NCBI RefSeq assembly: GCF_003428625.2
Contig: NZ_QVQT02000004.1
Coordinates: forward strand, 1-64,000
From: Paracidobacterium acidisoli
GTDB taxonomy: Bacteria > Acidobacteriota > Terriglobia > Terriglobales > Acidobacteriaceae
Reading direction: 5' to 3'
DNA length: 64,000 nucleotides
Positions 1 to 64,000 of the stretch are shown piece by piece. A program made the position numbers and the translations under genes. Within the stretch, counting starts at the first letter, position 1; the number at the start of each line of letters is the position of its first letter. Under the pieces are notes generated by a model that worked only from the letters and a program-made list of their open reading frames with translations, was not told the DNA's origin and ran no database searches.

Positions 1-80
1 GTCGTCTTCCCGTGATCAATATGACCGATCGTCCCCACATTCACATGCGGCTTACTACGGTCAAACTTCTCCTTCGCCAT
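1..80 (-). CDS. tuf: Elongation factor Tu, N-terminal fragment (cut by window edge)
   Basis: Only the first 26 codons lie in the window, read leftward from an ATG at 78-80. The peptide starts [20 protein letters not shown] and continues into IDHGKTT, which is the canonical EF-Tu start and the P-loop of the GTPase domain. EF-Tu delivers aminoacyl-tRNA to the ribosome as a GTP complex. It lies 139 bases after fusA on the same strand, the usual last position of the str operon, so co-transcription is likely. The rest of the gene is outside the window. Confidence 0.95.
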
Positions 81-164
81 ACCAGTTCCCTCTCCAGGAT
101 GCTGCTGAAACCCGATTCTTTTTCCGGGCCCGCTACGGACCCGCGTCTAAAACCTGACAAAAAT

Positions 165-216
165 ATCTGCCGTAAATCTTTTCAGCAAACATCTGCCGTG
201 AAATCTTCTCGCAAAT
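165..216. repeat. Imperfect direct repeat (two 26-nt copies) in the fusA-tuf spacer
   Basis: Two adjacent copies, 165-190 and 191-216, both begin ATCTGCCGT and share an AAATCTT core and a GCAAA end. They fill much of the 139-base spacer between fusA and tuf. No function can be assigned; a local duplication is the simplest reading. Confidence 0.5.
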
Positions 217-219
217 CTC

Positions 220-2301
220 TTACTTGCCCTGGTTCCGGCCGATGATCTCTTCCGAGATCATGCGGGGAGCTTCTTCATAACGCGCGAACTGCATGGTGTA
301 CGAAGCGCGACCCTGTGTCGATGAGCGGATGTCATTCACGTATCCGAACATCTCCTTAAGCGGCACCATCGCCTTGATCACCTGCGAGCCACCCACATGC
401 TCCATGCCTTCGATCCGGCCGCGGCGGGAATTGATGTCGCCGATGATGGTTCCCATGTGCTCCTCGGGAACCGTGACTTCGACCGCCATCACCGGCTCCA
501 GCAGGACCGGGCTGGCTTTCCTTGCGGCTTCCTTGAAAGCCATCGAGCCGGCGATCTTGAAGGCCATCTCGTTCGAGTCGACGTCGTGATAGCTGCCGTC
601 GTAGAGCGTCGCCTTGAAATCGACCATCTCGTAGCCGGCCAGCACACCGTTATGCAGTGCCTCGCGAATACCCTGCTCGGTCGGCTTGATGTATTCCTTC
701 GGCACCACGCCGCCCTTGATGGCATCGATAAACTCGAAGCCCTTGCCCGGCTCGTTCGGCTCCAGGCGAATCCTGACGTGACCGTAGTTACCCGAACCGC
801 CCGTCTGGCGAATGTACTTGCCTTCCGCCTCGGACAGCTTGCGAATCGTCTCGCGGAATGCGACCTTCGGCTCGCCCACGTTCGCCTCAACCTTGTGCTC
901 GCGCTTCATGCGGTCCACAAGGATCTCGAGGTGCAGCTCGCCCATGCCGCTGATAATCGTCTGTCCCGAATCGTGATCGGTACGGACCTTAAAGGTCGGG
1001 TCCTCATCGGCCAGACGCGCCAGCGCGAGGCCCATTTTTTCCTGATCGCTCTTGGTCTTCGGCTCGACCGCGACCGAAATGACAGGCTCAGGGAAATCGA
1101 TAGCGCTCAGCGCAACCGGAGCATTCGGCGAGCACAGCGTATCTCCGGTCTTGAGCTCTTTCAGTCCGACGCAGGCGCAGATATCGCCGGCATAAATCTC
1201 GGTAATATCCTCACGCTTGTTAGCGTGCATCTTGACCAGACGGCCCACACGCTCGGTTTTGCCGGTGCGCGGATTCATCACCGTATCGCCGGTCTTCAGC
1301 GAGCCGGAGTAGAGGCGGATGAAGCCCAGCTTACCAAAGGGATCGTTGATGAGCTTAAAGCCCAGTGCCGAGAAGGGCGCGTCGTCTTTCGCCTCGCGAA
1401 CCAGAATATGCGACGGGTCATGCGGATCGATGCCCTCGACCGGCGGCACATCCAGGGGACTGGGCAGATAATCGACCACCGCATCGAGCAGCGTCTGCAC
1501 GCCCTTGTTTTTGAAGGCTGTACCGCACAGCACCGGAAAGACCTTCATGTCGATCGTCGCTTTGCGCAGTGCCTTCTTCAGCTCTTCCGCGGTCGGGGTC
1601 TCGCCCTCGAGAAACTTGTGCAGCATCTCGTCGTCATTCTCGGCGACCGTCTCGATCAGCTGCATGCGGAAGGCCTCGGCCTTCTTCAGCAGGCTCTCCG
1701 GAACCGCCTCGACGTCATACTTCGCGCCCATCGTCTCGTCATGCCACAGAATGGCGCGCATCTCGATGAGATCGATGACGCCCTTGAAATTTGCCTCCGC
1801 GCCGATCGGAATCTGAATCGCCACCGGCCGCGCGCCCAGGCGCTTGCGAATGGTCTCGATCACGTGTTCGAAGTCCGCGCCCGCCTTGTCCATCTTATTG
1901 ACAAAGCAGATACGGGGAACTTTGTACTTATCGCCCTGCCGCCAGACCGTCTCCGTCTGCGGCTGCACGCCCGACACCGAATCGAAAAGCGCGACCGCGC
2001 CGTCCAGCACGCGCAGCGACCGCTCCACCTCAGCCGTAAAATCCACGTGGCCGGGCGTATCGATGATATTGATGCGGATGTTATTCCACGTGCAGGTGGT
2101 GGCAGCGGAGGTAATGGTAATGCCGCGCTCCTGCTCCTGCTCCATGTAATCCATCGTCGCCGTGCCTTCGTGCACTTCACCGATACGGTGCGTGATGCCC
2201 GTATAGAAAAGGATGCGCTCAGTCGTCGTCGTCTTCCCGGCGTCGATATGCGCCATGATTCCGATATTCCGGCAACGATTTAAAGGTACCTGGCGAGCCA
2301 C
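220..2301 (-). CDS. fusA: Elongation factor G
   Basis: Translocation GTPase of the ribosome, about 693 residues, normal for the family. Near the N-terminus is the P-loop AHIDAGKTT (residues 17-25), followed by RGIT switch I, DTPGHVDF switch II and NKMDKAGAD for guanine recognition, then the EF-G domains II to V. The reading frame is open up to an ATG at 2334, but the EF-G family begins (M)[21 protein letters not shown]. This matches a GTG start at 2301 (VARQVPL), and no ribosome binding site precedes the upstream ATG, so GTG at 2301 is chosen. It sits between rpsG and tuf in a str operon. A 628-codon open frame on the opposite strand is a composition shadow. Confidence 0.97.
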
Positions 2302-2442
2302 AGCTTCTCTCTTTGCTTCCTGCGGGCCTTGCATGGCCCGCGGTTCGGTTTGTTACTTTGGGAGCAATCTCCGCTCCCACAGCATTCCTTTTTCTATCCC
2401 GCCCGGCTCGCGCCGAAGGCGCAGCTGCCTGAACGGTCAGTC

Positions 2443-2928
<486 letters not shown>

Positions 2929-3023
2929 CTATACGACAATCTTGAATCTCATTCCGCCTTCATCCCGAAGCCGGACATGCCACCAGCGGGAGCAGCCACG
3001 CGAAGCGGCTGCCTTAACGGCAA

Positions 3024-3428
3024 CTATTTCTTCTTGCCGCCTGCCGCCGGAGCGCCACCCTTCGCGCGCTTTGCCCCATACTTCGAGCGTCCCTGCTTGC
3101 GGTTGGCCACGCCGACCGAATCCAGCGTGCCGCGCACAACGTGATAACGAACACCCGGGAGGTCCTTCACGCGGCCGCCGCGGATCAGCACAATCGAGTG
3201 CTCCTGCAGGTTGTGGCCGATGCCGGGAATATACGTCGTCACCTCGATACCATTGGTCAGGCGAACGCGCGCCACCTTGCGCAGTGCCGAGTTCGGCTTC
3301 TTCGGCGTCTGCGTATACACGCGCGTGCAGACCCCGCGCCGCTGCGGCGAACCCTGCAGCGCCGGCGATGCCGTCTTGTACCTGGGCGCCGTGCGGCCCT
3401 TTTTCACCAGCTGACTGAATGTAGGCAA
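3024..3428 (-). CDS. rpsL: 30S ribosomal protein S12, TTG start
   Basis: 134 residues with the S12 core motifs [20 protein letters not shown] and [21 protein letters not shown], which form the decoding-centre face of the 30S subunit. The lysines of the two classic streptomycin loops (PKKPNSA and GRVKDLPGV) are present, so no resistance substitution is visible there. There is no in-frame ATG: the start is TTG at 3426-3428, preceded by AAGGAG at good spacing. A TTG start on a highly expressed ribosomal gene is unusual and may hold down expression. It is the first gene of the str operon, and the C-terminus ends in a Gly/Lys-rich tail. Confidence 0.96.
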
Positions 3429-3937
3429 TCCAGACTCCTTACCACTTCAAAAACCGCTTTCAGAACACGCGGAAACCACTTCCGCAGCTTCACCCTGTCG
3501 CAACCCACCGCAAAGACCACTCGCGCGCAGCCTCAAACGCATTCCAGCCAGCGTTTGCCCGCGCCCACGATATAACAGAACGAATCTTCCGCTCTGCTGC
3601 TTCGCGTCTGCGTTACTTCCGTCCCAACTTCCGTAACAGACGAGAACTATCGACGGTGACCGCGCGTCATCTCCCCATCAGTGCCGGGAGTAAGCCGATT
3701 CCGTTTCGTAGTTCCGGCCCGCATAGCTCGCCAGGGTGACGAGTGTCGCAGGCTCCGATGCGAACTGAACCCGATACGGCTCTGACTTTGCCCGTATCGT
3801 TATTCTCAATTCTTACTGCTTCCCGCCCATATCCGCCGGCGGGATTTACCACAACATCAGACTTCCCTGTGGCCTTACCTCACACCGCCTCTTCCTCGCA
3901 CACCATACAGAGAAAAAGCGCAGTCGTGAACCATCTA
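3429..3937 (-). promoter_or_regulatory. Long 5' leader of the str operon, with a stem-loop
   Basis: About 500 bases without a convincing gene separate the candidate promoter from rpsL. On the minus strand the leader holds a perfect 8-bp inverted repeat (CGATACGG and CCGTATCG at 3772-3799, 12-base loop) and several GC-rich segments that could pair. No known riboswitch core (cobalamin, TPP, SAM, c-di-GMP) could be matched convincingly. A leader this long before S12 suggests post-transcriptional control, but this is inference. Confidence 0.4.
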
Positions 3938-3966
3938 AGAGTAGCAGGCGACCCGTCCAGAGTCAA
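3938..3966 (-). promoter_or_regulatory. Candidate sigma-70 promoter for the str operon
   Basis: On the minus strand, TTGACT (3961-3966) is followed after exactly 17 bases by TACTCT (3938-3943). The -35 hexamer matches consensus at 5 of 6 positions and the -10 at only 3 of 6. Location upstream of rpsL and orientation fit the str operon. No mapped start site is available. Confidence 0.4.
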
Positions 3967-4207
3967 ACGGGAAGCGGCAAAATCACGGCTCCGGAAGAAT
4001 ATTCCGAAAATATTTCGCGCAAAAACAAGTATACCGCCGCGCGATACATCTCTGTCAGGAAAATCTCCCTCCTGAAGATCATCTCATCCGGCACTTTCCT
4101 GGCATCGGAGATTCAGTTGCCGCCCCATCTTCCGGCCGCATGCCCTGAAACCATGCCTGGACTGCACCGCCGGCAACCGTGGACGGATAACTCGGCCACG
4201 CAGCAGG

Positions 4208-4231
4208 GCATCTCCTGTTAACAGGAGATGC
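4208..4231. promoter_or_regulatory. Perfect 24-bp palindrome overlapping the ribosome binding site of a small ORF
   Basis: The 24 bases are fully self-complementary, centred on GTTAAC, with arms GCATCTCCTGTT and AACAGGAGATGC. The right arm contains AGGAG, which is correctly placed for the ATG at 4235, and the left arm contains its exact complement CTCCT. In RNA the hairpin would bury this ribosome binding site. As DNA it could equally be a dimeric regulator operator. No T-run follows, so it is a poor terminator. Confidence 0.6.
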
Positions 4232-4234
4232 AAA

Positions 4235-4429
4235 ATGCAAAAAGAACCCCAGAGCCACAAGACACCGGAACTCAACAGCCGAGAATCCGTCGACTCCAGG
4301 GAATCTCCGGACCAGCGGAGAATGGAGCATATTGCCAACGAGATGGCCGAAAAACCGTCGGAAACCCAGCAGCGGTCGGAGCGCAAACAGGGCACCTTCC
4401 CACGCGGCGGCCCTTCGGGCGTATCGTAG
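4235..4429 (+). CDS. Small hydrophilic protein of unknown function (64 aa)
   Basis: The frame runs from an ATG seven bases after AGGAG to a TAG. The product is very polar, rich in Glu, Gln, Ser, Arg and Lys, has no membrane segment or signal peptide, and ends PRGGPSGVS. I do not recognise a family. The main support is the well-placed ribosome binding site, which lies inside a perfect palindrome. Against it, the third-position composition is less GC-biased than in neighbours and other frames here are also open. It lies between the str leader and the TolC-like gene, with no partner. Confidence 0.4.
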   Translation: MQKEPQSHKTPELNSRESVDSRESPDQRRMEHIANEMAEKPSETQQRSERKQGTFPRGGPSGVS

Positions 4430-4601
4430 CCGCCTGCGCGACCGCAAATTTTCCTATCCAGCTTCTGAGGAAATGATCTTCACAGATGCGCCATGTTCCC
4501 TCAAAGGGCATGGTGCATTTCTCTGCATTTCTTTTGGATGGCCCTTCGCGACAGGCCCCTCGTGATCTCAGCCAGCCGCGCTCTTGAATCCCCGCAATCG
4601 T
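4430..4601. other. Intergenic region without recognised features
   Basis: Short overlapping open frames on both strands only; none has a convincing ribosome binding site or recognisable product. Confidence 0.5.
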
Positions 4602-6098
4602 CTATCTGCCGGTCGAAATGTTACCCGCGAGGAATGTCTTGTACTGGGTATCGACCACGCCAAGGCTGCGGGCAAAGGTGAGCTTCGCCTGATTGAACTG
4701 GTAGACGCTGTTCACATACTGCGTCTGCGCCTGGGCGAGCGTGGACTGCGCCTGCACAACGGGCAGATTGTCATCGACCCCGGCGCGAAAGCGTTCCGTC
4801 GACTGCTCCAGCGCTGTCGTGGCCAGATCGACATTGCTCCGCGCCACGCGCACCAGTTCACTGTCGCTCTGCAGATCCAGCATCGCATCGCGCAGCTGCT
4901 GCTCGATCTTGTTACGCAGGTCTGCCATCTGCGAACGAAGCTGTTCCAGCTGCGCCTCGGCTACGTCACGATCCCCCCGGAATTTCGCCTCTTTAAACAG
5001 CGGAACCGTCAGGCTGCCCTCAGCCGTAAATGTGTCGTGAAATACACCGCCCGAGATCCCCGTCACTCCATAGTTGCCGCTGAAGCTCAGCGTTGGCAGC
5101 CGCTGATGTACTGTCGCCTTTCGCTCCAGCTCAGCCGCGCGAATCTGTTGAGTCATCGACTGATAATCCTGCCGGCTGGAGTAGGCCTCCTGCAGCGCTT
5201 CGCCCATTGTGAGCACGGCCAGATCCGCATAGGGAGCGGCTTCCGTCAGCTGGATCTGCTGTCCCGGATCAAGGCCGATCTGACGCACCAGAGCGATCTT
5301 CGCCTTCTCAAAGGCATTCTCATCGCTGATCACCACCTGCTCCTGACTCTCGTACTGCACCCGGGCCCGCAGCTCGTCCAGGTTCGCTGCCGTTCCCGCC
5401 AGATGCTCCTCATGCGCCTGATTGAGCAGGGTCTCGTCGGTCTTCAGCAGCGAGCGCGCATAGTCGATCTGCGCTGATGTGCTCAGCGCCTGCAGATATG
5501 AGGTTCCGACATTCAGCACTACCAGGCCGCGTGCCGACTGCGCATTGTAATAAGCGGCTTTTTCGCTCGCCCTGGCCGCCCGCCACACGTCATATCCAGC
5601 CCAGTTGAAGAGCGGCTGGCTCATATTGATCTGGGCCTGCGTGGTATCTGCCTTTACTACCGTTGGAAACGAAGACAGAGAAAAGCCTGGCGGCAGAAAT
5701 CCGGCAAAATCCGGAAGAATCGACGGATGGAAGCCCTCTGCGGGCAGGTCGTACTCGTGAATTCCCGTCTCGGCATGCAGCGAAAGATTCGGCATCAGAA
5801 CATTGATGAACTCGAGCTTCTGCGCTGCCGCCTGCTGCTGCTGCTGACGGGCCAGCGTATAGGCCAGGTTGTTCTCGAGGCCCAGACGGATGGCATCATC
5901 GAGCGTCAGCTTACGCACCCCGGGCGTCAGCGGCACAGCCTGCACGCTGCCCGCATAATCACCCTGCACGGAGCTGGCCGGCATCCCCTGCAGCGTATTC
6001 TGAGCGGCGCCCCGCAGCGGAAGGCCGAGGACGGCCAGCAGCAGTGCGGGGAGACACAAAAAGGCCTTCCTGGTTTTCTTCTTCCCTGGTTTAGTCAT
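4602..6098 (-). CDS. TolC-family outer membrane efflux protein
   Basis: 498 residues from the ATG at 6098: a positively charged start (MTKPGKKKTRK), a hydrophobic signal segment, and cleavage near GAAQ. The mature part has two long repeated halves rich in Gln/Ala coiled-coil, typical of OEP domains: LTLDDAIRLGLENNLAYTLA in the first, RFRAGVDDNLPVVQAQSTLAQAQ late in the second. Such proteins trimerise into an outer-membrane channel with a periplasmic tunnel for RND, ABC or MFS exporters or type I secretion. The frame is open to 6209, but the added residues are not signal-like. No membrane-fusion or pump gene is adjacent, so the substrate cannot be inferred. Confidence 0.88.
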   Translation of the reverse strand: MTKPGKKKTRKAFLCLPALLLAVLGLPLRGAAQNTLQGMPASSVQGDYAGSVQAVPLTPGVRKLTLDDAIRLGLENNLAYTLARQQQQQAAAQKLEFINVLMPNLSLHAETGIHEYDLPAEGFHPSILPDFAGFLPPGFSLSSFPTVVKADTTQAQINMSQPLFNWAGYDVWRAARASEKAAYYNAQSARGLVVLNVGTSYLQALSTSAQIDYARSLLKTDETLLNQAHEEHLAGTAANLDELRARVQYESQEQVVISDENAFEKAKIALVRQIGLDPGQQIQLTEAAPYADLAVLTMGEALQEAYSSRQDYQSMTQQIRAAELERKATVHQRLPTLSFSGNYGVTGISGGVFHDTFTAEGSLTVPLFKEAKFRGDRDVAEAQLEQLRSQMADLRNKIEQQLRDAMLDLQSDSELVRVARSNVDLATTALEQSTERFRAGVDDNLPVVQAQSTLAQAQTQYVNSVYQFNQAKLTFARSLGVVDTQYKTFLAGNISTGR

Positions 6099-6438
6099 CG
6101 GTCGCAGAAATCCCGCAGGCTTTCGCTGCCGGGTTCTTTCTTTAGATTGGCATGCGGGGCCGAGGTTGCCAAAATCATCAGGAAATCGGCGGCGACGGCA
6201 AAAGACCATCTTTCGAAGGTCAAACCGGGTTCAGACGGAGTGGCGGCCATGGTTCCACCCTTTCGGTCCAGGGATCAGAGGCAACAAAAGGCGTCTTATC
6301 TCCCATCGTACAGGCTGAGCGTCGCAGGTTTCCGCGGTGACAATCTTTGATCCGCCAGAGGTTGCTGCTCATGGAAACCCGATCTGCGGACGATTCTGAG
6401 GAAGAGAGAGAACCTCATGAGATCAAGAGGAGGTTCCG
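6099..6438. other. Divergent intergenic region between the TolC-like gene and the histidine kinase
   Basis: About 340 bases with no convincing gene. It must carry promoters for both divergent genes, but no clear -35/-10 pair could be picked. The kinase has an AGGAGG ribosome binding site at its right end. Confidence 0.5.
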
Positions 6439-7845
6439 ATGCGGGCAATTCATCTGGAACGTAATTTATCCGGCGATCTGCGATGGGAAAACGGACAACC
6501 GTCGCAGCTGAATGTGCCGGAAATGGCAGGAAAGTACGCCCAGGGCGGTTCGGATACGAACGCCTGGCACTCCCTGGCCACCGGCAGGAATATGAACAGG
6601 TTTTTTATTCCATGCGTACTGCTGCTGAGCAGGGATGCGGCAACGGCGCATGAGGCTCGCGAAGCGGCGCGGCGCGCCGGGCTTACAGTATCGCTGCATC
6701 GCGTCGACCGGCGGGAAGATTTTCTCGTCGAGCTGCTGGCAGGCAGCACCGATCTGATTTTGATGGCCGGCCCCGGACTGACCGACTTTGGCACCGCCGA
6801 GGTGCTCGATACCATCGAGCGCAGCGGTCGCACACTGCCCGTGCTCGCTGTACAGGAGCGAAGCGCCTCGGCAATCGAAGGCGTGACCGCTTTTGAATCG
6901 CGATCCGGCCTCGTGCAGGTGACCGACCGTGAGCACCTCCCGGAGGCGCTTGAACGGATATTGCGCGAGCAGCAGGGCATACGCTCACGAGCCCGCATCG
7001 AGCTCGACCAGGCCGCCGACATGCTGCGCGAGAACCAGAAGCTGAGCACCATCGGACGCCTCGCCGCCTCCATCGCGCACGAGATCAACAACCCTCTCGA
7101 AGCCGTGACCAATCTTCTGTATCTGATGGGGCTCGACGATCGTTTGCCCGAGGGCACACGGCATTATCTGGAGCTGGCGCAGCGCGAAATGGATCGCGTC
7201 GTGCGCATCAGCAAGCAGACCCTGAACTTTTACCGCGAGACCAATGCACCCGTCCGCGTGCGCATCTCCGAGCTGCTCAGTGAGGTGCTGGTGCTTTACA
7301 CACGCCGGATCGCGGAGAAAAATCTGCGTGTCTTCGAAGAGTACGAATCCTCTGAGACGGTCATGGTCTACCCCGGTGAGATACGCCAGGTCCTTTCCAA
7401 CCTCGTTACGAATGCGATCGAAGCCTGTGCGCCGAACGGCCGCCTGCGCCTGCGCGTTACTTCCACACGCAAATGGTCAGATTCCGGAGTGCGAGGCATT
7501 CGGGTTTCAATCGGCGATAATGGCGGCGGCATCTCCGCTGAGGTACGTGCGCGGCTGGGCGAGCCATTCTTCACCACCAAGGGACAACACGGAACCGGCC
7601 TCGGACTCTGGGTAACGCAGTCGATCGTCAGCCGGTACGGCGGCGAGATGCAGGTGCGCTCCACTACCGCTCCGCAGCACCATGGGACCGTCTTCAGCAT
7701 CTTTCTGCCGACCAATATGCGCCCCCGTGCAGTTGAGAACGAGAATGGGCTGGGAGGTGGACCCGATGCCGGCAGCGCCTCGTCCTCCGGCAACCCCACC
7801 GGCCGGACGTGGAACCGTTCCCGAATGCGCTTCAGCGGAAACTAA
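6439..7845 (+). CDS. Sensor histidine kinase with N-terminal receiver-like domain
   Basis: 468 residues, soluble, starting at an ATG five bases after AGGAGG. Residues about 55-165 resemble a response-regulator fold ([13 protein letters not shown] then LILMAGPG), likely a pseudo-receiver because a clear phospho-Asp context is not obvious. A short coiled coil leads to the HisKA box [12 protein letters not shown] with His214. The ATPase domain shows the N box (NLVTNAIEA), G1 (DNGGG), F box (EPFFTTKG) and G2 (GTGLGL). It should autophosphorylate on His214 and pass phosphate to a response regulator. No regulator gene is next to it, so it is an orphan kinase. The tail beyond residue 430 is Gly/Ser/Arg-rich and looks disordered. 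Confidence 0.88.
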
Positions 7846-8194
7846 GAGACGCGCTCCAAAAGAAAGAACGTCCGTTTTCCCTTTGCATGGCCGCCTGCTT
7901 CCTGTCTTTTATTGTCAAGATCCCGACAGGTGCGACTCGCGCCGGATGCCTGTTTCTGCGGAAGTTACATTCCCGAAAGAGTTGGCATTGAGTTTTTCCG
8001 GTTTCGCTATCCTCAATTCATACTCCGAAAACAAACAGACCCGGCCCGCCCTGTGGCGGGTCCTTCCGTTTCCGGCGGCCTTTTGGGGAGAGGCTGCCGG
8101 GAGCGGAAACGCGTCCGCATCCCTCTGGCGCGCTCCTGCCGATTCCCGTATACTGACAAATGTTGTCTTTACGTCTGTAGTCAGCAGGAAAACC
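7846..8194 (+). promoter_or_regulatory. Leader region upstream of rpmI with candidate attenuator hairpin
   Basis: About 350 bases without a gene. A GC-rich hairpin, CCCGCC-CTGT-GGCGGG at 8045-8060, is followed by TCCTTCCGTTT and could act as an attenuator or as the kinase terminator. TATACT at 8149-8154 is a possible -10 for rpmI, but no good -35 stands 17 bases upstream. The infC gene, often found here, is absent. Confidence 0.35.
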
Positions 8195-8392
8195 ATGCCC
8201 AAACTGAAAACACATCGTGGCGCGGCCAAGCGCTTCAAAAAGACCGGTACCGGCAAAATCAAGCGCGGCCAGTCGAAGATGCGCCACATCCTCACGTCGA
8301 AGGAGACCAAGACCAAGCGCAAGCTGGCACACAGCGCTCTGGTTTCGGACGCCGACCACGCGAAGGTGGCCCGCATGATCCCATACGCCTGA
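8195..8392 (+). CDS. rpmI: 50S ribosomal protein L35
   Basis: 65 residues, the usual L35 length, starting [20 protein letters not shown] and continuing [16 protein letters not shown], the family signature. Very basic, as expected for a small rRNA-binding protein of the large subunit. The ATG at 8195 is preceded by an AGGAA-like site. It is followed by rplT 176 bases downstream on the same strand. The classical third member, infC, is not upstream; a histidine kinase occupies that place. Confidence 0.97.
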
Positions 8393-8568
8393 TCCATTCC
8401 TTTTATGGAATGAGGTCCCCCGGTAAAGCGTTCCGGCGTGGGCCCCGGCTGCGAAAGCGGCCGAGAGATCCGGCAGGCAAAGCGAGTGAAGAGGTCTAAA
8501 GCGCAAGCCCGCAGGCAAGCGCCTCCTGCCTCCAGCCGCAAAACGAAACACGCAAAAGGAGAACCACC

Positions 8569-8937
8569 ATGCCCCGCGTAAAACGTGGCACAAAACGCAG
8601 CGACCGCCGCAAAAAGATCCTGAAAAGGGCGAGCGGATACTTTCTTACAAAATCAAAACTCTACCAGGCAGCCCAGGAAGCCGTCGAGCGCGGACTGAAG
8701 TTCGCCTACAGCGGCCGCAAGCAGAAGAAGCGCCAGTTCCGCTCGCTCTGGATTGTCCGCATCAATGCCGCCGCCAAGATCAACGGCATCAGCTACTCGC
8801 AGCTCATCAACGGTCTGAAGAAGGCCGGCGTAGAGCTCGACCGCAAGGTGCTGGCCGATATCGCCGTGAACGATGCGCAGGGCTTCACCGCCCTCGTCGG
8901 TCAGGCAAAGACGGCCCTCAGCACCACCGCGGCATAA
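8569..8937 (+). CDS. rplT: 50S ribosomal protein L20
   Basis: 122 residues, starting [20 protein letters not shown], with the conserved stretch around [20 protein letters not shown] and [14 protein letters not shown]20 is an early-assembly 23S rRNA binding protein and in several bacteria represses rpmI-rplT translation. The start has a strong AAAAGGAG site. The 176-base spacer to rpmI holds a small hairpin (CATTCC-TTTTAT-GGAATG) just after the rpmI stop. A strong terminator follows the gene. Confidence 0.97.
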
Positions 8938-8953
8938 CTCCGTGATCTGGTTC

Positions 8954-8989
8954 CGGAAAAGGCGCAGGGTCTTCCCTGCGCCTTTTCCG
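8954..8989 (+). terminator. Strong hairpin terminator after rplT
   Basis: A perfect 16-bp stem (arm CGGAAAAGGCGCAGGG) with a TCTT tetraloop starts 17 bases after the rplT stop. The right arm contains CCTTTTCCG and is followed by TTCTGATCTCT. It matches an intrinsic terminator with a weak U-tract. Confidence 0.75.
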
Positions 8990-9118
8990 TTCTGATCTCT
9001 ACCCCGCTAATTGCTGATCCCTTATTAAAGCTTTCTCCCGTCTGCACCGATAAGGACTTCACAGGCAGACATCCCTCGTGTCTGAATATCCTGGAATGTC
9101 CTGAACGGATCAAACCCT

Positions 9119-10864
9119 ATGGCGGCACAGGAGACGGATCAGCCCCTCCCCCAGCAGGATCGCTTCGCCCTCGCCGCCGAAGCCTCGCAGGACGGCTTCT
9201 GGGAGTGGCATCTGCCCTCCGGCACAGCCTGGTTTTCCCCCCGCTGGCAGCAGATCTCCGGCTTCCTCACGCTTGAGCTCTCGGCCGACCCCGATCACTG
9301 GCTCACCCGTGTCCACCCGGAAGACAAGCCACTGCTCATGGCCGACCTGCGCGCGGTTCGCGCCGGCAAGGCACTGCGCCTCCGCCGCGAACATCGCCTC
9401 CGCCATGCCAATGGCATCTATCGCTGGGTGCTCGTGCGCGCCATCGCCAGGCACGGAGAGGATGGAGAGGTCGTACGCATCGCCGGCTCGCTTACCGATA
9501 CCACCGACCGGCGCATGACCGACCCGCTCACCTCGCTGCCCAATCGCCTTTTCTTTCTGGATCACCTCGAGCAGCGCATGGAAGAGGGACGCTCCCGCGG
9601 CGACTGGAACTTTGCTGTCGTCTCTCTCGCTCTGGACCGTTTCTCGATGATCAACGAAAAGCTGGGCTACGCCGGCGGTGACGCTCTGCTCATTCACGCC
9701 GCCGAACGGCTGCGTCAGGCCATCCCCGCACCCTCGCTCCCCGCCCGCCTTGGCGGAGCCGGCTTTCTCGTCTGCCTTGAAGAGATCTCCAGCCGCGAGG
9801 AAGCCGTCGGCCGCGTACAGCAGATCCACAGGCAGCTCCATCAGACCTTCGCCTGGCGCCGCGAGCGCATCACGCCCGGCCACGTCTTCGGTATCGCCAA
9901 AGCCGATGCCGCTTATGCTCACCCCGAGGAGCTGATGCGCGATGCCGAATCGGCCCTCGTGCAGGCCAGAACCTCCGGCCCCTCTGCCGATCCGGTCAGA
10001 ATCGTCTGCTATTCGACCGGCATGCGCGAGCGGGCTCTCGATCAGCTTCGCCTCGAAGCCGACCTTGAAAGAGCCATCGCCGCCGGCGAGCTGATTCTCC
10101 TTTATCAGCCGGAAATCGACCTCGTCACCGGCCGCATCATCGGCTTCGAAGCCCTGGTCCGCTGGCAGCATCCGCAACGCGGCATGATCCCTCCGTCAGA
10201 ATTTATCCCCCTCGCTGAAGAGACGGGACTCATTCTGCCTCTCGGCGACTGCGTGCTGACCGAGGCCTGCCGCCAGCTCGTCACCTGGCGCGAGCAGGCC
10301 TCCGCGACCGGCCGCAATCAGGAAAATCAAAAGACGCGCGGCCAGAGCGGCTGCGATATAGACCTGCGCGTCAGCGTCAATCTCTCTGCCCGGCAGTTTT
10401 CGAGCCTGGGACTGGTCGAGCGTATCGAGCAGATTCTGCGTCAGACCAGCCTCGCTGCCGGCGATCTCCGCCTTGAGGTCACCGAAACCAGCCTCATGAG
10501 TGACGCCGACACCGCCCTGCGCACCATGCGGGATCTGCAGAACCTCGGCGTCGGTCTGCACATGGACGATTTCGGAGTGGGCTACAGCTCCCTCCATCAC
10601 CTCCATCGCTTTCCCTTCGACACTCTTAAAATCGATCGCTCCTTCATCGGCAGAATCGCGGAAGAAAAAGGCGGAGCTGAAATCGTCCGCACCATCCTCG
10701 ACCTGGCCCGCTCGCTGCGCATGAAGGTCGTCGCCGAAGGCATTGAGACCGCCCATCAGGCCGAGCAGCTTCGCACCATGGGCTGCCCCTTCGGCCAAGG
10801 CTATTACTTCGCCCGGCCTATGACCGCCGCCACCGTCAGCGAGATGCTCGTCCCCGCCAGCTGA
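9119..10864 (+). CDS. PAS-(degenerate GGDEF)-EAL cyclic-di-GMP phosphodiesterase
   Basis: 581 residues, no membrane segment. Residues about 20-125 form a PAS sensor with a C-terminal PAC motif. Residues about 130-290 are a GGDEF fold starting DPLTSLPNR, but the active-site loop reads GGAGF (212-216), so diguanylate cyclase activity should be lost. Residues about 310-575 are an EAL domain with the catalytic set visible: FEALVRW (Glu344), VNLSARQF, EVTETSLM, MDDFGVGYSS, TLKIDRSFI, VAEGIE and GQGYYFARPM. It probably hydrolyses c-di-GMP to pGpG, with the GGDEF fold as a possible GTP-sensing module. Neighbours are unrelated and no strong ribosome binding site is seen. Confidence 0.9.
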   Translation: MAAQETDQPLPQQDRFALAAEASQDGFWEWHLPSGTAWFSPRWQQISGFLTLELSADPDHWLTRVHPEDKPLLMADLRAVRAGKALRLRREHRLRHANGIYRWVLVRAIARHGEDGEVVRIAGSLTDTTDRRMTDPLTSLPNRLFFLDHLEQRMEEGRSRGDWNFAVVSLALDRFSMINEKLGYAGGDALLIHAAERLRQAIPAPSLPARLGGAGFLVCLEEISSREEAVGRVQQIHRQLHQTFAWRRERITPGHVFGIAKADAAYAHPEELMRDAESALVQARTSGPSADPVRIVCYSTGMRERALDQLRLEADLERAIAAGELILLYQPEIDLVTGRIIGFEALVRWQHPQRGMIPPSEFIPLAEETGLILPLGDCVLTEACRQLVTWREQASATGRNQENQKTRGQSGCDIDLRVSVNLSARQFSSLGLVERIEQILRQTSLAAGDLRLEVTETSLMSDADTALRTMRDLQNLGVGLHMDDFGVGYSSLHHLHRFPFDTLKIDRSFIGRIAEEKGGAEIVRTILDLARSLRMKVVAEGIETAHQAEQLRTMGCPFGQGYYFARPMTAATVSEMLVPAS

Positions 10865-11024
10865 TCCCAGGGCCTGATCCGAATGGCTTAACCTGGTCGG
10901 CTCACCCGGCCGGTCTCTCCCTCTTTTCTGTATGCTGTCCAAGCCGCCGGTTCCGCTCCGGCTCGCCTCGTTTGAAGCGGAATGGCCGCCGGCGCAAATC
11001 GGAAGAACAGGAGACTCTCCGGTC

Positions 11025-11561
11025 ATGAAGCTCTTTCTCGCCCTTGCCTGTTGTAGCCTGCTGATGGTCGGTACCGCATCCGCACAGAAAGCTCCGCCCA
11101 GCCCAGCCCGCACCGCCACTGCCACCATTGACGGCCAAACCCTCACCATCAAATATTCCGCTCCCTCCGTTCGTGGCCGTCAGATCTTCGGCCCTGGCGG
11201 TCTCGTGTCGCACGACCGCACCGCCCCCGTCTGGCGGGCAGGTGCAAATGCCGCAACCTCTTTCCATACCGACGCCGACCTGGATCTCGGCGGCCTCAGT
11301 GTTCCCAAAGGCGACTACACCCTCTTCGCCGACGTGCAGGACCCTGACCACTGGACTCTCGTCGTCAACAAACAGACCGGCCAGTGGGGCCTCACCTATA
11401 ACGCCTCACAGGATCTTGGCCGCGTAAAAATGGAGATGAGCACACCGCCCTCGCTCGTCGAGACACTCTATTACTCCATCCAGGACAAAGGCGGCAGCAA
11501 AGGCGTGCTGCAGCTTGCCTGGGAGCACCACGTCGCGTCGGTGCCCTTTACCGTGAAGTGA
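11025..11561 (+). CDS. Secreted DUF2911-family protein
   Basis: 178 residues from the ATG at 11025, preceded by AGGAG. A signal peptide (MKLFLALACC to TASAQ) leads to a beta-rich domain with SPRTATIDG-like strands, YSAPSVRGRQIFGP, VWRAGANAATSF and PKGDYTLFA, which are hallmarks of DUF2911 in Acidobacteria and Bacteroidetes. The biochemical role is unknown; export to the periplasm or outside is likely. The frame is open from 10932, but the signal peptide and ribosome binding site decide the later start. It stands alone, before a tRNA gene. Confidence 0.85.
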   Translation: MKLFLALACCSLLMVGTASAQKAPPSPARTATATIDGQTLTIKYSAPSVRGRQIFGPGGLVSHDRTAPVWRAGANAATSFHTDADLDLGGLSVPKGDYTLFADVQDPDHWTLVVNKQTGQWGLTYNASQDLGRVKMEMSTPPSLVETLYYSIQDKGGSKGVLQLAWEHHVASVPFTVK

Positions 11562-11653
11562 CCCTGGATCAGAATCGTTCCGGCATATTGCATCCCCGCC
11601 GCGGAACAATCCCGAAGCGGCTCATCCGCTACACTGAGACGAGCCGCTTCACC

Positions 11654-11729
11654 GGGCCTGTAGCTCAATGGTCAGAGCAGGGGACTCATAATCCCTTGGT
11701 TGGGGGTTCGAATCCCTCCGGGCCCACCA
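11654..11729 (+). tRNA. tRNA with CAU anticodon (elongator Met or Ile2)
   Basis: 76 bases including encoded CCA. The 7-bp acceptor stem pairs GGGCCTG with CGGGCCC, the D stem is GCTC/GAGC, the anticodon stem GGGGA/TCCCT with loop CTCATAA, and the T stem GGGGG/CCCTC with TTCGAAT. G1 pairs with C72, so it is not an initiator tRNA. The CAU anticodon could be elongator Met or the lysidine-modified Ile2; the anticodon arm resembles E. coli ileX more than metT. A composition break follows at once. Confidence 0.95.
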
Positions 11730-11880
11730 TAAAATCAATCACTTACATCGATATGCCGATGCCGGCACTGCCCGTAAAGCTGTAAGGCAACTGGATTGGC
11801 ACTAGCTGTCCTTATCAGGGCATAAGGGTTAGCTGGCATAGAGTTGTAAGTCCACACGAGGTATAGACCCCTGCGGAAGA

Positions 11881-12189
11881 CTACCCAGGTCGCATCGTGG
11901 AGTTATCCCTGCTATTGCCAATTCGATTCTCGTGTGGATTGCCCGTACCTAAAGACACACCATTACTTACATCTAATTGTGCGCCCGGGGTAGTTGTCCC
12001 TGTCCCGACCTGACTGCCCGAGACCGCAATGAGCGCGTTACCAACCGTGGAGGTTCCCGTAAACACCGGGGCTGTACCGGTTGTGCCTGAACCTGCCACT
12101 GCCTGCGCCCGCGCACTCACCGCAAACACCACGATGCATATTGTCACTGTCACCACCTCGCCGAGACTTCCCTTGTCACAAAACGTCAT
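11881..12189 (-). pseudogene. Truncated remnant of a secreted tail-fibre-like repeat protein
   Basis: About 102 residues. A hydrophobic signal-like segment ending ARAQ is followed by GTTGTAPVFTGTSTVGNA, AVSGSQVG and TTTPGAQLDV, patterns seen at the start of long acidobacterial and phage proteins with GIGTTxPxAxL repeats and C-terminal chaperone (S74-type) domains. Here the frame ends soon after the first repeat, so the body is missing. The start is uncertain (the frame is open to 12312; ATG at 12189 fits the signal peptide). It lies directly after the tRNA gene, in more AT-rich sequence, and is best read as leftover from a rearrangement. Confidence 0.45.
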
Positions 12190-12322
12190 TAGATTGTCAT
12201 TTCTTTGGACGGGTAGCCGGGTTCGCCGCTTACCACTCCCTGGGCGTTCTTTAATGAGAGAGGGCCGCTGCGGTCTGTTCTTGTTCCGCCGCGTATCACT
12301 GCGAATCTCCAAAAAGGGACAT

Positions 12323-13111
12323 ATGCCGGCAACACTTAACTCACTACTTCGGAAGCACGTTCCGGGGCTGCATCATTTTCTCAAGGAAACCCTCGCGCGA
12401 ACCGGATTGCCGGTTCCAAAGATGCTTTTGGGCAGGCCAGTATGGACACACTCTCAGCTTTTGAATCGCAGACTCACTGAACCCCATGTCTTCCGCTGGA
12501 TCGCTGACAACCTCCACCCAGGTGATGTTTTTTTTGATGTCGGCGCACATCAGGGCTGGATGTCGATAGTCGCTGCCCGGAAGACCGGACGCGCCGGCAG
12601 AGTTGTGGCTTTCGAACCATCCCCTCCGTCGGTAGAGTTCTTGTCCTACCACAAAACGGTGAACCGGTTGTCGCAGTTAGACATCATTCCCAAGGCAGTT
12701 ACGAATAGAGATGATGCCGGAATACCTTTTTATCTGGTTGGAGACGGAAATGCGTTCATGAACTCTCTCTTCGGTACGGACACCCCGGAGATTTCGGCCC
12801 GGGGCAAATCTGTTATCGAGATCGAAACCATTACGCTGGATACTTTTTCACGCCAATCGGGACTCATCCCCCATCTGATTAAGATCGATGCCGAGGGTGC
12901 CGAAATATGGGTGTGCGAGGGGGCAAAACATCTTCTCGCTCATAACCATCCAGCTCTGATTATTGCGATACATCCCTTATGGCTTCCAGAAGGACAAAAG
13001 ATAGAAGATATGTTCAAGCTCTTGAGCAGCTTTGGTTATCGAATAGTAGATTCCGACATCTACAAATACAACGGAGCGGATTTCGGAGACTACCTGTTTG
13101 TTGCGGACTGA
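12323..13111 (+). CDS. FkbM-family SAM-dependent methyltransferase
   Basis: 262 residues from an ATG preceded by AAAGGGA. SAM-binding motif I is VFFDVGAHQGW (around residue 75), followed by VVAFEPSPPSVEF. The FkbM signature LIKIDAEGAEIWVCEGA is in the C-terminal half. FkbM enzymes O-methylate sugars and polyketides and are often in polysaccharide loci, but no glycan genes are nearby. Third positions are clearly less GC-rich than in flanking genes and it lies within 600 bases of a tRNA, both suggesting recent acquisition. The frame is open from 12029, but earlier codons run through the antisense remnant. Confidence 0.85.
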   Translation: MPATLNSLLRKHVPGLHHFLKETLARTGLPVPKMLLGRPVWTHSQLLNRRLTEPHVFRWIADNLHPGDVFFDVGAHQGWMSIVAARKTGRAGRVVAFEPSPPSVEFLSYHKTVNRLSQLDIIPKAVTNRDDAGIPFYLVGDGNAFMNSLFGTDTPEISARGKSVIEIETITLDTFSRQSGLIPHLIKIDAEGAEIWVCEGAKHLLAHNHPALIIAIHPLWLPEGQKIEDMFKLLSSFGYRIVDSDIYKYNGADFGDYLFVAD

Positions 13112-13341
13112 GTCGGTTCTGTTTATAGATACCGCGTCATTATGTAGCCGATATAGCAGCCGTAGTCCGGTATCTCCCAGTCCTGGGGGAGTCGGCGGTG
13201 ATGTCATCCCGACGTTCATCCTTGCATTGACGTACGCTTTCCTGGACACGGCAATGCGGCCATCAGGGCTTCTCAAAGCGATTCCGGCAGCCTGTGAAAC
13301 AGCAATCGGGTATGATCCCTGTGATGTCAGGAGGGGGATTC
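13112..13341. other. Intergenic tail of the atypical patch
   Basis: About 230 AT-richer bases between the FkbM gene and the glutathione peroxidase. No gene or repeat was recognised; composition returns to normal near 13340. Confidence 0.4.
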
Positions 13342-13893
13342 GTGCGCAGATTTGCTTTCATTCTTGCGTTCTGCCTGGCGGGGAGCGCGATGGCCGCGTC
13401 CACCGGCAGTGTTTATAACTTCACGCTGAAGTCGATTGATGGGCAGCCGGTCAGCCTGTCGTCGTATCACGGCAAAGTGCTGCTGCTGGTCAACGTCGCC
13501 AGCCACTGCGGATTTACGCCACAGTATGCGGCGCTCGAATCGGTGTATGAGAAATATAAGGGCCGCGGCCTGGTCGTCATCGGCGTTCCGGCAAACAACT
13601 TTGCCGGGCAGGAGCCAGGCACCAACGCGGAGATCAAAAAGTTCTGCACCACAAAGTACAACGTGAGCTTTCCCATGATGTCCAAAGTCTCCGTGCTGGA
13701 ACCGGACAAAGCTCCGCTCTATCAGTTCCTTACCAGTAAATCGACAGACCCGCAGTTCGACGGCGAGATCAAATGGAATTTCACCAAATTTCTGGTCAGC
13801 CGGGATGGAAAACCGCTGGCTCGTTTCGAGCCGAATGTCACTCCGGACTCGCCACAGGTGATCGCCGCGATTGACGCCGCATTGAAGCAGTAA
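13342..13893 (+). CDS. Exported Cys-type glutathione peroxidase / thioredoxin-dependent peroxidase
   Basis: 183 residues from a GTG at 13342, which has a strong AGGAGGGGG site; upstream ATGs in frame lack one. A signal peptide (VRRFAFILAFCLAG to AMA) indicates export. The peroxidase fold shows NVASHCGFTPQY with the peroxidatic Cys56, the Gln-containing VPANNFAGQEPG, a second Cys at 102 (KFCTTKY) in the resolving position of thioredoxin-dependent enzymes, and the Trp motif IKWNFTKFLV. No selenocysteine TGA is present. It probably reduces peroxides in the periplasm. A hairpin follows. Confidence 0.9.
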   Translation: MRRFAFILAFCLAGSAMAASTGSVYNFTLKSIDGQPVSLSSYHGKVLLLVNVASHCGFTPQYAALESVYEKYKGRGLVVIGVPANNFAGQEPGTNAEIKKFCTTKYNVSFPMMSKVSVLEPDKAPLYQFLTSKSTDPQFDGEIKWNFTKFLVSRDGKPLARFEPNVTPDSPQVIAAIDAALKQ

Positions 13894-13905
13894 TCCCTCT
13901 CGCAG

Positions 13906-13938
13906 GCGAGCCTGTGCCGCTGCAGGTTGCAGGCTCGC
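13906..13938 (+). terminator. Candidate terminator hairpin after glutathione peroxidase
   Basis: A perfect 9-bp stem (GCGAGCCTG with CAGGCTCGC) and 15-base loop start 12 bases after the stop codon. There is no clear T-run, so it may be a weak or Rho-assisted terminator. Confidence 0.5.
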
Positions 13939-14058
13939 GTCTGGAATCTTCCGCACGGCCATCGCCAGGCTCAGACCATCGAGCGCATTTTGATAGAAGA
14001 ACGAAGTCCATGCGAGTAGATTGATTCCTGCCTGCTCTATCCAGGGGAACCGAGCCTG

Positions 14059-15216
14059 ATGTCCAGCCCTGCCTCTACGCACACCCTCGAATCGCCGCGC
14101 ACCGCCACCTCCACCCGTCTTGTTTCGCTCGACGTGCTGCGTGGCATCACCATCGCGCTGATGATCCTCGTCAACAACAGCGGTCCGTATGCCTGGTGGC
14201 CCTTCCGTCATTCCGACTGGAACGGCTGGACACCGACTGACCTGGTCTTCCCGACCTTTCTCTTTCTCGTCGGTATCTCCATTGTTTTCTCCACCGAATC
14301 CCGTCTCAGCCGCGGCGCAACCAAAGCCAGCCTGCTCTCTCATAATGTGCGGCGCTTCGTCGTTCTCTTTCTCCTGGGCCTCGTCGTTAACGGATTCCCC
14401 TTCTTCCATCTGGCGACCCTCCGCATCTACGGAGTGCTGCAGCGCATCGCCATCTGCTTCCTCATCGGCAGCGTCCTGTATCTCTGGGACCGCCAGCGTA
14501 TCAGCAGCAAAATCACTCTCATCATCGTCGCCCTCCTCGGCTACTGGATTCTCATGCGCTGGGTCCCGGTTCCCGGCTATGGAATGCCTGTGCGCGACAT
14601 CCCCCTGCTCGACAAAAACGGCAATCTCACCGCATACATCGACCGCCACATCTTCCCCGGGCGTCTCTATGAAGGTGTTCGCGATCCAGAAGGCCTGCTC
14701 AGCGATCTGCCCTCCATGGCTACCCTGCTTCTCGGCATGCTCACCGGCATCTGGCTGCGGACAAAGCGCACCCTCGGGCAAAAATGCGCGGGCATGCTTG
14801 CCTCCGGTGTTCTTTGCATCGTGCTCGGCGAGCTCTGGAACCCCTGGTTTCCCATCAACAAAAAGCTCTGGACCAGCTCCTTCGTGCTCTTCACCGCCGG
14901 CGTCGCTCTGGTCAGCCTGGGTCTCTGTTACTGGGCGATAGAAATCAAAGGCTGGAAGAAGGGCTGGACCTTTTTCTGGCTGGTCTTCGGCACCAATGCC
15001 ATTACCGCCTATGTTATATCCGAATTACTGGCAGCCGGCCTCTGGGCCGTCCGCACCGGGCCTCATACGAGTCTTGATTACTCTATCTACCGGCACCTGT
15101 ATCAGCCCATCCATCCGCCGGTCATCGGCTCTCTGTGCTATTCCATCTCATTTGTGCTCGTCTGCTGGATTCCGGTCGTCTTCCTCTACCGGAAAAAGAT
15201 CTTCATCAAAATCTGA
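14059..15216 (+). CDS. HGSNAT-like / DUF5009 membrane acyltransferase
   Basis: 385 residues, about ten membrane segments. The start region LVSLDVLRGITIALMILVNN and the following PTDLVFPTFLFLVGISI are signatures of the heparan-alpha-glucosaminide N-acetyltransferase family, which moves acyl groups across the membrane onto sugars. In environmental bacteria the substrate is unknown, probably a cell-envelope or exported glycan amino sugar. An AGGGGAA site precedes the ATG. It is transcribed toward the oppositely oriented cytochrome gene, so the two are convergent. Confidence 0.85.
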   Translation: MSSPASTHTLESPRTATSTRLVSLDVLRGITIALMILVNNSGPYAWWPFRHSDWNGWTPTDLVFPTFLFLVGISIVFSTESRLSRGATKASLLSHNVRRFVVLFLLGLVVNGFPFFHLATLRIYGVLQRIAICFLIGSVLYLWDRQRISSKITLIIVALLGYWILMRWVPVPGYGMPVRDIPLLDKNGNLTAYIDRHIFPGRLYEGVRDPEGLLSDLPSMATLLLGMLTGIWLRTKRTLGQKCAGMLASGVLCIVLGELWNPWFPINKKLWTSSFVLFTAGVALVSLGLCYWAIEIKGWKKGWTFFWLVFGTNAITAYVISELLAAGLWAVRTGPHTSLDYSIYRHLYQPIHPPVIGSLCYSISFVLVCWIPVVFLYRKKIFIKI

Positions 15217-15234
15217 TTCCGTCTGCGCAGCCGC

Positions 15235-17298
15235 TCAGAATGTCTTTATGTATTCCGTCAGTGCCCGCTTGTCGTCATCCGGCAGCGTCGACCCAAAGGT
15301 GTGCCCCCGGTCCTCGACAAAATCGGGAGCATTGTCCGTCAGCAGAAAGAGCCCGTTGACATGGCCACCCGATGTGATGCGGCACAGCAGCCGGTTCAGA
15401 AAATTATCTCTGCGCAGAACCTCCGGCGGCACAGCGCCAGCATTGGCAACCACGTCAATGGGCGTATTGCGCGCAATGCACACATGACCGCCCTCCTCAT
15501 ACTCGAAAGTGCTCGCCTGCGTCGTCCGCCGAATCGTCTTCAGCCCGTCTCTCCGCTCCGGCCACAGTAGCTTCTGCATCGCGTCTTCATAAGCGGCTAT
15601 CCTCCCCGCAACCGACGGATCGCCATTGAATATCCCCAGCGAGTTGTTATGAAAAAACGGCGCCGTAGCCCACACATTGGCCAGCGTCGGCGTCCGATAG
15701 TAGCCTCTGCCGCCCCTCGCCTCCACCGGCAGCAGCTTCAGGCTCGGATGCAGCGGATCTGTCAGCCCTGAGATCTCTACCTCCGGCTGCTGCTTGTACG
15801 TCTCCGAGGAAAACTCCGCCCAGATATGCCCCGCCTGAGCATTGGTGCCCATCGCGCGCTCGCTGTTGGTGCCAATCTCTGAGACCGGATGCCTCACATC
15901 GTCTGACAGAAAGTTATCCGTCAGAAAATCCTCCTGCATCACTGCCTGACGAAACCACTCGGTCTCGGATCGTGCATCGCCCTGCGGGGGCCGCTTGCTC
16001 GAGTGGCACCTCGCGCAGTTCTCCGCGAATACCAGCTTGCCTCGCACTACCACCTGCTGATCCTTCGGCAGATATGCCGCTCCGCCATCGGCATCGGCCA
16101 GCTTCAGCGGAGCAAGCGTCCGCAGAAAAGCCTCAAGACCATTCATCCTCGCTTCGGTGTTCGTCCATCCCTCATCGCATGCGCCATCCTGTTTGCGCGC
16201 GCTTTTGGGATCGAAAACCGACTGTGGACGCTTCAGCCCGAAGACCGGATCATGCAGCGTCGTCCACACACCCGCACAGACGCCGATATTCACATACACG
16301 CGCAGCGCAGCGCACGCCGTGTCGTCCACGCCCGGCTTCGGCGTCGGATCATCCAGACACGCCGACCCCACCGAATCCGAGCCGTCTTTCAGCACGTGAT
16401 ACACCTCGCGCGTCACGCCGTCCGCCGTCACCTCTTTGAACTTCGGCCGGTCGTTCAGATTCGCAATGTTGTTAATCACATTCGGATTGTTGATGTGATC
16501 GGTCGCAACCTGAGAAGTATCCGACGTTCCCGGCGGCTGCGCCTGCGCCACCTGCCATCGAAAGTCGCTCGCCTTCAGCCCTCTCTTCGGCGGATACTTC
16601 GCCGTAAAGAACAGCTGTTCGCGAAAATACTGGTTGCCGATTCCCGGAAACAGATTGTGCCATTGCGGATTCTCCGGATCGGCCGGCGGATGCAGCGGAT
16701 TGAATCCCACATGGCAGAAGCCGCACGCAATGCCGATCAGATACGGCGGTTCCATCGTCGCCGGATCGGCCATGTACTTCTTCACATCCCACTCGGACTC
16801 TTTGAACTTCGGATTGCGGAACTTCCTCAGCCCCATCACACCCGTCGGCTCTCCCGGAATATCCGGAATCTGCGGCACATCCGGACTCGAACAGTCATCC
16901 ATCCACAATCCATACTGATCCGCGTGCGTCGCCTTCATGCAGTCCGGGTCGCTGATCACGCCAAAGCGCCGGAAGCGCTCGCCGCGATATCGCGAATCGA
17001 CCGCCTGCAGCAGATCAAATTCGCCATGAGATTCCACCGCAAGAAACCGCCACAGCGCCTGATCGCCCACAACTGACTTGCCGGACGCATCCACATCGCC
17101 GCCCGTCCAGAAGTACCAGGTATCGCGCCCGTGCATCTGCAGCGGAGTCAGCCCGGCATAGCTCGACTGATAGCAGCTGCTCCTGCCGCTCGGACAGGGA
17201 TAGGTATTCTGCGCCCAGGTGGTGAAACCACCGGTCGCCGCCGCGGCGGCCAGTATCACACCGGCAGCCCGAATAAGGAGAGATCGTTTCAGGTGCAT
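15235..17298 (-). CDS. RoxA-like di-heme cytochrome c (oxygenase/peroxidase family)
   Basis: 687 residues with a signal peptide (cleavage near TWAQ). Two covalent heme sites are seen: CGFCH at 192-196 and CARCH at 428-432. Length, signal peptide and the place of the first heme site closely resemble the rubber oxygenase RoxA (about 680 residues, first heme near 191-195), a dioxygenase cleaving poly(cis-1,4-isoprene); RoxA belongs to the CcpA/MauG superfamily. Further features are MHGRDTWYFWTGGD, QALWRFLAVESHGEFD and, near the C-terminus, YYRTPTLANVWATAPFFHNN. A general di-heme peroxidase role is the alternative. It is divergent from an FAD-linked oxidase, a possible partner. Confidence 0.72.
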   Translation of the reverse strand: MHLKRSLLIRAAGVILAAAAATGGFTTWAQNTYPCPSGRSSCYQSSYAGLTPLQMHGRDTWYFWTGGDVDASGKSVVGDQALWRFLAVESHGEFDLLQAVDSRYRGERFRRFGVISDPDCMKATHADQYGLWMDDCSSPDVPQIPDIPGEPTGVMGLRKFRNPKFKESEWDVKKYMADPATMEPPYLIGIACGFCHVGFNPLHPPADPENPQWHNLFPGIGNQYFREQLFFTAKYPPKRGLKASDFRWQVAQAQPPGTSDTSQVATDHINNPNVINNIANLNDRPKFKEVTADGVTREVYHVLKDGSDSVGSACLDDPTPKPGVDDTACAALRVYVNIGVCAGVWTTLHDPVFGLKRPQSVFDPKSARKQDGACDEGWTNTEARMNGLEAFLRTLAPLKLADADGGAAYLPKDQQVVVRGKLVFAENCARCHSSKRPPQGDARSETEWFRQAVMQEDFLTDNFLSDDVRHPVSEIGTNSERAMGTNAQAGHIWAEFSSETYKQQPEVEISGLTDPLHPSLKLLPVEARGGRGYYRTPTLANVWATAPFFHNNSLGIFNGDPSVAGRIAAYEDAMQKLLWPERRDGLKTIRRTTQASTFEYEEGGHVCIARNTPIDVVANAGAVPPEVLRRDNFLNRLLCRITSGGHVNGLFLLTDNAPDFVEDRGHTFGSTLPDDDKRALTEYIKTF

Positions 17299-17650
17299 GA
17301 ACGTGCTGCCCCTTCAGGAGAGAGTTCCGGCGCTCGGAGCAACTCCCCATCTCCTGACCGGCGTCATCCTACCACACGTCCTCACATCCGGCTTGACTTT
17401 GTTCCACCCCGTCCTGTACTTTCGCCCCGTTCCTGCCGGATCGTTTCGTCCGGATGCTTGCATCACCCGTCTCCTCTTCTTCTCAACCGGGTTCGCGTCC
17501 AGTCGTCCGTCCGGTTCGCTCCACGAGACGGCGGCAGATAGCTCTATCGCTCATCTGCCCAGGCATCGCCAGACAGAACAGATCCGTTGCACTGCTCCGC
17601 ATTGCCATCTTTCGCAATCCCCGGCGCCACGCGCTCAGGAGGTTCCGTTC
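17299..17650. other. Divergent intergenic region between cytochrome and FAD oxidase genes
   Basis: About 350 bases without a convincing gene; the oxidase frame happens to stay open through it. It contains a candidate rightward promoter (17393-17422) and the AGGAGG site of the oxidase at its right end. Confidence 0.5.
17393..17422 (+). promoter_or_regulatory. Candidate promoter for the FAD-linked oxidase
   Basis: TTGACT (17393-17398) and TACTTT (17417-17422) are separated by 18 bases. The -35 matches consensus at 5 of 6 positions and the -10 at 3 of 6. It would give a leader of about 220 bases. Confidence 0.35.
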
Positions 17651-19003
17651 ATGTCCGCTGCCACCGTAACCAACTGGTTCGGCAACATTGTTTCCCATCC
17701 CCAGGTCATCGTTGACGCCAATTCGGTCGACGACATCATCGCCGTCTTCAAAAATCCCTCCACCTACCCCTCTCCCGTTCGCGCCGTCGGGTCGAACCAT
17801 TCCACCGCCCCCTGCGGCGTCGCCGAAGGGGGAACCCTGATTCGCATGAAGATGAATCAGATCCTCAACATCGGTCCCGACACCCTCACCGTTCAGGCCG
17901 ACGCCATTCACCTCGACATGGCGAAGGCGCTCGAAGCCAAAGGCATGCAGTTCTACGTGAACACTGAAATCGGCAGGCTCTCCGCCGGCAGCGCCGCATG
18001 CGCCGGAACCAAGGACGCCTCCTTTGCCGGCGAGTATGGACAGGTAGGCTCCTACATCGTTGGCGTCAAAATGGTGCTTCCCAATGGAGATCTTCTCGAA
18101 GTCACCGAAGCCGAACAGCCCGAGCTGATGCAGAAGGTGCGCTCCAGTTATGGCCTCTTCGGCATCATCTACGAAGTCACCTACAAAATCCGCCGTCTTC
18201 TGCCTATGGCTGTGCACCATACAACTTACAGCCTGCAGGATTTCCTCAGCGCTCTGCCCGATCTGAAAGCCCTCGGCTATTCGATGATGTTCTACATCTT
18301 TCCCTTCGACAACAAAATCACCGTCGAATACCGCAAATACAATCCCGGAGCCACCGGCGAACCCAACCGCTGCGCCTGGGCGCTGCGCAATCATATCTGG
18401 GGCACTTCAGGCCCTAAGCTCGGCCATGATGTCGAGCAGAACTTCTCTGTTCCCTCCATCCGCTATGGCATCATCGACGCCTTCAACGCAGCCTGGCGGC
18501 TCCAGCTTGAGAACATCGTCGTCAGCGACTACACCATCCCCGGCGATCAGATCATTCACTACCCCACCGTCTCCGACGACAGCCGCTACACCTTCAGCCT
18601 CTTCGCCTTTCCTGAAGAGGAATACCCCGCAGCCCTTACCGACTTCTTCAAATTCTGCACCGACTACTACAGGCAGAAGGGCTACCGCTCCAACCTGCTC
18701 TATGTCGGCTACCGCATCGCGCAGGATCAAAAGGCTCTGCTCTCGTATTCATGGAACGGCACCGTCATGACCATCGATCCCGTCTCCACCGCCAATCCCG
18801 GCTGGGACGACTTCCTCACCGCCTATAACCAGTTCTGTGTGGATCGCAACGGCTGTCCGCTTCTCAATCAGACTCCAGGCCTCACCGCTGCCATAGTGCA
18901 GAAGGCCTTCGGTGACCGTCTTAAAACACTCGAGGAAACGCGCAGACAATACGACCCTGAAAATCGTCTGCTCAATGATTACTTCCGCACTCTGCTGTCG
19001 TAG
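17651..19003 (+). CDS. FAD-linked oxidase, VAO / aldonolactone-oxidase family
   Basis: 450 residues from the ATG at 17651, preceded by AGGAGG at ideal spacing. The N-terminal half is a PCMH-type FAD-binding domain: VRAVGSNHSTAPC, then VNTEIGRLSAGSAACAGTKD for pyrophosphate binding and SYIVGVKMVLPNGDLLEV. The C-terminal half resembles the sugar-lactone oxidase substrate domain and ends with the typical YDPENRLLNDYF. It probably oxidises an alcohol or lactone with O2 or another acceptor. It is divergent from the di-heme cytochrome, a possible electron partner. No signal peptide is seen, so it acts in the cytoplasm. Confidence 0.85.
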   Translation: MSAATVTNWFGNIVSHPQVIVDANSVDDIIAVFKNPSTYPSPVRAVGSNHSTAPCGVAEGGTLIRMKMNQILNIGPDTLTVQADAIHLDMAKALEAKGMQFYVNTEIGRLSAGSAACAGTKDASFAGEYGQVGSYIVGVKMVLPNGDLLEVTEAEQPELMQKVRSSYGLFGIIYEVTYKIRRLLPMAVHHTTYSLQDFLSALPDLKALGYSMMFYIFPFDNKITVEYRKYNPGATGEPNRCAWALRNHIWGTSGPKLGHDVEQNFSVPSIRYGIIDAFNAAWRLQLENIVVSDYTIPGDQIIHYPTVSDDSRYTFSLFAFPEEEYPAALTDFFKFCTDYYRQKGYRSNLLYVGYRIAQDQKALLSYSWNGTVMTIDPVSTANPGWDDFLTAYNQFCVDRNGCPLLNQTPGLTAAIVQKAFGDRLKTLEETRRQYDPENRLLNDYFRTLLS

Positions 19004-19031
19004 AAGCTCCCTCCCCAGTCTGCGGCGTGCC

Positions 19032-20006
19032 TTACTGGTGCGCCGCAGAGCCCGTGGCATGTCCGCAGAACGCATGCCACAGGGGTCGCCCTGACGCCTT
19101 CCAGCGCTTCACGATCTCGTAAACAATCACCGTCGCATATGTCACCGCGACCCAGAGAAAGACCTCTTCGATCGGCAGTCCTGACCACGCCGTCACATGG
19201 AGACCAATAATCTGCCCATTCTGAAAGCCCCACCATCCATACGGCAGCGCCAGCGTCACCTCCCACATCAGGCTCACCAGCAGCATCAGAAACATCGTCA
19301 GGCTCAGAGCGCGCCAGTTGATAAATGGTCTCGCCGAAGGCAGCAGCAGGCCCGAAGGCAGCAGCGCCACCAGCACCAGAAACAGAAAGTATCCCGGCAA
19401 TCCCGCCGGATCGACGGAAAAGAGCTTCTTGTACGCGATGCCGGCCGCGATCAGCACCACTGCAATCGCCAGCGACCACGGATGCACATGCAGCAGCCGG
19501 TCGAACGTGATCCGAGACTCCGCCGTGGCCGGCACGCTGTAAGCCGCCAGCCAGTACTCATCGAACCAGATATAAAGCAGCAGCACCGCCAGAAAGCCAG
19601 TGAAGTAGAAGATGTACTCTTCCACAGGAACACTGTGCCCCAGCGCCGGCGCGCCAATCCCCAGCGTCGCGCCCGCATTCGGAAAGACAAAGAAATACTG
19701 CGCGAAGAAGAAATCCAGCAGCGCGCCCAGCGGAAAAAGCAGAACAATCGTCCACCAGAAGGCGTGCCGCGAAAACTTTACCTCTTCACTTGGCAGAAAC
19801 CAGAACGCGATCACCAGCACCGGGATGATGAAGAGCAGCAGGCTCACCGTATATCCGTACGGCGACGGCTGAGGAAGCAGAGGCACGGCTGCAGGCACAA
19901 CCCGAACACGGTGCAGCGTCAGCGCAGCCGGTACAGCAACCATGCAAAACATCGCTATCACCAGCCTCAAGCTGGTGCGCGGAGATGGATTCTGTGAAGC
20001 GGGCAT
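19032..20006 (-). CDS. Lycopene-cyclase-domain membrane protein (CrtYc/CrtYd-like fusion)
   Basis: 324 residues, about eight membrane segments. Two copies of the membrane PxEE motif of CrtYc/CrtYd-type lycopene cyclases are visible: VPVEEYIFYF (Glu129-Glu130) and LPIEEVFLWV (Glu280-Glu281), one in each half. This arrangement resembles fused heterodimeric cyclases, in which both subunits contribute acidic pairs to beta-ring formation. Enzymatic function is inferred from the motifs only; no phytoene synthase or desaturase is in the window. The stop is 28 bases from the end of the convergent FAD oxidase gene. Confidence 0.65.
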   Translation of the reverse strand: MPASQNPSPRTSLRLVIAMFCMVAVPAALTLHRVRVVPAAVPLLPQPSPYGYTVSLLLFIIPVLVIAFWFLPSEEVKFSRHAFWWTIVLLFPLGALLDFFFAQYFFVFPNAGATLGIGAPALGHSVPVEEYIFYFTGFLAVLLLYIWFDEYWLAAYSVPATAESRITFDRLLHVHPWSLAIAVVLIAAGIAYKKLFSVDPAGLPGYFLFLVLVALLPSGLLLPSARPFINWRALSLTMFLMLLVSLMWEVTLALPYGWWGFQNGQIIGLHVTAWSGLPIEEVFLWVAVTYATVIVYEIVKRWKASGRPLWHAFCGHATGSAAHQ

Positions 20007-20025
20007 ACGAACCCCTCAAACAGAC

Positions 20026-20043
20026 CGCCTGAAAAAACAGGCG
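20026..20043 (-). terminator. Small hairpin between prolyl oligopeptidase and cyclase-like gene
   Basis: CGCCTG and CAGGCG flank six A bases (T in the minus-strand transcript). It lies in the 121-base spacer after the peptidase stop. The stem is short and has no T-tail, so terminator function is uncertain. Confidence 0.3.
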
Positions 20044-20127
20044 TGAATTCAGGCTGTCAGCATACCCATACTTCCGCTTTGATGGAAACGATCTTTTTCC
20101 GGTGAGGCTTCCGCAACAGATCAGATT

Positions 20128-22272
20128 TCAATGAGCGCTCGTCTCGTTCCATAAAAATGCCAGCTCGTCGGCCTCATCCTCCACCAGCTGCGACAGAGAA
20201 ACACCTGCGCTGTGTCCACCCTTCAGCGAGTAGTGCAGCAGAATGGGCCGGTCGCCTCCGTCCTCTGCCTGCATCAGCGCCGTCATCTTGCGGGCATGCA
20301 GCGGATCGACGCGCGTATCGTTGTCTCCGGTGAAGAACATAATCGCCGGATACTTTGTTCCGCGATGCACATTCTGATACGGCGAATATCTGCGCAGATA
20401 CTCGAAGTCCTTCGCGTCGTCCGCGCTCCCGTACTCCGTCGTCCATAACCGGCCAAATTCGAACTTCTGATAGCGCAGCATATCCAGCAGCGGATACCCG
20501 CACCAGATCGCGCCGAAAAGGTCAGGCCGTTGCGTCATCGCCGCTCCCATCAGCAATCCGCCATTCGACCGCCCCCGAATCGCAAAGCGCTCGGGCTTCG
20601 TGTAGTGGTTATGGATCAGGTATTCCGCGGCGGCAAAAAAATCATCGAAGACATTCTGCTTGTTCCCGAACATCGCCGCCTTGTGCCAGGCCTCTCCATA
20701 CTCGTTGCCGCCTCGCAGATTGGGCACGGCGAAAAATCCTCCCTGCTCCATCCACCACGCGTATTCCGCGTTCCAGCCCGGCAGCTCCGGCACATCAAAG
20801 CCGCCATATCCGGTCATCAGCAGCCGAGCCTCGCCATCGCGAGCCAGCCCCTTCTTTCCGGCAATAAACATCGGCACCCGCGTGCCATCTTTCGATGCAT
20901 AAAACACCTGCGTGATCTCATACTGCGCCGAATCGAATGGCACCTTCGGCGCCGCGAAGACCTCGCTTTTGCCGGTGCGAATGTCATACCGGAAAATCGT
21001 AGGCGGCGTTATGAACGATTCGAAGCTGTAAAATCCCTCGTTCTCCGTCGGACGCCCGTATACCACCGTGCCCGAGCCAATCCCCGGATACGTCAGCCGT
21101 CCGGTTTGCTGTCCGTCCAGCGTATAGATCGCCGTCTCCGTCTTCACATCGTGCAGCCGCGAAACGAAGATCCTCCCGCCCGCAATGCTGAATCCGTCGA
21201 TGACGTCCTTCCCTTCGGGAATAATCAGCTTCCACGCGGCCGGCGCTTCATTCGGGGTAGCTTCCACAATGCGCCCGTTCGGAGCCTCATAGTCTGTCTG
21301 CAGAAAAAACCTGTTGTCCGCCTCCGTCGCACTGATATGTGCTTCAATGCCATACGCAAGCGGTGCGAAATCGCTTTCCGGCTTACGCAGGTCCTTCACC
21401 AGAATGTCGTCGCTGGTCGCCGGAACGCCGTGACTGATATTCACCATCAGGTAGTGCTCATCATCCGTCGTATACGCAACCACCAGATCCAGCTCGCCCA
21501 GCTTCTCTCCGCGGTACTCACCGCCAAAGATTTTCTTATCGCTGCTGAAGGCACTTCCAAATGTATGGAGATAGACGTTTGTTCCCTCATGCGTGAAGCG
21601 TGAGTAGTAAATGCCCTTCCCATCGGGCGTGAGATTCACGCCAAAGTAGCGCGCCGACGGCAGAACATCCGGCAGCTCCCTTCCCGTCGTCACACGCAGC
21701 ACATGGACGGACAGTTCATCCGCTCCGCCCTGCCGCACTCCATACACCAGCAGATCGCCGTCATTCGAGATATCTTCTATCTCCACCGAGGTATTCTGAT
21801 CGGCGCTCAGCTTTGTCGCGTCCACCAACCGGCGGTCTGCGCCCTTCCATCCCTTGCGAAAATAAATCGATGCCTGGTTCTCATCGGCCAGCCGCTTCTG
21901 AAAGAAATACCTTCCTCCCCGCTCGATCGGCATCGAGTAGTTGTCGACACGCTGCAGCGCATCCAGCTGCTTCGCAATCTGCGGACGTATCTTCACCTGC
22001 GACAGATACTGCTGCGTATAGCGGTTCTCTTCGTCAATCCACGCCCGCGTCGCCGGACTCTTTGCATCTTCAAGCCAGCGGTATGGATCTTCGACGCGGA
22101 CACCGTGATACTCATCCGTCACCACATGCACCGCGGCCACCGGCGGCGCCGCCAGCCGAATGCCGTTGCCTCCATCGACCGGACCCTCGGCCTGCGCCGT
22201 AAAAAAGAACACAGCCACCGCCGCGCCTGTCAGCGCAACCCGCCAGACCGCTGCCCCTAAGCCTGCCTGCAT
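20128..22272 (-). CDS. Prolyl oligopeptidase family serine peptidase (S9A), exported
   Basis: 714 residues from the ATG at 22272 (GGAAGGG site just upstream; the open frame to 22776 is not signal-like). A signal peptide (WRVALTGAAVAVFFFTAQAEG) is followed by the S9A N-terminus (HGVRVEDPYRWLED), a seven-bladed propeller, and the alpha/beta hydrolase domain. Catalytic residues are Ser569 in GRSNGGLLMG, Asp in GDNDTRVDP and His687 in GGHSAG. It should cut short proline-containing peptides in the periplasm. It follows the OGFr-domain gene by 47 bases and is probably in the same transcript. Confidence 0.93.
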   Translation of the reverse strand: MQAGLGAAVWRVALTGAAVAVFFFTAQAEGPVDGGNGIRLAAPPVAAVHVVTDEYHGVRVEDPYRWLEDAKSPATRAWIDEENRYTQQYLSQVKIRPQIAKQLDALQRVDNYSMPIERGGRYFFQKRLADENQASIYFRKGWKGADRRLVDATKLSADQNTSVEIEDISNDGDLLVYGVRQGGADELSVHVLRVTTGRELPDVLPSARYFGVNLTPDGKGIYYSRFTHEGTNVYLHTFGSAFSSDKKIFGGEYRGEKLGELDLVVAYTTDDEHYLMVNISHGVPATSDDILVKDLRKPESDFAPLAYGIEAHISATEADNRFFLQTDYEAPNGRIVEATPNEAPAAWKLIIPEGKDVIDGFSIAGGRIFVSRLHDVKTETAIYTLDGQQTGRLTYPGIGSGTVVYGRPTENEGFYSFESFITPPTIFRYDIRTGKSEVFAAPKVPFDSAQYEITQVFYASKDGTRVPMFIAGKKGLARDGEARLLMTGYGGFDVPELPGWNAEYAWWMEQGGFFAVPNLRGGNEYGEAWHKAAMFGNKQNVFDDFFAAAEYLIHNHYTKPERFAIRGRSNGGLLMGAAMTQRPDLFGAIWCGYPLLDMLRYQKFEFGRLWTTEYGSADDAKDFEYLRRYSPYQNVHRGTKYPAIMFFTGDNDTRVDPLHARKMTALMQAEDGGDRPILLHYSLKGGHSAGVSLSQLVEDEADELAFLWNETSAH

Positions 22273-22319
22273 ATGCCATCCCTTCCGCGCAAAGATTTCA
22301 CTCAGATGGAAAGGCCATT

Positions 22320-22850
22320 CTATGGGATTGCCGCCGCGGCTTCGCTCCAGAATGTGAATGTCCGCGGCGTAATACGCCCAGGAAAATCTCTGCGAATCCC
22401 GCTCAGCGCCCTGAAGAGCGCAGCCGATTCCCTCTCCAGCCCCAGCAGCGCCAGGGAGCGCAGAATCCGTGTCAGCCGTAAATAATTGTGGTTCTCCGGC
22501 CAAAGCCAGTTGTCTGCCGTTGCCGCAAAGTACTCCGCTCGACGCACCTGCCCATCGCTCGCCCACTCCAGGCCGTAGAAGCGCAGCATCCGCAGAAACG
22601 ACTCTCGCAGCCGCTGCCGCATCTCTGGTGAAGCATGAAACGCAGCGATGGTCGCCGCACTCAGCGTCGGAGCCCACGGATTCGCCCCGCTGCGCTCCGG
22701 CAGCGGAAACAGCCACTGGATAAAATCGTGCATCGCTTCCAGCCGCTCGTCCGGCCAGGCAACAATCTCTTCCCATCTCCTGCCCGCATCGTCCGCTCCG
22801 CCTTCGCGGTAAAACGCCATCAGAGCATCAGATTGTCCATCGTGCTGCAT
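22320..22850 (-). CDS. OGFr-domain (opioid growth factor receptor-related) protein
   Basis: 176 residues from the ATG at 22850. The segment LEAMHDFIQWLFPLPERSGANPWAPTLS is the hallmark of the OGFr conserved region, known from the vertebrate opioid growth factor receptor and from uncharacterised bacterial proteins; NHNYLRLTRILRSLALLGL later fits too. The protein is helical, soluble and without a signal peptide. Its role in bacteria is unknown. The gene lies 14 bases after yeiH and 47 before the prolyl oligopeptidase. A link to peptide metabolism is only inference. Confidence 0.8.
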   Translation of the reverse strand: MQHDGQSDALMAFYREGGADDAGRRWEEIVAWPDERLEAMHDFIQWLFPLPERSGANPWAPTLSAATIAAFHASPEMRQRLRESFLRMLRFYGLEWASDGQVRRAEYFAATADNWLWPENHNYLRLTRILRSLALLGLERESAALFRALSGIRRDFPGRITPRTFTFWSEAAAAIP

Positions 22851-22864
22851 CCTCTCAGAGCTCC

Positions 22865-23785
22865 TCAGAGATGAATCCACCCCTTCGCAATTGCCAGCAG
22901 TGAAACTGTGCCCACCACCACCCACAGCAGCACTCCCTGAATCATCGGTCTCGCGCCCACTTCACGAATTGTCTGCCGTGAAATCCCCGCACCGATCAGA
23001 AAGAGCGTGACCGCCAGTCCCAGCCTGCCCAGCTTCGCCAGCGTCGCATACTCCGCATGAAACCACGGTATGTAGCTGTTCGCAACCGCCGCCAGACAAA
23101 ACCAGAGAATGAACCACGGCAGATGAACACGCGCTCCGCTGCGCCGCACCATCGCTACCCCCAGAGAGACCGGAACAATCCACAGCGCGCGCGCCAGCTT
23201 CACCGTTGTGCCGATCGTGAGCGCAACCGCGCCATACTTTGCCGCGGCACCCACCACAGAGCTTGTGTCATGAATCGCCAGCGCCGCCCACAGCCCAAAC
23301 TGCGTCTGGGAAAGATGCATCATGCTGCCGATCGCCGGAAAGATAAACAGCGCGATGGAGTTGAGCACAAAGACCGTGCCCATGGAAACCGCCATCGCCT
23401 CTTCGCTCGCGTTTGTCACCGGGCCCAGCGCCGCTATCGCACTACCGCCGCAGATCGCCGTCCCCGCTGAGATCAGAAATCCCTGAATCTTCTCTACATG
23501 CAAAAACCGCGCCAGCAACATGCCCAGAGCCATCGCGAAGCTGATGCCGATTGCCGTGTAAAGAAAGCCGGAGCGGCCGACGCGCACCACCTGACTCAGA
23601 TTCATCCCGAATCCCAGGCACACCACCGAAGCCTGCAGCAGAAACTTCGACAGCCGCTTCGCGTCGAGGTGCCAGGGATGAACTACCGTCAGCCCATAAG
23701 CCAGTCCCGCAGCAAGAGCCATCGGCGGAGAAAGAACTCCGCTGGCGGCCAGGATGATTCCCACGAAGAACAGATTCTTTGTCAT
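22865..23785 (-). CDS. YeiH / UPF0324 family membrane protein
   Basis: 306 residues from the ATG at 23785 (an ATG at 23815 adds ten polar residues and is possible). Around ten membrane segments. Family motifs include QASVVCLGFGMNLSQ, ISAGTAICGGSAIAALGPV and LAIHDTSSVVGAA. YeiH-type proteins are putative exporters; in several bacteria they are paired with a LysR regulator and linked to sulfur or taurine compounds. Here a LysR gene lies just upstream on the same strand, a pairing like E. coli yeiE-yeiH but co-directional. Confidence 0.88.
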   Translation of the reverse strand: MTKNLFFVGIILAASGVLSPPMALAAGLAYGLTVVHPWHLDAKRLSKFLLQASVVCLGFGMNLSQVVRVGRSGFLYTAIGISFAMALGMLLARFLHVEKIQGFLISAGTAICGGSAIAALGPVTNASEEAMAVSMGTVFVLNSIALFIFPAIGSMMHLSQTQFGLWAALAIHDTSSVVGAAAKYGAVALTIGTTVKLARALWIVPVSLGVAMVRRSGARVHLPWFILWFCLAAVANSYIPWFHAEYATLAKLGRLGLAVTLFLIGAGISRQTIREVGARPMIQGVLLWVVVGTVSLLAIAKGWIHL

Positions 23786-23850
23786 GGCAGCATCAGAGTC
23801 GCAGGCCCTGGCCATGCGGTCCAGACACTGTTTTGGATGGGCGATAAGTT

Positions 23851-24762
23851 TTACTTATCGCCGCCGGATGCTTTCCCTTCCGCCAGCGCGAAGCGCTCGA
23901 ATGCCGCAGCCGGTCCCTCCGGCAGCGGACCAGGCGAACGAATCAGCGTGAAATCGCGCCGGATATCGAGCCCGTCGACAGCGACTGTTTTCACCGTCCC
24001 CAGACGAACCTCTTTGCCGATCGCCCACTGCGAAACAAAGCCTGCGCCCAGGCCCGCTTCCACCCCGGAGACAATTGCCTCCGTCGAATCAAGGTCCATC
24101 GCAATGTGCAGCTGCCTCTGCCGCAGCCCGGCGCGCCGCAGCGCCAGTTCCACCACTCGCCGCGACCCCGATCCCCGCTCCCGCATCAGCAGCGGCACAC
24201 CCGCCAGCGCCTCGGGAGCAATTCGCCCGCCCGATGCCCACGGATGCCTTCGCGGAACGATCAGCACCATCCTGTCTTCCAGAAATTTCTGGCGGTGCAT
24301 CTCCCGGCTCGATGCCGGGCCTTCGATAAAGCCCAGCTGAATCTCATTCCGGCCCAGCGCCGTGATCACCCGTTCGGTGTTTCCGCTCATCACCGCCAGA
24401 TCGACCCGCGGGTGCTGCTTCCGGAACGCTCCCAGCATCCGCGGCAGCACATACTGGGCCACGGTGGTCGAAGCCCCCAGACGCAGTTTTCCCGTCGCCT
24501 TGCCCTGCACGCGTCCTACCGCCGCCAGCGCCTCTGCCGCCAGCTGTGCCCCGCGCTCCGCATATTTCAGCAGCACAGCTCCCGCATCGGTCAGCCGCAC
24601 CCGCGCGCCGCTCCTGTCAAACAGCGGAGTGCCCAGCTCTTCCTCCAGCGCGTGAATCTGCTGGCTCACCGCGGGCTGGCTCAGGTGCAGCAATTCGGCC
24701 GCCCGGCGAAAACTGGCCTGCGCGGCTACAGTACGGAATACCTTCAGTCGAAAATTTTCCAT
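23851..24762 (-). CDS. LysR-family transcriptional regulator (YeiE-like)
   Basis: 303 residues. The N-terminal winged helix-turn-helix reads FRTVAAQASFRRAAELLHLSQPAVSQQIHALEEELG, and the rest is a periplasmic-binding-like effector domain (KLRLGASTTVAQYVLPRMLG, SREMHRQKFLEDRMVLIVP). LysR proteins bind T-N11-A sites as tetramers. It precedes the YeiH-like transporter by 65 bases and probably controls it. It is divergent from murJ with only 16 bases between the two starts, so promoters for each must overlap the other gene. Confidence 0.92.
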   Translation of the reverse strand: MENFRLKVFRTVAAQASFRRAAELLHLSQPAVSQQIHALEEELGTPLFDRSGARVRLTDAGAVLLKYAERGAQLAAEALAAVGRVQGKATGKLRLGASTTVAQYVLPRMLGAFRKQHPRVDLAVMSGNTERVITALGRNEIQLGFIEGPASSREMHRQKFLEDRMVLIVPRRHPWASGGRIAPEALAGVPLLMRERGSGSRRVVELALRRAGLRQRQLHIAMDLDSTEAIVSGVEAGLGAGFVSQWAIGKEVRLGTVKTVAVDGLDIRRDFTLIRSPGPLPEGPAAAFERFALAEGKASGGDK

Positions 24763-24778
24763 AGAATCTGGTTATCGT

Positions 24779-26398
24779 ATGCCGTCACCTGCAACCTCTT
24801 CGCGCTGGCGAAGAGTATTCGCGATTCTACGCCCCTCGCACAGCCACACGGCATTCACTGCCACGCTGCTGCTCATGGCGTCCGCTCTCGCCTCGCGCGT
24901 CATCGGACTCGTCAGGACCAAATACATCGCATACCTCCTCGGCCGCACCGCCGCCGCCGATGCCTTCAACGCCGCCTTTCAGCTTCCGGACATGGTCTCC
25001 TACTTCCTTGTCGGAGGCGCGGCGTCCATCACCTTCGTCACCATTCTCACCCGCTACCGCGAAACCGGCCGCGAGGCCGAGGGTGAACGGTCGATGTCCG
25101 TCATCCTCACCACCATGACGCTGGTGCTCGGCATCGCGATCCTGGTCGCGGAAGGAATCGCGCCGCTCTACGTCCGCGCTCTGCTGCACGGCTTTGAGAA
25201 TGATCCCGGCAAGGCCGCTCTCTGCGCCCATCTCACGCGTATCCTGCTGCCCGCGCAGCTTTTCTTCCTTGCCGGCGGGGTCTTCGCTGCAGTCCTTCTC
25301 GTGCGCAAGCAGTTCGCCATCCAGGCCCTCACCCCGCTCATCTACACCAGCGGAATCATCTTCGGCGGCATCCTGCTTTATCACCGCCTCGGCCCCTCCG
25401 CCCTGGCTCTTGGAGCCGTTGCCGGAGCCTTCCTGGGCCCCTTTCTGCTCAACGCCATCTGGGCCCATCGCGTCGGCATGCGTTTCCGGCCGGTTTTCAA
25501 TCTCGCCGATCCCGGCCTGCGCGAGTGGGTGCGTATGTCCATCCCACTCATGCTCGGCGTCTCGCTGGTCACCGCCGATAACTGGATCATCAATTACTTT
25601 GCCTCGCACACCGGCGGAGCCGTTTCTCTGCTGACCTACGCCAAGCAGCTCTTTACCGCTCCGGTCGCTCTCGGCCAGGCCGCGGGCGCCGCATCGCTGC
25701 CCTTTCTCGCCTCGCTTTACGGCAAACTCGACGCCGCCGGAGCTCCGGATCGCGCCCCCTTCGCGCGCGCCGTCAACTCCTCCGTCTCGCGTATTCTTGC
25801 CTTCTCCCTGCTGCTCTCCGCCTTCATGATCGGCATGGCGCTACCCCTGGTCGATCTCATCCTGCGCGGCGGGGCCTTTCATCGCGCCGACTCCGGCGTC
25901 ATGGCCCTCTACTTCGGAATCTTTTCCATCTCGCTCTGCCTCTGGTCGGCCCAGGCCATCTATGCCCGCGCCTTCTACGCCGCCGGAAACACTCTCACTC
26001 CCATGGTGGCCGGAACCATCGTCACTGCGCTCTCTCTGCCCGTCTACTGGTATCTCTATCGCGCTCTGGGTCCGGTCGGTCTCGCCGTCGCCTCCGACAT
26101 CGGAATCTTCGTTCAGACCATCACGCTCGCCGTGCTCCTCCATCGGCGGCGCATGGTTTCCCTCGCCGGGCTCGAATACTCCGAGCTGCTCCGCTCGCTG
26201 ATTGCCGGCGCGGCTGCTTTCGTTGCCCTCGCCGGTCTGCGGCATTATGTGCATACCACCAGCCGGCTCTTCGAGCTGGCTCTTCTCACCGTCGCGACTC
26301 TTCTCTGGCTTGCGGTCTGCGCCGCCATCCTGCGACTCACCGGATCAGCGCTGCCCGGCCAGTTGCTCTCTCGCTTTTCGAAGCGAGCCGAGGCCTGA
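24779..26398 (+). CDS. murJ: Lipid II flippase MurJ (MviN)
   Basis: 539 residues, about 14 membrane segments of the MVF/MOP fold. Typical signatures are ASALASRVIGLVRTKYIAYLLG near residue 40, DAFNAAFQLPDMVSYFLVGGAASITFV, and GAVSLLTYAKQLFTAPVALGQAAGAASLPFLA in the middle. It flips lipid-linked peptidoglycan precursor across the inner membrane and is usually essential. The ATG at 24779 has no clear ribosome binding site, perhaps because of the very short spacer to the divergent LysR gene. It converges on the bactofilin gene with a shared terminator between. Confidence 0.92.
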   Translation: MPSPATSSRWRRVFAILRPSHSHTAFTATLLLMASALASRVIGLVRTKYIAYLLGRTAAADAFNAAFQLPDMVSYFLVGGAASITFVTILTRYRETGREAEGERSMSVILTTMTLVLGIAILVAEGIAPLYVRALLHGFENDPGKAALCAHLTRILLPAQLFFLAGGVFAAVLLVRKQFAIQALTPLIYTSGIIFGGILLYHRLGPSALALGAVAGAFLGPFLLNAIWAHRVGMRFRPVFNLADPGLREWVRMSIPLMLGVSLVTADNWIINYFASHTGGAVSLLTYAKQLFTAPVALGQAAGAASLPFLASLYGKLDAAGAPDRAPFARAVNSSVSRILAFSLLLSAFMIGMALPLVDLILRGGAFHRADSGVMALYFGIFSISLCLWSAQAIYARAFYAAGNTLTPMVAGTIVTALSLPVYWYLYRALGPVGLAVASDIGIFVQTITLAVLLHRRRMVSLAGLEYSELLRSLIAGAAAFVALAGLRHYVHTTSRLFELALLTVATLLWLAVCAAILRLTGSALPGQLLSRFSKRAEA

Positions 26399-26433
26399 GC
26401 CGGTCTCAAAAACAAAAGCCTGCAGAAACACGA

Positions 26434-26465
26434 AGGCTCCTGCAATGATCCATCCGCAGGAGCCT
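26434..26465. terminator. Hairpin terminator between murJ and bactofilin
   Basis: A perfect 10-bp stem (AGGCTCCTGC with GCAGGAGCCT) and 12-base loop lie between the converging genes. A-rich runs on both sides give T-runs for either direction, so it may stop both transcripts. Confidence 0.6.
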
Positions 26466-26487
26466 CGAAAGACAGAAAGTAAAAAAA

Positions 26488-27018
26488 TTATGCCTGAACT
26501 GCGACAGCCTTTTCCGTGGAAGCGGCGGAGTTCGCCGTCTTCGCTTCATTGCTTCCCGGTTTGCGAATGTCGATGCCGCCCTTGAAGAACGCGCCATCTT
26601 CAATCGAGATGCGCTGCGCTGTTACGTCGCCGGTCAGCGAGCCTTCACTGCGAATGTCCACGCGGTCGCTGGCATTCACGTTGCCCCGCACCTTGCCCAG
26701 CACCACGATCTCGCGCGCGGAGATGTTCGCAGCTACCTGACCGTTCCGGCCAATGGTGACGCGATTGCCGGCCAGGTTGATTGAGCCTTCCACCTTGCCG
26801 TCAATGTAAAGAGATTCCGATCCCGTAACTTCGCCTTTGATGACCAGGCTCTTGCCAATCGTTGCCTGTTCGCCGGAAGAAGCGTTGCTGCTCTGCGGGG
26901 TCGCTGCGGGAGCCGGACGCGTGCTCGACTCAAAGCTGGGGGTTGCGGGCGTTGCCGGACGCGTCGGTTCGCTGTTCGGCGTCTGGGAAGAGCTTCCGGG
27001 CTGATTTGGTTTCCACAT
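26488..27018 (-). CDS. Bactofilin (polymer-forming cytoskeletal protein)
   Basis: 176 residues from the ATG at 27018, preceded by AGGA. The first 55 residues are a Pro/Ser/Thr/Gln-rich linker. The DUF583 beta-helix follows (IGKSLVIKGEVTGSESLYIDG, VEGSINLAGNRVTIGRNG, ISAREIVVLGKVRGNV, GSLTGDVTAQRISIEDGAFFKG), with hydrophobic residues at regular spacing, and a short Ala-rich tail. Bactofilins form nucleotide-free filaments at the membrane, affecting cell shape, wall synthesis or appendage placement. It converges with murJ, a wall-synthesis gene, but they are not co-transcribed. Confidence 0.92.
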   Translation of the reverse strand: MWKPNQPGSSSQTPNSEPTRPATPATPSFESSTRPAPAATPQSSNASSGEQATIGKSLVIKGEVTGSESLYIDGKVEGSINLAGNRVTIGRNGQVAANISAREIVVLGKVRGNVNASDRVDIRSEGSLTGDVTAQRISIEDGAFFKGGIDIRKPGSNEAKTANSAASTEKAVAVQA

Positions 27019-27271
27019 CACTACTTGGTTCCTTTCTTCTCCTCTGGTGTATCGTGCCCGCGTCTTCCGTTCGCAATCCGTTGCATCGCGGAAGAAACGC
27101 AAAGCTCCAAACGTCGATCCTCACCCTCACCAGGAATCCCTCGATTCCTTCCGCGCAATCGCCGCTGTTGTCTGCATCTTAAACATCCTTCCGTAAAAAT
27201 GGCACCCCCCGGGGTTTATCTTTTGTGCGAACCTCTTCAGGTACCCTGGCAACGCGCTTACGATAGTAAGC

Positions 27272-29962
27272 ATGACCGATCGCGAACTGCTGCGTCATAT
27301 CGAACGCTCTCCCGGCAGCCGCGCCGGCTATAAGCAGCTCGTGCGCGAGTTCGGCCTCGGCGGAGGACGCGAGCGCCGTCTGCTTCTCGAGCACCTCGCC
27401 CGCCTCACCCTTGCCGGCCGCCTCACCAAAACCGACCGCGAGCAGTGGTCTATCGCAAAAACCGCGCATACCCGCGACAACCTCGTTGCCGGCCGCCTTG
27501 ACCTGCATCGCGACGGCTTTGGATTCGTCCGCGCCGCCGACCGCAAAACCGGCGATGACGACATCTTTATCCCGCCGAATGAGATGCAGGGGGCCATGCA
27601 GGGCGATCAGGTCCTCGTCGAGCTCGCCCCTCCCCGTGGAGACGGCCGCCGCTCGGGCCGCATCGTCCGTGTGCTCACCCGCCGCAACCCGACCGTCGTC
27701 GGCATCTTCCACTACGCGCGCAGCGAGCGCGCCCAGGGGCATCATGTCGTGCCCTTTGACGAGCGCATGACCCAGCCCATCGTCATCCCCTTCGACAGTG
27801 ACCTGCCCGAGCCGGGCTCATCGGCGTCCCCGCACCGCGTCCTCGGCGAAGAGGCGCGTCACGCATACTCTGATCTCGAAGGCCTCGTCGTCGATGTGGA
27901 AATCACCGACTGGCCTGGACCCACCCACCCCGCGCGCGGTCGCGTCCTCGAAGTCCTCGGCGATGAAGATGACTTCGGCGTGGATGTGGAAATGATCATC
28001 CGCAAGCACCAGCTTCCACGTATCTTTCCGGAAAATGTACTTGCTGAGGCCCGTTCCGTAGCCCATCTCGATCCCGTCATCGTCGCGGCGCGCCGCGACT
28101 TCCGCCATCTCCCCATCGTCACCATCGACGGAGAAACCGCCCGCGACTTCGATGATGCCGTGCTCGTCCGCCATCACGGCGACGGCACCTGGGAGCTGCA
28201 GGTGCACATCGCTGACGTCGCGCAGTACGTCACACCCGGCTCGTCTCTCGACCTCGAAGCACGCCTTCGCGGAACTTCTGTCTACTTTCCCGACCGCGCC
28301 ATTCCCATGCTCCCGCAGAAACTTTCCAGCGATATCTGCAGCCTTCGCCCCGCCGAAGACCGGCTCGTCCTCTCCTGCCTCATGCGCATCGACGAGCATG
28401 GCGCCATCCTCGGCTACGAGGTCTCCGAAGGCGTCATTCGCTCCGCCCGCCGCATGACCTACACCCAGGTCCACGCCATCCTCGACGCCGACCCGGTTGT
28501 CCGCGATGAGTTCCGCGACCTCGTCCCGGAATTCGAGCGCATGCACGAGCTCGCGCTCATCCTCAATCGCAAACGTGAGCGCCGCGGCTCCATCGACTTC
28601 GACCTCCCCGAGCCCATCATCGAGTTCGACCAGTTCGGCGCCATGAAGGCTGTCACCCGCTCCGAACGCAACTGGGCGCACCGCCTCATTGAGGAGTTCA
28701 TGCTCGCCGCCAACGAGTGTGTTGCCTCCTGGCTTGAAAACCTCAGCGTGGCTTCCCTCTACCGTATCCACGAAAAGCCCGAGCCGCGCCGCATCGTCGA
28801 ATTCGAAGACACCGCCGCCGCCTTCGGCTACTCCCTCGGCATCGGCAACCTTCCCGTGAAGCGCTTCACCATGAAAAGTGAGCGCCGCGAATACAGGACT
28901 GATCGCCGCAGTGGAGGCAATCATCGCAGCCAGCCGCATGCGCACGAAATTCCGGATGAGATCCCCGTCACCCCGCAGATGTACCAGAAGCTGGCCGCAA
29001 AGATCTCCGGCAAACCCGAAGAGCGCATCCTCTCTTACCTCATGCTCCGCTCACTGAAGCAGGCCCGCTACAGCGAGAAAAATGAAGGCCACTTCGCCCT
29101 CGCCGCGCCCTGCTACACGCACTTCACCTCTCCCATCCGCCGCTACCCCGACCTCATCGTTCACCGCATCACCAAAGCTCTTCTGCATCGTGGAATCGAT
29201 GGCCACGGCATCCTCTCCACCGGCGAGCCGCACGCGAAAAAGCCGTCCCGGCCAGCGGCTCAAAGCAGCCCGTCCCTGCTGATCGAGTCCATCGATGAAG
29301 ATGCAGCGCTTCCAGTGGAAGCACCAGGCTTCAGCCCGGTACACGAGCCTCTCGATGAGGAATCGCTCAATCTCATCGCAACTGAGTCCAGCGAAACCGA
29401 GCGTCGGGCCGATGCTGCCGAGCGCGAGCTCGTCGAATGGAAAAAAATCAAATTCATGAAGGATCGCGTTGGCGAGGAGTTCAGCGCCATGATCCTCAGC
29501 GCCACGAAATACGGCCTCTTCGTCGAGCTCGACGACCTCTTCGTCGAAGGTCTTGTCCCCATTCAGAGCCTCGGCGCGCTCGACAATGACTATTACTCTT
29601 TCCGGGAAAACACCCGTCAGATCATCGGCGAACGCTGGGGAAGAAAATTCTCCATCGGCCAGCGCACCCGCGTCGTTCTCGACCGTGTCGACGCCGTCGA
29701 AAAGCGCCTGCAGTTTTCCATCCTTCTCACTGACGATCAGCTTTCTGCGGCCGCCACTGCTCGTCCCGCAAAACCATCGCGAAAAGCTGCAAAGAAAGCG
29801 GAAAAGAAGAAGAAGAAGCGCTTCGACGCCTCTGCCGTTCCGGCATTTGCCGAAGGCGTCGCGCGGCCGCCGGACAAGAGCAGGCGCGGGAAGAAGAAAA
29901 AGAGCATGCAGCAGGCCGCTGGTCCAAAGCGCTCCGGTGGCAAAGGCAAGCGCCACCGATAA
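27272..29962 (+). CDS. rnr: Ribonuclease R (RNB-family exoribonuclease)
   Basis: 896 residues. In order: an N-terminal winged-helix segment, cold-shock domains (RLDLHRDGFGFV, DIFIPPNEMQGAMQGDQVLVEL), the RNB catalytic domain with the acidic metal-binding cluster IDGETARDFDDAVLV, HIADVAQYV, FTSPIRRYPDLIVHR, then an S1 domain (VGEEFSAMILSATKYGLFVELDD), and a Lys-rich tail. It degrades structured RNA 3' to 5'. Compared with typical RNase R there are extra low-complexity inserts, one around residue 540 and one of about 80 residues between the RNB domain and S1. The long basic tail fits RNA or ribosome binding. Confidence 0.93.
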   Translation: MTDRELLRHIERSPGSRAGYKQLVREFGLGGGRERRLLLEHLARLTLAGRLTKTDREQWSIAKTAHTRDNLVAGRLDLHRDGFGFVRAADRKTGDDDIFIPPNEMQGAMQGDQVLVELAPPRGDGRRSGRIVRVLTRRNPTVVGIFHYARSERAQGHHVVPFDERMTQPIVIPFDSDLPEPGSSASPHRVLGEEARHAYSDLEGLVVDVEITDWPGPTHPARGRVLEVLGDEDDFGVDVEMIIRKHQLPRIFPENVLAEARSVAHLDPVIVAARRDFRHLPIVTIDGETARDFDDAVLVRHHGDGTWELQVHIADVAQYVTPGSSLDLEARLRGTSVYFPDRAIPMLPQKLSSDICSLRPAEDRLVLSCLMRIDEHGAILGYEVSEGVIRSARRMTYTQVHAILDADPVVRDEFRDLVPEFERMHELALILNRKRERRGSIDFDLPEPIIEFDQFGAMKAVTRSERNWAHRLIEEFMLAANECVASWLENLSVASLYRIHEKPEPRRIVEFEDTAAAFGYSLGIGNLPVKRFTMKSERREYRTDRRSGGNHRSQPHAHEIPDEIPVTPQMYQKLAAKISGKPEERILSYLMLRSLKQARYSEKNEGHFALAAPCYTHFTSPIRRYPDLIVHRITKALLHRGIDGHGILSTGEPHAKKPSRPAAQSSPSLLIESIDEDAALPVEAPGFSPVHEPLDEESLNLIATESSETERRADAAERELVEWKKIKFMKDRVGEEFSAMILSATKYGLFVELDDLFVEGLVPIQSLGALDNDYYSFRENTRQIIGERWGRKFSIGQRTRVVLDRVDAVEKRLQFSILLTDDQLSAAATARPAKPSRKAAKKAEKKKKKRFDASAVPAFAEGVARPPDKSRRGKKKKSMQQAAGPKRSGGKGKRHR

Positions 29963-30298
29963 AATCTGTATTCTGCACCGGTGCAGACAAGTGAGGCCTC
30001 GCCCGTCGGCGAAGCCTCGATATCACTCTGCTGTGCAGTACAACCGGATCTGGTTTGCCTCCGCTGAATCTTCTCCCTAAAGAGATTCAGGCCACTCCGG
30101 TTTCTTAGCCCGTCTGTCGCAGTTTTAACACCACGTATAGAAACAACTTTCTCAGGCCATCCATATCTTGTGCAGCGAATGCGGATATGTCAAGAAAAAA
30201 GCGGGATAATCTCCTTCGCTGGCGATTACCTTCGGTCATGTTTCCCGGAACCGAATCCCCGTCCCAGGCGTATGGTTTCATCGAGGAGAAATTCCGCG
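29963..30298. other. Intergenic region after rnr with palindrome and weak hairpin
   Basis: About 335 bases. A perfect 16-bp palindrome, TCTGCACCGGTGCAGA, is at 29972-29987. A near-perfect hairpin with one mismatch (GAGGCCTCGC / GCGAAGCCTC, 29993-30018) follows and may be the rnr terminator. The right part is AT-richer and should hold the promoter of the lipoprotein gene; an AGGAG site precedes that start. Confidence 0.45.
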
Positions 30299-30895
30299 AT
30301 GATGCGCACCACCCTCACAGTGGCTCTGCTGGCCCTCATGACAGGCATGGCCGGCTGCCACATCTCTGTCGACAAATCAAAAGACGGCGACAATAAAAAT
30401 GTCCGCATCGACACCCCTCTGGGAGGTCTCCATGTCCGTTCCGACGACACCTCGGCTGCCGATCTCGGCCTGCCCGTCTATCCAGGCGCGCAGATCTCGC
30501 CCGACAGCGACGGTGACAAGTCCGCGGACGTGCACCTCGGCTTCGGCAAATGGCAGCTTCGCGTAAAAGCCGTTACCTATCAGACTGCGGACTCTCAGGA
30601 CAAAGTCGTCGCCTTCTATAAAAAGGCGATGGCGCGCTATGGCGATGTGCTCCAGTGCGACGGCGATAAAACGGTGGGCGCACTCACCGTCACCGGTGAA
30701 GGCCTCACCTGCAGTGAGGAGCACGGCAAAGCGCATGTCAACATCTCCGACTCCGGAGATCTCAACCTCAAAGCCGGCTCGCGTCACCATCAGCACATCT
30801 TTGCTCTCAAAAAGAGCAGCAGTGGTACGCGATTTGCACTGGTTGAGTTGCAGCTTCCTGAAGATCTGGACCGTAATTCCGACACCAGCGACTGA
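30299..30895 (+). CDS. Predicted lipoprotein of unknown function
   Basis: 198 residues from a double ATG (30299 and 30302) after AGGAG. The signal segment TLTVALLALMTGMAGC ends in a lipobox, so it should be lipid-anchored. The mature part has LGLPVYPGAQISPDSDGD and a domain with VVAFYKKAMARYGDV, a pattern in acidobacterial hypothetical proteins that track a pair of forms with a VYPGA motif. No catalytic residues are evident. It is followed 38 bases later by a zinc-ribbon membrane protein on the same strand. Confidence 0.75.
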   Translation: MMRTTLTVALLALMTGMAGCHISVDKSKDGDNKNVRIDTPLGGLHVRSDDTSAADLGLPVYPGAQISPDSDGDKSADVHLGFGKWQLRVKAVTYQTADSQDKVVAFYKKAMARYGDVLQCDGDKTVGALTVTGEGLTCSEEHGKAHVNISDSGDLNLKAGSRHHQHIFALKKSSSGTRFALVELQLPEDLDRNSDTSD

Positions 30896-30933
30896 GCCCG
30901 GCTTACCCGCGCCGCTCCCGGTACAATAACCCT

Positions 30934-31620
30934 ATGGAAGCGGTTTGCCATCGCTGCGGCGGTTCTCTTGTCGATTCGGGGATCTTTTGCCCGCACTGCG
31001 GTGCGCCTCAGCTCCGCGTTCAGGAAGGCGATGAAGCCGACCTGCAGCAGCCGGCCGCCGTGCAGCGCAGCGGCACGCGCGACCGCCACAAGGTCTCCTG
31101 GAAGCCGGCAATTACCTCCGCTCTCCTGCTCGCTGTACCGCTCGGACTCATCTCCGGTCTGGTGGGCTTCAGCATCTTTCTCCTTCTGGCCGGCGGATTC
31201 GCTGCCGTAGCCCTCTATCGCCGCAACTGCCCCTCGGCCCTTGCCGACGGCCAGGTTGGGTGGCGTATCGGAGCCGTTGCCGGTCTGCTGACTTCCTTCA
31301 TCGCCGCCCTTATGGAAGCTGGCGATCTGGTCATTCACCGCTATTTTCTCCACAACGCGGGGAAAATCGACCAGCAGTTCCAGACTATGGCGCAGCAGGT
31401 CGCTGATTCGGCCCTCAAGAGCGGCTCTGAGGGAGCCCCCCAGGCAGCCGAGCTGCTGCACCATTGGGTCGCCTTCTGGCTCTCGCCCGACGGACACGCT
31501 GCCATCCAGCTTCTTACCGTCGCCATCGTCTCCTTCGGAACCGTCCTCTTCGCCGCTGCCGGCGGAGCTCTGGGCGCGCGCATTCTCGCCGCCCGCGAGC
31601 GGACCCGCCGCGCCGTCTGA
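30934..31620 (+). CDS. Zinc-ribbon membrane protein of unknown function
   Basis: 228 residues. A zinc ribbon at the N-terminus (CHRC at 5-8, CPHC at 19-22) is followed by a charged linker and about four membrane helices (ITSALLLAVPLGLISGLVGFSIFLLLAGGFAAV; IGAVAGLLTSFIAALMEAG; LLTVAIVSFGTVLFAAAGG). Similar proteins in Acidobacteria have no known function. It precedes pyrR by 61 bases on the same strand and might share its transcript. Confidence 0.75.
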   Translation: MEAVCHRCGGSLVDSGIFCPHCGAPQLRVQEGDEADLQQPAAVQRSGTRDRHKVSWKPAITSALLLAVPLGLISGLVGFSIFLLLAGGFAAVALYRRNCPSALADGQVGWRIGAVAGLLTSFIAALMEAGDLVIHRYFLHNAGKIDQQFQTMAQQVADSALKSGSEGAPQAAELLHHWVAFWLSPDGHAAIQLLTVAIVSFGTVLFAAAGGALGARILAARERTRRAV

Positions 31621-31681
31621 TTACAGCTCCGGCGCCTGTTGCCCGCTCCCGCCCGCTCCTCGTATCATCGCCAAAGCCCCT

Positions 31682-32257
31682 ATGTCCGATACCATCGCCT
31701 CCGCAAATCCGAAGCTGCGCGAAAAAGGGCGGATCATGTCCGCCTCTGAGATCGAGCGAACCCTGGTTCGCCTGGCGCACGAGATCATCGAAAAAAACAA
31801 CGGAGCCGACAGCCTCGGCCTCGTCGGCATTAAACGGCGCGGCGTGCCCCTGGCCCAGCGGCTGGCCCGCCTGATCGGCGGGATCGAGAAGCGCACCATC
31901 GACTCCGGCGTGCTCGACATCAGCTTCTATCGCGACGACCTCTCCACGCATGGAGTCCGTCCTGTTGTCACGCCCGGCGCCATCGGCTTCGATGTTAACG
32001 GCCGCAACATCATCCTCATGGACGATGTGCTCTACACCGGCCGTACCATCCGCGCCGCGCTCGACGCGCTCTTTGACCACGGCCGTCCCACGCGCGTGCA
32101 GCTGCTGACCCTGATCGATCGCGGCCATCGCGAGCTGCCCATCGAAGCGACCTTCGTCGGCCGCACCGTCCAGACCAGCGACCGCGAGATCATCGAAGTC
32201 AGGCTGCGCGAAATCGACAACGACGAACAGGTGCTCATGGTAGAGCGCGTTGACTGA
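31682..32257 (+). CDS. pyrR: PyrR bifunctional regulator / uracil phosphoribosyltransferase
   Basis: 191 residues with a type I phosphoribosyltransferase fold. The PRPP loop is IILMDDVLYTGRTIRAALDAL, and LVRLAHEIIEKN, GLVGIKRRGVPLAQRLA and DISFYRDDLSTHG are PyrR signatures. PyrR senses UMP and in many bacteria binds pyr leader RNA to cause attenuation; it also makes UMP from uracil. It heads the cluster pyrR-pyrB-pyrC. No convincing anti-terminator leader is visible in the 61-base gap upstream, so the RNA target may be elsewhere or control may differ. Confidence 0.93.
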   Translation: MSDTIASANPKLREKGRIMSASEIERTLVRLAHEIIEKNNGADSLGLVGIKRRGVPLAQRLARLIGGIEKRTIDSGVLDISFYRDDLSTHGVRPVVTPGAIGFDVNGRNIILMDDVLYTGRTIRAALDALFDHGRPTRVQLLTLIDRGHRELPIEATFVGRTVQTSDREIIEVRLREIDNDEQVLMVERVD

Positions 32258-32279
32258 ACGAACCGGCAAAAGCCTCGCC

Positions 32280-33290
32280 ATGCCCGCAAAGACATCGCAA
32301 AAGCACTCTTCGATCTCCTCGCTTTCCGCCCGCCCGGTCCATCCCGCATCGCTGATCTCCATCACCGATCTCTCCATCGGTGAGGTCCGGAGGATACTCT
32401 CCCTCGCGACCGAGCTTGAGAAAGAAGATCCGCAGCAGCGGGCAAAGTGGCTGCGCAAACGCCGCGTCGCGCTGCTCTTTTACGAGTCCAGCACCCGCAC
32501 CCGTACCTCCTTCGAGCTCGCCGCCAAATCCCTCGGCGCGGATACCACCCTGGTCAGCTCCCTCTCTTCGAGCATCGAGAAAGGTGAGTCGCTGAAGGAC
32601 ACCGGCATCACCCTGCGCGCCCTTGGCGCCGAGTGCATCATCCTGCGCAGCCCCTGGTCAGGCGGCCCGTATCTGCTGGCCCAGGCCACCGGCCTGCCCG
32701 TGCTCAATGCGGGCGACGGCATGCACCAGCATCCTTCGCAGGCGCTGCTCGATCTGCGCACCATGCTGCGCTTTCTCGATCTCAAATCCGCCAAAGTCGC
32801 TGCGCACGCGCTCGCTGGCGTGACCGTCACTATCTGCGGAGACATCCTGCACAGCCGCGTCGCCCGCTCCAACGCGCTTCTGCTGCCGCAGCTGGGAGCG
32901 AAAGTCATCCTCTGCGGCCCCGAGCCTCTTCTGCCGGAAACAGCCGCACAGCTCGGCCCCGGCATCGTCATCGAGCGCGACTTCGATCATGCGCTCCGCC
33001 AGTCGCAGATCGTCATGATGCTCCGCATCCAGGCCGAGCGCCTCGCCGGTCTCCGCCTCGATCTCGGCGAGTACACCGCGAAATATCAGGCGAATGGCGA
33101 GCGCATCGCTGCGCACGCGCCAAAGGCGCTCATCATGCACCCAGGCCCCATCATCCGCGGCATGGAGATCACCAGCGACGTCGCCGACGGCCCGCAGTCC
33201 GCCATCGAAGAGCAGGTGCGCAACGGCGTCGCCATCCGCATGGCGCTGCTGGCCCGCGCCCTCGGCACCAAGAAAGGAGCCCGCGCATGA
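32280..33290 (+). CDS. pyrB: Aspartate carbamoyltransferase catalytic subunit
   Basis: 336 residues from the ATG at 32280; a TTG at 32250 overlapping pyrR would add ten residues and cannot be excluded. The carbamoyl-phosphate site YESSTRTRTSFELAAKSLGAD and the aspartate-side motif DGMHQHPSQALLDL are typical, with MHPGPIIRGMEI near the C-terminus. It condenses carbamoyl phosphate and aspartate, the committed step of pyrimidine synthesis. The stop overlaps the pyrC start (ATGA), so the two are translationally coupled. No pyrI regulatory subunit is adjacent. Confidence 0.95.
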   Translation: MPAKTSQKHSSISSLSARPVHPASLISITDLSIGEVRRILSLATELEKEDPQQRAKWLRKRRVALLFYESSTRTRTSFELAAKSLGADTTLVSSLSSSIEKGESLKDTGITLRALGAECIILRSPWSGGPYLLAQATGLPVLNAGDGMHQHPSQALLDLRTMLRFLDLKSAKVAAHALAGVTVTICGDILHSRVARSNALLLPQLGAKVILCGPEPLLPETAAQLGPGIVIERDFDHALRQSQIVMMLRIQAERLAGLRLDLGEYTAKYQANGERIAAHAPKALIMHPGPIIRGMEITSDVADGPQSAIEEQVRNGVAIRMALLARALGTKKGARA

Positions 33291-34573
33291 AGCCACTTCT
33301 GATTCGCGCAGGCCGTCTTCTCGATCCCGCGAACGGCGTGGACAAATCCGCCGACCTGCTGCTGCGCGAGGGCAAAGTCGCGGCCATCGACGCGCCCGGC
33401 CGCATCAAAGCCGCCGGAGCCGATCTCATCGACGCCAAGGGCCTCATCGTTGCTCCCGGTCTCGTCGATATTCACGTCCACCTGCGCGAGCCCGGCCAGG
33501 GATACAAGGAAACCATCGCCACCGGCACCCGCGCCGCTGCCGCCGGCGGATTCACCAGCGTCTGTGCCATGCCGAACACCATCCCCGTCAACGATTCGCC
33601 GGAGACAACCCGCTGGATGCTCGCCCCCGAGCGAGGCGCCGCCATCAGCGTGTATCCCATCTCAGCAGCGACTCGCGGCTCCATGGGCGAAACCCTCATC
33701 GACTACGCGGCCATGAAAGCCGCAGGAGCCGTAGCCGTCACCGATGACGGCAAACCCATTCTCGGCGATGACATTATGCTGGCCACGCTCAAAGCCGCAG
33801 CAAAAGTGGGCCTGCCCGTTATCCAGCACGCTGAGGACACACGTCTCACCGGCGGCTGTTCCATGAACGCCGGTCCGGTTGCCTTTCGCCTCGGCCTGCG
33901 CGGTATGTCTGTCGAAGCCGAATCCGGTCTCGTCGAGCGCGATATTCGTCTGCTGGCAAAGGTGAAGGGCGCGCATCTGCACGTCGCTCATCTCTCCACA
34001 AAGAAGGCGCTCGATGCCGTGCGCCAGGCGCGCCGCTCCGGGCTGCATGTCACCTGCGAGGTGGCGCCGCACCATTTCGTGCTCAATGAAGAGCGCATCG
34101 GCAACTACGACACGCACGCAAAGATGAATCCACCTCTGCGCGCCGAAGCCGATCGCGAAGCCATGATCGAAGGCATCCTCGACGGAACCGTCGATGCCAT
34201 CGCTACCGACCATGCCCCGCACGCCGCCCACGAAAAGGAGCAGGAGTTCGAGCGCGCTCCCAACGGCATCCCCGGTCTTGAAACCGCTCTTGGGCTCACC
34301 CTTTCCATCCTGCACGTCAGGCACAAAATGCCGCTCGATCGCATGATCTCACTGCTCAGTTCCCGGCCTGCCTCCGTTCTCAATCTGAAAGATCGCGGCA
34401 CCCTGAGCATCGGCGCTGCAGCCGATGTCGTCCTCTTTGACCCCTCTGAAAGCTGGACCTTCCACGCCACTGATTCGCTCTCGAAATCGAAGAACACACC
34501 CTTCGACGGCTGGTCTATGCAGGGCCGGGTGAAGCAGACCATCTGCGGCGGCAGAATCGTCTTCAGCCGCTGA
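33287..34573 (+). CDS. pyrC: Dihydroorotase (type I, PyrC)
   Basis: 428 residues from the ATG at 33287, with AAGGAG upstream. Metal ligands are visible in DIHVHLREPGQGYKE, in VIQHAED and in ATDHAPH (Asp of the catalytic step); APNGIPGLETALGL is also family-typical. It closes carbamoyl aspartate to dihydroorotate. Type I dihydroorotases often form a complex with aspartate carbamoyltransferase, which fits the four-base overlap with pyrB. It converges with a glycosidase gene 50 bases downstream. Confidence 0.95.
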   Translation: MKPLLIRAGRLLDPANGVDKSADLLLREGKVAAIDAPGRIKAAGADLIDAKGLIVAPGLVDIHVHLREPGQGYKETIATGTRAAAAGGFTSVCAMPNTIPVNDSPETTRWMLAPERGAAISVYPISAATRGSMGETLIDYAAMKAAGAVAVTDDGKPILGDDIMLATLKAAAKVGLPVIQHAEDTRLTGGCSMNAGPVAFRLGLRGMSVEAESGLVERDIRLLAKVKGAHLHVAHLSTKKALDAVRQARRSGLHVTCEVAPHHFVLNEERIGNYDTHAKMNPPLRAEADREAMIEGILDGTVDAIATDHAPHAAHEKEQEFERAPNGIPGLETALGLTLSILHVRHKMPLDRMISLLSSRPASVLNLKDRGTLSIGAAADVVLFDPSESWTFHATDSLSKSKNTPFDGWSMQGRVKQTICGGRIVFSR

Positions 34574-34623
34574 ATCGATTCACGAATGCCGGTTAATAAC
34601 CCCGGTTATGGTGCTCTGCCCGA

Positions 34624-37155
34624 TTACCAGCGCACTGTGACCGTCTTCGTCACATAACCGTCCCCCGGCGGAAACGTGACCGCCATCGTGCGCAGCCCAT
34701 CGCTGACCACACCCATCTCGGCATCATCGGTACGCAGAGTCAGCTTCGGAGCGTTCTCCCGCAGATCCAGCACCTGCCGGCTCCCGCCCTGCGCCGCAAG
34801 CGTCAGCGTCAATGTACGCCCGCTGCTCTGCTGATCCAGCACTTTCATCTCCTGCGTCTCCGCACCCGGCTCCGGCAGCTTCTGCCGCAAACCCGCCTCC
34901 ACTGCAGGCAGAGGAATTCGCAGCGTGCGCCCTTCAGCTTTGGCTCCCGGCACATGCGAGGCCAGCCGCACCTCGCCACTCCGGGAAGCCTCCACTACCA
35001 TCTCCGCGCCGCGCCGCGTAAACGTCAGATCGAACCGGCTGCCTCCCAGCGGCACCCTCCGCACCGTCACCGTCTTCCACTCCGCCGGCAGATGCGGCGC
35101 CACCATCAGCGTATGCTCCCCCGCATTCCACTCCAGCCCGAACATTCCCCGCAGTACCGGCGAGATCACCATCGCCGAAGACCACAGCTGATGCGCCGTG
35201 CTCCGTCCCAGCGGCTGATAAAACTGCCCCGACAGCAGCTCCGTCACATTGCCCAGGTCCTGTGCCCAGGTCATCTCCGCGTTCTGCATCAGGTGGGCAT
35301 AGCCGGCCAGCGTTCTTCCCGCGCGATACTCCGCCACAGAGACCCAGCCCGTATACAGCGGCCATACCGTTCCCTGGTGATAGCTGATCGGATCGTAAAA
35401 ACTCACACGGTCGCTCAGAATCCGCGTGCCCCAGTCCGTCGAAAACTCGCCTGATGCCCAGCGGCTCATCATCGCGTCGGGATGCTCCAGCGCCGCATTG
35501 CCGTCCCACCACGCCACCGACGGAAAAATCGTCGCCGTGTTGTCCGTCGATCCATCCGGATTGCGGCTGAACGCATAAAAGCTCTCCGACGGCACGTAGT
35601 ATTCCTTCTCGATCGCGCTCCGCAGCCGTCCCGCGCGCTCTCGCGCCTGCTGAGCCTCATCGGCATGCCCCGTAACCTGCGCCAGCTCCGCAAAGGCCGT
35701 GCTCGCCTCTTCATCCAGCAGCGCCAGATAAATCTCCTGGTGCGGCATCGACGGCACCCACGACTCCACCCAGCCCGTTCCCTGGCTGTTGTTATAAATC
35801 CCATCGTCCGATACATGCGCCGTCTCGAACCGCCACGCCTTCAGCAGCTCATTCCAGTGCGTCCGCACAAAATCCGCATCGCCGCTGATCTTCAGATAAT
35901 CCGCCATCGCCATCTGCAGCAACGGTGTCGAATCCGCCGCGGCATATTCGTAAGGCAGTGCATGCCAGTCCACCAGGCTCGCCGTCTGCGACCACTCGTG
36001 CATGATCTTCCCATCGGCCCGCTGCCTCTCCAGCAGAAACTCCACCTCCTGCCGCGTCACAGAAAAATCACCGCAGCTGTCCATCGCATACAGCGTCCAC
36101 AGAGAGTCCCGTCCGAAAAACCATCCAAAACCCGGACGCGCCGAATCCCCCGAGCCCACGAATCCCGCCGTCAGCGCCTCTTCTTTCCCGTCCGGCTCTC
36201 TTTGCGTCAGTGTTCGGATGCGAAGCTGATCGATCGAAGCCTCCGCCCATGAGAATGCCGCATTCAGTTGCGCGTCGGGCGTCTCGATGCCGGTGCTCGT
36301 GCTCAGCAGCTTCGCATAGTAGGCCTCGTTGGCCTGTACCTGCGACGCCGCCAGGCTGTCGAGCTCCGCCAGGCTCTTCGCAAATGCCTGATGCGTCGTC
36401 GCCGCATCCGAATTCCCCACCGCGATCAGCAGTGGAAACAGCGTGTGAGCATCCGTCTTCGGATCGAAGTGCAGCACAAACTGCAGCGGCCAGAAGCTCG
36501 CCCGCTCCTGGTAAGGCGCCAGAATCCCCGGCTCCGCCCGGGGCATCGCCAGCGCCGCCGCATTTCCCGGCAGATTCTCGTGCAGAATGTAAAAGCCCGA
36601 TCCCCCCGCTGTGCGAACCCACTCCGGCGAAGGCGGCGAATCCGACAGCGCGGGCCACATCCGGTCCATCACCGGCGTAAGACTGAACGTCAGCGTCATC
36701 GGTCGCACTGCCTCAATCTGATAAAGAACCAGAACTCCCGACCCCTCCGGTGTCTCTTTCGGAGCAAACATGATCTGCCGGATCGTGAAGTTCGCATGCG
36801 AATACGTGATCGTCGTCGAATCCGGACGAACATCAATCGATGCCGCATGCTCGTTCACATCAATTGGAACCGGATAATCCTGCATATTCGCCGTGATTTT
36901 CAGACCGCTGAAGACCTTCCACGGAAAGATCCACGCTTCAAACCCGCCATCCTGCTGGCCCAGCAGCGCGCCGCGCGGCCCGATCACCGAAAACGGCTGC
37001 TCCGGCGAGCTCTCGTGCGAAATCGTCAGCGCCGCCGGCTGCGGCAGCACGCCCGCTGAAGGCAGCGTCGGCAGTGCAGGCAGCCCCCGCTGCGCCATCG
37101 CCTGCATGCAATAAAAGAGCACCATCAAAGACAGCATCGGAGCAATATGCTTCAT
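34624..37155 (-). CDS. Exported (alpha/alpha)6 glycosidase, debranching-enzyme / GH63-like
   Basis: 843 residues from the ATG at 37155; a signal peptide (MLSLMVLFYCMQAMAQ) supports this start over the open frame to 37644. Residues about 30-260 are a beta-rich N-terminal domain. The catalytic (alpha/alpha)6 barrel carries FGWFFGRDSLWTLYAMDSCGD with a likely acidic active-site residue in GRD, then HEWSQTASLVDW and FYDPISYHQGTVWPLYTGW. These match bacterial amylo-alpha-1,6-glucosidase and GH63-type enzymes. The C-terminal region is beta-rich. Export suggests use of external alpha-glucans or similar polymers rather than glycogen. The divergent neighbour encodes a small exported protein. Confidence 0.75.
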   Translation of the reverse strand: MKHIAPMLSLMVLFYCMQAMAQRGLPALPTLPSAGVLPQPAALTISHESSPEQPFSVIGPRGALLGQQDGGFEAWIFPWKVFSGLKITANMQDYPVPIDVNEHAASIDVRPDSTTITYSHANFTIRQIMFAPKETPEGSGVLVLYQIEAVRPMTLTFSLTPVMDRMWPALSDSPPSPEWVRTAGGSGFYILHENLPGNAAALAMPRAEPGILAPYQERASFWPLQFVLHFDPKTDAHTLFPLLIAVGNSDAATTHQAFAKSLAELDSLAASQVQANEAYYAKLLSTSTGIETPDAQLNAAFSWAEASIDQLRIRTLTQREPDGKEEALTAGFVGSGDSARPGFGWFFGRDSLWTLYAMDSCGDFSVTRQEVEFLLERQRADGKIMHEWSQTASLVDWHALPYEYAAADSTPLLQMAMADYLKISGDADFVRTHWNELLKAWRFETAHVSDDGIYNNSQGTGWVESWVPSMPHQEIYLALLDEEASTAFAELAQVTGHADEAQQARERAGRLRSAIEKEYYVPSESFYAFSRNPDGSTDNTATIFPSVAWWDGNAALEHPDAMMSRWASGEFSTDWGTRILSDRVSFYDPISYHQGTVWPLYTGWVSVAEYRAGRTLAGYAHLMQNAEMTWAQDLGNVTELLSGQFYQPLGRSTAHQLWSSAMVISPVLRGMFGLEWNAGEHTLMVAPHLPAEWKTVTVRRVPLGGSRFDLTFTRRGAEMVVEASRSGEVRLASHVPGAKAEGRTLRIPLPAVEAGLRQKLPEPGAETQEMKVLDQQSSGRTLTLTLAAQGGSRQVLDLRENAPKLTLRTDDAEMGVVSDGLRTMAVTFPPGDGYVTKTVTVRW

Positions 37156-37218
37156 AGCTTTTCCGTCCGCGTGGAACGGGTCATGATATATCCGGAACCG
37201 GATCTGAGGGAGGGTGAG

Positions 37219-37674
37219 ATGACTAAGAGAAGACAAACCACAATTCTGCTGGCCATGCTGCTCTGTGCCGCGACGGCATTTGCAGGCGATAAAGCCTCTA
37301 TCCTGCAGGTCCTTACCGCGCAGGAAACCGCATGGAACCGCGGGGACATCGATGCCTTCATGAAGGGCTATCAGGACTCGCCCGAAACCACCTTCATCGG
37401 CCAGCAGATCGCGCGAGGCTATCAGCCCATTCTCGATCGCTACCGGCACAGCTACCCCGGCAAATCTGCTATGGGAATCCTGCACTTCTCCGAGCTGCAG
37501 GTGCGTATGCTCGGCGCCGGCCACGCCGTCGTGACCGGTCACTTTCATCTCGCCCGCACCCAGGCCGGAGGCGGCGACACTGGCGGCATCTTCTCGCTCG
37601 TCTTTGAAAAGGAGCCCGAAGGCTGGCGCATCATCCTCGATCACACCACCGTCACAACAAAGCCCGCTCCCTGA
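37219..37674 (+). CDS. Exported NTF2-like (DUF4440/SnoaL-type) protein
   Basis: 151 residues from the ATG at 37219 with GGAGGGTGAG upstream. Signal peptide MTKRRQTTILLAMLLCAATAFAG. The mature domain has ILQVLTAQETAWNRGDIDAFMKGY, ARGYQPILDRYRHSYPG and GGIFSLVFEKEPEGWRIILDHTT, the typical alpha+beta cone. The role is unknown; such domains bind small molecules or act as enzymes. It lies 94 bases before purD on the same strand. Confidence 0.8.
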   Translation: MTKRRQTTILLAMLLCAATAFAGDKASILQVLTAQETAWNRGDIDAFMKGYQDSPETTFIGQQIARGYQPILDRYRHSYPGKSAMGILHFSELQVRMLGAGHAVVTGHFHLARTQAGGGDTGGIFSLVFEKEPEGWRIILDHTTVTTKPAP

Positions 37675-37768
37675 AGCCCCTTCGCCTACTCACCGCGTCA
37701 CCCTGTCTCCTCACAGAGCGTGGGTTAGACTTTTCTTTGAAGCATCCACAACGGGAGAAGTTGAATTC

Positions 37769-39046
37769 ATGAAAGTGCTGGTCATCGGGTCGGGGGGCCG
37801 CGAGCATGCGCTCTGCCGCGCTGTTCGCAGGTCTCCTCGGGTAACAGAGCTGGTCTGCGCGCCGGGAAACGGCGGAATCGCTGCGGAGGCGCGCTGCGTC
37901 CCCGCCAATCAAAAGGACCTGAACGACCTTCTGCGCGTCGTTGCTGCCGAAAATCCCGACCTCACCGTTATCGGTCCTGAAGTACCGCTCGCGCTCGGCC
38001 TCGCCGACGAGCTTATCCACCGCGGCCTGCGTGTCTTCGGCCCCACCAGCAAGGCCGCCATGCTTGAAACGAGCAAGGGCTTCGCCAAGCGCTTTATGCA
38101 GCGGCACAATATTCCCACTGCCAACTATGCCGTCTGCGCCTCCCAGGCAGAAGCGCTCGAATCGCTCGACCTCTTCCACCTCCCCGTCGTCATCAAAGCC
38201 GATGGCCTCGCCGCCGGCAAAGGCGTGCTCATCTGCGAGTCGAAGCAGCAGGCGCAGGAGGCTATCGCCGGCCTCTTCAGCGGACGCCTTCTCGGCTCCG
38301 TCGAAACCAGCATCATCGTCGAGGAATTCCTCACCGGCGAAGAGCTTTCCTTCCTCGTCCTCAGCGATGGAAAGCACGTCGCGCCGCTCGCCCCCGCGCA
38401 GGATCACAAGCGTCTCGGCGAAGGCGATACCGGACCAAACACCGGAGGCATGGGCGTCTATTCCACCGATGCCATGCTCGATCCGGAAATGAGGGCCTGG
38501 CTGCTGCACCATATCGCGCAGAAGACCATCGATGGCATGGCTGCCGAAGATACGCCTTTCGTCGGCGTGCTCTATTGCGGACTGATGATGACCGCCCGCG
38601 GCCCGATGGTCCTCGAGTTCAATGCCCGCTTCGGCGATCCGGAGACGCAGGCCATCCTGCCGCGCATGGAAAGCGATCTGATGGAAGCACTGGAAGCATG
38701 TGTCGAGGGCCGTCTGAGCGAGACCGAGTTCCGCTGGAAGCCCGGTGCGTCGGCATGCGTTGTCGCGGCTTCGGAGGGCTATCCCGGCAGCTACACGACC
38801 GGCCATAAGATCAGCGGACTCGATGCCGCCGTCCGACTGCCGGGCGTCGAGATCTTCCACGCAGGCACCTCGCTGGTCAATGGTGAATACCTCACCAGCG
38901 GTGGCCGCGTGCTCGGCGTAACCGCTACCGGCGACTCACTTGAGCACGCTCTCGAAGCGGCCTATGAAGCGATGAAGCTCATCTCCTTCGAAGGCATGAT
39001 CTATCGGCGCGATATAGGGCATCGTGCGCTAAAGAAAACAACTTAG
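37769..39046 (+). CDS. purD: Phosphoribosylamine-glycine ligase (GARS)
   Basis: 425 residues from the ATG at 37769 (GGGAGAAG upstream). It starts MKVLVIGSGGREHALCRAV, with ATP-grasp motifs VVIKADGLAAGKGVLIC, the family signature GDTGPNTGGMGVYSTD, and LEFNARFGDPETQ for metal binding. It makes glycinamide ribonucleotide in purine synthesis. No other purine genes are nearby. The frame is open upstream to 37604, overlapping the NTF2-like gene, but the family start is unambiguous. Confidence 0.96.
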   Translation: MKVLVIGSGGREHALCRAVRRSPRVTELVCAPGNGGIAAEARCVPANQKDLNDLLRVVAAENPDLTVIGPEVPLALGLADELIHRGLRVFGPTSKAAMLETSKGFAKRFMQRHNIPTANYAVCASQAEALESLDLFHLPVVIKADGLAAGKGVLICESKQQAQEAIAGLFSGRLLGSVETSIIVEEFLTGEELSFLVLSDGKHVAPLAPAQDHKRLGEGDTGPNTGGMGVYSTDAMLDPEMRAWLLHHIAQKTIDGMAAEDTPFVGVLYCGLMMTARGPMVLEFNARFGDPETQAILPRMESDLMEALEACVEGRLSETEFRWKPGASACVVAASEGYPGSYTTGHKISGLDAAVRLPGVEIFHAGTSLVNGEYLTSGGRVLGVTATGDSLEHALEAAYEAMKLISFEGMIYRRDIGHRALKKTT

Positions 39047-39142
39047 CCCGCGTCAAAAAGCGGCCTGCGATTCCGCAGGACACCCTCTCCAGGAAGCGAT
39101 TTTCCCCTGCTGGAGACCGATCAGCCTTCCGGTTCAGCAGGA

Positions 39143-39165
39143 GGGTTTAAGGTTTAGGGTTTAGG
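39143..39165. repeat. Short telomere-like TTTAGGG repeat tract
   Basis: Three to four units of GGGTTTA with small variations (GGGTTTA-A-GGTTTA-GGGTTTA-GG). It lies in the 212-base spacer between purD and the Cys-rich protein, which otherwise holds a small hairpin (CCTGCG-ATTC-CGCAGG, 39064-39079) that could end purD transcription. Confidence 0.5.
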
Positions 39166-39258
39166 TCAACTGGGTAATTGTAAGTTTGAAATTCAGGGGT
39201 AGAGTTGGGGACTAAGTGCCGAAACATCGATGCAAGCCGGCGCTTAGGAGAAGACCAC

Positions 39259-39840
39259 ATGAAATTCCCTGTCCGTAAAATTCTCGCTGCGGTCCTCGTG
39301 ATCGCCGGTCTGGCGATAGCAGGTGTAACAAAGGCCTCAGCTCAGGATGTTTTTAAAGTCAACTACTTCTCGAACAACGCGGCGCCGGCGCCCGATGCGA
39401 CAGTCAGGATTGACAATCCTGGCCTGACGTATGGAAACCTCTGCGCCATGATCTACGTCTTCGATGCCGATCAGCAGCTCTCCGAGTGCTGCGGATGCGT
39501 CGAGACCCATAACGGCCTCCGTACGCTGTCGGTTCGCAGCAACCTGACCAGCAATCCGCTGACCGGTGTGGTGTCCCGGAATGGCGTAATTAAGATCGTA
39601 TCCGCCGCGGTCAACAACTCGCCGTGTGATCCGACTTCCAATGTCTCCCCGAAGTCCAACCTTCGCGCATGGGTGACTCATATTCAGAACGCGGTCGGGA
39701 CTGCCTGGCCGATCACTGAGACTGAGTCTTCCGATTCGACGCTGGGCGCCTCGGAGCTTGCCAATCTGCAGGCACAGTGTGCCTTCGTCAATATCCTGGG
39801 TAGTGGACAGGGTATCTGCAGCTGCGGCACGGGCGACTAA
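39259..39840 (+). CDS. Cys-rich exported protein of unknown function
   Basis: 193 residues from the ATG at 39259 with TTAGGAG upstream. Signal peptide MKFPVRKILAAVLVIAGLAI, cleavage near KASAQ. The mature part has eight Cys (NLC, SECCGC, SPC, QAQC, GICSCG), so four disulfides are possible. VNYFSNNAAPAPDATVRI suggests a beta-rich secreted fold. I do not recognise a characterised family. It stands alone, upstream of the convergent gatB, with a GC-rich terminator between. Confidence 0.7.
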   Translation: MKFPVRKILAAVLVIAGLAIAGVTKASAQDVFKVNYFSNNAAPAPDATVRIDNPGLTYGNLCAMIYVFDADQQLSECCGCVETHNGLRTLSVRSNLTSNPLTGVVSRNGVIKIVSAAVNNSPCDPTSNVSPKSNLRAWVTHIQNAVGTAWPITETESSDSTLGASELANLQAQCAFVNILGSGQGICSCGTGD

Positions 39841-39891
39841 GAGAATCACATACAGCAGGGCTCATCGCACAGGGCCTGGGCTGATCGGGCA

Positions 39892-39926
39892 GGGCGGCGC
39901 AGCCGGGAAACACCGGCGCGGCGCCC
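39892..39926. terminator. GC-rich hairpin between the Cys-rich gene and gatB
   Basis: Imperfect long stem (arms GGGCGGCGCAGCCGG and CCGGCGCGGCGCCC, loop GAAACA) in the 95-base gap between two converging stops. It probably works as a bidirectional terminator. Confidence 0.5.
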
Positions 39927-39935
39927 TCCTGATTT

Positions 39936-41411
39936 TCAGCTGTCGAGCTTCCTGACCACCAGTTCGTTCAGCAGCCCTGGATTCGCCTGCCCCTTCGACG
40001 CTTTCATCACCTGGCCGACAAAGAATGCTGCGACCGTCTTCTTGCCGCCCCGGTACTGCTCCACCTGCTTCGGATTCGCGGCGATCACCTCATCGATCAT
40101 CTTTTCGATCTCTGAAGCATCGGTGATCTGCTGCGGCTTCTCGCGCTCGTAGACAACCGGGAAATCTTCGCTCTTCTCGAAGGCAATGTCGAAGAGCTGC
40201 TTGAGCTGTTTGCTCGACAGCTTGCCTTCCTCGGCAAGATCGGCCGCCTGAGCGACGCCCTTCATCGAGATCGGCGACTGCTCCAGCTCCAGTCCGGCAG
40301 CCTTCAGCCGGCTCGTCAGCTCGCTCTGAATCAGATTCGCTACACGGCGCGGGCTCTTCGCCGTCTTCGCTGCCGCTTCAAACTGATCGGCAAAGGCGCG
40401 CGTGGCTGTCAGCGTCTGCGCGTCCTGTTCGGTCAGGCCATAATCGGCCACCATTCGCGCACGCCGTGCCTCCGGCAGCTCCGGCATCTGCTGCGCAATC
40501 TCCGCCCGGCGTATGCTGCTGACAATCAGCGGCGGCAGATCGGGCTCCGGGAAGTACCGGTAATCGTGCGCCTGCTCTTTCGAGCGCATCGAATAGGTGC
40601 GTCCCTCATTTGCATTCCACAGCCGCGTCTCCTGCACCACTCGTCCGCCGCCTTCGATCACATCGATCTGGCGCTCGATCTCGTACTCCAGCGCAGCGCG
40701 GATAAACCGGAAACTGTTGACATTCTTCACCTCGGCCTTCGTGCCGAACTTCTCCTGCCCGCGCGGCCGCACGCTCACGTTCGCATCGCAGCGCAGCGAA
40801 CCTTCCTCCATATTGCAGTCGCTCACCGCCGTATAGAGAAGGATCTCCTTCAGCCGCGTCAGGTACTCATAGGCCTCATCCGGCGTACGGATATCCGGCT
40901 CGCTCACAATTTCGATCAGCGGCGTCCCGCAGCGGTTCAGATCCACATAGGTGCGCGTGGCCGAGTCCGAAAACCCATCATGAATGCTCTTGCCCGCGTC
41001 TTCTTCCATGTGCAGACGTGTAATCCCGATCCGCTTCGTGCCGTTTGGCGTCGGTACGTCAATCCATCCATGCTCGGCCAGCGGCTTATCGAACTGCGAG
41101 ATCTGATATCCCTTCGGAAGATCGGGATAGAAGTAGTTCTTCCGCGCAAAAATCGAGCGCTCGCGTACCTGGCAGTGCAGCGCAAGCGAGGCCAGCGTAG
41201 CGAACTCCACAGCTCGCTCATTCAGCACAGGCAGCGCGCCCGGCAATCCCAGACAGACCGGACACACATTCGTATTCGGCGGCGCACCGAATTTGTTCGC
41301 GCAGCCGCAGAAGGCCTTGGTCTCGGTCAGAAGCTGCACGTGGACTTCAAGCCCGATAACAGGCTCGTACTTCGCCATAATCTCAGGAGAAACAATCGCC
41401 GCTGTCGCCAT
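39936..41411 (-). CDS. gatB: Asp-tRNA(Asn)/Glu-tRNA(Gln) amidotransferase subunit B
   Basis: 491 residues. The N-terminal domain has VIGLEVHVQLLTETKAFCGC, VCPVCLGLPGALPVLN and FARKNYFYPDLPKGYQISQ, all GatB signatures, with Zn-binding Cys residues; the C-terminal YqeY-like domain has PRRVANLIQSELTSRLK. GatB selects misacylated tRNA for amidation with GatA and GatC, which are not in the window. A cytosolic AsnRS is encoded at 54.1 kb, so here GatCAB is probably needed at least for Gln-tRNA. Confidence 0.95.
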   Translation of the reverse strand: MATAAIVSPEIMAKYEPVIGLEVHVQLLTETKAFCGCANKFGAPPNTNVCPVCLGLPGALPVLNERAVEFATLASLALHCQVRERSIFARKNYFYPDLPKGYQISQFDKPLAEHGWIDVPTPNGTKRIGITRLHMEEDAGKSIHDGFSDSATRTYVDLNRCGTPLIEIVSEPDIRTPDEAYEYLTRLKEILLYTAVSDCNMEEGSLRCDANVSVRPRGQEKFGTKAEVKNVNSFRFIRAALEYEIERQIDVIEGGGRVVQETRLWNANEGRTYSMRSKEQAHDYRYFPEPDLPPLIVSSIRRAEIAQQMPELPEARRARMVADYGLTEQDAQTLTATRAFADQFEAAAKTAKSPRRVANLIQSELTSRLKAAGLELEQSPISMKGVAQAADLAEEGKLSSKQLKQLFDIAFEKSEDFPVVYEREKPQQITDASEIEKMIDEVIAANPKQVEQYRGGKKTVAAFFVGQVMKASKGQANPGLLNELVVRKLDS

Positions 41412-41495
41412 AAACAGCCTTCAGTTTAGCAAGGCGGAGCACGAAGCGGCCGGAACAGCCGCCCCACGGATAATTGTCGCCCCGCCTTCCATGCC

Positions 41496-44400
41496 TCAGA
41501 ACGAAATCCGGGCGCTGAGCTGGATCTGCCGCCCGGGATTCATCGCATCGGTTATGGTTCCAAACCCTGCCGTATTGACAAAGCGGTTGGGCGTGTCGAG
41601 ATTGACCTTGTTGAGGCTGTTAAAGAACTCTCCGCGCGTTTCAAAGCTGTACCGCTCCGTCAGATGGAAGGCGCGCACCACAGCCAGATCCAGGCTCTGC
41701 AGACCCGGCCCATAGACCGAGTTGCGGCCGACGTTGCCGAAGGTGTACGCAGGCGGAGCCGCAAAGGCCGCGGTGTTGAACCACTCCATGGCATTGTGCG
41801 TCCCGTGCGGAAAAATCTTTTGCCCGGTATAGTTACCCCGGATGGGATTCTCTCCAAGAGCGGTGCCCGCATTCGCCGTATCCCCGAAGACCGAAATGGT
41901 CAGCGGATAGCCGGTCTGAATCTGATAGATCGTCGAGAACCGCCAGTCCTTTGTCACCAGCGCCGTGAGGCGTGAATGCGCCCAGGACGGAACATCATAG
42001 ACACCGCTCAGTGAAAAGCGATCGCGAATATCGCACGCCGGCCCTTTGTCCGCCTTCAGATCATTGTCATTCTGAGGAATGGCCGATTCGTACATGGGGG
42101 AACGGAAGTCCGGCGCACCTTCGAGGCTCTTGGCAAAGGTATAGTTCGCCAGCAGGCTCAGGCCATTCGCATAGCGGCGGCGAAGATTGACGTACCCCGC
42201 GTCATACCAGCTCTGCGCCGTGTTCTCCAGCAGATTGATGGTGCTCACCGGCGTAAGCAGCGGATTGGCCTGGTTCGCCACCGTCACGCTCTTCGGCAGC
42301 ACGGTTCCCGCAACAAAACTCATGCTGGTATGAGGACGCCGCGGCTGAATGGCCCCTGGTCCCGGCTGCGCATTGTTGATCAGATGCGCTCGCTGCAGGT
42401 GGAAGCCCCGGGAGCCGAGATATCCCACTTCGAGCGTCGTCTCCCTCCCAAGGCTCTTCTCGATGGACGTACTCCATTGCTGGACATACTGAGCTGGTGC
42501 ATGCAGATCGAGCGCAGTGAAACTGACCACCGTTTTGCCCAGTACCGGGTCTCCAAAATTGAAATTCGTAATCGCCGTGGTCGGCGTGTAGTTATCGCTC
42601 TGCGCCGTCTCCGGAAAGACGTACGGAATGTTATGGCGCTGATTGCACCACGTGTTCATATCCACCGGCGTATAGAAAATGCCATAAGCCACATGCACCA
42701 CCAGACCCATGCCCGGAACACTCTGCGCAAGACCCAGGCGCGGGGCAAAGTTGGCTTTATTCGGATACATCAGACCTTTCGGATAACCGCCCTGCCCGCC
42801 GATAAAGGGGGAAGGCACGCCGTCGTTAAACGTGAGGTTGCTGTTCGTGTACGTAATGTCCCAGAGAGGGCTCATGTACTCATACCGCACGCCGTAATCG
42901 AGCGTCGTCGTATTCGTCATGCGCCAGGTGTCCTGAGCGAAGCCATCGGCATACCACTGGCGCAGGTTCATCTGCGGAACACCCGCCTGTCGCTGCCGCA
43001 CCACCGGCATGCCTAACAGAAAGCTGGCCAGCCCCGATCCCGTCCCATCGCTGGTCAGCGTGTGCGTCGTAAATCCATTCGTGAACTGGTAGTACCCGCG
43101 ATTCTGGAAGAAGCCCCACATCGGCCAGATGTACCACTGGTACGCCCCGCCGAATTTAAAGCTGTGACGGCCAGCCTGCCAGCTCAGCGTATCGCGGCCT
43201 TCAAGAATCGTGTCCCAGGCGTGCATCGGTGTGGCAGAGAAGCTGTCTCCGAAAGGCGAATAGCCCTGCACGGTAAAGTAAGGCGCCCCCCACGCTCCCG
43301 GGCCGCCGAAGCCGACACCCTGAATACCCAGCTCGCTGACGATGTCGTTTTTGTTGGCGCTCTCTGTCGTGTGATCCATACTCAGCCGCGAGATCGCCAG
43401 CGACGAGATATTCAGCATGTGCTCGGAGAGGATATAGCTCCATCCCAGTACGCCCTGCTGTGCCAGGTTGTCATGGTAGTAGCCGAAACCGGGAAGATTC
43501 TCCGGCATAAAGCCATGTTCGCCCTGAGCGCTGTAACGCAGAAATGCACTGCTGCCTTTGCTGAAGTCATGATCGACGCGCAGAGTGCCCTGGTCTGTGT
43601 AATGTTGTTCGTTGCGCAGGTCCAGATAGTTATTCGCATCGTTTCCAGCCCCCACAACGCCCGGCTGGCCGTTCATCGTCATGCCCATGCTCATGCCACT
43701 CATCTGATTGGGCTGCGGCACATACTTCTGCAGCATAACGTTCGCCACCGAGCTGATCCGGTCGGGCGGAATCACATTGAGCTGACCGTTGTACTCAAAC
43801 TGCTTACGCAGAAACTGCGGATTCGACGCGCTCACCGGCTGCGCCGCGTTGTAATCGGGATTGGCATAGGTGGAATTCGGATCGTAGATATCCACGCCGC
43901 TCTGGCTGAAGTCGCCTGACGCTTCCGCAGCCGTGGGCACCGTATCCGTCATCGCATCCGTCGCCACATGCCGGTAGCCTTCGTAGTTCACGAAAAAGAA
44001 AGTATGTTTGCCGTAAAGCGGACCACCCACCGCTGCCCCGTAATCGTTCTGCACCAGATGCTTGGTCGCGCCCATCGCTCCGAAGGAATACGCATCGAAG
44101 GCGCCGTTGCGCAGAAACTCATACGCGGTGCCATGAAAAACGCTGGTCCCCGATCGAGTGGCGATGTTGATCTGGCCGCCCCCGGCACCACCCATCTCGG
44201 CGGTGTAGCTGCCCGTTTCCACCTGAAACTCCTGCACGATGTCAGGATTCGGATTCAGGTTCTGCGTATTGAAGGTCGGATCGGTATTGGTCGCGCCGTC
44301 GAGCAGAAAGTAATTGGCGTTGGGGCGATTGCCGCTGATGCTGATCGCCGAGAACTGCCCCGGCCGCCAGTACAGCGGATTTGCATTGCCCTCCTGCGCG

Positions 44401-44894
44401 CCCATACTCACATGCGCTCCCGGCACCGTGCTCACCAGATCGATCAGCTGGCGGCCGTTGAGAGGAAGCTGCTGCACGGAGCGGCGATCCACCACCTCGC
44501 CCACACTGGCATCGGCGGTCTTCAGCAGCTCAGGATTTGCGCCCACGAAATATGTCTGTGTCTGCGCGCCGACCGCAAGCACCTTGTCGAGTGTCACCTG
44601 CTGGCCGACTTCGAGCTGAATCGACTCCGTTGCAGCTGCAAACCCCGCGCTGCTGATCTCGACCTGATAGGCGCCGGGCTGCAGGCCCTCGGCAACATAA
44701 AGACCGGCAGAATCCGTCTCAAGCTCCCGCGTGGCTCCCGTGGCGCTCGCCGTAACCTTTACATGTGCATTCGGAATGATGTGGCGCTGGCCATCCATCA
44801 CCGAGCCGCGCAGCGTGGCGTAATTGCTCTGCGCATAAAGCATCGGTGACAAAGCCAGGAAAAGCAGACTCGCAGACAGGAAACGTCTGAACAT
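41496..44894 (-). CDS. Oar-like TonB-dependent receptor with carboxypeptidase-regulatory domain
   Basis: 1,132 residues from the ATG at 44894 with GAGGAG upstream. Signal peptide MFRRFLSASLLFLALSPMLYAQ; then a carboxypeptidase-regulatory-like domain (NYATLRGSVMDGQRHIIPNAHVKVTA, LYVAEGLQPGAYQVEISSAGF), a plug domain (RRSVQQLPLNGRQLIDLVSTVPG, GGAGGGQINIATRSGTSVFHGTAYE) and a beta barrel ending in ARISF. Acidobacterial genomes carry many such OmpA-related receptors, thought to take up large carbohydrates or other ligands. The substrate cannot be told from context. Closing aromatic residue Phe supports outer-membrane insertion. Confidence 0.92.
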   Translation of the reverse strand: MFRRFLSASLLFLALSPMLYAQSNYATLRGSVMDGQRHIIPNAHVKVTASATGATRELETDSAGLYVAEGLQPGAYQVEISSAGFAAATESIQLEVGQQVTLDKVLAVGAQTQTYFVGANPELLKTADASVGEVVDRRSVQQLPLNGRQLIDLVSTVPGAHVSMGAQEGNANPLYWRPGQFSAISISGNRPNANYFLLDGATNTDPTFNTQNLNPNPDIVQEFQVETGSYTAEMGGAGGGQINIATRSGTSVFHGTAYEFLRNGAFDAYSFGAMGATKHLVQNDYGAAVGGPLYGKHTFFFVNYEGYRHVATDAMTDTVPTAAEASGDFSQSGVDIYDPNSTYANPDYNAAQPVSASNPQFLRKQFEYNGQLNVIPPDRISSVANVMLQKYVPQPNQMSGMSMGMTMNGQPGVVGAGNDANNYLDLRNEQHYTDQGTLRVDHDFSKGSSAFLRYSAQGEHGFMPENLPGFGYYHDNLAQQGVLGWSYILSEHMLNISSLAISRLSMDHTTESANKNDIVSELGIQGVGFGGPGAWGAPYFTVQGYSPFGDSFSATPMHAWDTILEGRDTLSWQAGRHSFKFGGAYQWYIWPMWGFFQNRGYYQFTNGFTTHTLTSDGTGSGLASFLLGMPVVRQRQAGVPQMNLRQWYADGFAQDTWRMTNTTTLDYGVRYEYMSPLWDITYTNSNLTFNDGVPSPFIGGQGGYPKGLMYPNKANFAPRLGLAQSVPGMGLVVHVAYGIFYTPVDMNTWCNQRHNIPYVFPETAQSDNYTPTTAITNFNFGDPVLGKTVVSFTALDLHAPAQYVQQWSTSIEKSLGRETTLEVGYLGSRGFHLQRAHLINNAQPGPGAIQPRRPHTSMSFVAGTVLPKSVTVANQANPLLTPVSTINLLENTAQSWYDAGYVNLRRRYANGLSLLANYTFAKSLEGAPDFRSPMYESAIPQNDNDLKADKGPACDIRDRFSLSGVYDVPSWAHSRLTALVTKDWRFSTIYQIQTGYPLTISVFGDTANAGTALGENPIRGNYTGQKIFPHGTHNAMEWFNTAAFAAPPAYTFGNVGRNSVYGPGLQSLDLAVVRAFHLTERYSFETRGEFFNSLNKVNLDTPNRFVNTAGFGTITDAMNPGRQIQLSARISF

Positions 44895-45068
44895 GGGCAC
44901 TCCTCGAAAGAGAACAATGCGCTCATTTCCTCTGTGCATATCCTGGGAAATAAGCCTCAGGGAACCATACCAGGCATTGGTATTGTTGTCCTCAATCCAG
45001 AGTGCGATTCCGGCCTCAACCTTTCGATGGAGTAAGGCGCTCTCGCGGCTAAGAAAAGCTGTCCGCCC

Positions 45069-45479
45069 CTATCGCCGCATCGCCTTCCGCAACTGTCCCA
45101 TCAGATTGTCGGCCATCTTCTGCTGGCCGCCGTGGCCAATATCGAGGGTCAGCATTTTGCGGTCGCCCGCCGTGCCCGACCACAGAACCTGATGCTCGCC
45201 CGGATCGACCAGCTCGACCGTCGCTTTTTCCGTCGTCTGTGCGCCGATATTCACTCCCCGCAGAATGGCGTCGGCATCCCTGCGATCCAGAACCACCGTC
45301 ACCGTTCCGTGAAACTTGCCGGAGATTGACGAAGCCAGATACTGGTCAAGGTTATCCGCCATCTTCTCGATGTAAATACGGCGCACGTTTGAGAGCAGCA
45401 TCGCATGCTGCGCGAAGGACACCATACCGCTGCATCCCACGACCACCACCGCCAGCAAAAGAGCGAAATGTTTTTTCAT
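45069..45479 (-). CDS. Small exported protein, possible lipoprotein
   Basis: 136 residues from the ATG at 45479. The N-terminus MKKHFALLLAVVVVGC carries a possible lipobox (VVGC) and also a type I site at SFAQ. The rest has NVRRIYIEKMADNLDQYLASSISGKFHGTVTVVLDRRDADAIL, a pattern found in acidobacterial hypothetical proteins. Function unknown. It is 129 bases from mfd, divergently placed, and 174 bases from the Oar-like gene start on the same strand. Confidence 0.65.
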   Translation of the reverse strand: MKKHFALLLAVVVVGCSGMVSFAQHAMLLSNVRRIYIEKMADNLDQYLASSISGKFHGTVTVVLDRRDADAILRGVNIGAQTTEKATVELVDPGEHQVLWSGTAGDRKMLTLDIGHGGQQKMADNLMGQLRKAMRR

Positions 45480-45607
45480 AGCGAGACAGGGTAGCAAACT
45501 CCTGTTTTTATCATTTGAACGAGCTTTTACACGCGCCTGATGACCGCCCTGCCCGCCACGTCACGGAGTATCAACATACGTCGCGCCGCTGTTAGACTGG
45601 TATCTGC

Positions 45608-48600
45608 ATGATCCTCCCGTTTGTCCGCGAATTGTTGGCGGATCTGGAGCATTCTTCCCCTTTTGAACAGGCACGGAGACACCTGGCTCTTGCCCGTGGG
45701 CGCCGTCGTGTCTCTGGAATGACTTCGACAGCGCGAGCCCTTTACCTTCCCCTCTTCGCGCGCGCCGCTCAGGTTCCCGTCATTGTCGTCGTTGCCGACA
45801 ACAAGGCCGCCGACGCGCTGCAGCTCGCCCTCCGCTCCGGCTGCGACCTTACCGGAGCCATCCCGCCCGAGCGCGTGCTTCGCCTGCCCGCGCACGACGT
45901 ACTCCCCTTTGAAAACCTCTCTCCGCACCCTGACGTACAGGAGCAGCGCGCCACCACGCTCTGGAAGATCGCCACCGGTGGCGCCTCCATCGTCATTGCG
46001 CCCGTCGAAGCCGCCGCTCTGAAGCTCTTTCCCGCATCGTTCTACAACGGTCTCGCGCAGGTTCTTCGCCGCGGCGAAGAGGTCGATGTCGAAACCCTGC
46101 TCGCTCATCTCACCGGCATCGGCTACACGCAGATGGACATCGTCGAGATGCCCGGCCAGTTCACCCGTCGCGGCGGCATCCTCGATGTCTACTCGCCCGA
46201 GGCCGACCGTCCCGTCCGCTTCGAATTCTTCGGCGACGAGATTGAGACGATTAAGAAATTCGATCCGGAGACACAGCGGTCGTCTTCGCCTTTAGAGGAA
46301 GCCCGTCTGCTGCCTCTCACCGAAACGCCCGTCACCGAGCGGCTCCTCGCGGCGGTGCATGCGCGTCTCAGCGGCGCGCGCCTCGAATCCGCCGACGATC
46401 CCGATCTCGTCGCCCAGTCCGTCGCCGCCGGCGGCGTCTCCGTCTTTCCCGGCTGGGAGTTCTTCGCCGGAGTCGCCGGAGCCACCGGCACGCTGCTCGA
46501 TCTCTTCCCGCGCTGCGCTCTCTTCGTCGACGAACCGGCCATGATCCGCAATCAGATCGACCGCTGGTGGAACAAAGTCGAGCAGCGCCACGATCGCTCC
46601 AGCATCGGATCGCTCATCCGCCCCGAAGATCTCTACATGCGCCCTGAGCTGCTGCAGGCTCAGCTCACCTCGCATCCCGGCCTCGACATCGATCAGCTCG
46701 GCGCTGTCGACGTCCTCGAAGACGACCACACGCTGGGGGAAATCGAGTTCGAATCCCGCCCCACGCTGCGTTTCCACGGATCGATCCCCGCCTTCATCGA
46801 GCAGGTGCGCTCGCTCATGCAGCAGGAGACGCGTATGCTCCTCACCGCGCCCAGCCAGGGCGAAGTCGAGCGTCTTGCCAACCTTCTCCGTGAATACGAG
46901 CTGCCCTACCGCCTCGGCAGCCGCACCCAGCACGCCGGCAGCGAAAATATCTACGACGAGTCCAGTTATCTGGCCGGCGATTACCGCACGCCGATTCTCG
47001 TCCGCAGCCCGCTCGCCAACGGCGTCAGCCTGCCCAAGGCAAACCTCGTCATCTTTGGCGCGCAGGACTTCTCCGACGACGCTGATGTCACCGCGCGGCC
47101 TGCTCCCAAAAAATCGAAGACCGCGGCCTTTGTCTCCGACTTCCGCGACCTCGCCGTCGGCGATTATGTCGTGCACGTCGAGCACGGCATCGCGCAGTAC
47201 ATGGGCCTCAAAGAGATCGTGCAGGACGGCGTCACGATCGAGTTCATGGTGCTCGAGTTTGCTGAAGGCGCCCGCCTCTATGTCCCGCTCACGCGCCTCG
47301 ATCTGATCCAGAAGTATCGTTCGACGGAAGCCGGCCCGGCTCCTGTTCTGAACAAGCTTGGCTCGCAGCAGTGGGCAAAAACGAAGGCGCGCGTGAAAAA
47401 GGCCATGCAGGACATGGCCGATGAGCTGCTGAAGCTCTACGCGCAGCGCCGCGCGGCGCAGGGCCACTCCTTCTCGCCCGATAACGAGTTTCAGCGCGAG
47501 TTCGAAGACGCCTTCGATTACAACGAAACCGACGACCAGCTTTCTGCCATCAACGACATCAAGCGCGACATGGAATCCACCACCCCCATGGATCGCCTGC
47601 TCTGCGGCGACGTGGGCTACGGCAAGACCGAAGTGGCGATGCGCTCCGCCTTCAAGGCCGTACAGGACGGCAAACAGGTGGCCGTTCTCACTCCCACCAC
47701 CGTGCTGAGCTTCCAGCACTTCGAGACCTTCAAAAAACGCTTCCGCCAGTTCCCCATCAACATCGAAATGATCTCGCGCTTCCGAACGGCCAAAGAACAG
47801 AAGCTGATTCTGGAACAGACGGCGGCCGGTAAGGTCGATATCCTGATCGGCACGCATCGGCTGCTGTCGAAGGATATTCAGTTCCACGACCTCGGTCTGC
47901 TCGTCGTCGATGAGGAACAGCGCTTCGGGGTACGCCACAAAGAGCGCCTCAAGCAGATACGCCGCGAGATCGACGTCCTCGCCATGAGCGCCACGCCCAT
48001 CCCGCGCACCCTTCACATGTCCCTCGTCGGCCTGCGCGATATGAGCGTGATCGAAACGCCTCCGAAAGACCGTATGGCCATCCAGACCGTCGTCGCCAAA
48101 TTCGACGAGAAGCTCATCCGCTCCGCCATTGAAGTGGAGCTCGAGCGCGGCGGCCAGATCTACTTCGTTCACAATCGCGTCGAGACCATCTACGAAATCG
48201 CCGCAAAGATTCAGGAGCTGGTGCCCTCCGCCCGCATCACCGTCGGCCACGGCCAGATGAGCGAAGGTGAGCTCGAAAAGGTCATGCTCTCCTTCATGCA
48301 CCACGAGCACGATGTTCTGGTTGCCACCACCATCATTGAGAACGGTCTCGACATCCCGCTCGCCAACACCATCATCATCAACCGCGCCGACCGCCACGGC
48401 CTCTCCGAGCTCTATCAGCTTCGCGGCCGCGTCGGCCGCTCCAACCGGCGCGCCTATGCCTGGCTCCTCATCCCGCCCGAGCAGGAGCTCACCGACATCG
48501 CCCGCCGCCGTCTCGCCGCGCTCAAGGAGTTCTCCGACCTCGGCGCAGGCTTCAAGATCGCCGCGCTCGATCTCGAGCTCCGCGGCGCCGGCAACATGCT

Positions 48601-49210
48601 GGGCGGCGAACAGAGCGGCCACATCGAAGCAGTGGGCTTTGAGATGTACACCGGCATGCTCGAAGAGGCCGTCGCCAAACTGAAGGGCGAGGAAAAGGTC
48701 GAGCATCTCACCACCCAGCTCAGCCTCGGCATCGCTCTGCGCATCGACGAGAGCTACATCGCCGAAGAAAATCAGCGGCTGCGCATGTATAAGCGCATCG
48801 CCGGAGCCACCACCGAGGGCGCGCTGGCCGATGTCCAGTCCGAGCTCGAGGACCGCTATGGTCCTCTGCCGGAGAGCGTCCGTCACCTCCTCGACGCAGC
48901 GCTGCTGCGCGTGCAGTGCGAGTCCATCGGCGTCTCCCAGGTCGATCGCAAACGCGATCAGCTCCACATCCGCTTCACCGAGCACGCGGGCGTCGATCCC
49001 GGACGCCTCATGAAGCTCGTCGCGAAGAACGCGAAGCGCGGCGCGCAGTTCACCCCGCAGGGAGTGCTGAAGTATCCGCTGACCTCCTCAAAGGCCGCCG
49101 AGGTGATAGCGGAAGTACGCACGCTGCTGGAGGAGCTGACAGCGGGTGAGCAGGCCAGCGGACCGGCAAATCGGCGAGTCATCGAAAAAGCGGTCGGCAG
49201 TCAGGCATAA
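45608..49210 (+). CDS. mfd: Transcription-repair coupling factor Mfd
   Basis: 1,200 residues, normal for Mfd. In order: a UvrB-like N-terminal module ([26 protein letters not shown]), the RNA-polymerase-interacting domain ([17 protein letters not shown]), the translocase with Walker [15 protein letters not shown] (around residue 670), [47 protein letters not shown] and [16 protein letters not shown], then the C-terminal TRCF domain. It removes stalled RNA polymerase and recruits UvrA. A long antisense open frame of 897 codons is a shadow. Confidence 0.97.
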
Positions 49211-49226
49211 GACCGTCGGGGATGAA

Positions 49227-49258
49227 GCGGCCAGTCATGAAACGGCCGGCTGACAGCC
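49227..49258. repeat. Two 15-16-base imperfect tandem repeats after mfd
   Basis: TGAAGCGGCCAGTCA is followed at once by TGAAACGGCCGGCTGA. With repeated GACCGTC nearby, the spacer after the mfd stop is internally repetitive. It may help end transcription of the two converging genes. Confidence 0.35.
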
Positions 49259-49273
49259 ATATCGCTGACCGTC

Positions 49274-49600
49274 TTATTCCTGACCGTTTTTTGCCTGGCC
49301 GCCGACGGCTGCATTGCTGCTCTCCCGGCTGCTTTCTGCTGCTTTTTTCTGCCTCTCTTTGTAGACCTTCCAGCGGATGGTAAAACGCAGGCAGGCAATG
49401 GCCAGAGCAGCGAGGGAGGCTTCCACATTGATTTTGCGAGGGCTGATCGCCCACAGTCCGGCGACGACGGCGGCCAGCATCATCATGTCGAGCAGAGACC
49501 ATGCAAGAAACTCGCTCTGCTCGCCGCGCCATGGCAGGCACAGCACCATAAAGACTGCCCAGATGTCGCAAAGAAAAAAAAAATCGAAGCCGGTGCTCAT
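49274..49600 (-). CDS. Small two-helix membrane protein of unknown function
   Basis: 108 residues from an ATG preceded by AAGGGGAAA at good spacing. Two hydrophobic stretches are seen (FFFLCDIWAVFMVLCLPW and DMMMLAAVVAGLWAI), then a basic, Ala/Ser-rich tail with KVYKERQKKAAE. No known family was recognised. It is divergent from the RNase P RNA gene, which starts 97 bases away, and converges with mfd. Confidence 0.55.
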   Translation of the reverse strand: MSTGFDFFFLCDIWAVFMVLCLPWRGEQSEFLAWSLLDMMMLAAVVAGLWAISPRKINVEASLAALAIACLRFTIRWKVYKERQKKAAESSRESSNAAVGGQAKNGQE

Positions 49601-49685
49601 TGCTTTCCCCTTTTGCAGGCATTCTCTTTTCGGTCATTCTCGCTGAAACCGGAATGGGTGCGCCTTTTTGCGCCTCTTTCAGTGC

Positions 49686-49691
49686 CATAAT
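49686..49691 (+). promoter_or_regulatory. Candidate -10 element of rnpB
   Basis: CATAAT ends seven bases before the predicted RNA 5' end at 49698, the right spacing for a -10 box (5 of 6 matches). No good -35 box is seen, only a T-rich stretch. Confidence 0.45.
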
Positions 49692-49697
49692 GAAGAA

Positions 49698-50138
49698 GCA
49701 GGCAGGCCGGGTGGCCGCTGCCGCCGGACATCGTCCGACCGGCAGAGGAAAGTCCGGACTCCGCAGGGCAGTGTGCCGGATAACGTCCGGGACCGGAGCG
49801 TCAAGGCTCCGGGACGGCCAGTGCCACAGAGAAGATACCGCCCGGCCTCCGTCAGGAGGACGGGTAAGGGTGAAAAGGTGCGGTAAGAGCGCACCGCTCC
49901 GGCGGTAACGGCGGAGGCAGGGTAAACCCCACACGGAGCAAGACCAAATAGGGAGGAAATCGCGGTTCGGCCCATTTGTGCCGCGATGCGTGCCGGCCCG
50001 GTGCGCCAGCGTGGGCTTCTCATGACGGTTCGCCGTCCTGGGGCGGAAACCTTCGGGTAGGTCGCTGGAGCGCGCGCAGTAATGCGCCGCCAAGAGGAAT
50101 GGCCACCCTCGACAGAATCCGGCTTACAGGCTGTCTGC
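49698..50138 (+). ncRNA. rnpB: RNase P RNA (M1, bacterial class A)
   Basis: Landmarks of the ribozyme are all present: the P4 motif GAGGAAAGTCCGGACT at 49745, CACAGAGAAGATACCG, GGTGAAAAGGTGCGGTAAGAG, the GGTAAACCCCACACGGAGCAAG block, and the 3' conserved ACAGAATCCGGCTTAC ending at 50127. Terminal strands GCAGGCAG and CTGTCTGC can form P1, giving the limits used here (about 441 bases). It cleaves 5' leaders of pre-tRNAs with the protein RnpA. Open frames across it are not genes. Confidence 0.95.
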
Positions 50139-50143
50139 AAAAC

Positions 50144-50178
50144 ATGGCCCCGGCTTCGCAGCGGAAGACCGGGGCCAT
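50144..50178 (+). terminator. Candidate terminator hairpin after rnpB
   Basis: A perfect 10-bp stem (ATGGCCCCGG with CCGGGGCCAT) with an inner CTTC/GAAG pairing follows six bases after the RNase P RNA. No long T-run follows. Confidence 0.55.
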
Positions 50179-50356
50179 CCATCCTTCTGAGCCATATATA
50201 GCGGCAGAGCCTTCAACAGAGTCCTGTTCTGAGACAGACTCGAGTTTGGCCAGCGATTTTCCGATACAACGCCTGAAGACCGGCATGCTTCCGGCCGAAA
50301 AACCCTCCAGTACGGCACCTGTTCTGCCGTCCCCATTCATCCCACGGAGGAGAGCC

Positions 50357-50584
50357 ATGCAGATCAGCAGCGTTTCATCTTCACTCGAAACCACCGCGCA
50401 GGAGGCGACTCTGGCGGCAGTCTTCTCAACCATAGCCGGCGGCAAAAGTTACTCGGCCGACGTGGAACAGTCAGCCGGTGAGTACACCATCGAGGTCACC
50501 GGCATGCCCGGCGCCTCGGCCAGCGGATCGAGCCTCATCGCTGTCGAGGAAAATCTCGACAACAAAATCAATATGCTGGCCTGA
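50357..50584 (+). CDS. Small protein of unknown function (75 aa)
   Basis: 75 residues from an ATG with a strong GGAGGAG site. It begins MQISSVSSSLETTAQEATLA and has GGKSYSADVEQSAGEYTIEV and PGASASGSSLIAVEENLDNKI. The middle looks like a beta hairpin with a Ser-rich loop, and the ends look helical. No signal peptide or membrane segment. I recall no characterised family. It lies 218 bases after rnpB, with nothing else in that spacer apart from the hairpin. Confidence 0.65.
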   Translation: MQISSVSSSLETTAQEATLAAVFSTIAGGKSYSADVEQSAGEYTIEVTGMPGASASGSSLIAVEENLDNKINMLA

Positions 50585-50687
50585 AAAAGCCGGCAGCCAC
50601 TTCGGCCCTTCCCGGAAATCCCGGCTCTGAACCAACCTGAGATCGATCAGGGCCGGAATCGGATCTGACAGAATCTGAGGCTGGCGC

Positions 50688-51131
50688 TCAGGCCGGTACC
50701 GTGGCCGCCTGCCGCAGCCAGGCTTCCATCTGGTGATGGTCGACAAGTCCGGCCTGCTGGTGAACCACCTTGCCCTCGTTCAGCACCAGGAAATTCGGAA
50801 TACCGCGCACCTGAAAGCGGGCCGCAAGCTCCGGATGCTGATCCGAATCGACCTTCAGCACGATCGCCTGTCCGGCCATCTCCGCTGCCGTCTTCGCCAC
50901 CTCCGGCGCCGCCATCCGGCAGGGCCCGCACCACTCCGCCCAGAAATCGACCAGCACCGGCACGCGCGCCGTCTGCATCACCTCGTCAAAAAGCGCCGTA
51001 TCGGCCTGCAACGGCTCGCTTACCGGCGGCAACGGGTCTTTACAGGCTCCGCAGCGGCCGGTATCCGCCAGGTGCGCTGCCGGAACGCGGTTGGAAACAC
51101 CGCAATGACTACAGCTTCGAATAAGTGACAT
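50688..51131 (-). CDS. Thioredoxin, TrxC type with N-terminal zinc ribbon
   Basis: 147 residues from the ATG at 51131 (GGAGCAGG upstream). The N-terminus has two CxxC pairs (CSHC and CGAC) that bind zinc as in thioredoxin 2. The thioredoxin fold follows with VLVDFWAEWCGPCRMAAPE and RGIPNFLVLNEG, including the cis-Pro. It reduces protein disulfides in the cytoplasm; TrxC proteins are often induced by oxidants. No partner reductase is nearby. Confidence 0.92.
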   Translation of the reverse strand: MSLIRSCSHCGVSNRVPAAHLADTGRCGACKDPLPPVSEPLQADTALFDEVMQTARVPVLVDFWAEWCGPCRMAAPEVAKTAAEMAGQAIVLKVDSDQHPELAARFQVRGIPNFLVLNEGKVVHQQAGLVDHHQMEAWLRQAATVPA

Positions 51132-51364
51132 AACCTGCTCCCGCCGGTCGCGGCCCTTCAAAGCAGCCCATGCTGACCGGTATGAATCATCCCATTAGAT
51201 GTGCTTTATCCCGTTTTCGATTGTTCTGCCGGGAAACCACCCGATCTTCTTCAGAACAGAAGCGCTTCCGTCATCTCCAGACCCGTCTCACCGCTGGAAT
51301 CAGCCCCGGAACCCCTTCCGATCGGGCGTACTTCCGCCCCTGTACCGCGCTACACTAGGCGACG

Positions 51365-53140
51365 ATGACCAGTCGGATCGCCCCGCTCTCTCTGGCCGTA
51401 TGTCTTTGCCTCTCCTCCTGCCTGCGCGCTCAGGACTCCGCACCCGGTGTATCCGCCGCCGGCATCGCAAAGACCACCGCTGCATCCCTCGCCGTCGATC
51501 TCCCCGCTCGCACAAAACATGCCATGGTGGTGACCATCCACCATCTGGCTACCGACGCCGGCGTTGAGACCCTTGAAGATGGTGGTAATGCCGTCGATGC
51601 CGCTGTAGCCGTTGGCTTCGCCCTTGCCGTGGTTTGGCCGGGAGCCGGCAACATCGGTGGCGGCGGCTTCATGCTGGTGCACGAGCACACCGGCAGAAAC
51701 ATCTTCATCGATTACCGCGAGCGTGCTCCTCTGAAGGCCACTCCCGGCATGTATCTCGACGCCGAGGGTAATGTCATCCCCGGCGCCAGCATCCTCGGCT
51801 ATCGCGCCATTGGCGTTCCCGGCTCCGAGGCCGGCCTTGTCTATGCCGAAAAGAAATATGGCCGTCTCACGTTAAAGAAGGTTATGACTCCGGCCATCCG
51901 CCTCGCTGCCGGTGGCTTCGTGCTTACCGAAGAAGAGGCAGCCGAGCTCCGCGACCCCAGCCTGACAAAGTTCCCCGAATCGAAACGCATCTTTCAGCGC
52001 GACGGCAACTACTATCGCGCCGGCGAAATCTTCCGCCAGCCTGAGCTGGCCGAGACGCTTCGCCGCATCTCCGAGGACCCCGACGACTTCTATCACGGCG
52101 AGATGGCAAAGCAGATTGCCGCTGCCGTGCTGGCCGGTGGGGGCCTCATCACCACCGACGACCTCGCGCGCTACACCGTCAAAGAGCGCACTCCGCTCAC
52201 CGGCACCTGGAACGGATACACCATCGTCAGCGCGCCGCCGCCTTCTTCCGGCGGAGTCGTCCTGCTTGAGACCCTCAATATCCTCGACGGTTACAACCTC
52301 GCCCGTCTCGGCGACCGCACTCCGGCCGAAATCCATCTCATCGTCGAAGCCTTCCGCCGCGCCTACATGGACCGCTCAAATTACCTCGGCGATCCCGACT
52401 ACGTAAAAATCCCCATCGACCAGCTCATCGACAAAAAGTACGCCGCCGCCTGGCGCCAGAGCATCGTCGCCGATCAGGCCTCGCCCTCGGCCACGCTCAA
52501 ACGCCCCGAAGGTTTTCTGCCTCCTCCGCCCGCCATGAGCGATGTGCGCCAGGAGGCCGTCGATACCACACATTACTCCGTCATGGACGCGCAGGGCGAC
52601 GCCGTCGCCGTCACCACCACCCTCAACGGCGGCTTCGGCTCCGGTGTAACCGTCCCGAAACTTGGCTTTCTGCTGAACGACGAGATGGACGACTTCGCCT
52701 CGAAGCAGGGCGTCCCCAATATGTTCGGACTCATCCAGGGCCCGGCTAATGCCATCGCTCCCGGCAAACGTCCGCTCTCCAGCATGACGCCGACCATCGT
52801 GCTGAAAGACGGCAAAGTGCGCATGGTGCTCGGCTCGCCCGGCGGCGGACGCATCATCACAACTGTTGCCAACATCCTTCTCAGCACTGCGGCCGAGGGC
52901 CTGAACATCCAACAGGCCGTCGACGCCCCGCGCTTCCACCACCAGTACCTGCCTGACGTTCTCTATCTGGAGCCCGGCTTCTCCGATTCCACCATCGAAG
53001 GCCTCCGTGCCCTCGGCTATCAGCTCAAAATCGGCGGCCACTGGAGCGACGGCGAGTGTATCGATGTCGATCCTGCAACCGGAGACCTCGAAGGCGGCCA
53101 GGATCATCGCCACCACTTCGGCAAAGCCGCGGGATACTGA
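51365..53140 (+). CDS. ggt: Gamma-glutamyltransferase, exported
   Basis: 591 residues with a signal peptide that may be lipoprotein-like (LAVCLCLSSC). N-terminal nucleophile hydrolase: NAVDAAVAVGFALAVVWPGAGNIGGGGFML binds substrate, and the self-cleavage point is before Thr401 in DTTHYSVMD; GSGVTVPKLGFLLNDEMDDF and GSPGGGRIITTVANIL lie in the small subunit. It transfers or hydrolyses gamma-glutamyl groups, such as from glutathione, in the periplasm. It stands before a TIM-barrel gene. Confidence 0.93.
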   Translation: MTSRIAPLSLAVCLCLSSCLRAQDSAPGVSAAGIAKTTAASLAVDLPARTKHAMVVTIHHLATDAGVETLEDGGNAVDAAVAVGFALAVVWPGAGNIGGGGFMLVHEHTGRNIFIDYRERAPLKATPGMYLDAEGNVIPGASILGYRAIGVPGSEAGLVYAEKKYGRLTLKKVMTPAIRLAAGGFVLTEEEAAELRDPSLTKFPESKRIFQRDGNYYRAGEIFRQPELAETLRRISEDPDDFYHGEMAKQIAAAVLAGGGLITTDDLARYTVKERTPLTGTWNGYTIVSAPPPSSGGVVLLETLNILDGYNLARLGDRTPAEIHLIVEAFRRAYMDRSNYLGDPDYVKIPIDQLIDKKYAAAWRQSIVADQASPSATLKRPEGFLPPPPAMSDVRQEAVDTTHYSVMDAQGDAVAVTTTLNGGFGSGVTVPKLGFLLNDEMDDFASKQGVPNMFGLIQGPANAIAPGKRPLSSMTPTIVLKDGKVRMVLGSPGGGRIITTVANILLSTAAEGLNIQQAVDAPRFHHQYLPDVLYLEPGFSDSTIEGLRALGYQLKIGGHWSDGECIDVDPATGDLEGGQDHRHHFGKAAGY

Positions 53141-53275
53141 TGATGGCTGCAAAACTGACTGAGCAGCAGATGTTTGTACTGAATGGGCGCGAAGCACGTA
53201 TCGCTGGAGACGCAGCCCCGGACGGCCAGTCCCCAATGAGATGATAGAAACAGGAGTTTCATTCGGGTCTCATTC

Positions 53276-54094
53276 ATGCTGAAAGCTATTTCGTCGCACG
53301 TCTTTCTCCGCCATCGCCTGCATCCAGGTCTGCTTGATCTGTTTGCCAGAGCGGGCGCCCAGGGCGTCGAGCTCTTTGCGGCCCGCCAGCATTTCAATTA
53401 CACACGCCGCAGCGATGTTTCCGAGCTGGCGGAGTGGTTTCGCTCCAACCCCGTCGAACCCTTCTCCATGCATGCTCCGCTCTTTCCGGATTTCGAGATG
53501 GGCCGCGGCGGCGCTCCTGCCGTCAACGTCATCCATCCGGAAAAGTCCCGCCGCATCGACGCCATGGACGAGATCCGCCGCGCGCTCGAAGCCGCCGAGC
53601 TCATCCCTTTTCGCTTTCTCATCGTTCATCTCGGCGAGCGTGAAGACACCTGGAGCCCCCGCACCCTCGAGCACTCCCTCACCGCGCTCGAGCATCTCCG
53701 CGCCTTCGCCAATCCCCTCGGCGTCAAGCTCCTCATCGAGAACCTGCAGGGCGACGTGACGAAGCCGCAGCACATCCTCGAAATCCTCACCACCGGCCAC
53801 TTCACCGACATCGGCGTCTGCCTCGATGTGGGTCATGCTCATCTTGACGACGGAGTCGCTCCGACGCTCTCCGAATTGCGCAGCCACATCCGCTCCTCGC
53901 ACCTGCACGACAATAAAGGGGACAAAGATACGCACCTCTGGCCGGGTGACGGCACCATCGTCTGGGACGAGACGATGAACGAGCTGAAGACCGCCCCGCA
54001 GACTCCTGCCGGCGTTCTTGAAATTCATTACAATCTCGACGATTCCCCCGAAGCCGTGGAGCAAAAGACGCGAAAAATATTTGAGAGCTTCTAA
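53276..54094 (+). CDS. Sugar phosphate isomerase/epimerase-like TIM-barrel protein
   Basis: 272 residues of the AP-endonuclease-2 barrel. Likely metal ligands are in MHAPLFPD, LIVHLGERED, LLIENLQGD (Glu), VCLDVGHAHLDDG and SSHLHDNKGDKDTHLWPGDG. Such proteins isomerise sugars or act on inositol-type substrates; the precise substrate is unknown. It ends three bases before asnS, so the two are co-transcribed. Confidence 0.82.
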   Translation: MLKAISSHVFLRHRLHPGLLDLFARAGAQGVELFAARQHFNYTRRSDVSELAEWFRSNPVEPFSMHAPLFPDFEMGRGGAPAVNVIHPEKSRRIDAMDEIRRALEAAELIPFRFLIVHLGEREDTWSPRTLEHSLTALEHLRAFANPLGVKLLIENLQGDVTKPQHILEILTTGHFTDIGVCLDVGHAHLDDGVAPTLSELRSHIRSSHLHDNKGDKDTHLWPGDGTIVWDETMNELKTAPQTPAGVLEIHYNLDDSPEAVEQKTRKIFESF

Positions 54095-54097
54095 GCC

Positions 54098-55465
54098 ATG
54101 TCAGAAGAAATCAAACCGGAATCCGTAACAGCCCCTGTGGCCAATGCGCCTCTTGCCACGATCGCCCGCATCGGCGAGCACGAAGGCCACTCCGTCACCC
54201 TGCGCGCCTGGCTCTACAATCTGCGCGAAAGCGGAAAGCTGCTCTTTCCCATCTTTCGCGACGGCAGTGGAACCATCCAGGGCATCGTCCCAAAGGCGGC
54301 CGTTACGCCCGAAATCTTCGAGCGCATCAAAACTCTCACACAGGAATCCTCTGTCATCGTCACCGGAAAAGTGCGTGCCGATAAACGTGCTCCTGGCGGT
54401 TACGAACTGGATGTTGAGAATGTCGAAGTCGTGCAGCGCGTGCCGGAAGACACTCCGTTCCCGATCTCTCTCAAGGAACACGGCACCGACTTCCTCATGG
54501 AGCACCGGCACCTCTGGATTCGTACCCCCCGCCAGTCGGCGATCCTGCGCATCCGCGCTGAAATCGTCAAAGCCGCCCGTGATTTTCTGGACGACAACGG
54601 TTTCATCCTCACCGATCCGCCGATTCTTACCCCGGCCGCCTGTGAAGGCACCAGCACGCTCTTCCCGGTCGAATACTTCGGCGACGAAGCCTTTCTCACC
54701 CAGAGCGGGCAGCTTTACATCGAGAGCACCGCGCTCGCCCTCGGCAAGGTCTACTCCTTCGGTCCCACCTTCCGCGCCGAAAAGTCAAAAACCCGCCGTC
54801 ATCTCACCGAGTTCTGGATGGTCGAGCCCGAGTGGGCCTATGCCGGCCTCGACGACCTTATGGGTCTCGCGGAAAACTTCATCAGCTTCCTCGTCGATCG
54901 CGTTCTCACCCGACGCGCCGCCGACCTCAAAGTCATCGGCCGCGACACGGCAAAGCTCGAAACCATCAAAGCGCCCTTCCCGCGCCTGCGCTACGACGAA
55001 GCCGTCGCCATGCTGAATGACGCGCACGCCAAAGGTCTGCTCGAAAACCCCTTCGAGTACGGCAACGACTTCGGCTCGCCCGATGAAACATACATCTCGT
55101 CGCAGTTCGACCGTCCCATCATGGTGCACCGCTACCCCGCCGGGGTAAAGGCGTTCTACATGGAACCCGACCCCGACGACCCGAAATATGCCCTCTGTGT
55201 CGACGTGCTTGCTCCTGAGGGCTATGGCGAGATCATCGGCGGCTCGCAGCGCATCGCGTCATACGATCTGCTGAAGACGCGCATCGAAGAGCATAACCTG
55301 CCGCTCGACGCCTTCCAGTGGTACCTCGATCTGCGCCGTTACGGCTCCGTCCCTCACTCAGGATTCGGCATGGGCATCGAGCGCGCCGTCGCCTGGATCT
55401 GCGGACTCGAGCACGTGCGCGAAACCATTCCCTTCGCGCGCACTCTGAATCGCATCTACCCATAG
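54098..55465 (+). CDS. asnS: Asparaginyl-tRNA synthetase
   Basis: 455 residues, class IIb. An OB-fold anticodon domain ([32 protein letters not shown]) is followed by motif 1, motif 2 ([25 protein letters not shown]) and motif 3 ([17 protein letters not shown]). The AsnRS and AspRS families are close; absence of the bacterial AspRS insertion and the short length support AsnRS. It attaches Asn to tRNA(Asn). It follows the TIM-barrel gene by three bases. Confidence 0.92.
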
Positions 55466-55502
55466 GCTGCCCGGCGTTCCTCGAACTACAATCCAGTCAG
55501 CC

Positions 55503-55733
55503 ATGGACATCTTTATCACCATGATGTGGGGCTTCTGTTTCGGGCTTTTCTTTGGTGTGGGCTGCGCTCTGGCTGTCATGTATTCCATCTATAACGGTGG
55601 ATACCGGACCGCGGTCGCAGACTCTCTGCGCGAGCAGAAATCCGATCGCTACCGCCACTGGCTGCCCTGGGCCGAGAAAAAGCTCGAGAAAGAAGCTCTG
55701 GCAAAGCCCCCCGCAGAAGGAGTCAATCGATGA
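55503..55733 (+). CDS. Small single-pass membrane protein
   Basis: 76 residues. One or two hydrophobic stretches ([24 protein letters not shown]), then a charged tail ([25 protein letters not shown]). Function unknown. Its stop overlaps the next start in ATGA, so it is co-translated with the DUF1348 gene, and it follows asnS by 37 bases. Confidence 0.6.
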
Positions 55734-56203
55734 GCACGCAGCCCGTCAGTCTGGTTCCACCCTTTACCCGCGAAACCGCGATACAGAAAGTGCGCCGGGC
55801 CGAGGATGGATGGAACTCGCGCGATCCCGAAAAGGTCGCGCTCGCCTATACCGTCGACAGCCGCTGGCGCAACCGCGCTGAGTTCATCCACGGACGCAAA
55901 GAGATCGTGAAATTCCTGACCAGAAAATGGCAGCGCGAGCTCGACTATCGACTCATCAAGGAGCTGTGGGCCTTCGACGGAGTGCGCATCGCCGTGCGCT
56001 TCGCCTACGAGTGGCACGACGACTCCGGCAACTGGTATCGCTCGTATGGAAATGAGAACTGGGAGTTCGACCAGGAGGGCCTGATGCATCATCGCCACGC
56101 ATCGATCAACGATCAGCCCATCAAAGAGTCGGATCGCAAATATCACTGGCCGCTGGGCCGGCGCCCGGACGATCACCCCGGTCTCTCCGATCTCGGCCTG
56201 TAG
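55730..56203 (+). CDS. DUF1348 (NTF2-like) family protein
   Basis: 157 residues. [53 protein letters not shown] and [22 protein letters not shown] are hallmarks of DUF1348, a compact NTF2-like cone. The ending ([15 protein letters not shown]) is also typical. Function unknown. No signal peptide, so cytosolic. It overlaps the upstream small membrane protein gene by four bases. Confidence 0.9.
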
Positions 56204-56268
56204 CGCCTTACACCGCAGCCCCGGCGCGGAATCTAAACATGTCTTCCGGGCCGGAGCGGCAGCGTGCG

Positions 56269-56799
56269 TTATTTGCGTGGCTTCGCCGACGGAGGCAGCA
56301 TTCCGTTCAGGCGCAGATAGCCGGCCTGCTGCGAGTAGTGATCCTGCAGATCTCCCGTCAGCTCAAAGAGTGCCCGTGCCCGCGGCGCATGCGTTCCACG
56401 GAAAAACGTAATCGTGTCGCCCAGACTCGAGTCCTGCAGTCCGCCGAGCGCCTTGTCGCAGAAATCGAATGCGGCCTTCACCCCCGCCACGATCTGGTCC
56501 TTCGAGTCCGTATCGCTGACCTTCGCGCCATCCGGCACCGCAGTACCGGAAAGCATCGAACATACCGCATAGCTCGACATCGCAATGTGCGACGTCACCT
56601 TGCCGAAGCTCCACTGATCCGGCGTCGGATGATAGCTGTACTTGTCCGCCGGCATCTCCTCTGCGGCGGCAACGATAAGTTTCGACTGCCGCGCATAGAT
56701 CTCGCGCGCGCTCGAAACAATAGGATTCGCGGTTGTTTGTGCGGAGAGCGCAAGCGGCGCAGCCAAACCAGCTATTGCCAGCCAGATCAGACGTTTCAT
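56269..56799 (-). CDS. Exported DinB-like protein
   Basis: 176 residues from the ATG at 56799; the open frame to 57210 runs antisense through dnaB. Signal peptide MKRLIWLAIAGLAAPLALSAQ. A four-helix DinB-like bundle follows, with KYSYHPTPDQWSFGKVTSHIAMSSY and LTGDLQDHYSQQAGYLRLNG giving the His residues likely to bind a metal. Members in other groups act as thiol-dependent transferases, but this exported group is uncharacterised. Confidence 0.8.
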   Translation of the reverse strand: MKRLIWLAIAGLAAPLALSAQTTANPIVSSAREIYARQSKLIVAAAEEMPADKYSYHPTPDQWSFGKVTSHIAMSSYAVCSMLSGTAVPDGAKVSDTDSKDQIVAGVKAAFDFCDKALGGLQDSSLGDTITFFRGTHAPRARALFELTGDLQDHYSQQAGYLRLNGMLPPSAKPRK

Positions 56800-56908
56800 C
56801 AGTGTGTCCTCGCGAAATGCTGTTTTACGTTGTTGTATTGCAGTTCCGGCCCGGGCTTTCGCCTGACCAGAACCATAAGATCTGCACCACCGCCTGTCAA
56901 TCGCAGGC

Positions 56909-58309
56909 TCAATAACCACCGCCATCGTCGCCATGCGCCAGGTTTTCAAAACGAGTGCACCGCGAAAGGTACGCCAGATGCACCGATCCAGTCGGACCGT
57001 TGCGCTGCTTGGCGATAATGATCTCCGCCTTGTTTTCCGTGTCCGGATCGGGCGCGCCTGTCTCGTCGCGGTTGTAATACGCCTCGCGATGGATAAACGC
57101 CACCACGTCGGCGTCCTGCTCGATCGACCCCGACTCGCGCAGGTCAGAGAGCATCGGCTTCTTGTCTCCGCCGCGCTGCTCCGAGGCGCGCGAAAGCTGC
57201 GACAGCGCAATCACCGGTACATTCATCTCCTTCGCCAGCGCTTTCAGCCCGCGTGAGATCGCCGAAACCTCCTGCGTGCGGTTCTCGAAGCGCTTCGTCC
57301 CCGGCCCCCCCGCGCTGCCCGTCATCAGCTGCAGATAGTCAATGACAATCAGGTCCAGGCCGCCTACCGTCTGGCGCAGGCGGCGCGCCTTGGCTCGCAT
57401 CTCGGTCAGAGAGATGCCCGGCGTGTCGTCGATATAAATGTGCGAATCCACCAGACGCTCCAGTGCATTCGTCAGCTTCTCCTGGTCTTCGCGCATCAGG
57501 AAGCCCTTCTGAATCTTCTGCGAATCCACCAGCGCCTCCGACGCCAGCATGCGTCGCAGCAGCGACTCCTTCGACATTTCGAGCGAAAAAACCGCGACAA
57601 TCTTCTGCCCCTGCACCGCCGCATTCTGAGCGATATTGATCGCCCACGCCGTCTTGCCCATCGACGGACGCGCCGCAATGATAATCAGCTCGGAGTTCTG
57701 CAGACCGCTCGTCATCCGGTCGAATTCCGTAAAGTGCGTGGCCAGCCCCGTAACCTCGCGGCCTTCCTTATAGAGATTGTCGATCGTTCCGAACGAGCTG
57801 CTGACGATCTCCGGAACACTCGCAAAGCCCCGCGTGATGCCTCGCTCCGTCACCTCCAGCAGCGAGCTCTCGGCGGCATTCAGCACCTCGAGCGCCTCTT
57901 CGCTCTGATCGGCCGCGCGGGTAATCGCAGACGAGCAGATATTGATCAGCTGGCGAAGGAGCGATTTGTCCTTCACGATCCGGACATACTCCTCAATCGA
58001 CAACCTTCGTGGCAGCCCCTCCGTCAGCGACGCCAGATACGCGACGCCGCCAATGGCCTCCACTTCCTTGCGCTTCGCCAACTCCTCACTCAGCGTGACA
58101 ATATCTACCGCGCGCCCCGCGTCGATCAGCTCCGCCATGCGGGCAAAGACGCGCTGGTGGGCGCTCAGGGCAAAATCTTCTGAGCGAAGCTTCTCCGCGG
58201 CCTCGTTGTAGGCATGGTTGTCGAGCAGAATCGCCCCGAGAATCGAGCGCTCGGCGTCAATCGAGGCGGGCAGCCCGCGCTCAAATGCAATATCAGGAGT
58301 AGTGGCCAT
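56909..58309 (-). CDS. dnaB: Replicative DNA helicase DnaB
   Basis: 466 residues. The N-terminal domain shows LPASIDAERSILGAILLDN, and the RecA-like C-terminal domain shows Walker A AARPSMGKTAWAINIA, VAVFSLEMSKESLLRRML, LDLIVIDYLQLM (Walker B), LSQLSRASEQRGGDKKPMLSDLRESGSIEQDADVV, and an AKQRNGPTGSVHL finger. It forms the hexameric ring that unwinds DNA at the fork. Neighbours are not replication genes. No intein is present. Confidence 0.96.
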   Translation of the reverse strand: MATTPDIAFERGLPASIDAERSILGAILLDNHAYNEAAEKLRSEDFALSAHQRVFARMAELIDAGRAVDIVTLSEELAKRKEVEAIGGVAYLASLTEGLPRRLSIEEYVRIVKDKSLLRQLINICSSAITRAADQSEEALEVLNAAESSLLEVTERGITRGFASVPEIVSSSFGTIDNLYKEGREVTGLATHFTEFDRMTSGLQNSELIIIAARPSMGKTAWAINIAQNAAVQGQKIVAVFSLEMSKESLLRRMLASEALVDSQKIQKGFLMREDQEKLTNALERLVDSHIYIDDTPGISLTEMRAKARRLRQTVGGLDLIVIDYLQLMTGSAGGPGTKRFENRTQEVSAISRGLKALAKEMNVPVIALSQLSRASEQRGGDKKPMLSDLRESGSIEQDADVVAFIHREAYYNRDETGAPDPDTENKAEIIIAKQRNGPTGSVHLAYLSRCTRFENLAHGDDGGGY

Positions 58310-58467
58310 GGTTCCGATGAATGCTCCTGGTCAAGTGTAGGACGGTTCAGAGGTCCCCACCTGATTTTTCCGGTTGTTGAGAATCGGTCACGATATGTTG
58401 AAAAAGACAATTGCCAGACACCAGGACAGTGGCATCCATTTATCATGGAAACACCCCCGGCTTTGTT

Positions 58468-59094
58468 ATGAGATTGATCCGTAGACCGCATTTCCTTACG
58501 CCTGCCTGGGCGCTCGCCGTCATCTTTTTCACCCTGTCGCTCCCGGCGCTCGCACAGCGCATCCAGGCAGCCGACGCAGGCTCCGCACAGCCGCCGGAAA
58601 TCAAGGAGTTTCAGCAGCTTGAGGACCAGTGGAGCAACGCGGTGGTCAAAAACGACCAGTTCACCATGGACCTGCTGCTCTCGCCTCTCTATGTCGGCAT
58701 CTCCTCCGGTGGCGACGTGACCACACGCAATCAGCAGATTTCACTGCTCTTCGACAAGGCCACTGAGCCGCAAAGTATGGAGCAGAAGGTCGCCAGCGTG
58801 CGCGAGTTCGGCGACACCGCCATCGTCAGCGGCACCTATATCGAGAAGCGCCGCGCCAATGGCTCCGTCCGCGAGGAGCGCGGCATCTTCACTCATGTCT
58901 ACACGCGCTCGCACAATCGCTGGAGCTGCGTAAACTCCCAGCGCACTGCGGTCGTCCAGCAGGCCGATACCAAACCGAAGGTTGAGCGCAAAAGCAACGC
59001 CGAGCTGCCCTTTCACATTCCTCTGTTTCACAAAGGTGCCGAATCAACGCAGCCTGCTCCCGACCCCGGCAGCAATCCGGCGCCGCAGAATTAG
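58468..59094 (+). CDS. Exported NTF2-like (DUF4440-type) protein
   Basis: 208 residues from the ATG at 58468. Signal peptide (AVIFFTLSLPALAQ). The domain runs from EIKEFQQLEDQWSNAVVKNDQFTMDLLLS to GIFTHVYTRSHNRWSCVNSQRT, as in DUF4440. The C-terminal 40 residues are Pro/Ser-rich and disordered. Function unknown. The gene lies 48 bases before alr on the same strand. Confidence 0.8.
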   Translation: MRLIRRPHFLTPAWALAVIFFTLSLPALAQRIQAADAGSAQPPEIKEFQQLEDQWSNAVVKNDQFTMDLLLSPLYVGISSGGDVTTRNQQISLLFDKATEPQSMEQKVASVREFGDTAIVSGTYIEKRRANGSVREERGIFTHVYTRSHNRWSCVNSQRTAVVQQADTKPKVERKSNAELPFHIPLFHKGAESTQPAPDPGSNPAPQN

Positions 59095-59142
59095 CGCTGC
59101 CTCGCAGTATCATTTCAATTCGCCGATGCTTTTCCACTCCTG

Positions 59143-60345
59143 ATGACGCACACACGTCCCGTATGGGCTGAGATTTCCCGGTACAGGCTCATCGCCAACT
59201 ATCGCCTCCTGCGCGGCCTTGCCGGCGCGGAGACGGAGTTGCTCGCCGTCGTCAAGGCAAACGCCTACGGCCACGGAACCACAGCCTGCGCAAACCTGCT
59301 GGCCGCCGAAGGCGCCCGCTGGTTCGGCGTCACCTGCGTGGACGAAGGCACATCACTGCGGTCCTCTCTTCGCCAGCTTGCGGACTCTGACGCCCCTCAC
59401 TCCAGCCGGATTCTAGTTATGTCCGGCATCTGGAAAGACGAGGCCGAAACCCTGATTCCGCACGGCCTGACCCCTGTGGCGTGGGAGCCCTGGCATCTCG
59501 AATGGCTGGAGTCTGTAACGCGCCGGCAGAACATTGCCCCCGAAGGCTTTCCCGTATATCTCGAAATCGACACAGGCATGTCCCGTCAGGGTGTCCGGCC
59601 TGAAAATCTCGATCATCTGCTGCGCCGGTTTACAGCCGGCTCTTCCCTGCGCCTCGAAGGCGTTATGACGCACTTCCACTCCCCCGAAGAGCTGGGCGCT
59701 TCCGCCACACAGGACCAGACCGGCAAATTTGTATCTGTTATTGATACCATTTATGAGCGCGGGCTGAAGCCGGAAATCCTGAGCGCGGGCAACTCCGCCA
59801 CACTCCTCGCGCAAAAAGAAACTGACACCATTACAAATATCGCCCGCAGGTATGGCATGCAACTTCTCATTCGGCCCGGCCTTTCCCTGTACGGCTATGC
59901 TCCGCGTTTCACAGGAGCGGCCCAGCCCTCCGCCGCAGCCTCACTGCAGCCCGTGCTCGCGTGGAAGACTCGCATCGTGTCGATGCGCACCATCGTTGCC
60001 GGCGAAAGTGCCGGATACAACGCCACCTTTCGCGCCAGCCGTCCCACGCATCTGGCTCTGCTGCCAGTCGGCTATGCCGACGGACTTAACCGCCTCCTCT
60101 CGAACAAGGGCGGCGTCCTCATCCGTGGAAAACGTGCGCCGATCGCGGGGCGCATCTCGATGGACCAGACCGTGATCGACGTCACGGAGATACCCGGTGC
60201 CGAAATCGGCGACGAGGCAGTGCTCATCGGCCAGCAGGGCGGTGAGACCATTACCGCATACGACCTCGCGGATCTCGCCGGAACCATCCCTTACGAAACC
60301 CTCTGCGGCATCAGCGCGCGGGTGCCGCGGGTGATGGTGGATTAA
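59143..60345 (+). CDS. alr: Alanine racemase
   Basis: 400 residues. The PLP lysine is Lys38 in AVVKANAYGHG, and the opposite-face catalytic tyrosine is Tyr292 in GESAGYNATF; IAGRISMDQTVIDVTEIPG is the C-terminal-domain signature. It makes D-alanine for peptidoglycan. The neighbouring upstream gene encodes an exported NTF2-like protein; a hydrolase gene follows 66 bases later. Confidence 0.95.
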   Translation: MTHTRPVWAEISRYRLIANYRLLRGLAGAETELLAVVKANAYGHGTTACANLLAAEGARWFGVTCVDEGTSLRSSLRQLADSDAPHSSRILVMSGIWKDEAETLIPHGLTPVAWEPWHLEWLESVTRRQNIAPEGFPVYLEIDTGMSRQGVRPENLDHLLRRFTAGSSLRLEGVMTHFHSPEELGASATQDQTGKFVSVIDTIYERGLKPEILSAGNSATLLAQKETDTITNIARRYGMQLLIRPGLSLYGYAPRFTGAAQPSAAASLQPVLAWKTRIVSMRTIVAGESAGYNATFRASRPTHLALLPVGYADGLNRLLSNKGGVLIRGKRAPIAGRISMDQTVIDVTEIPGAEIGDEAVLIGQQGGETITAYDLADLAGTIPYETLCGISARVPRVMVD

Positions 60346-60411
60346 CGCGACCGCAGGCTGAGCTCGCCGGCAAAATCGGAGCGGCAGCCGTCGATTAGCA
60401 TAAAGAGAGAT

Positions 60412-61656
60412 ATGTTTCAGAAGCTCTACGCACACTGGATGTACCGATGGGAGACGGCGCTGACCACACGCGACGAAAACCGTGTCGTGCGTCCCGTGGA
60501 GTGGGGCTTCGACTGGCTGCAGGACTTCATCGATCGCTCCGGCTTCAGCAGAAAGGTATTTGAAGCCGAACAGAATCCGGCAAAATCCGAAGAAACTATG
60601 CTGGCGCTGAATGATGCCATCATCGCCGATAGCGAAGCCTTTTTCGGCTACACGTCTCCTTCGGATTTCCACCTCGAAGAGCGCCACCCGCAGTTATTTC
60701 CTACCAATGTTCGCCCCGAAACGCTGGCACAGGACGCGCGTCTGAAGCAGCAGGCCGTCCTCGGCAAATTGAAGACTGCGCCCTTTCTCCGCTTCACCTC
60801 GCCCGTGCGAACGCCGTATCCGGAGAACGATCTCGTCAACGCCCGCTGGTATCCTGCATCGCATCGTGAAGCGGCACGAGACAAACCGAAGCAGGCCATT
60901 ATCGTCATGCCTCAGTGGAACGCCGACGCCTTCAGCCACAACGCGCTCTGTTCGCTCTTCAACCGCTTCGGCATCTCCGCCCTGCGTCTCAGCAAGCCGT
61001 ATCACGACATTCGCAGACCCGCTGAGCTCGAACGCTCTGATTATGCAGTCAGCTCGAACCTCGGCCGCACCATCTCCGCCTGCCGCCAGGCGGTCGTCGA
61101 TATCCGCTGTTGCCTCGACTGGCTTGAATCGCAGGGGTATGAGCAGTTCGGCATTCTCGGAACCAGCCTCGGCTCCTGTTATGCCTTCATCGCCAGCGCC
61201 TTCGACGCGCGGCTGCAGGTCAATGCGTTTAACCATGCCTCCACAGCCTTCGGCGATGTCGTGTGGACAGGCCAGAGCACGCGCCACATTCGCGCCGCTT
61301 TTGAGCAGGCCGGCATGAAGCAGCAGCAGCTCTTCCGCCTGTGGAGCGCCATCAGTCCCGTCTCCTATATGCGGCGCTTCGCCCAGCATCCCAAAAAGGT
61401 TCTGGTCGTGCACGCAACCTATGACCTCACCTTTATCCACGAATATTCCGAAGAAGTGCTGCGCAGCTTCTCCGAGCTCGGCATCGACTACGTCTCGAAG
61501 GTACTGCCCTGCGGCCACTACACCACCGGCGAAACCCCCTTCAAATTCATCGACGGCTGGTATCTCGGCTCTTTTGTCTATTCAGCCTTCCGGTCCCTCG
61601 CCGAGAATCCCCTCGCTCCGGTAAAACCGGCCGGTCTGGAGCTCGCCGCGCACTGA
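60412..61656 (+). CDS. Alpha/beta hydrolase (ABHD18-like)
   Basis: 414 residues, no signal peptide. The nucleophile elbow is GILGTSLGSCYAF with Ser252; a late His in LPCGHYTTGE and an Asp in VVHATYDLTFIH are candidates for the triad. The sequence resembles the poorly known ABHD18 family (IIVMPQWNADAFSHNALCSLF). Substrate unknown. An AGAGAG-like site precedes the ATG. Confidence 0.75.
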   Translation: MFQKLYAHWMYRWETALTTRDENRVVRPVEWGFDWLQDFIDRSGFSRKVFEAEQNPAKSEETMLALNDAIIADSEAFFGYTSPSDFHLEERHPQLFPTNVRPETLAQDARLKQQAVLGKLKTAPFLRFTSPVRTPYPENDLVNARWYPASHREAARDKPKQAIIVMPQWNADAFSHNALCSLFNRFGISALRLSKPYHDIRRPAELERSDYAVSSNLGRTISACRQAVVDIRCCLDWLESQGYEQFGILGTSLGSCYAFIASAFDARLQVNAFNHASTAFGDVVWTGQSTRHIRAAFEQAGMKQQQLFRLWSAISPVSYMRRFAQHPKKVLVVHATYDLTFIHEYSEEVLRSFSELGIDYVSKVLPCGHYTTGETPFKFIDGWYLGSFVYSAFRSLAENPLAPVKPAGLELAAH

Positions 61657-61706
61657 GGCAATCGCCGCTGCCTTAGGCAGACAACAGCATCGGTCCGCAA
61701 AAAGCT

Positions 61707-62534
61707 TCAGTTTTTCCCGATGCCTGAGAAGGCCGGCTGCAGCTTTTCCGGGACCAGAAACAGCATTTTGCAGAAATACTTTGTCACATCATCGTCCGAC
61801 AGATCGTGATAGCCGGGCTTGTCCGTAAGGCGGTCGTGGGTGAAGGCGAAGATTCGATATTTCCATGCCGCACACAGGTTTTGCAGAGCCTGGGACCATT
61901 CGCATTCCGTAAGAATAAGAGGTTGGAATCTGGCAACGGTTGCATGCATTCCCTGCAGTGCTTCAAGATCGTGCCCTTCAATGTCGGTTTTGATGAGCCC
62001 GACATTTATTTCGGGATGATTCTCGACGAAGCTGTCTACGGTCGTAATGCGAACTTTGGTGACCGCTCCGCCCACATTATTCAGGCTGCCCACCGTCGAG
62101 CCTACTCCACTGAAAAAGTCCGCCTCGCCGTCATGGGAGGAGACCGCCATCTCCACAATCTGGATATTGCTCGACAGAGCGGCGTTTTGGCGGAGAGCGG
62201 TGAGATTACACGCTCCTGGCTCGAAAGCATACACCTGCCGCACGCGGGGAGCGCAGTAAGTGGCATAGTATCCGAAGTGTGAACCAATATCGAGAAAGTC
62301 ACGGGAGGGCTCGGCAAATTGCACAAAGACGGCCTCAGAGCCCCAGTCTATGTTCCCATTGGTTACATAGACTTCTGTGGCACAGCCACTGTGTCGCGGC
62401 AAACGGATACGCATCCCGGTAGGAAGGCGCAGCGTGCTGTCCTGCCTTAATATCCGTTTGCGAAACTGCAGCATGCTGTATCTGACTGCCCACTGAACCG
62501 GGCCGACCTGTCGGATGAAAGACAGATTGAGCAT
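61707..62534 (-). CDS. FkbM-family methyltransferase
   Basis: 275 residues from the ATG at 62534 with AAAGGA upstream; the open frame to 62789 is not conserved-looking. SAM-binding motif DFLDIGSHFGYYATYC, then VYAFEPGACNLTALRQN, and the FkbM motif LIKTDIEGHDLEALQGM. It has less GC-rich codon use than its neighbours and no glycan or polyketide genes nearby, as for the FkbM gene at 12.3 kb. It shares only the family motifs with that gene, so it is not a recent copy. Confidence 0.85.
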   Translation of the reverse strand: MLNLSFIRQVGPVQWAVRYSMLQFRKRILRQDSTLRLPTGMRIRLPRHSGCATEVYVTNGNIDWGSEAVFVQFAEPSRDFLDIGSHFGYYATYCAPRVRQVYAFEPGACNLTALRQNAALSSNIQIVEMAVSSHDGEADFFSGVGSTVGSLNNVGGAVTKVRITTVDSFVENHPEINVGLIKTDIEGHDLEALQGMHATVARFQPLILTECEWSQALQNLCAAWKYRIFAFTHDRLTDKPGYHDLSDDDVTKYFCKMLFLVPEKLQPAFSGIGKN

Positions 62535-62899
62535 ACGTTCCTTTCGGAAAATCGTTATCGACTCGCTGCGTGCTGGCTTCAGGAATTTTCCTGCATGCCT
62601 TCCACGGCTCTGCAGGGCATACAGGATGAAAACTGCCTCTGCATCCCCGGCTGCACCATACTGCAGAAGCAGTACAGGAACAGGATTGCAGGACAAACTG
62701 GAATCTTGGATGTCAGAATAGCACAGCTGGCCCGGAGATTTATTGAACGGCATCGGTCGAATGAATGCTCCGCGTAATGCCGTCATCATCTGGTGTTGTC
62801 TTCCCGGTCCAGCCTCTGTAAAACAGTCCAGTGTGTTTTCCGGCGCATGCGCCGTTGTGGAAAAGCTCGCGCTGCATCCCTGCCTCTGAAAGGATCTGC
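62535..62899. other. Divergent intergenic region with a short palindrome
   Basis: About 365 bases of lower GC between the FkbM gene and the last hydrolase. It contains a perfect 14-bp palindrome, CGGCGCATGCGCCG, at 62841-62854, flanked by TTTTC and GGAAAA. No gene is supported here. Confidence 0.5.
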
Positions 62900-64000
62900 A
62901 TGCCTCTGCCCAACCGTATCCGTCCTATTCGCCTGTTCGTCGTCCTGCTCACCGGCGTTCTTACCGCAGCGGCATCCGCGCAGACCACAGAGCATCCGAA
63001 GTACCCGAATTATCCGAGCGAGACTCCCGCAAACTTCCAGCCTCCCGCCGACGGATTCAACTACACGCGCCGCGACGTCATGATCCCCATGCGCGACGGT
63101 GTGAAGCTGCACACCGTCATCCTGATTCCGAATGGCGCAAAGGACGAGCCCATTCTGCTCACGCGCACGCCGTATGATGCAACCGCGCTCACCAGCTACG
63201 GTCCCAGCTCGCATCTCGCCTCCAGTCTCGACGGTTACGACAACGCAACCGACATCATCGTCGACGACGGCTACATCCGCGTCGTGCAGGATATTCGCGG
63301 CAAATATGGCTCCGAGGGCGACTACATCATGAATCGCCCCATCCATGGCCCGCAGAACCCGACGCCGGTCGACGAATCGACCGACACCTACGACACCATC
63401 GACTGGCTTGTTAAAAATATCCCGGAAAGCAACGGAAAGGTCGGCATCCTCGGCATTTCCTATGACGGCTTTCTGCCGCTCATGGCGCTGATCAACCCGC
63501 ATCCGGCGCTGAAGGTCGCCGTCCCCATGAACCCCATGGTCGACGGCTGGATGGGCGACGACTGGTTCCACAACGGTGCCTTCCGCGAGCAGAACATGCC
63601 CTACATCTACGAGCAGGATGGCACCCGCTCCAACACAAAGCTGTGGTGGACCAGCGACTACGACGACTACGACATGTTCATGAAAGCCGGATCAGCCGGC
63701 GAGCTCGGTAAAGAGCGTGGCCTCGATCAGCTCGGCTTCTGGCGAAAGATCATCGAGCACCCGAGCTACGACGCCTTCTGGAGCGACCAGGCCGTCGACA
63801 AGGTCCTCGCGAATGAGCCGCTGAAGGTGCCCACCCTCCTCGTCGACAGCCTCTGGGACCAGGAAGATATCTACGGCGCCATGGCCGTCTACAAAGCGAT
63901 CAAGCCAAAAGACACGCAGAACGACATGGTTTATCTCGCCATCGGACCGTGGCATCACGGACAGGAGATCGAGGACGCCAGCAGCCTCGGCCCCATTCGC
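62900..64000 (+). CDS. CocE/NonD-family exported hydrolase (peptidase S15 type), cut by window end
   Basis: At least 367 residues; no stop before 64000. ATG at 62900 with AAAGGA upstream. Signal peptide (IRLFVVLLTGVLTAAASAQ). The S15-type start NYTRRDVMIPMRDGVKLHTVI is followed by LLTRTPYDA, VQDIRGKYGSEGDY and the nucleophile elbow ILGISYDGF with Ser187. Such enzymes cleave acyl esters or amides, including glutaryl-7-ACA and cocaine-type esters, or X-Pro dipeptides. The catalytic Asp and His would lie mainly beyond the visible part. Confidence 0.88.
   Translation, partial: MPLPNRIRPIRLFVVLLTGVLTAAASAQTTEHPKYPNYPSETPANFQPPADGFNYTRRDVMIPMRDGVKLHTVILIPNGAKDEPILLTRTPYDATALTSYGPSSHLASSLDGYDNATDIIVDDGYIRVVQDIRGKYGSEGDYIMNRPIHGPQNPTPVDESTDTYDTIDWLVKNIPESNGKVGILGISYDGFLPLMALINPHPALKVAVPMNPMVDGWMGDDWFHNGAFREQNMPYIYEQDGTRSNTKLWWTSDYDDYDMFMKAGSAGELGKERGLDQLGFWRKIIEHPSYDAFWSDQAVDKVLANEPLKVPTLLVDSLWDQEDIYGAMAVYKAIKPKDTQNDMVYLAIGPWHHGQEIEDASSLGPIR

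Follow-up and report, generated by a model that had tools for sequence, protein, structure and literature searches.

Three neighbouring genes of Paracidobacterium acidisoli, encoding a two-heme cytochrome, a flavin oxidase and a PxEE membrane protein, raise the question of whether they serve one pathway, and on which substrate. A sequence-only reading of the 64,000-nucleotide stretch analysed (hereafter the window) had suggested that a RoxA-like enzyme and its neighbours jointly process an isoprenoid or carotenoid-like compound. Its description of the genes, namely a 687-residue di-heme protein, a divergent VAO-type oxidase and a PxEE protein 28 bases further on, was confirmed from the open reading frames and motifs, and the features are as follows.

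15235..17298 (-): di-heme c-type cytochrome, 687 aa (open reading frame list, family profiles, alignment, predicted structure)
17299..17650 (no strand): spacer between the divergent starts, 352 bases, with GGCTTGACTTT common to the spacer of the pair in genome G302
17651..19003 (+): VAO/PCMH flavin oxidase, 450 aa (PF01565, homologues)
19032..20006 (-): lycopene-cyclase-domain-like membrane protein, 324 aa (TIGR03462, PF18916), judged to lie outside the unit

Our best overall explanation, to which we assign a probability of roughly 0.4, is that the cytochrome and the oxidase form a pair that is a satellite of a lipid-oxidation locus, the lipid substrate being the weak step.

The cytochrome and its fold

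The N-terminus of the cytochrome was judged by eye to be signal-peptide-like, and on this basis the protein looks exported. Its CxxCH sites, CGFCH at residues 192-196 and CARCH at 428-432, are both kept in all 81 aligned rows of the cytochrome family, and the MauG-type His550, lying in PFFHNNSLG, is kept in 34/81. His666, whose column holds His in 79/79 family rows with letters there, probably supplies the second ligand to the C-terminal heme, as judged from the alignment only. The structure model (pLDDT 83.4) resembled MauG, RoxA and di-heme peroxidases at Z 9.3 to 10.2 and hydrazine synthase at Z 11.3; middling Z values are common according to the warning of the comparison tool, and the heme motifs agree with the fold assignment. 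The predicted structure places the cytochrome as a remote member within the MauG/RoxA/di-heme peroxidase fold. Foldseek returned MauG chains as top matches (best E 5.8e-4), and no RoxA row stood among its 25 rows with E up to 10, an absence that we counted against the best explanation. The protein had no match to PF03150 (CCP_MauG) among the matches up to E 0.1, nor did its own genome up to E 0.001 (0 matches), and by its sequence it is not an ordinary CcpA peroxidase, as had been anticipated.

The RoxA likeness claimed earlier was supported for the fold and not for the identity. In the structural comparison the overlap was longest with RoxA (structure 4b2n), at 372 residues and Z 9.8, and the matches to the NCBIfam profiles were weak, at 16.4 bits for RoxA (cut-off 1000), 20.6 for RoxB (900) and 24.8 for RoxC (900). 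An anchored alignment of the inter-heme region placed Lys304 at the position of Trp302, a column that held 77 Lys, 3 Trp, 1 Arg and 1 Thr among 82 rows, and this Lys and the profile score do not support RoxA identity. The alignments also have an insertion at the Phe317 region of RoxA/RoxB, Phe317 lying near the O2-binding heme. The anchored alignment comprised 81 family rows, 9/21 CytoC_perox rows and one RoxA stretch; it was used in place of a free alignment that misplaced the CytoC_perox rows, and CytoC_perox rows outside 450-600 aa were excluded from both. No RoxA scored over the cut-off in 28 genomes (our own and 27 others, with weak matches in 10) or in 112 genomes from the phylum to which the L086 genome belongs (weak matches in 6), and for this reason the family tree contains no full-length Rox sequence. 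That tree covers the cytochrome family only (81 rows, built by a quick method, with SH-aLRT as the only support measure); its long rows L045, L046, L054 and L071 are possibly misplaced, and L048 was excluded for a bad start.

The flavin oxidase and the PxEE protein as neighbours

The oxidase lies in an open frame at 17219-19003 (+), in which translation probably begins at the ATG at 17651, preceded by AGGAGG and shared by four homologues in the alignment (starts from our own gene caller). No signal peptide was seen on it by eye; cytochrome and oxidase are apparently in different compartments, which counts against the best explanation. Like L-galactono-1,4-lactone dehydrogenase and bacterial VAO-family FAD oxidases, it carries the FAD domain (PF01565, FAD_binding_4; 59.0 bits, cut-off 26.4), while TIGR01679 (89.2 bits, cut-off 292) and the C-terminal ALO domain (17.7, cut-off 23.1) stayed below their cut-offs. 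His50, within VGSNHS, is a candidate site at which FAD may be bound covalently, presumably as in related oxidases. The best solved relatives of the oxidase family profile are sugar-lactone enzymes (E 6e-17), an observation against a lipid substrate. In the spacer, GGCTTGACTTT is possibly a putative -35 region of the oxidase promoter; a consensus promoter scan reported no promoter in 17299..17650, including the shared TTGACT stretch.

The oxidase is present in 4/396 Acidobacteriota genomes, all four of which have the cytochrome family (P 4e-6; this and all other P values ignore kinship). The divergent pair was found again in another genus; in G302 the two genes diverge as in the window, with starts 312 bases apart. 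At L024 they are convergent, at L098 the oxidase lies three genes from the cytochrome, in G034 it lies within the cluster of the other, distant cytochrome clade, and in G249 it is likewise in the cluster of that clade, the cytochrome being on a different contig. The oxidase is missing from the flanks of L026 and of L057, the locus of the Granulicella rosea homologue, two of the five own-clade loci examined, which counts against the best explanation. The pairing itself is nearly certain, and we take the divergent genes at 15235-17298 and 17651-19003 as the functional unit.

From the trio proposed earlier this recurrent pair survived, and the third gene did not. The oxidase and the PxEE gene, whose stops are 28 bases apart, are convergent and therefore cannot share one operon. 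At the 14 other cyclase-like loci, which include the 5.6 kb contig L152 and L155, where our gene caller missed the cyclase-like gene, none had a cytochrome or oxidase partner beside that gene, and in G034, G249 and G302, which encode all three genes, it lies on a separate contig in each. Such separation in relatives had been named at the outset as a ground for giving up the trio, and a three-gene unit was rejected for this lack of linkage. Two PxEE motifs (127-130 and 278-281) are invariant in five aligned homologues, with a third (72-75) varying; the protein shares two invariant PxEE in a membrane protein with the CarR/CrtYcd lycopene-cyclase-domain proteins, yet it misses both family cut-offs (TIGR03462, 32.9 bits against 39.4; PF18916, 24.4 against 27) and does not track CrtI. 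The latter exceeded its cut-off in 3/15 genomes with the cyclase-like gene versus 7/15 without, and not in the own genome, which is 97% complete (best 56.8 bits against 238.1). The structure model of the PxEE protein (pLDDT 52.5) was too poor for use.

In favour of the earlier reading, the cyclase-like gene and the cytochrome, though unlinked, co-occur in 7/13 genomes against 0.62 expected (P 3e-7; within the family, P 0.001 to 0.03; kinship ignored in both). Isoprenoid or carotenoid processing by the cytochrome, oxidase and PxEE protein would suit this co-occurrence, the shared RoxA fold and the weak RoxA-family matches, but we consider it quite improbable in view of the unlinked cyclase-like gene, its sub-threshold scores, the CrtI distribution, the loss of Trp302 and the lack of any RoxA over the cut-off in the 28 genomes. 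The cyclase-like gene looks like an ordinary neighbour outside the cytochrome-oxidase unit, and in the window an assayable pair takes the place of the carotenoid story.

The wider gene cluster and its proposed function

Cytochrome loci were found via two peptide patterns, and the best 80 of 327 were analysed as a non-random sample that overlaps the genome sample (e.g. L057 and G256); genes were called with a simple script of our own, which left 6 of the 80 without a called cytochrome gene, and short contigs understate the neighbour counts. The family was found in nine phyla, and its neighbours are GMC or OYE flavoenzymes, a 146-residue protein, and CytoC_perox or DyP-like/catalase-like proteins, with at least one companion family at 64 of these best 80 loci. 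CytoC_perox relatives adjoin the cytochrome at 18, DyP-like proteins occur at 15 and catalase-like proteins at 17 of the 80, and the two modules were never found together there. Patatin (11 of the 80) and YRLH-type heme dioxygenases, which are animal-peroxidase-family proteins with a YRLH motif (two, L074 and L081), are infrequent, which counts against a lipid substrate. On a Qingshengfaniella plasmid, a 44% oxidase homologue stands beside a YRLH animal-peroxidase-family protein, next to a CytoC_perox protein.

Chromosomes of several phyla carry the cluster, as do rhizobial plasmids, among them pRL11 of Rhizobium johnstonii 3841, where the row reads OYE, CytoC_perox, 146-aa protein, CytoC_perox, cytochrome, GMC and patatin. 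GmcA of R. leguminosarum (available part of PMC7105596) was considered for the pRL11 GMC gene, and no tie was established. In the own genome, on the same contig about 600 kb away, a cytochrome paralogue occurs with a GMC oxidoreductase, DyP-like, catalase-like, 432-aa and 146-aa proteins. The small companions (146 and about 430 aa) matched no Pfam or NCBIfam family, and neither is found beside the window pair. No description of the cluster was found among the titles and abstracts listed by the literature searches, subscription journals being beyond such judgement, and the locus type is apparently an undescribed, widespread bacterial oxidation gene cluster.

The window pair may be an outlying piece of this locus, at somewhat less than even odds, with the fuller form lying about 600 kb away. 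Fatty lipids are more probable substrates of the cluster than rubber or carotenoids, and a lipid-oxidation pathway is our best guess at its function and substrate because of the patatin loci, the YRLH proteins and a published oleate-dioxygenating two-heme enzyme (available part of PMC4496055). Against this, no lipid gene was found beside the window pair or the own-clade cytochromes (L024, L025, L026, L057, L146). Families as broad as GMC and OYE give no pointer to a substrate. Tentatively, the cluster could be an undescribed, widespread oxylipin-type system composed of a RoxA/MauG-fold cytochrome that mostly lacks the inter-heme Trp, a GMC/OYE/VAO flavoenzyme, the 146-aa protein and one redox module, either CytoC_perox proteins or a DyP-like with a catalase-like protein, of which the window would be a satellite. 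In the catalytic scheme that we infer, beside the computed fold, RoxA distance, recurrent pairing and recurrent cluster, the N-terminal heme would activate O2 or peroxide in the periplasm and oxygenate a hydrophobic substrate (an unsaturated fatty acyl chain being the likeliest), the C-terminal bis-His heme would relay electrons, and the cytoplasmic flavin oxidase would turn an alcohol- or lactol-type product into a carbonyl or acid with release of H2O2.

The DyP-like, catalase-like and CytoC_perox counts, together with the fold common to di-heme peroxidases (Z about 9.3), would also suit peroxide defence, in which the cytochrome is a di-heme peroxidase acting on H2O2 or organic peroxides and the oxidase and cluster enzymes give general redox protection. 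This appears doubtful, since the window cytochrome does not match the standard peroxidase family PF03150, 77/82 rows have Lys in place of the inter-heme Trp through which electrons pass in RoxA and its relatives, and H2O2-making flavin oxidases are odd partners for plain detoxification. A MauG-like maturation, whereby the cytochrome would modify a partner protein post-translationally instead of a small molecule, would be in line with the Foldseek matches and with the conserved, family-less companions as targets; it is very improbable given that most rows lack the inter-heme Trp, neither small companion adjoins the window pair, and the fold scores of MauG and RoxA tie.

To our knowledge, many proteins of the RoxA/MauG fold without rubber-cleaving activity still lack an assigned function. 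For such proteins, including those of the laboratory model R. johnstonii 3841, the cluster with its fixed partners, read as lipid oxidation, offers a testable pathway, and the loss of the inter-heme Trp raises the question of how the two hemes communicate.

Comparison with known di-heme systems

Like RoxA, RoxB and RoxC, the window cytochrome has two CxxCH c-hemes and a His in the MauG motif; unlike them, it comes with flavoenzyme partners. The RoxA/RoxB motif, P-Y/F-F/L/M-H-N-G-S-V-P according to Table 1 of PMC6311187 (e.g. PYFHNGSVP), reads PFFHNNS in the window cytochrome, which lacks GSVP. Its C-terminal GH..G...L ending resembles the His641 region of RoxA and matches 4b2n 638-662 weakly in profile comparison (E 0.087). 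The place of Trp302 is taken by Val294 in RoxB (Table 1 of PMC6311187), and the orphan RoxC resembles the window cytochrome in lacking this Trp (available part of PMC10837239), its authors proposing there the oxidation of unsaturated membrane fatty acids. MauG, matched at Z up to 10.2 over about 260 residues, is half the size of the window cytochrome. The membrane-anchored di-heme CytoC_perox family (NF040606, cluster member 'c3') matches its C-terminal half in profile-profile comparison (probability 98.8), whereas the score of 46.9 bits lies below the cut-off of 150 that the c3 member L088 exceeds (184.9). Compared by description only, from the available part of PMC4496055, FadCcp, P. aeruginosa 10S-DOX (PA2077) and 7,10-diol synthase (PA2078) are likewise exported, have two hemes and a MauG motif, and reach twice the size of a peroxidase; PA2077 retains the Trp302 equivalent, PA2078 has Ser there, and in the two-heme RoxA-like enzyme reported in that source both hemes are required for oleate dioxygenation.

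Gene arrangement and the fate of the proposed three-gene unit

The reading frames bore out the earlier observation, made in a sequence-only reading, of a 687-aa di-heme protein, an oxidase and a membrane protein, which are arranged in the window as follows:

15235-17298, minus strand, di-heme cytochrome of 687 aa (open frame and heme motifs)
17651-19003, plus strand, VAO-type flavin oxidase (likely start 17651)
19032-20006, minus strand, lycopene-cyclase-like membrane protein

The cytochrome and oxidase genes are divergent, with starts 352 bases apart, and the oxidase and membrane-protein genes are convergent, with stops 28 bases apart; a shared control region is therefore possible only for the cytochrome and the oxidase. 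Just past the cytochrome lie genes for a NagX/HGSNAT-like acyltransferase (14059-15216, plus strand) and a glutathione-peroxidase-family protein (13294-13893, plus strand). A further open frame (11881-12312, minus strand) has a repetitive SGTTGTAPVFTGTSTVGN-type stretch and no Pfam match. Judged by eye, it resembles a piece of a fibre-type protein, and it lies opposite the beginning of a frame for an FkbM-type methyltransferase.

The proposal that the three genes form one unit did not withstand comparison. Homologues of the lycopene-cyclase-like protein, which scored below both family cut-offs, were found in 13 of 396 Acidobacteriota genomes, and none of the 14 inspected loci outside the window (12 of these 13 genomes and two from another search) carries the cytochrome, the oxidase or any other cluster family, on which basis the three-gene unit is rejected. 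Phytoene desaturase (CrtI) above its cut-off was detected in 3/15 genomes with the cyclase-like gene versus 7/15 without it, and not in the window genome. With the trio unlinked and no CrtI above the cut-off in the window genome, isoprenoid processing is unsupported and unlikely. Seven of these 13 genomes also carry the cytochrome, against 0.62 expected (P = 3e-7, uncorrected), and five genomes of the window's own family have both genes (P = 0.03, 0.004 or 0.001 for an assumed 30, 45 or 60 members sampled). This co-occurrence counts against reading the cyclase-like gene as unrelated; kinship and genome size may be its cause.

Pairing of the cytochrome with the oxidase

Four of the 396 genomes (the window genome, G034, G249 and G302) have a close homologue of the oxidase (E up to 1e-60), and all four also have the cytochrome (P = 4e-6, without correction for kinship; the last three belong to one genus). 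The divergent pair is kept in G302, separated by 312 bases; in G034 the oxidase lies inside the cluster of the other cytochrome clade, and in G249 it lies in a similar cluster, with the cytochrome on a different contig. Two further loci, reached via the cytochrome search and hence not independent of it, have the two genes convergent (L024) or the oxidase three genes off the cytochrome (L098). The window clade of the cytochrome tree comprises six rows (window, L024, L025, L026, L057 and L146; support 100), and the oxidase adjoins the cytochrome in three of these loci; L026 and L057 lack it in their flanks, and L025, where the contig ends inside the gene, counts neither way. The tie of so rare an oxidase gene to two distant cytochrome branches is the best evidence that the two proteins work together, and the pair is real.

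Fold and key residues of the cytochrome

Every match of the cytochrome in Pfam and NCBIfam was below threshold: RoxA-like_Cyt-c (22.3; cut-off 26.7), CytoC_perox (NF040606; 46.9; 150), RoxC (24.8; 900), RoxB (20.6; 900) and RoxA (16.4; 1000). The predicted structure (pLDDT 83.4, pTM 0.86) had MauG as its nearest Foldseek match (best E 5.8e-4), and RoxA was absent among the 25 matches listed. A second comparison gave a tie between MauG (Z 10.2), RoxA (9.8) and di-heme peroxidases (9.3), among which RoxA had the longest overlap (372 residues); hydrazine synthase reached Z 11.3. These ties and the sub-threshold scores place the cytochrome in the MauG/RoxA/peroxidase fold, outside RoxA; the earlier description as RoxA-like holds for the shared fold.

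Both heme motifs and the MauG-type His550 are present, the latter position being His in 34 of 81 family rows (Leu 36, Gln 8, other residues 3). RoxA His641 corresponds in the alignment to His666, which all 79 rows with letters retain. Lys304 sits where RoxA has Trp302, a place occupied across the family by Lys (77/82 rows), Trp (3), Arg (1) and Thr (1); the alignment here is supported because L046, L050 and L069 keep Trp within the same motif. An insertion obscures the counterpart of RoxA Phe317.

A recurrent cluster and its possible function

A scan of species genomes confirmed 327 relatives, and the best 80 (L024-L103) were retained; the tree rows span Acidobacteriota, Pseudomonadota, Cyanobacteriota, Planctomycetota, Verrucomicrobiota, Nitrospirota, Myxococcota, Bdellovibrionota and Binatota. 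Within flanks of up to 10 kb, many contigs being shorter, at least one recurrent companion occurs in 64 of these best 80 loci: GMC oxidoreductase in 46, a 146-aa protein in 30, CytoC_perox in 18, a catalase-like and an approximately 430-aa protein in 17 each, a DyP-like protein in 15, OYE in 14, patatin-like phospholipase in 11 and the VAO oxidase in 2. An OYE-type gene adjoins the cytochrome in six of the seven rows (L027-L033) forming the sister of the window clade (support 99). Among the 19 of 396 Acidobacteriota genomes with the cytochrome (E up to 1e-30), our reading of the loci gave a non-VAO companion nearby in 16 (including G249, despite its separate contigs) and GMC in 13; the VAO oxidase is the sole companion in G302, and G256 and G377 have none. 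The larger find is the cluster type itself; among the papers listed in the literature searches, none describes it.

The GMC, patatin and OYE names rest on scores above Pfam cut-offs, and the one CytoC_perox companion scored reached 184.9 (cut-off 150). The DyP-like companion fell below its cut-offs (72.6 versus 100.5), 'catalase-like' is our own reading of a sequence that matched no profile library searched, and the 146-aa and 430-aa proteins had no Pfam or NCBIfam match. CytoC_perox (18 loci) and the DyP-like/catalase-like proteins (19 loci) never occur together in one locus among the best 80. In the approximately 430-aa protein (L016:9703-10998 and relatives), two seemingly related halves (LHFAR..ILDD and IQFARWVFLDD, by eye) flank a membrane stretch.

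The window genome itself has a distant cytochrome paralogue (C10:618.7 kb) with a full cluster (C10:609000-628900) of GMC, DyP-like, catalase-like, 432-aa and 146-aa genes, in which the VAO oxidase gene was not found. In two Xenococcaceae cyanobacteria the cytochrome is accompanied by OYE, CytoC_perox and a gene of the 146-aa type. Of 72,556 plasmid records, 21 carry relatives of the cytochrome, and each of these is rhizobial. The plasmids pRL11 of R. johnstonii 3841 and pSF45436e of S. fredii share the compact row OYE, CytoC_perox, 146-aa, CytoC_perox, cytochrome and GMC, followed by a gene annotated patatin-like in the former and a hypothetical gene in the latter. When the 72,556 plasmids were searched with the oxidase, the single match at E 1e-20 was a 44% homologue on a plasmid of Qingshengfaniella. 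Its neighbours there are a CytoC_perox protein, a hydrolase, a protein of the animal-heme-peroxidase family and a remote relative (28%) of the 146-aa protein; a cytochrome of the window family was not found at that locus.

The function suggested by the cluster is lipid oxidation, to which we assign a probability of about 0.4; peroxide defence is rated about half as likely, and protein maturation, like isoprenoid processing, lower still. The patatin-like phospholipase of 11 of the best 80 loci fits a lipid substrate. No lipid gene was found beside the window pair. Animal-peroxidase-family proteins with a YRLH motif occur on the Qingshengfaniella plasmid and in two of the best 80 loci, both with cytochrome and GMC:

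L074:14232-17093, animal-heme-peroxidase-family protein with YRLH, 932 aa
L081:14154-16952, animal-heme-peroxidase-family protein with YRLH, 953 aa

These two are candidate bacterial fatty-acid dioxygenases. The YRLH of all three proteins is close to YRWH, the tyrosyl-radical motif named for linoleate-diol synthase in PMC4496055, where PA2077, a RoxA-like two-heme protein, is also reported to dioxygenate oleate with a requirement for both heme histidines. For the orphan RoxC group, fatty-acid oxidation has been suggested by the authors of PMC10837239.
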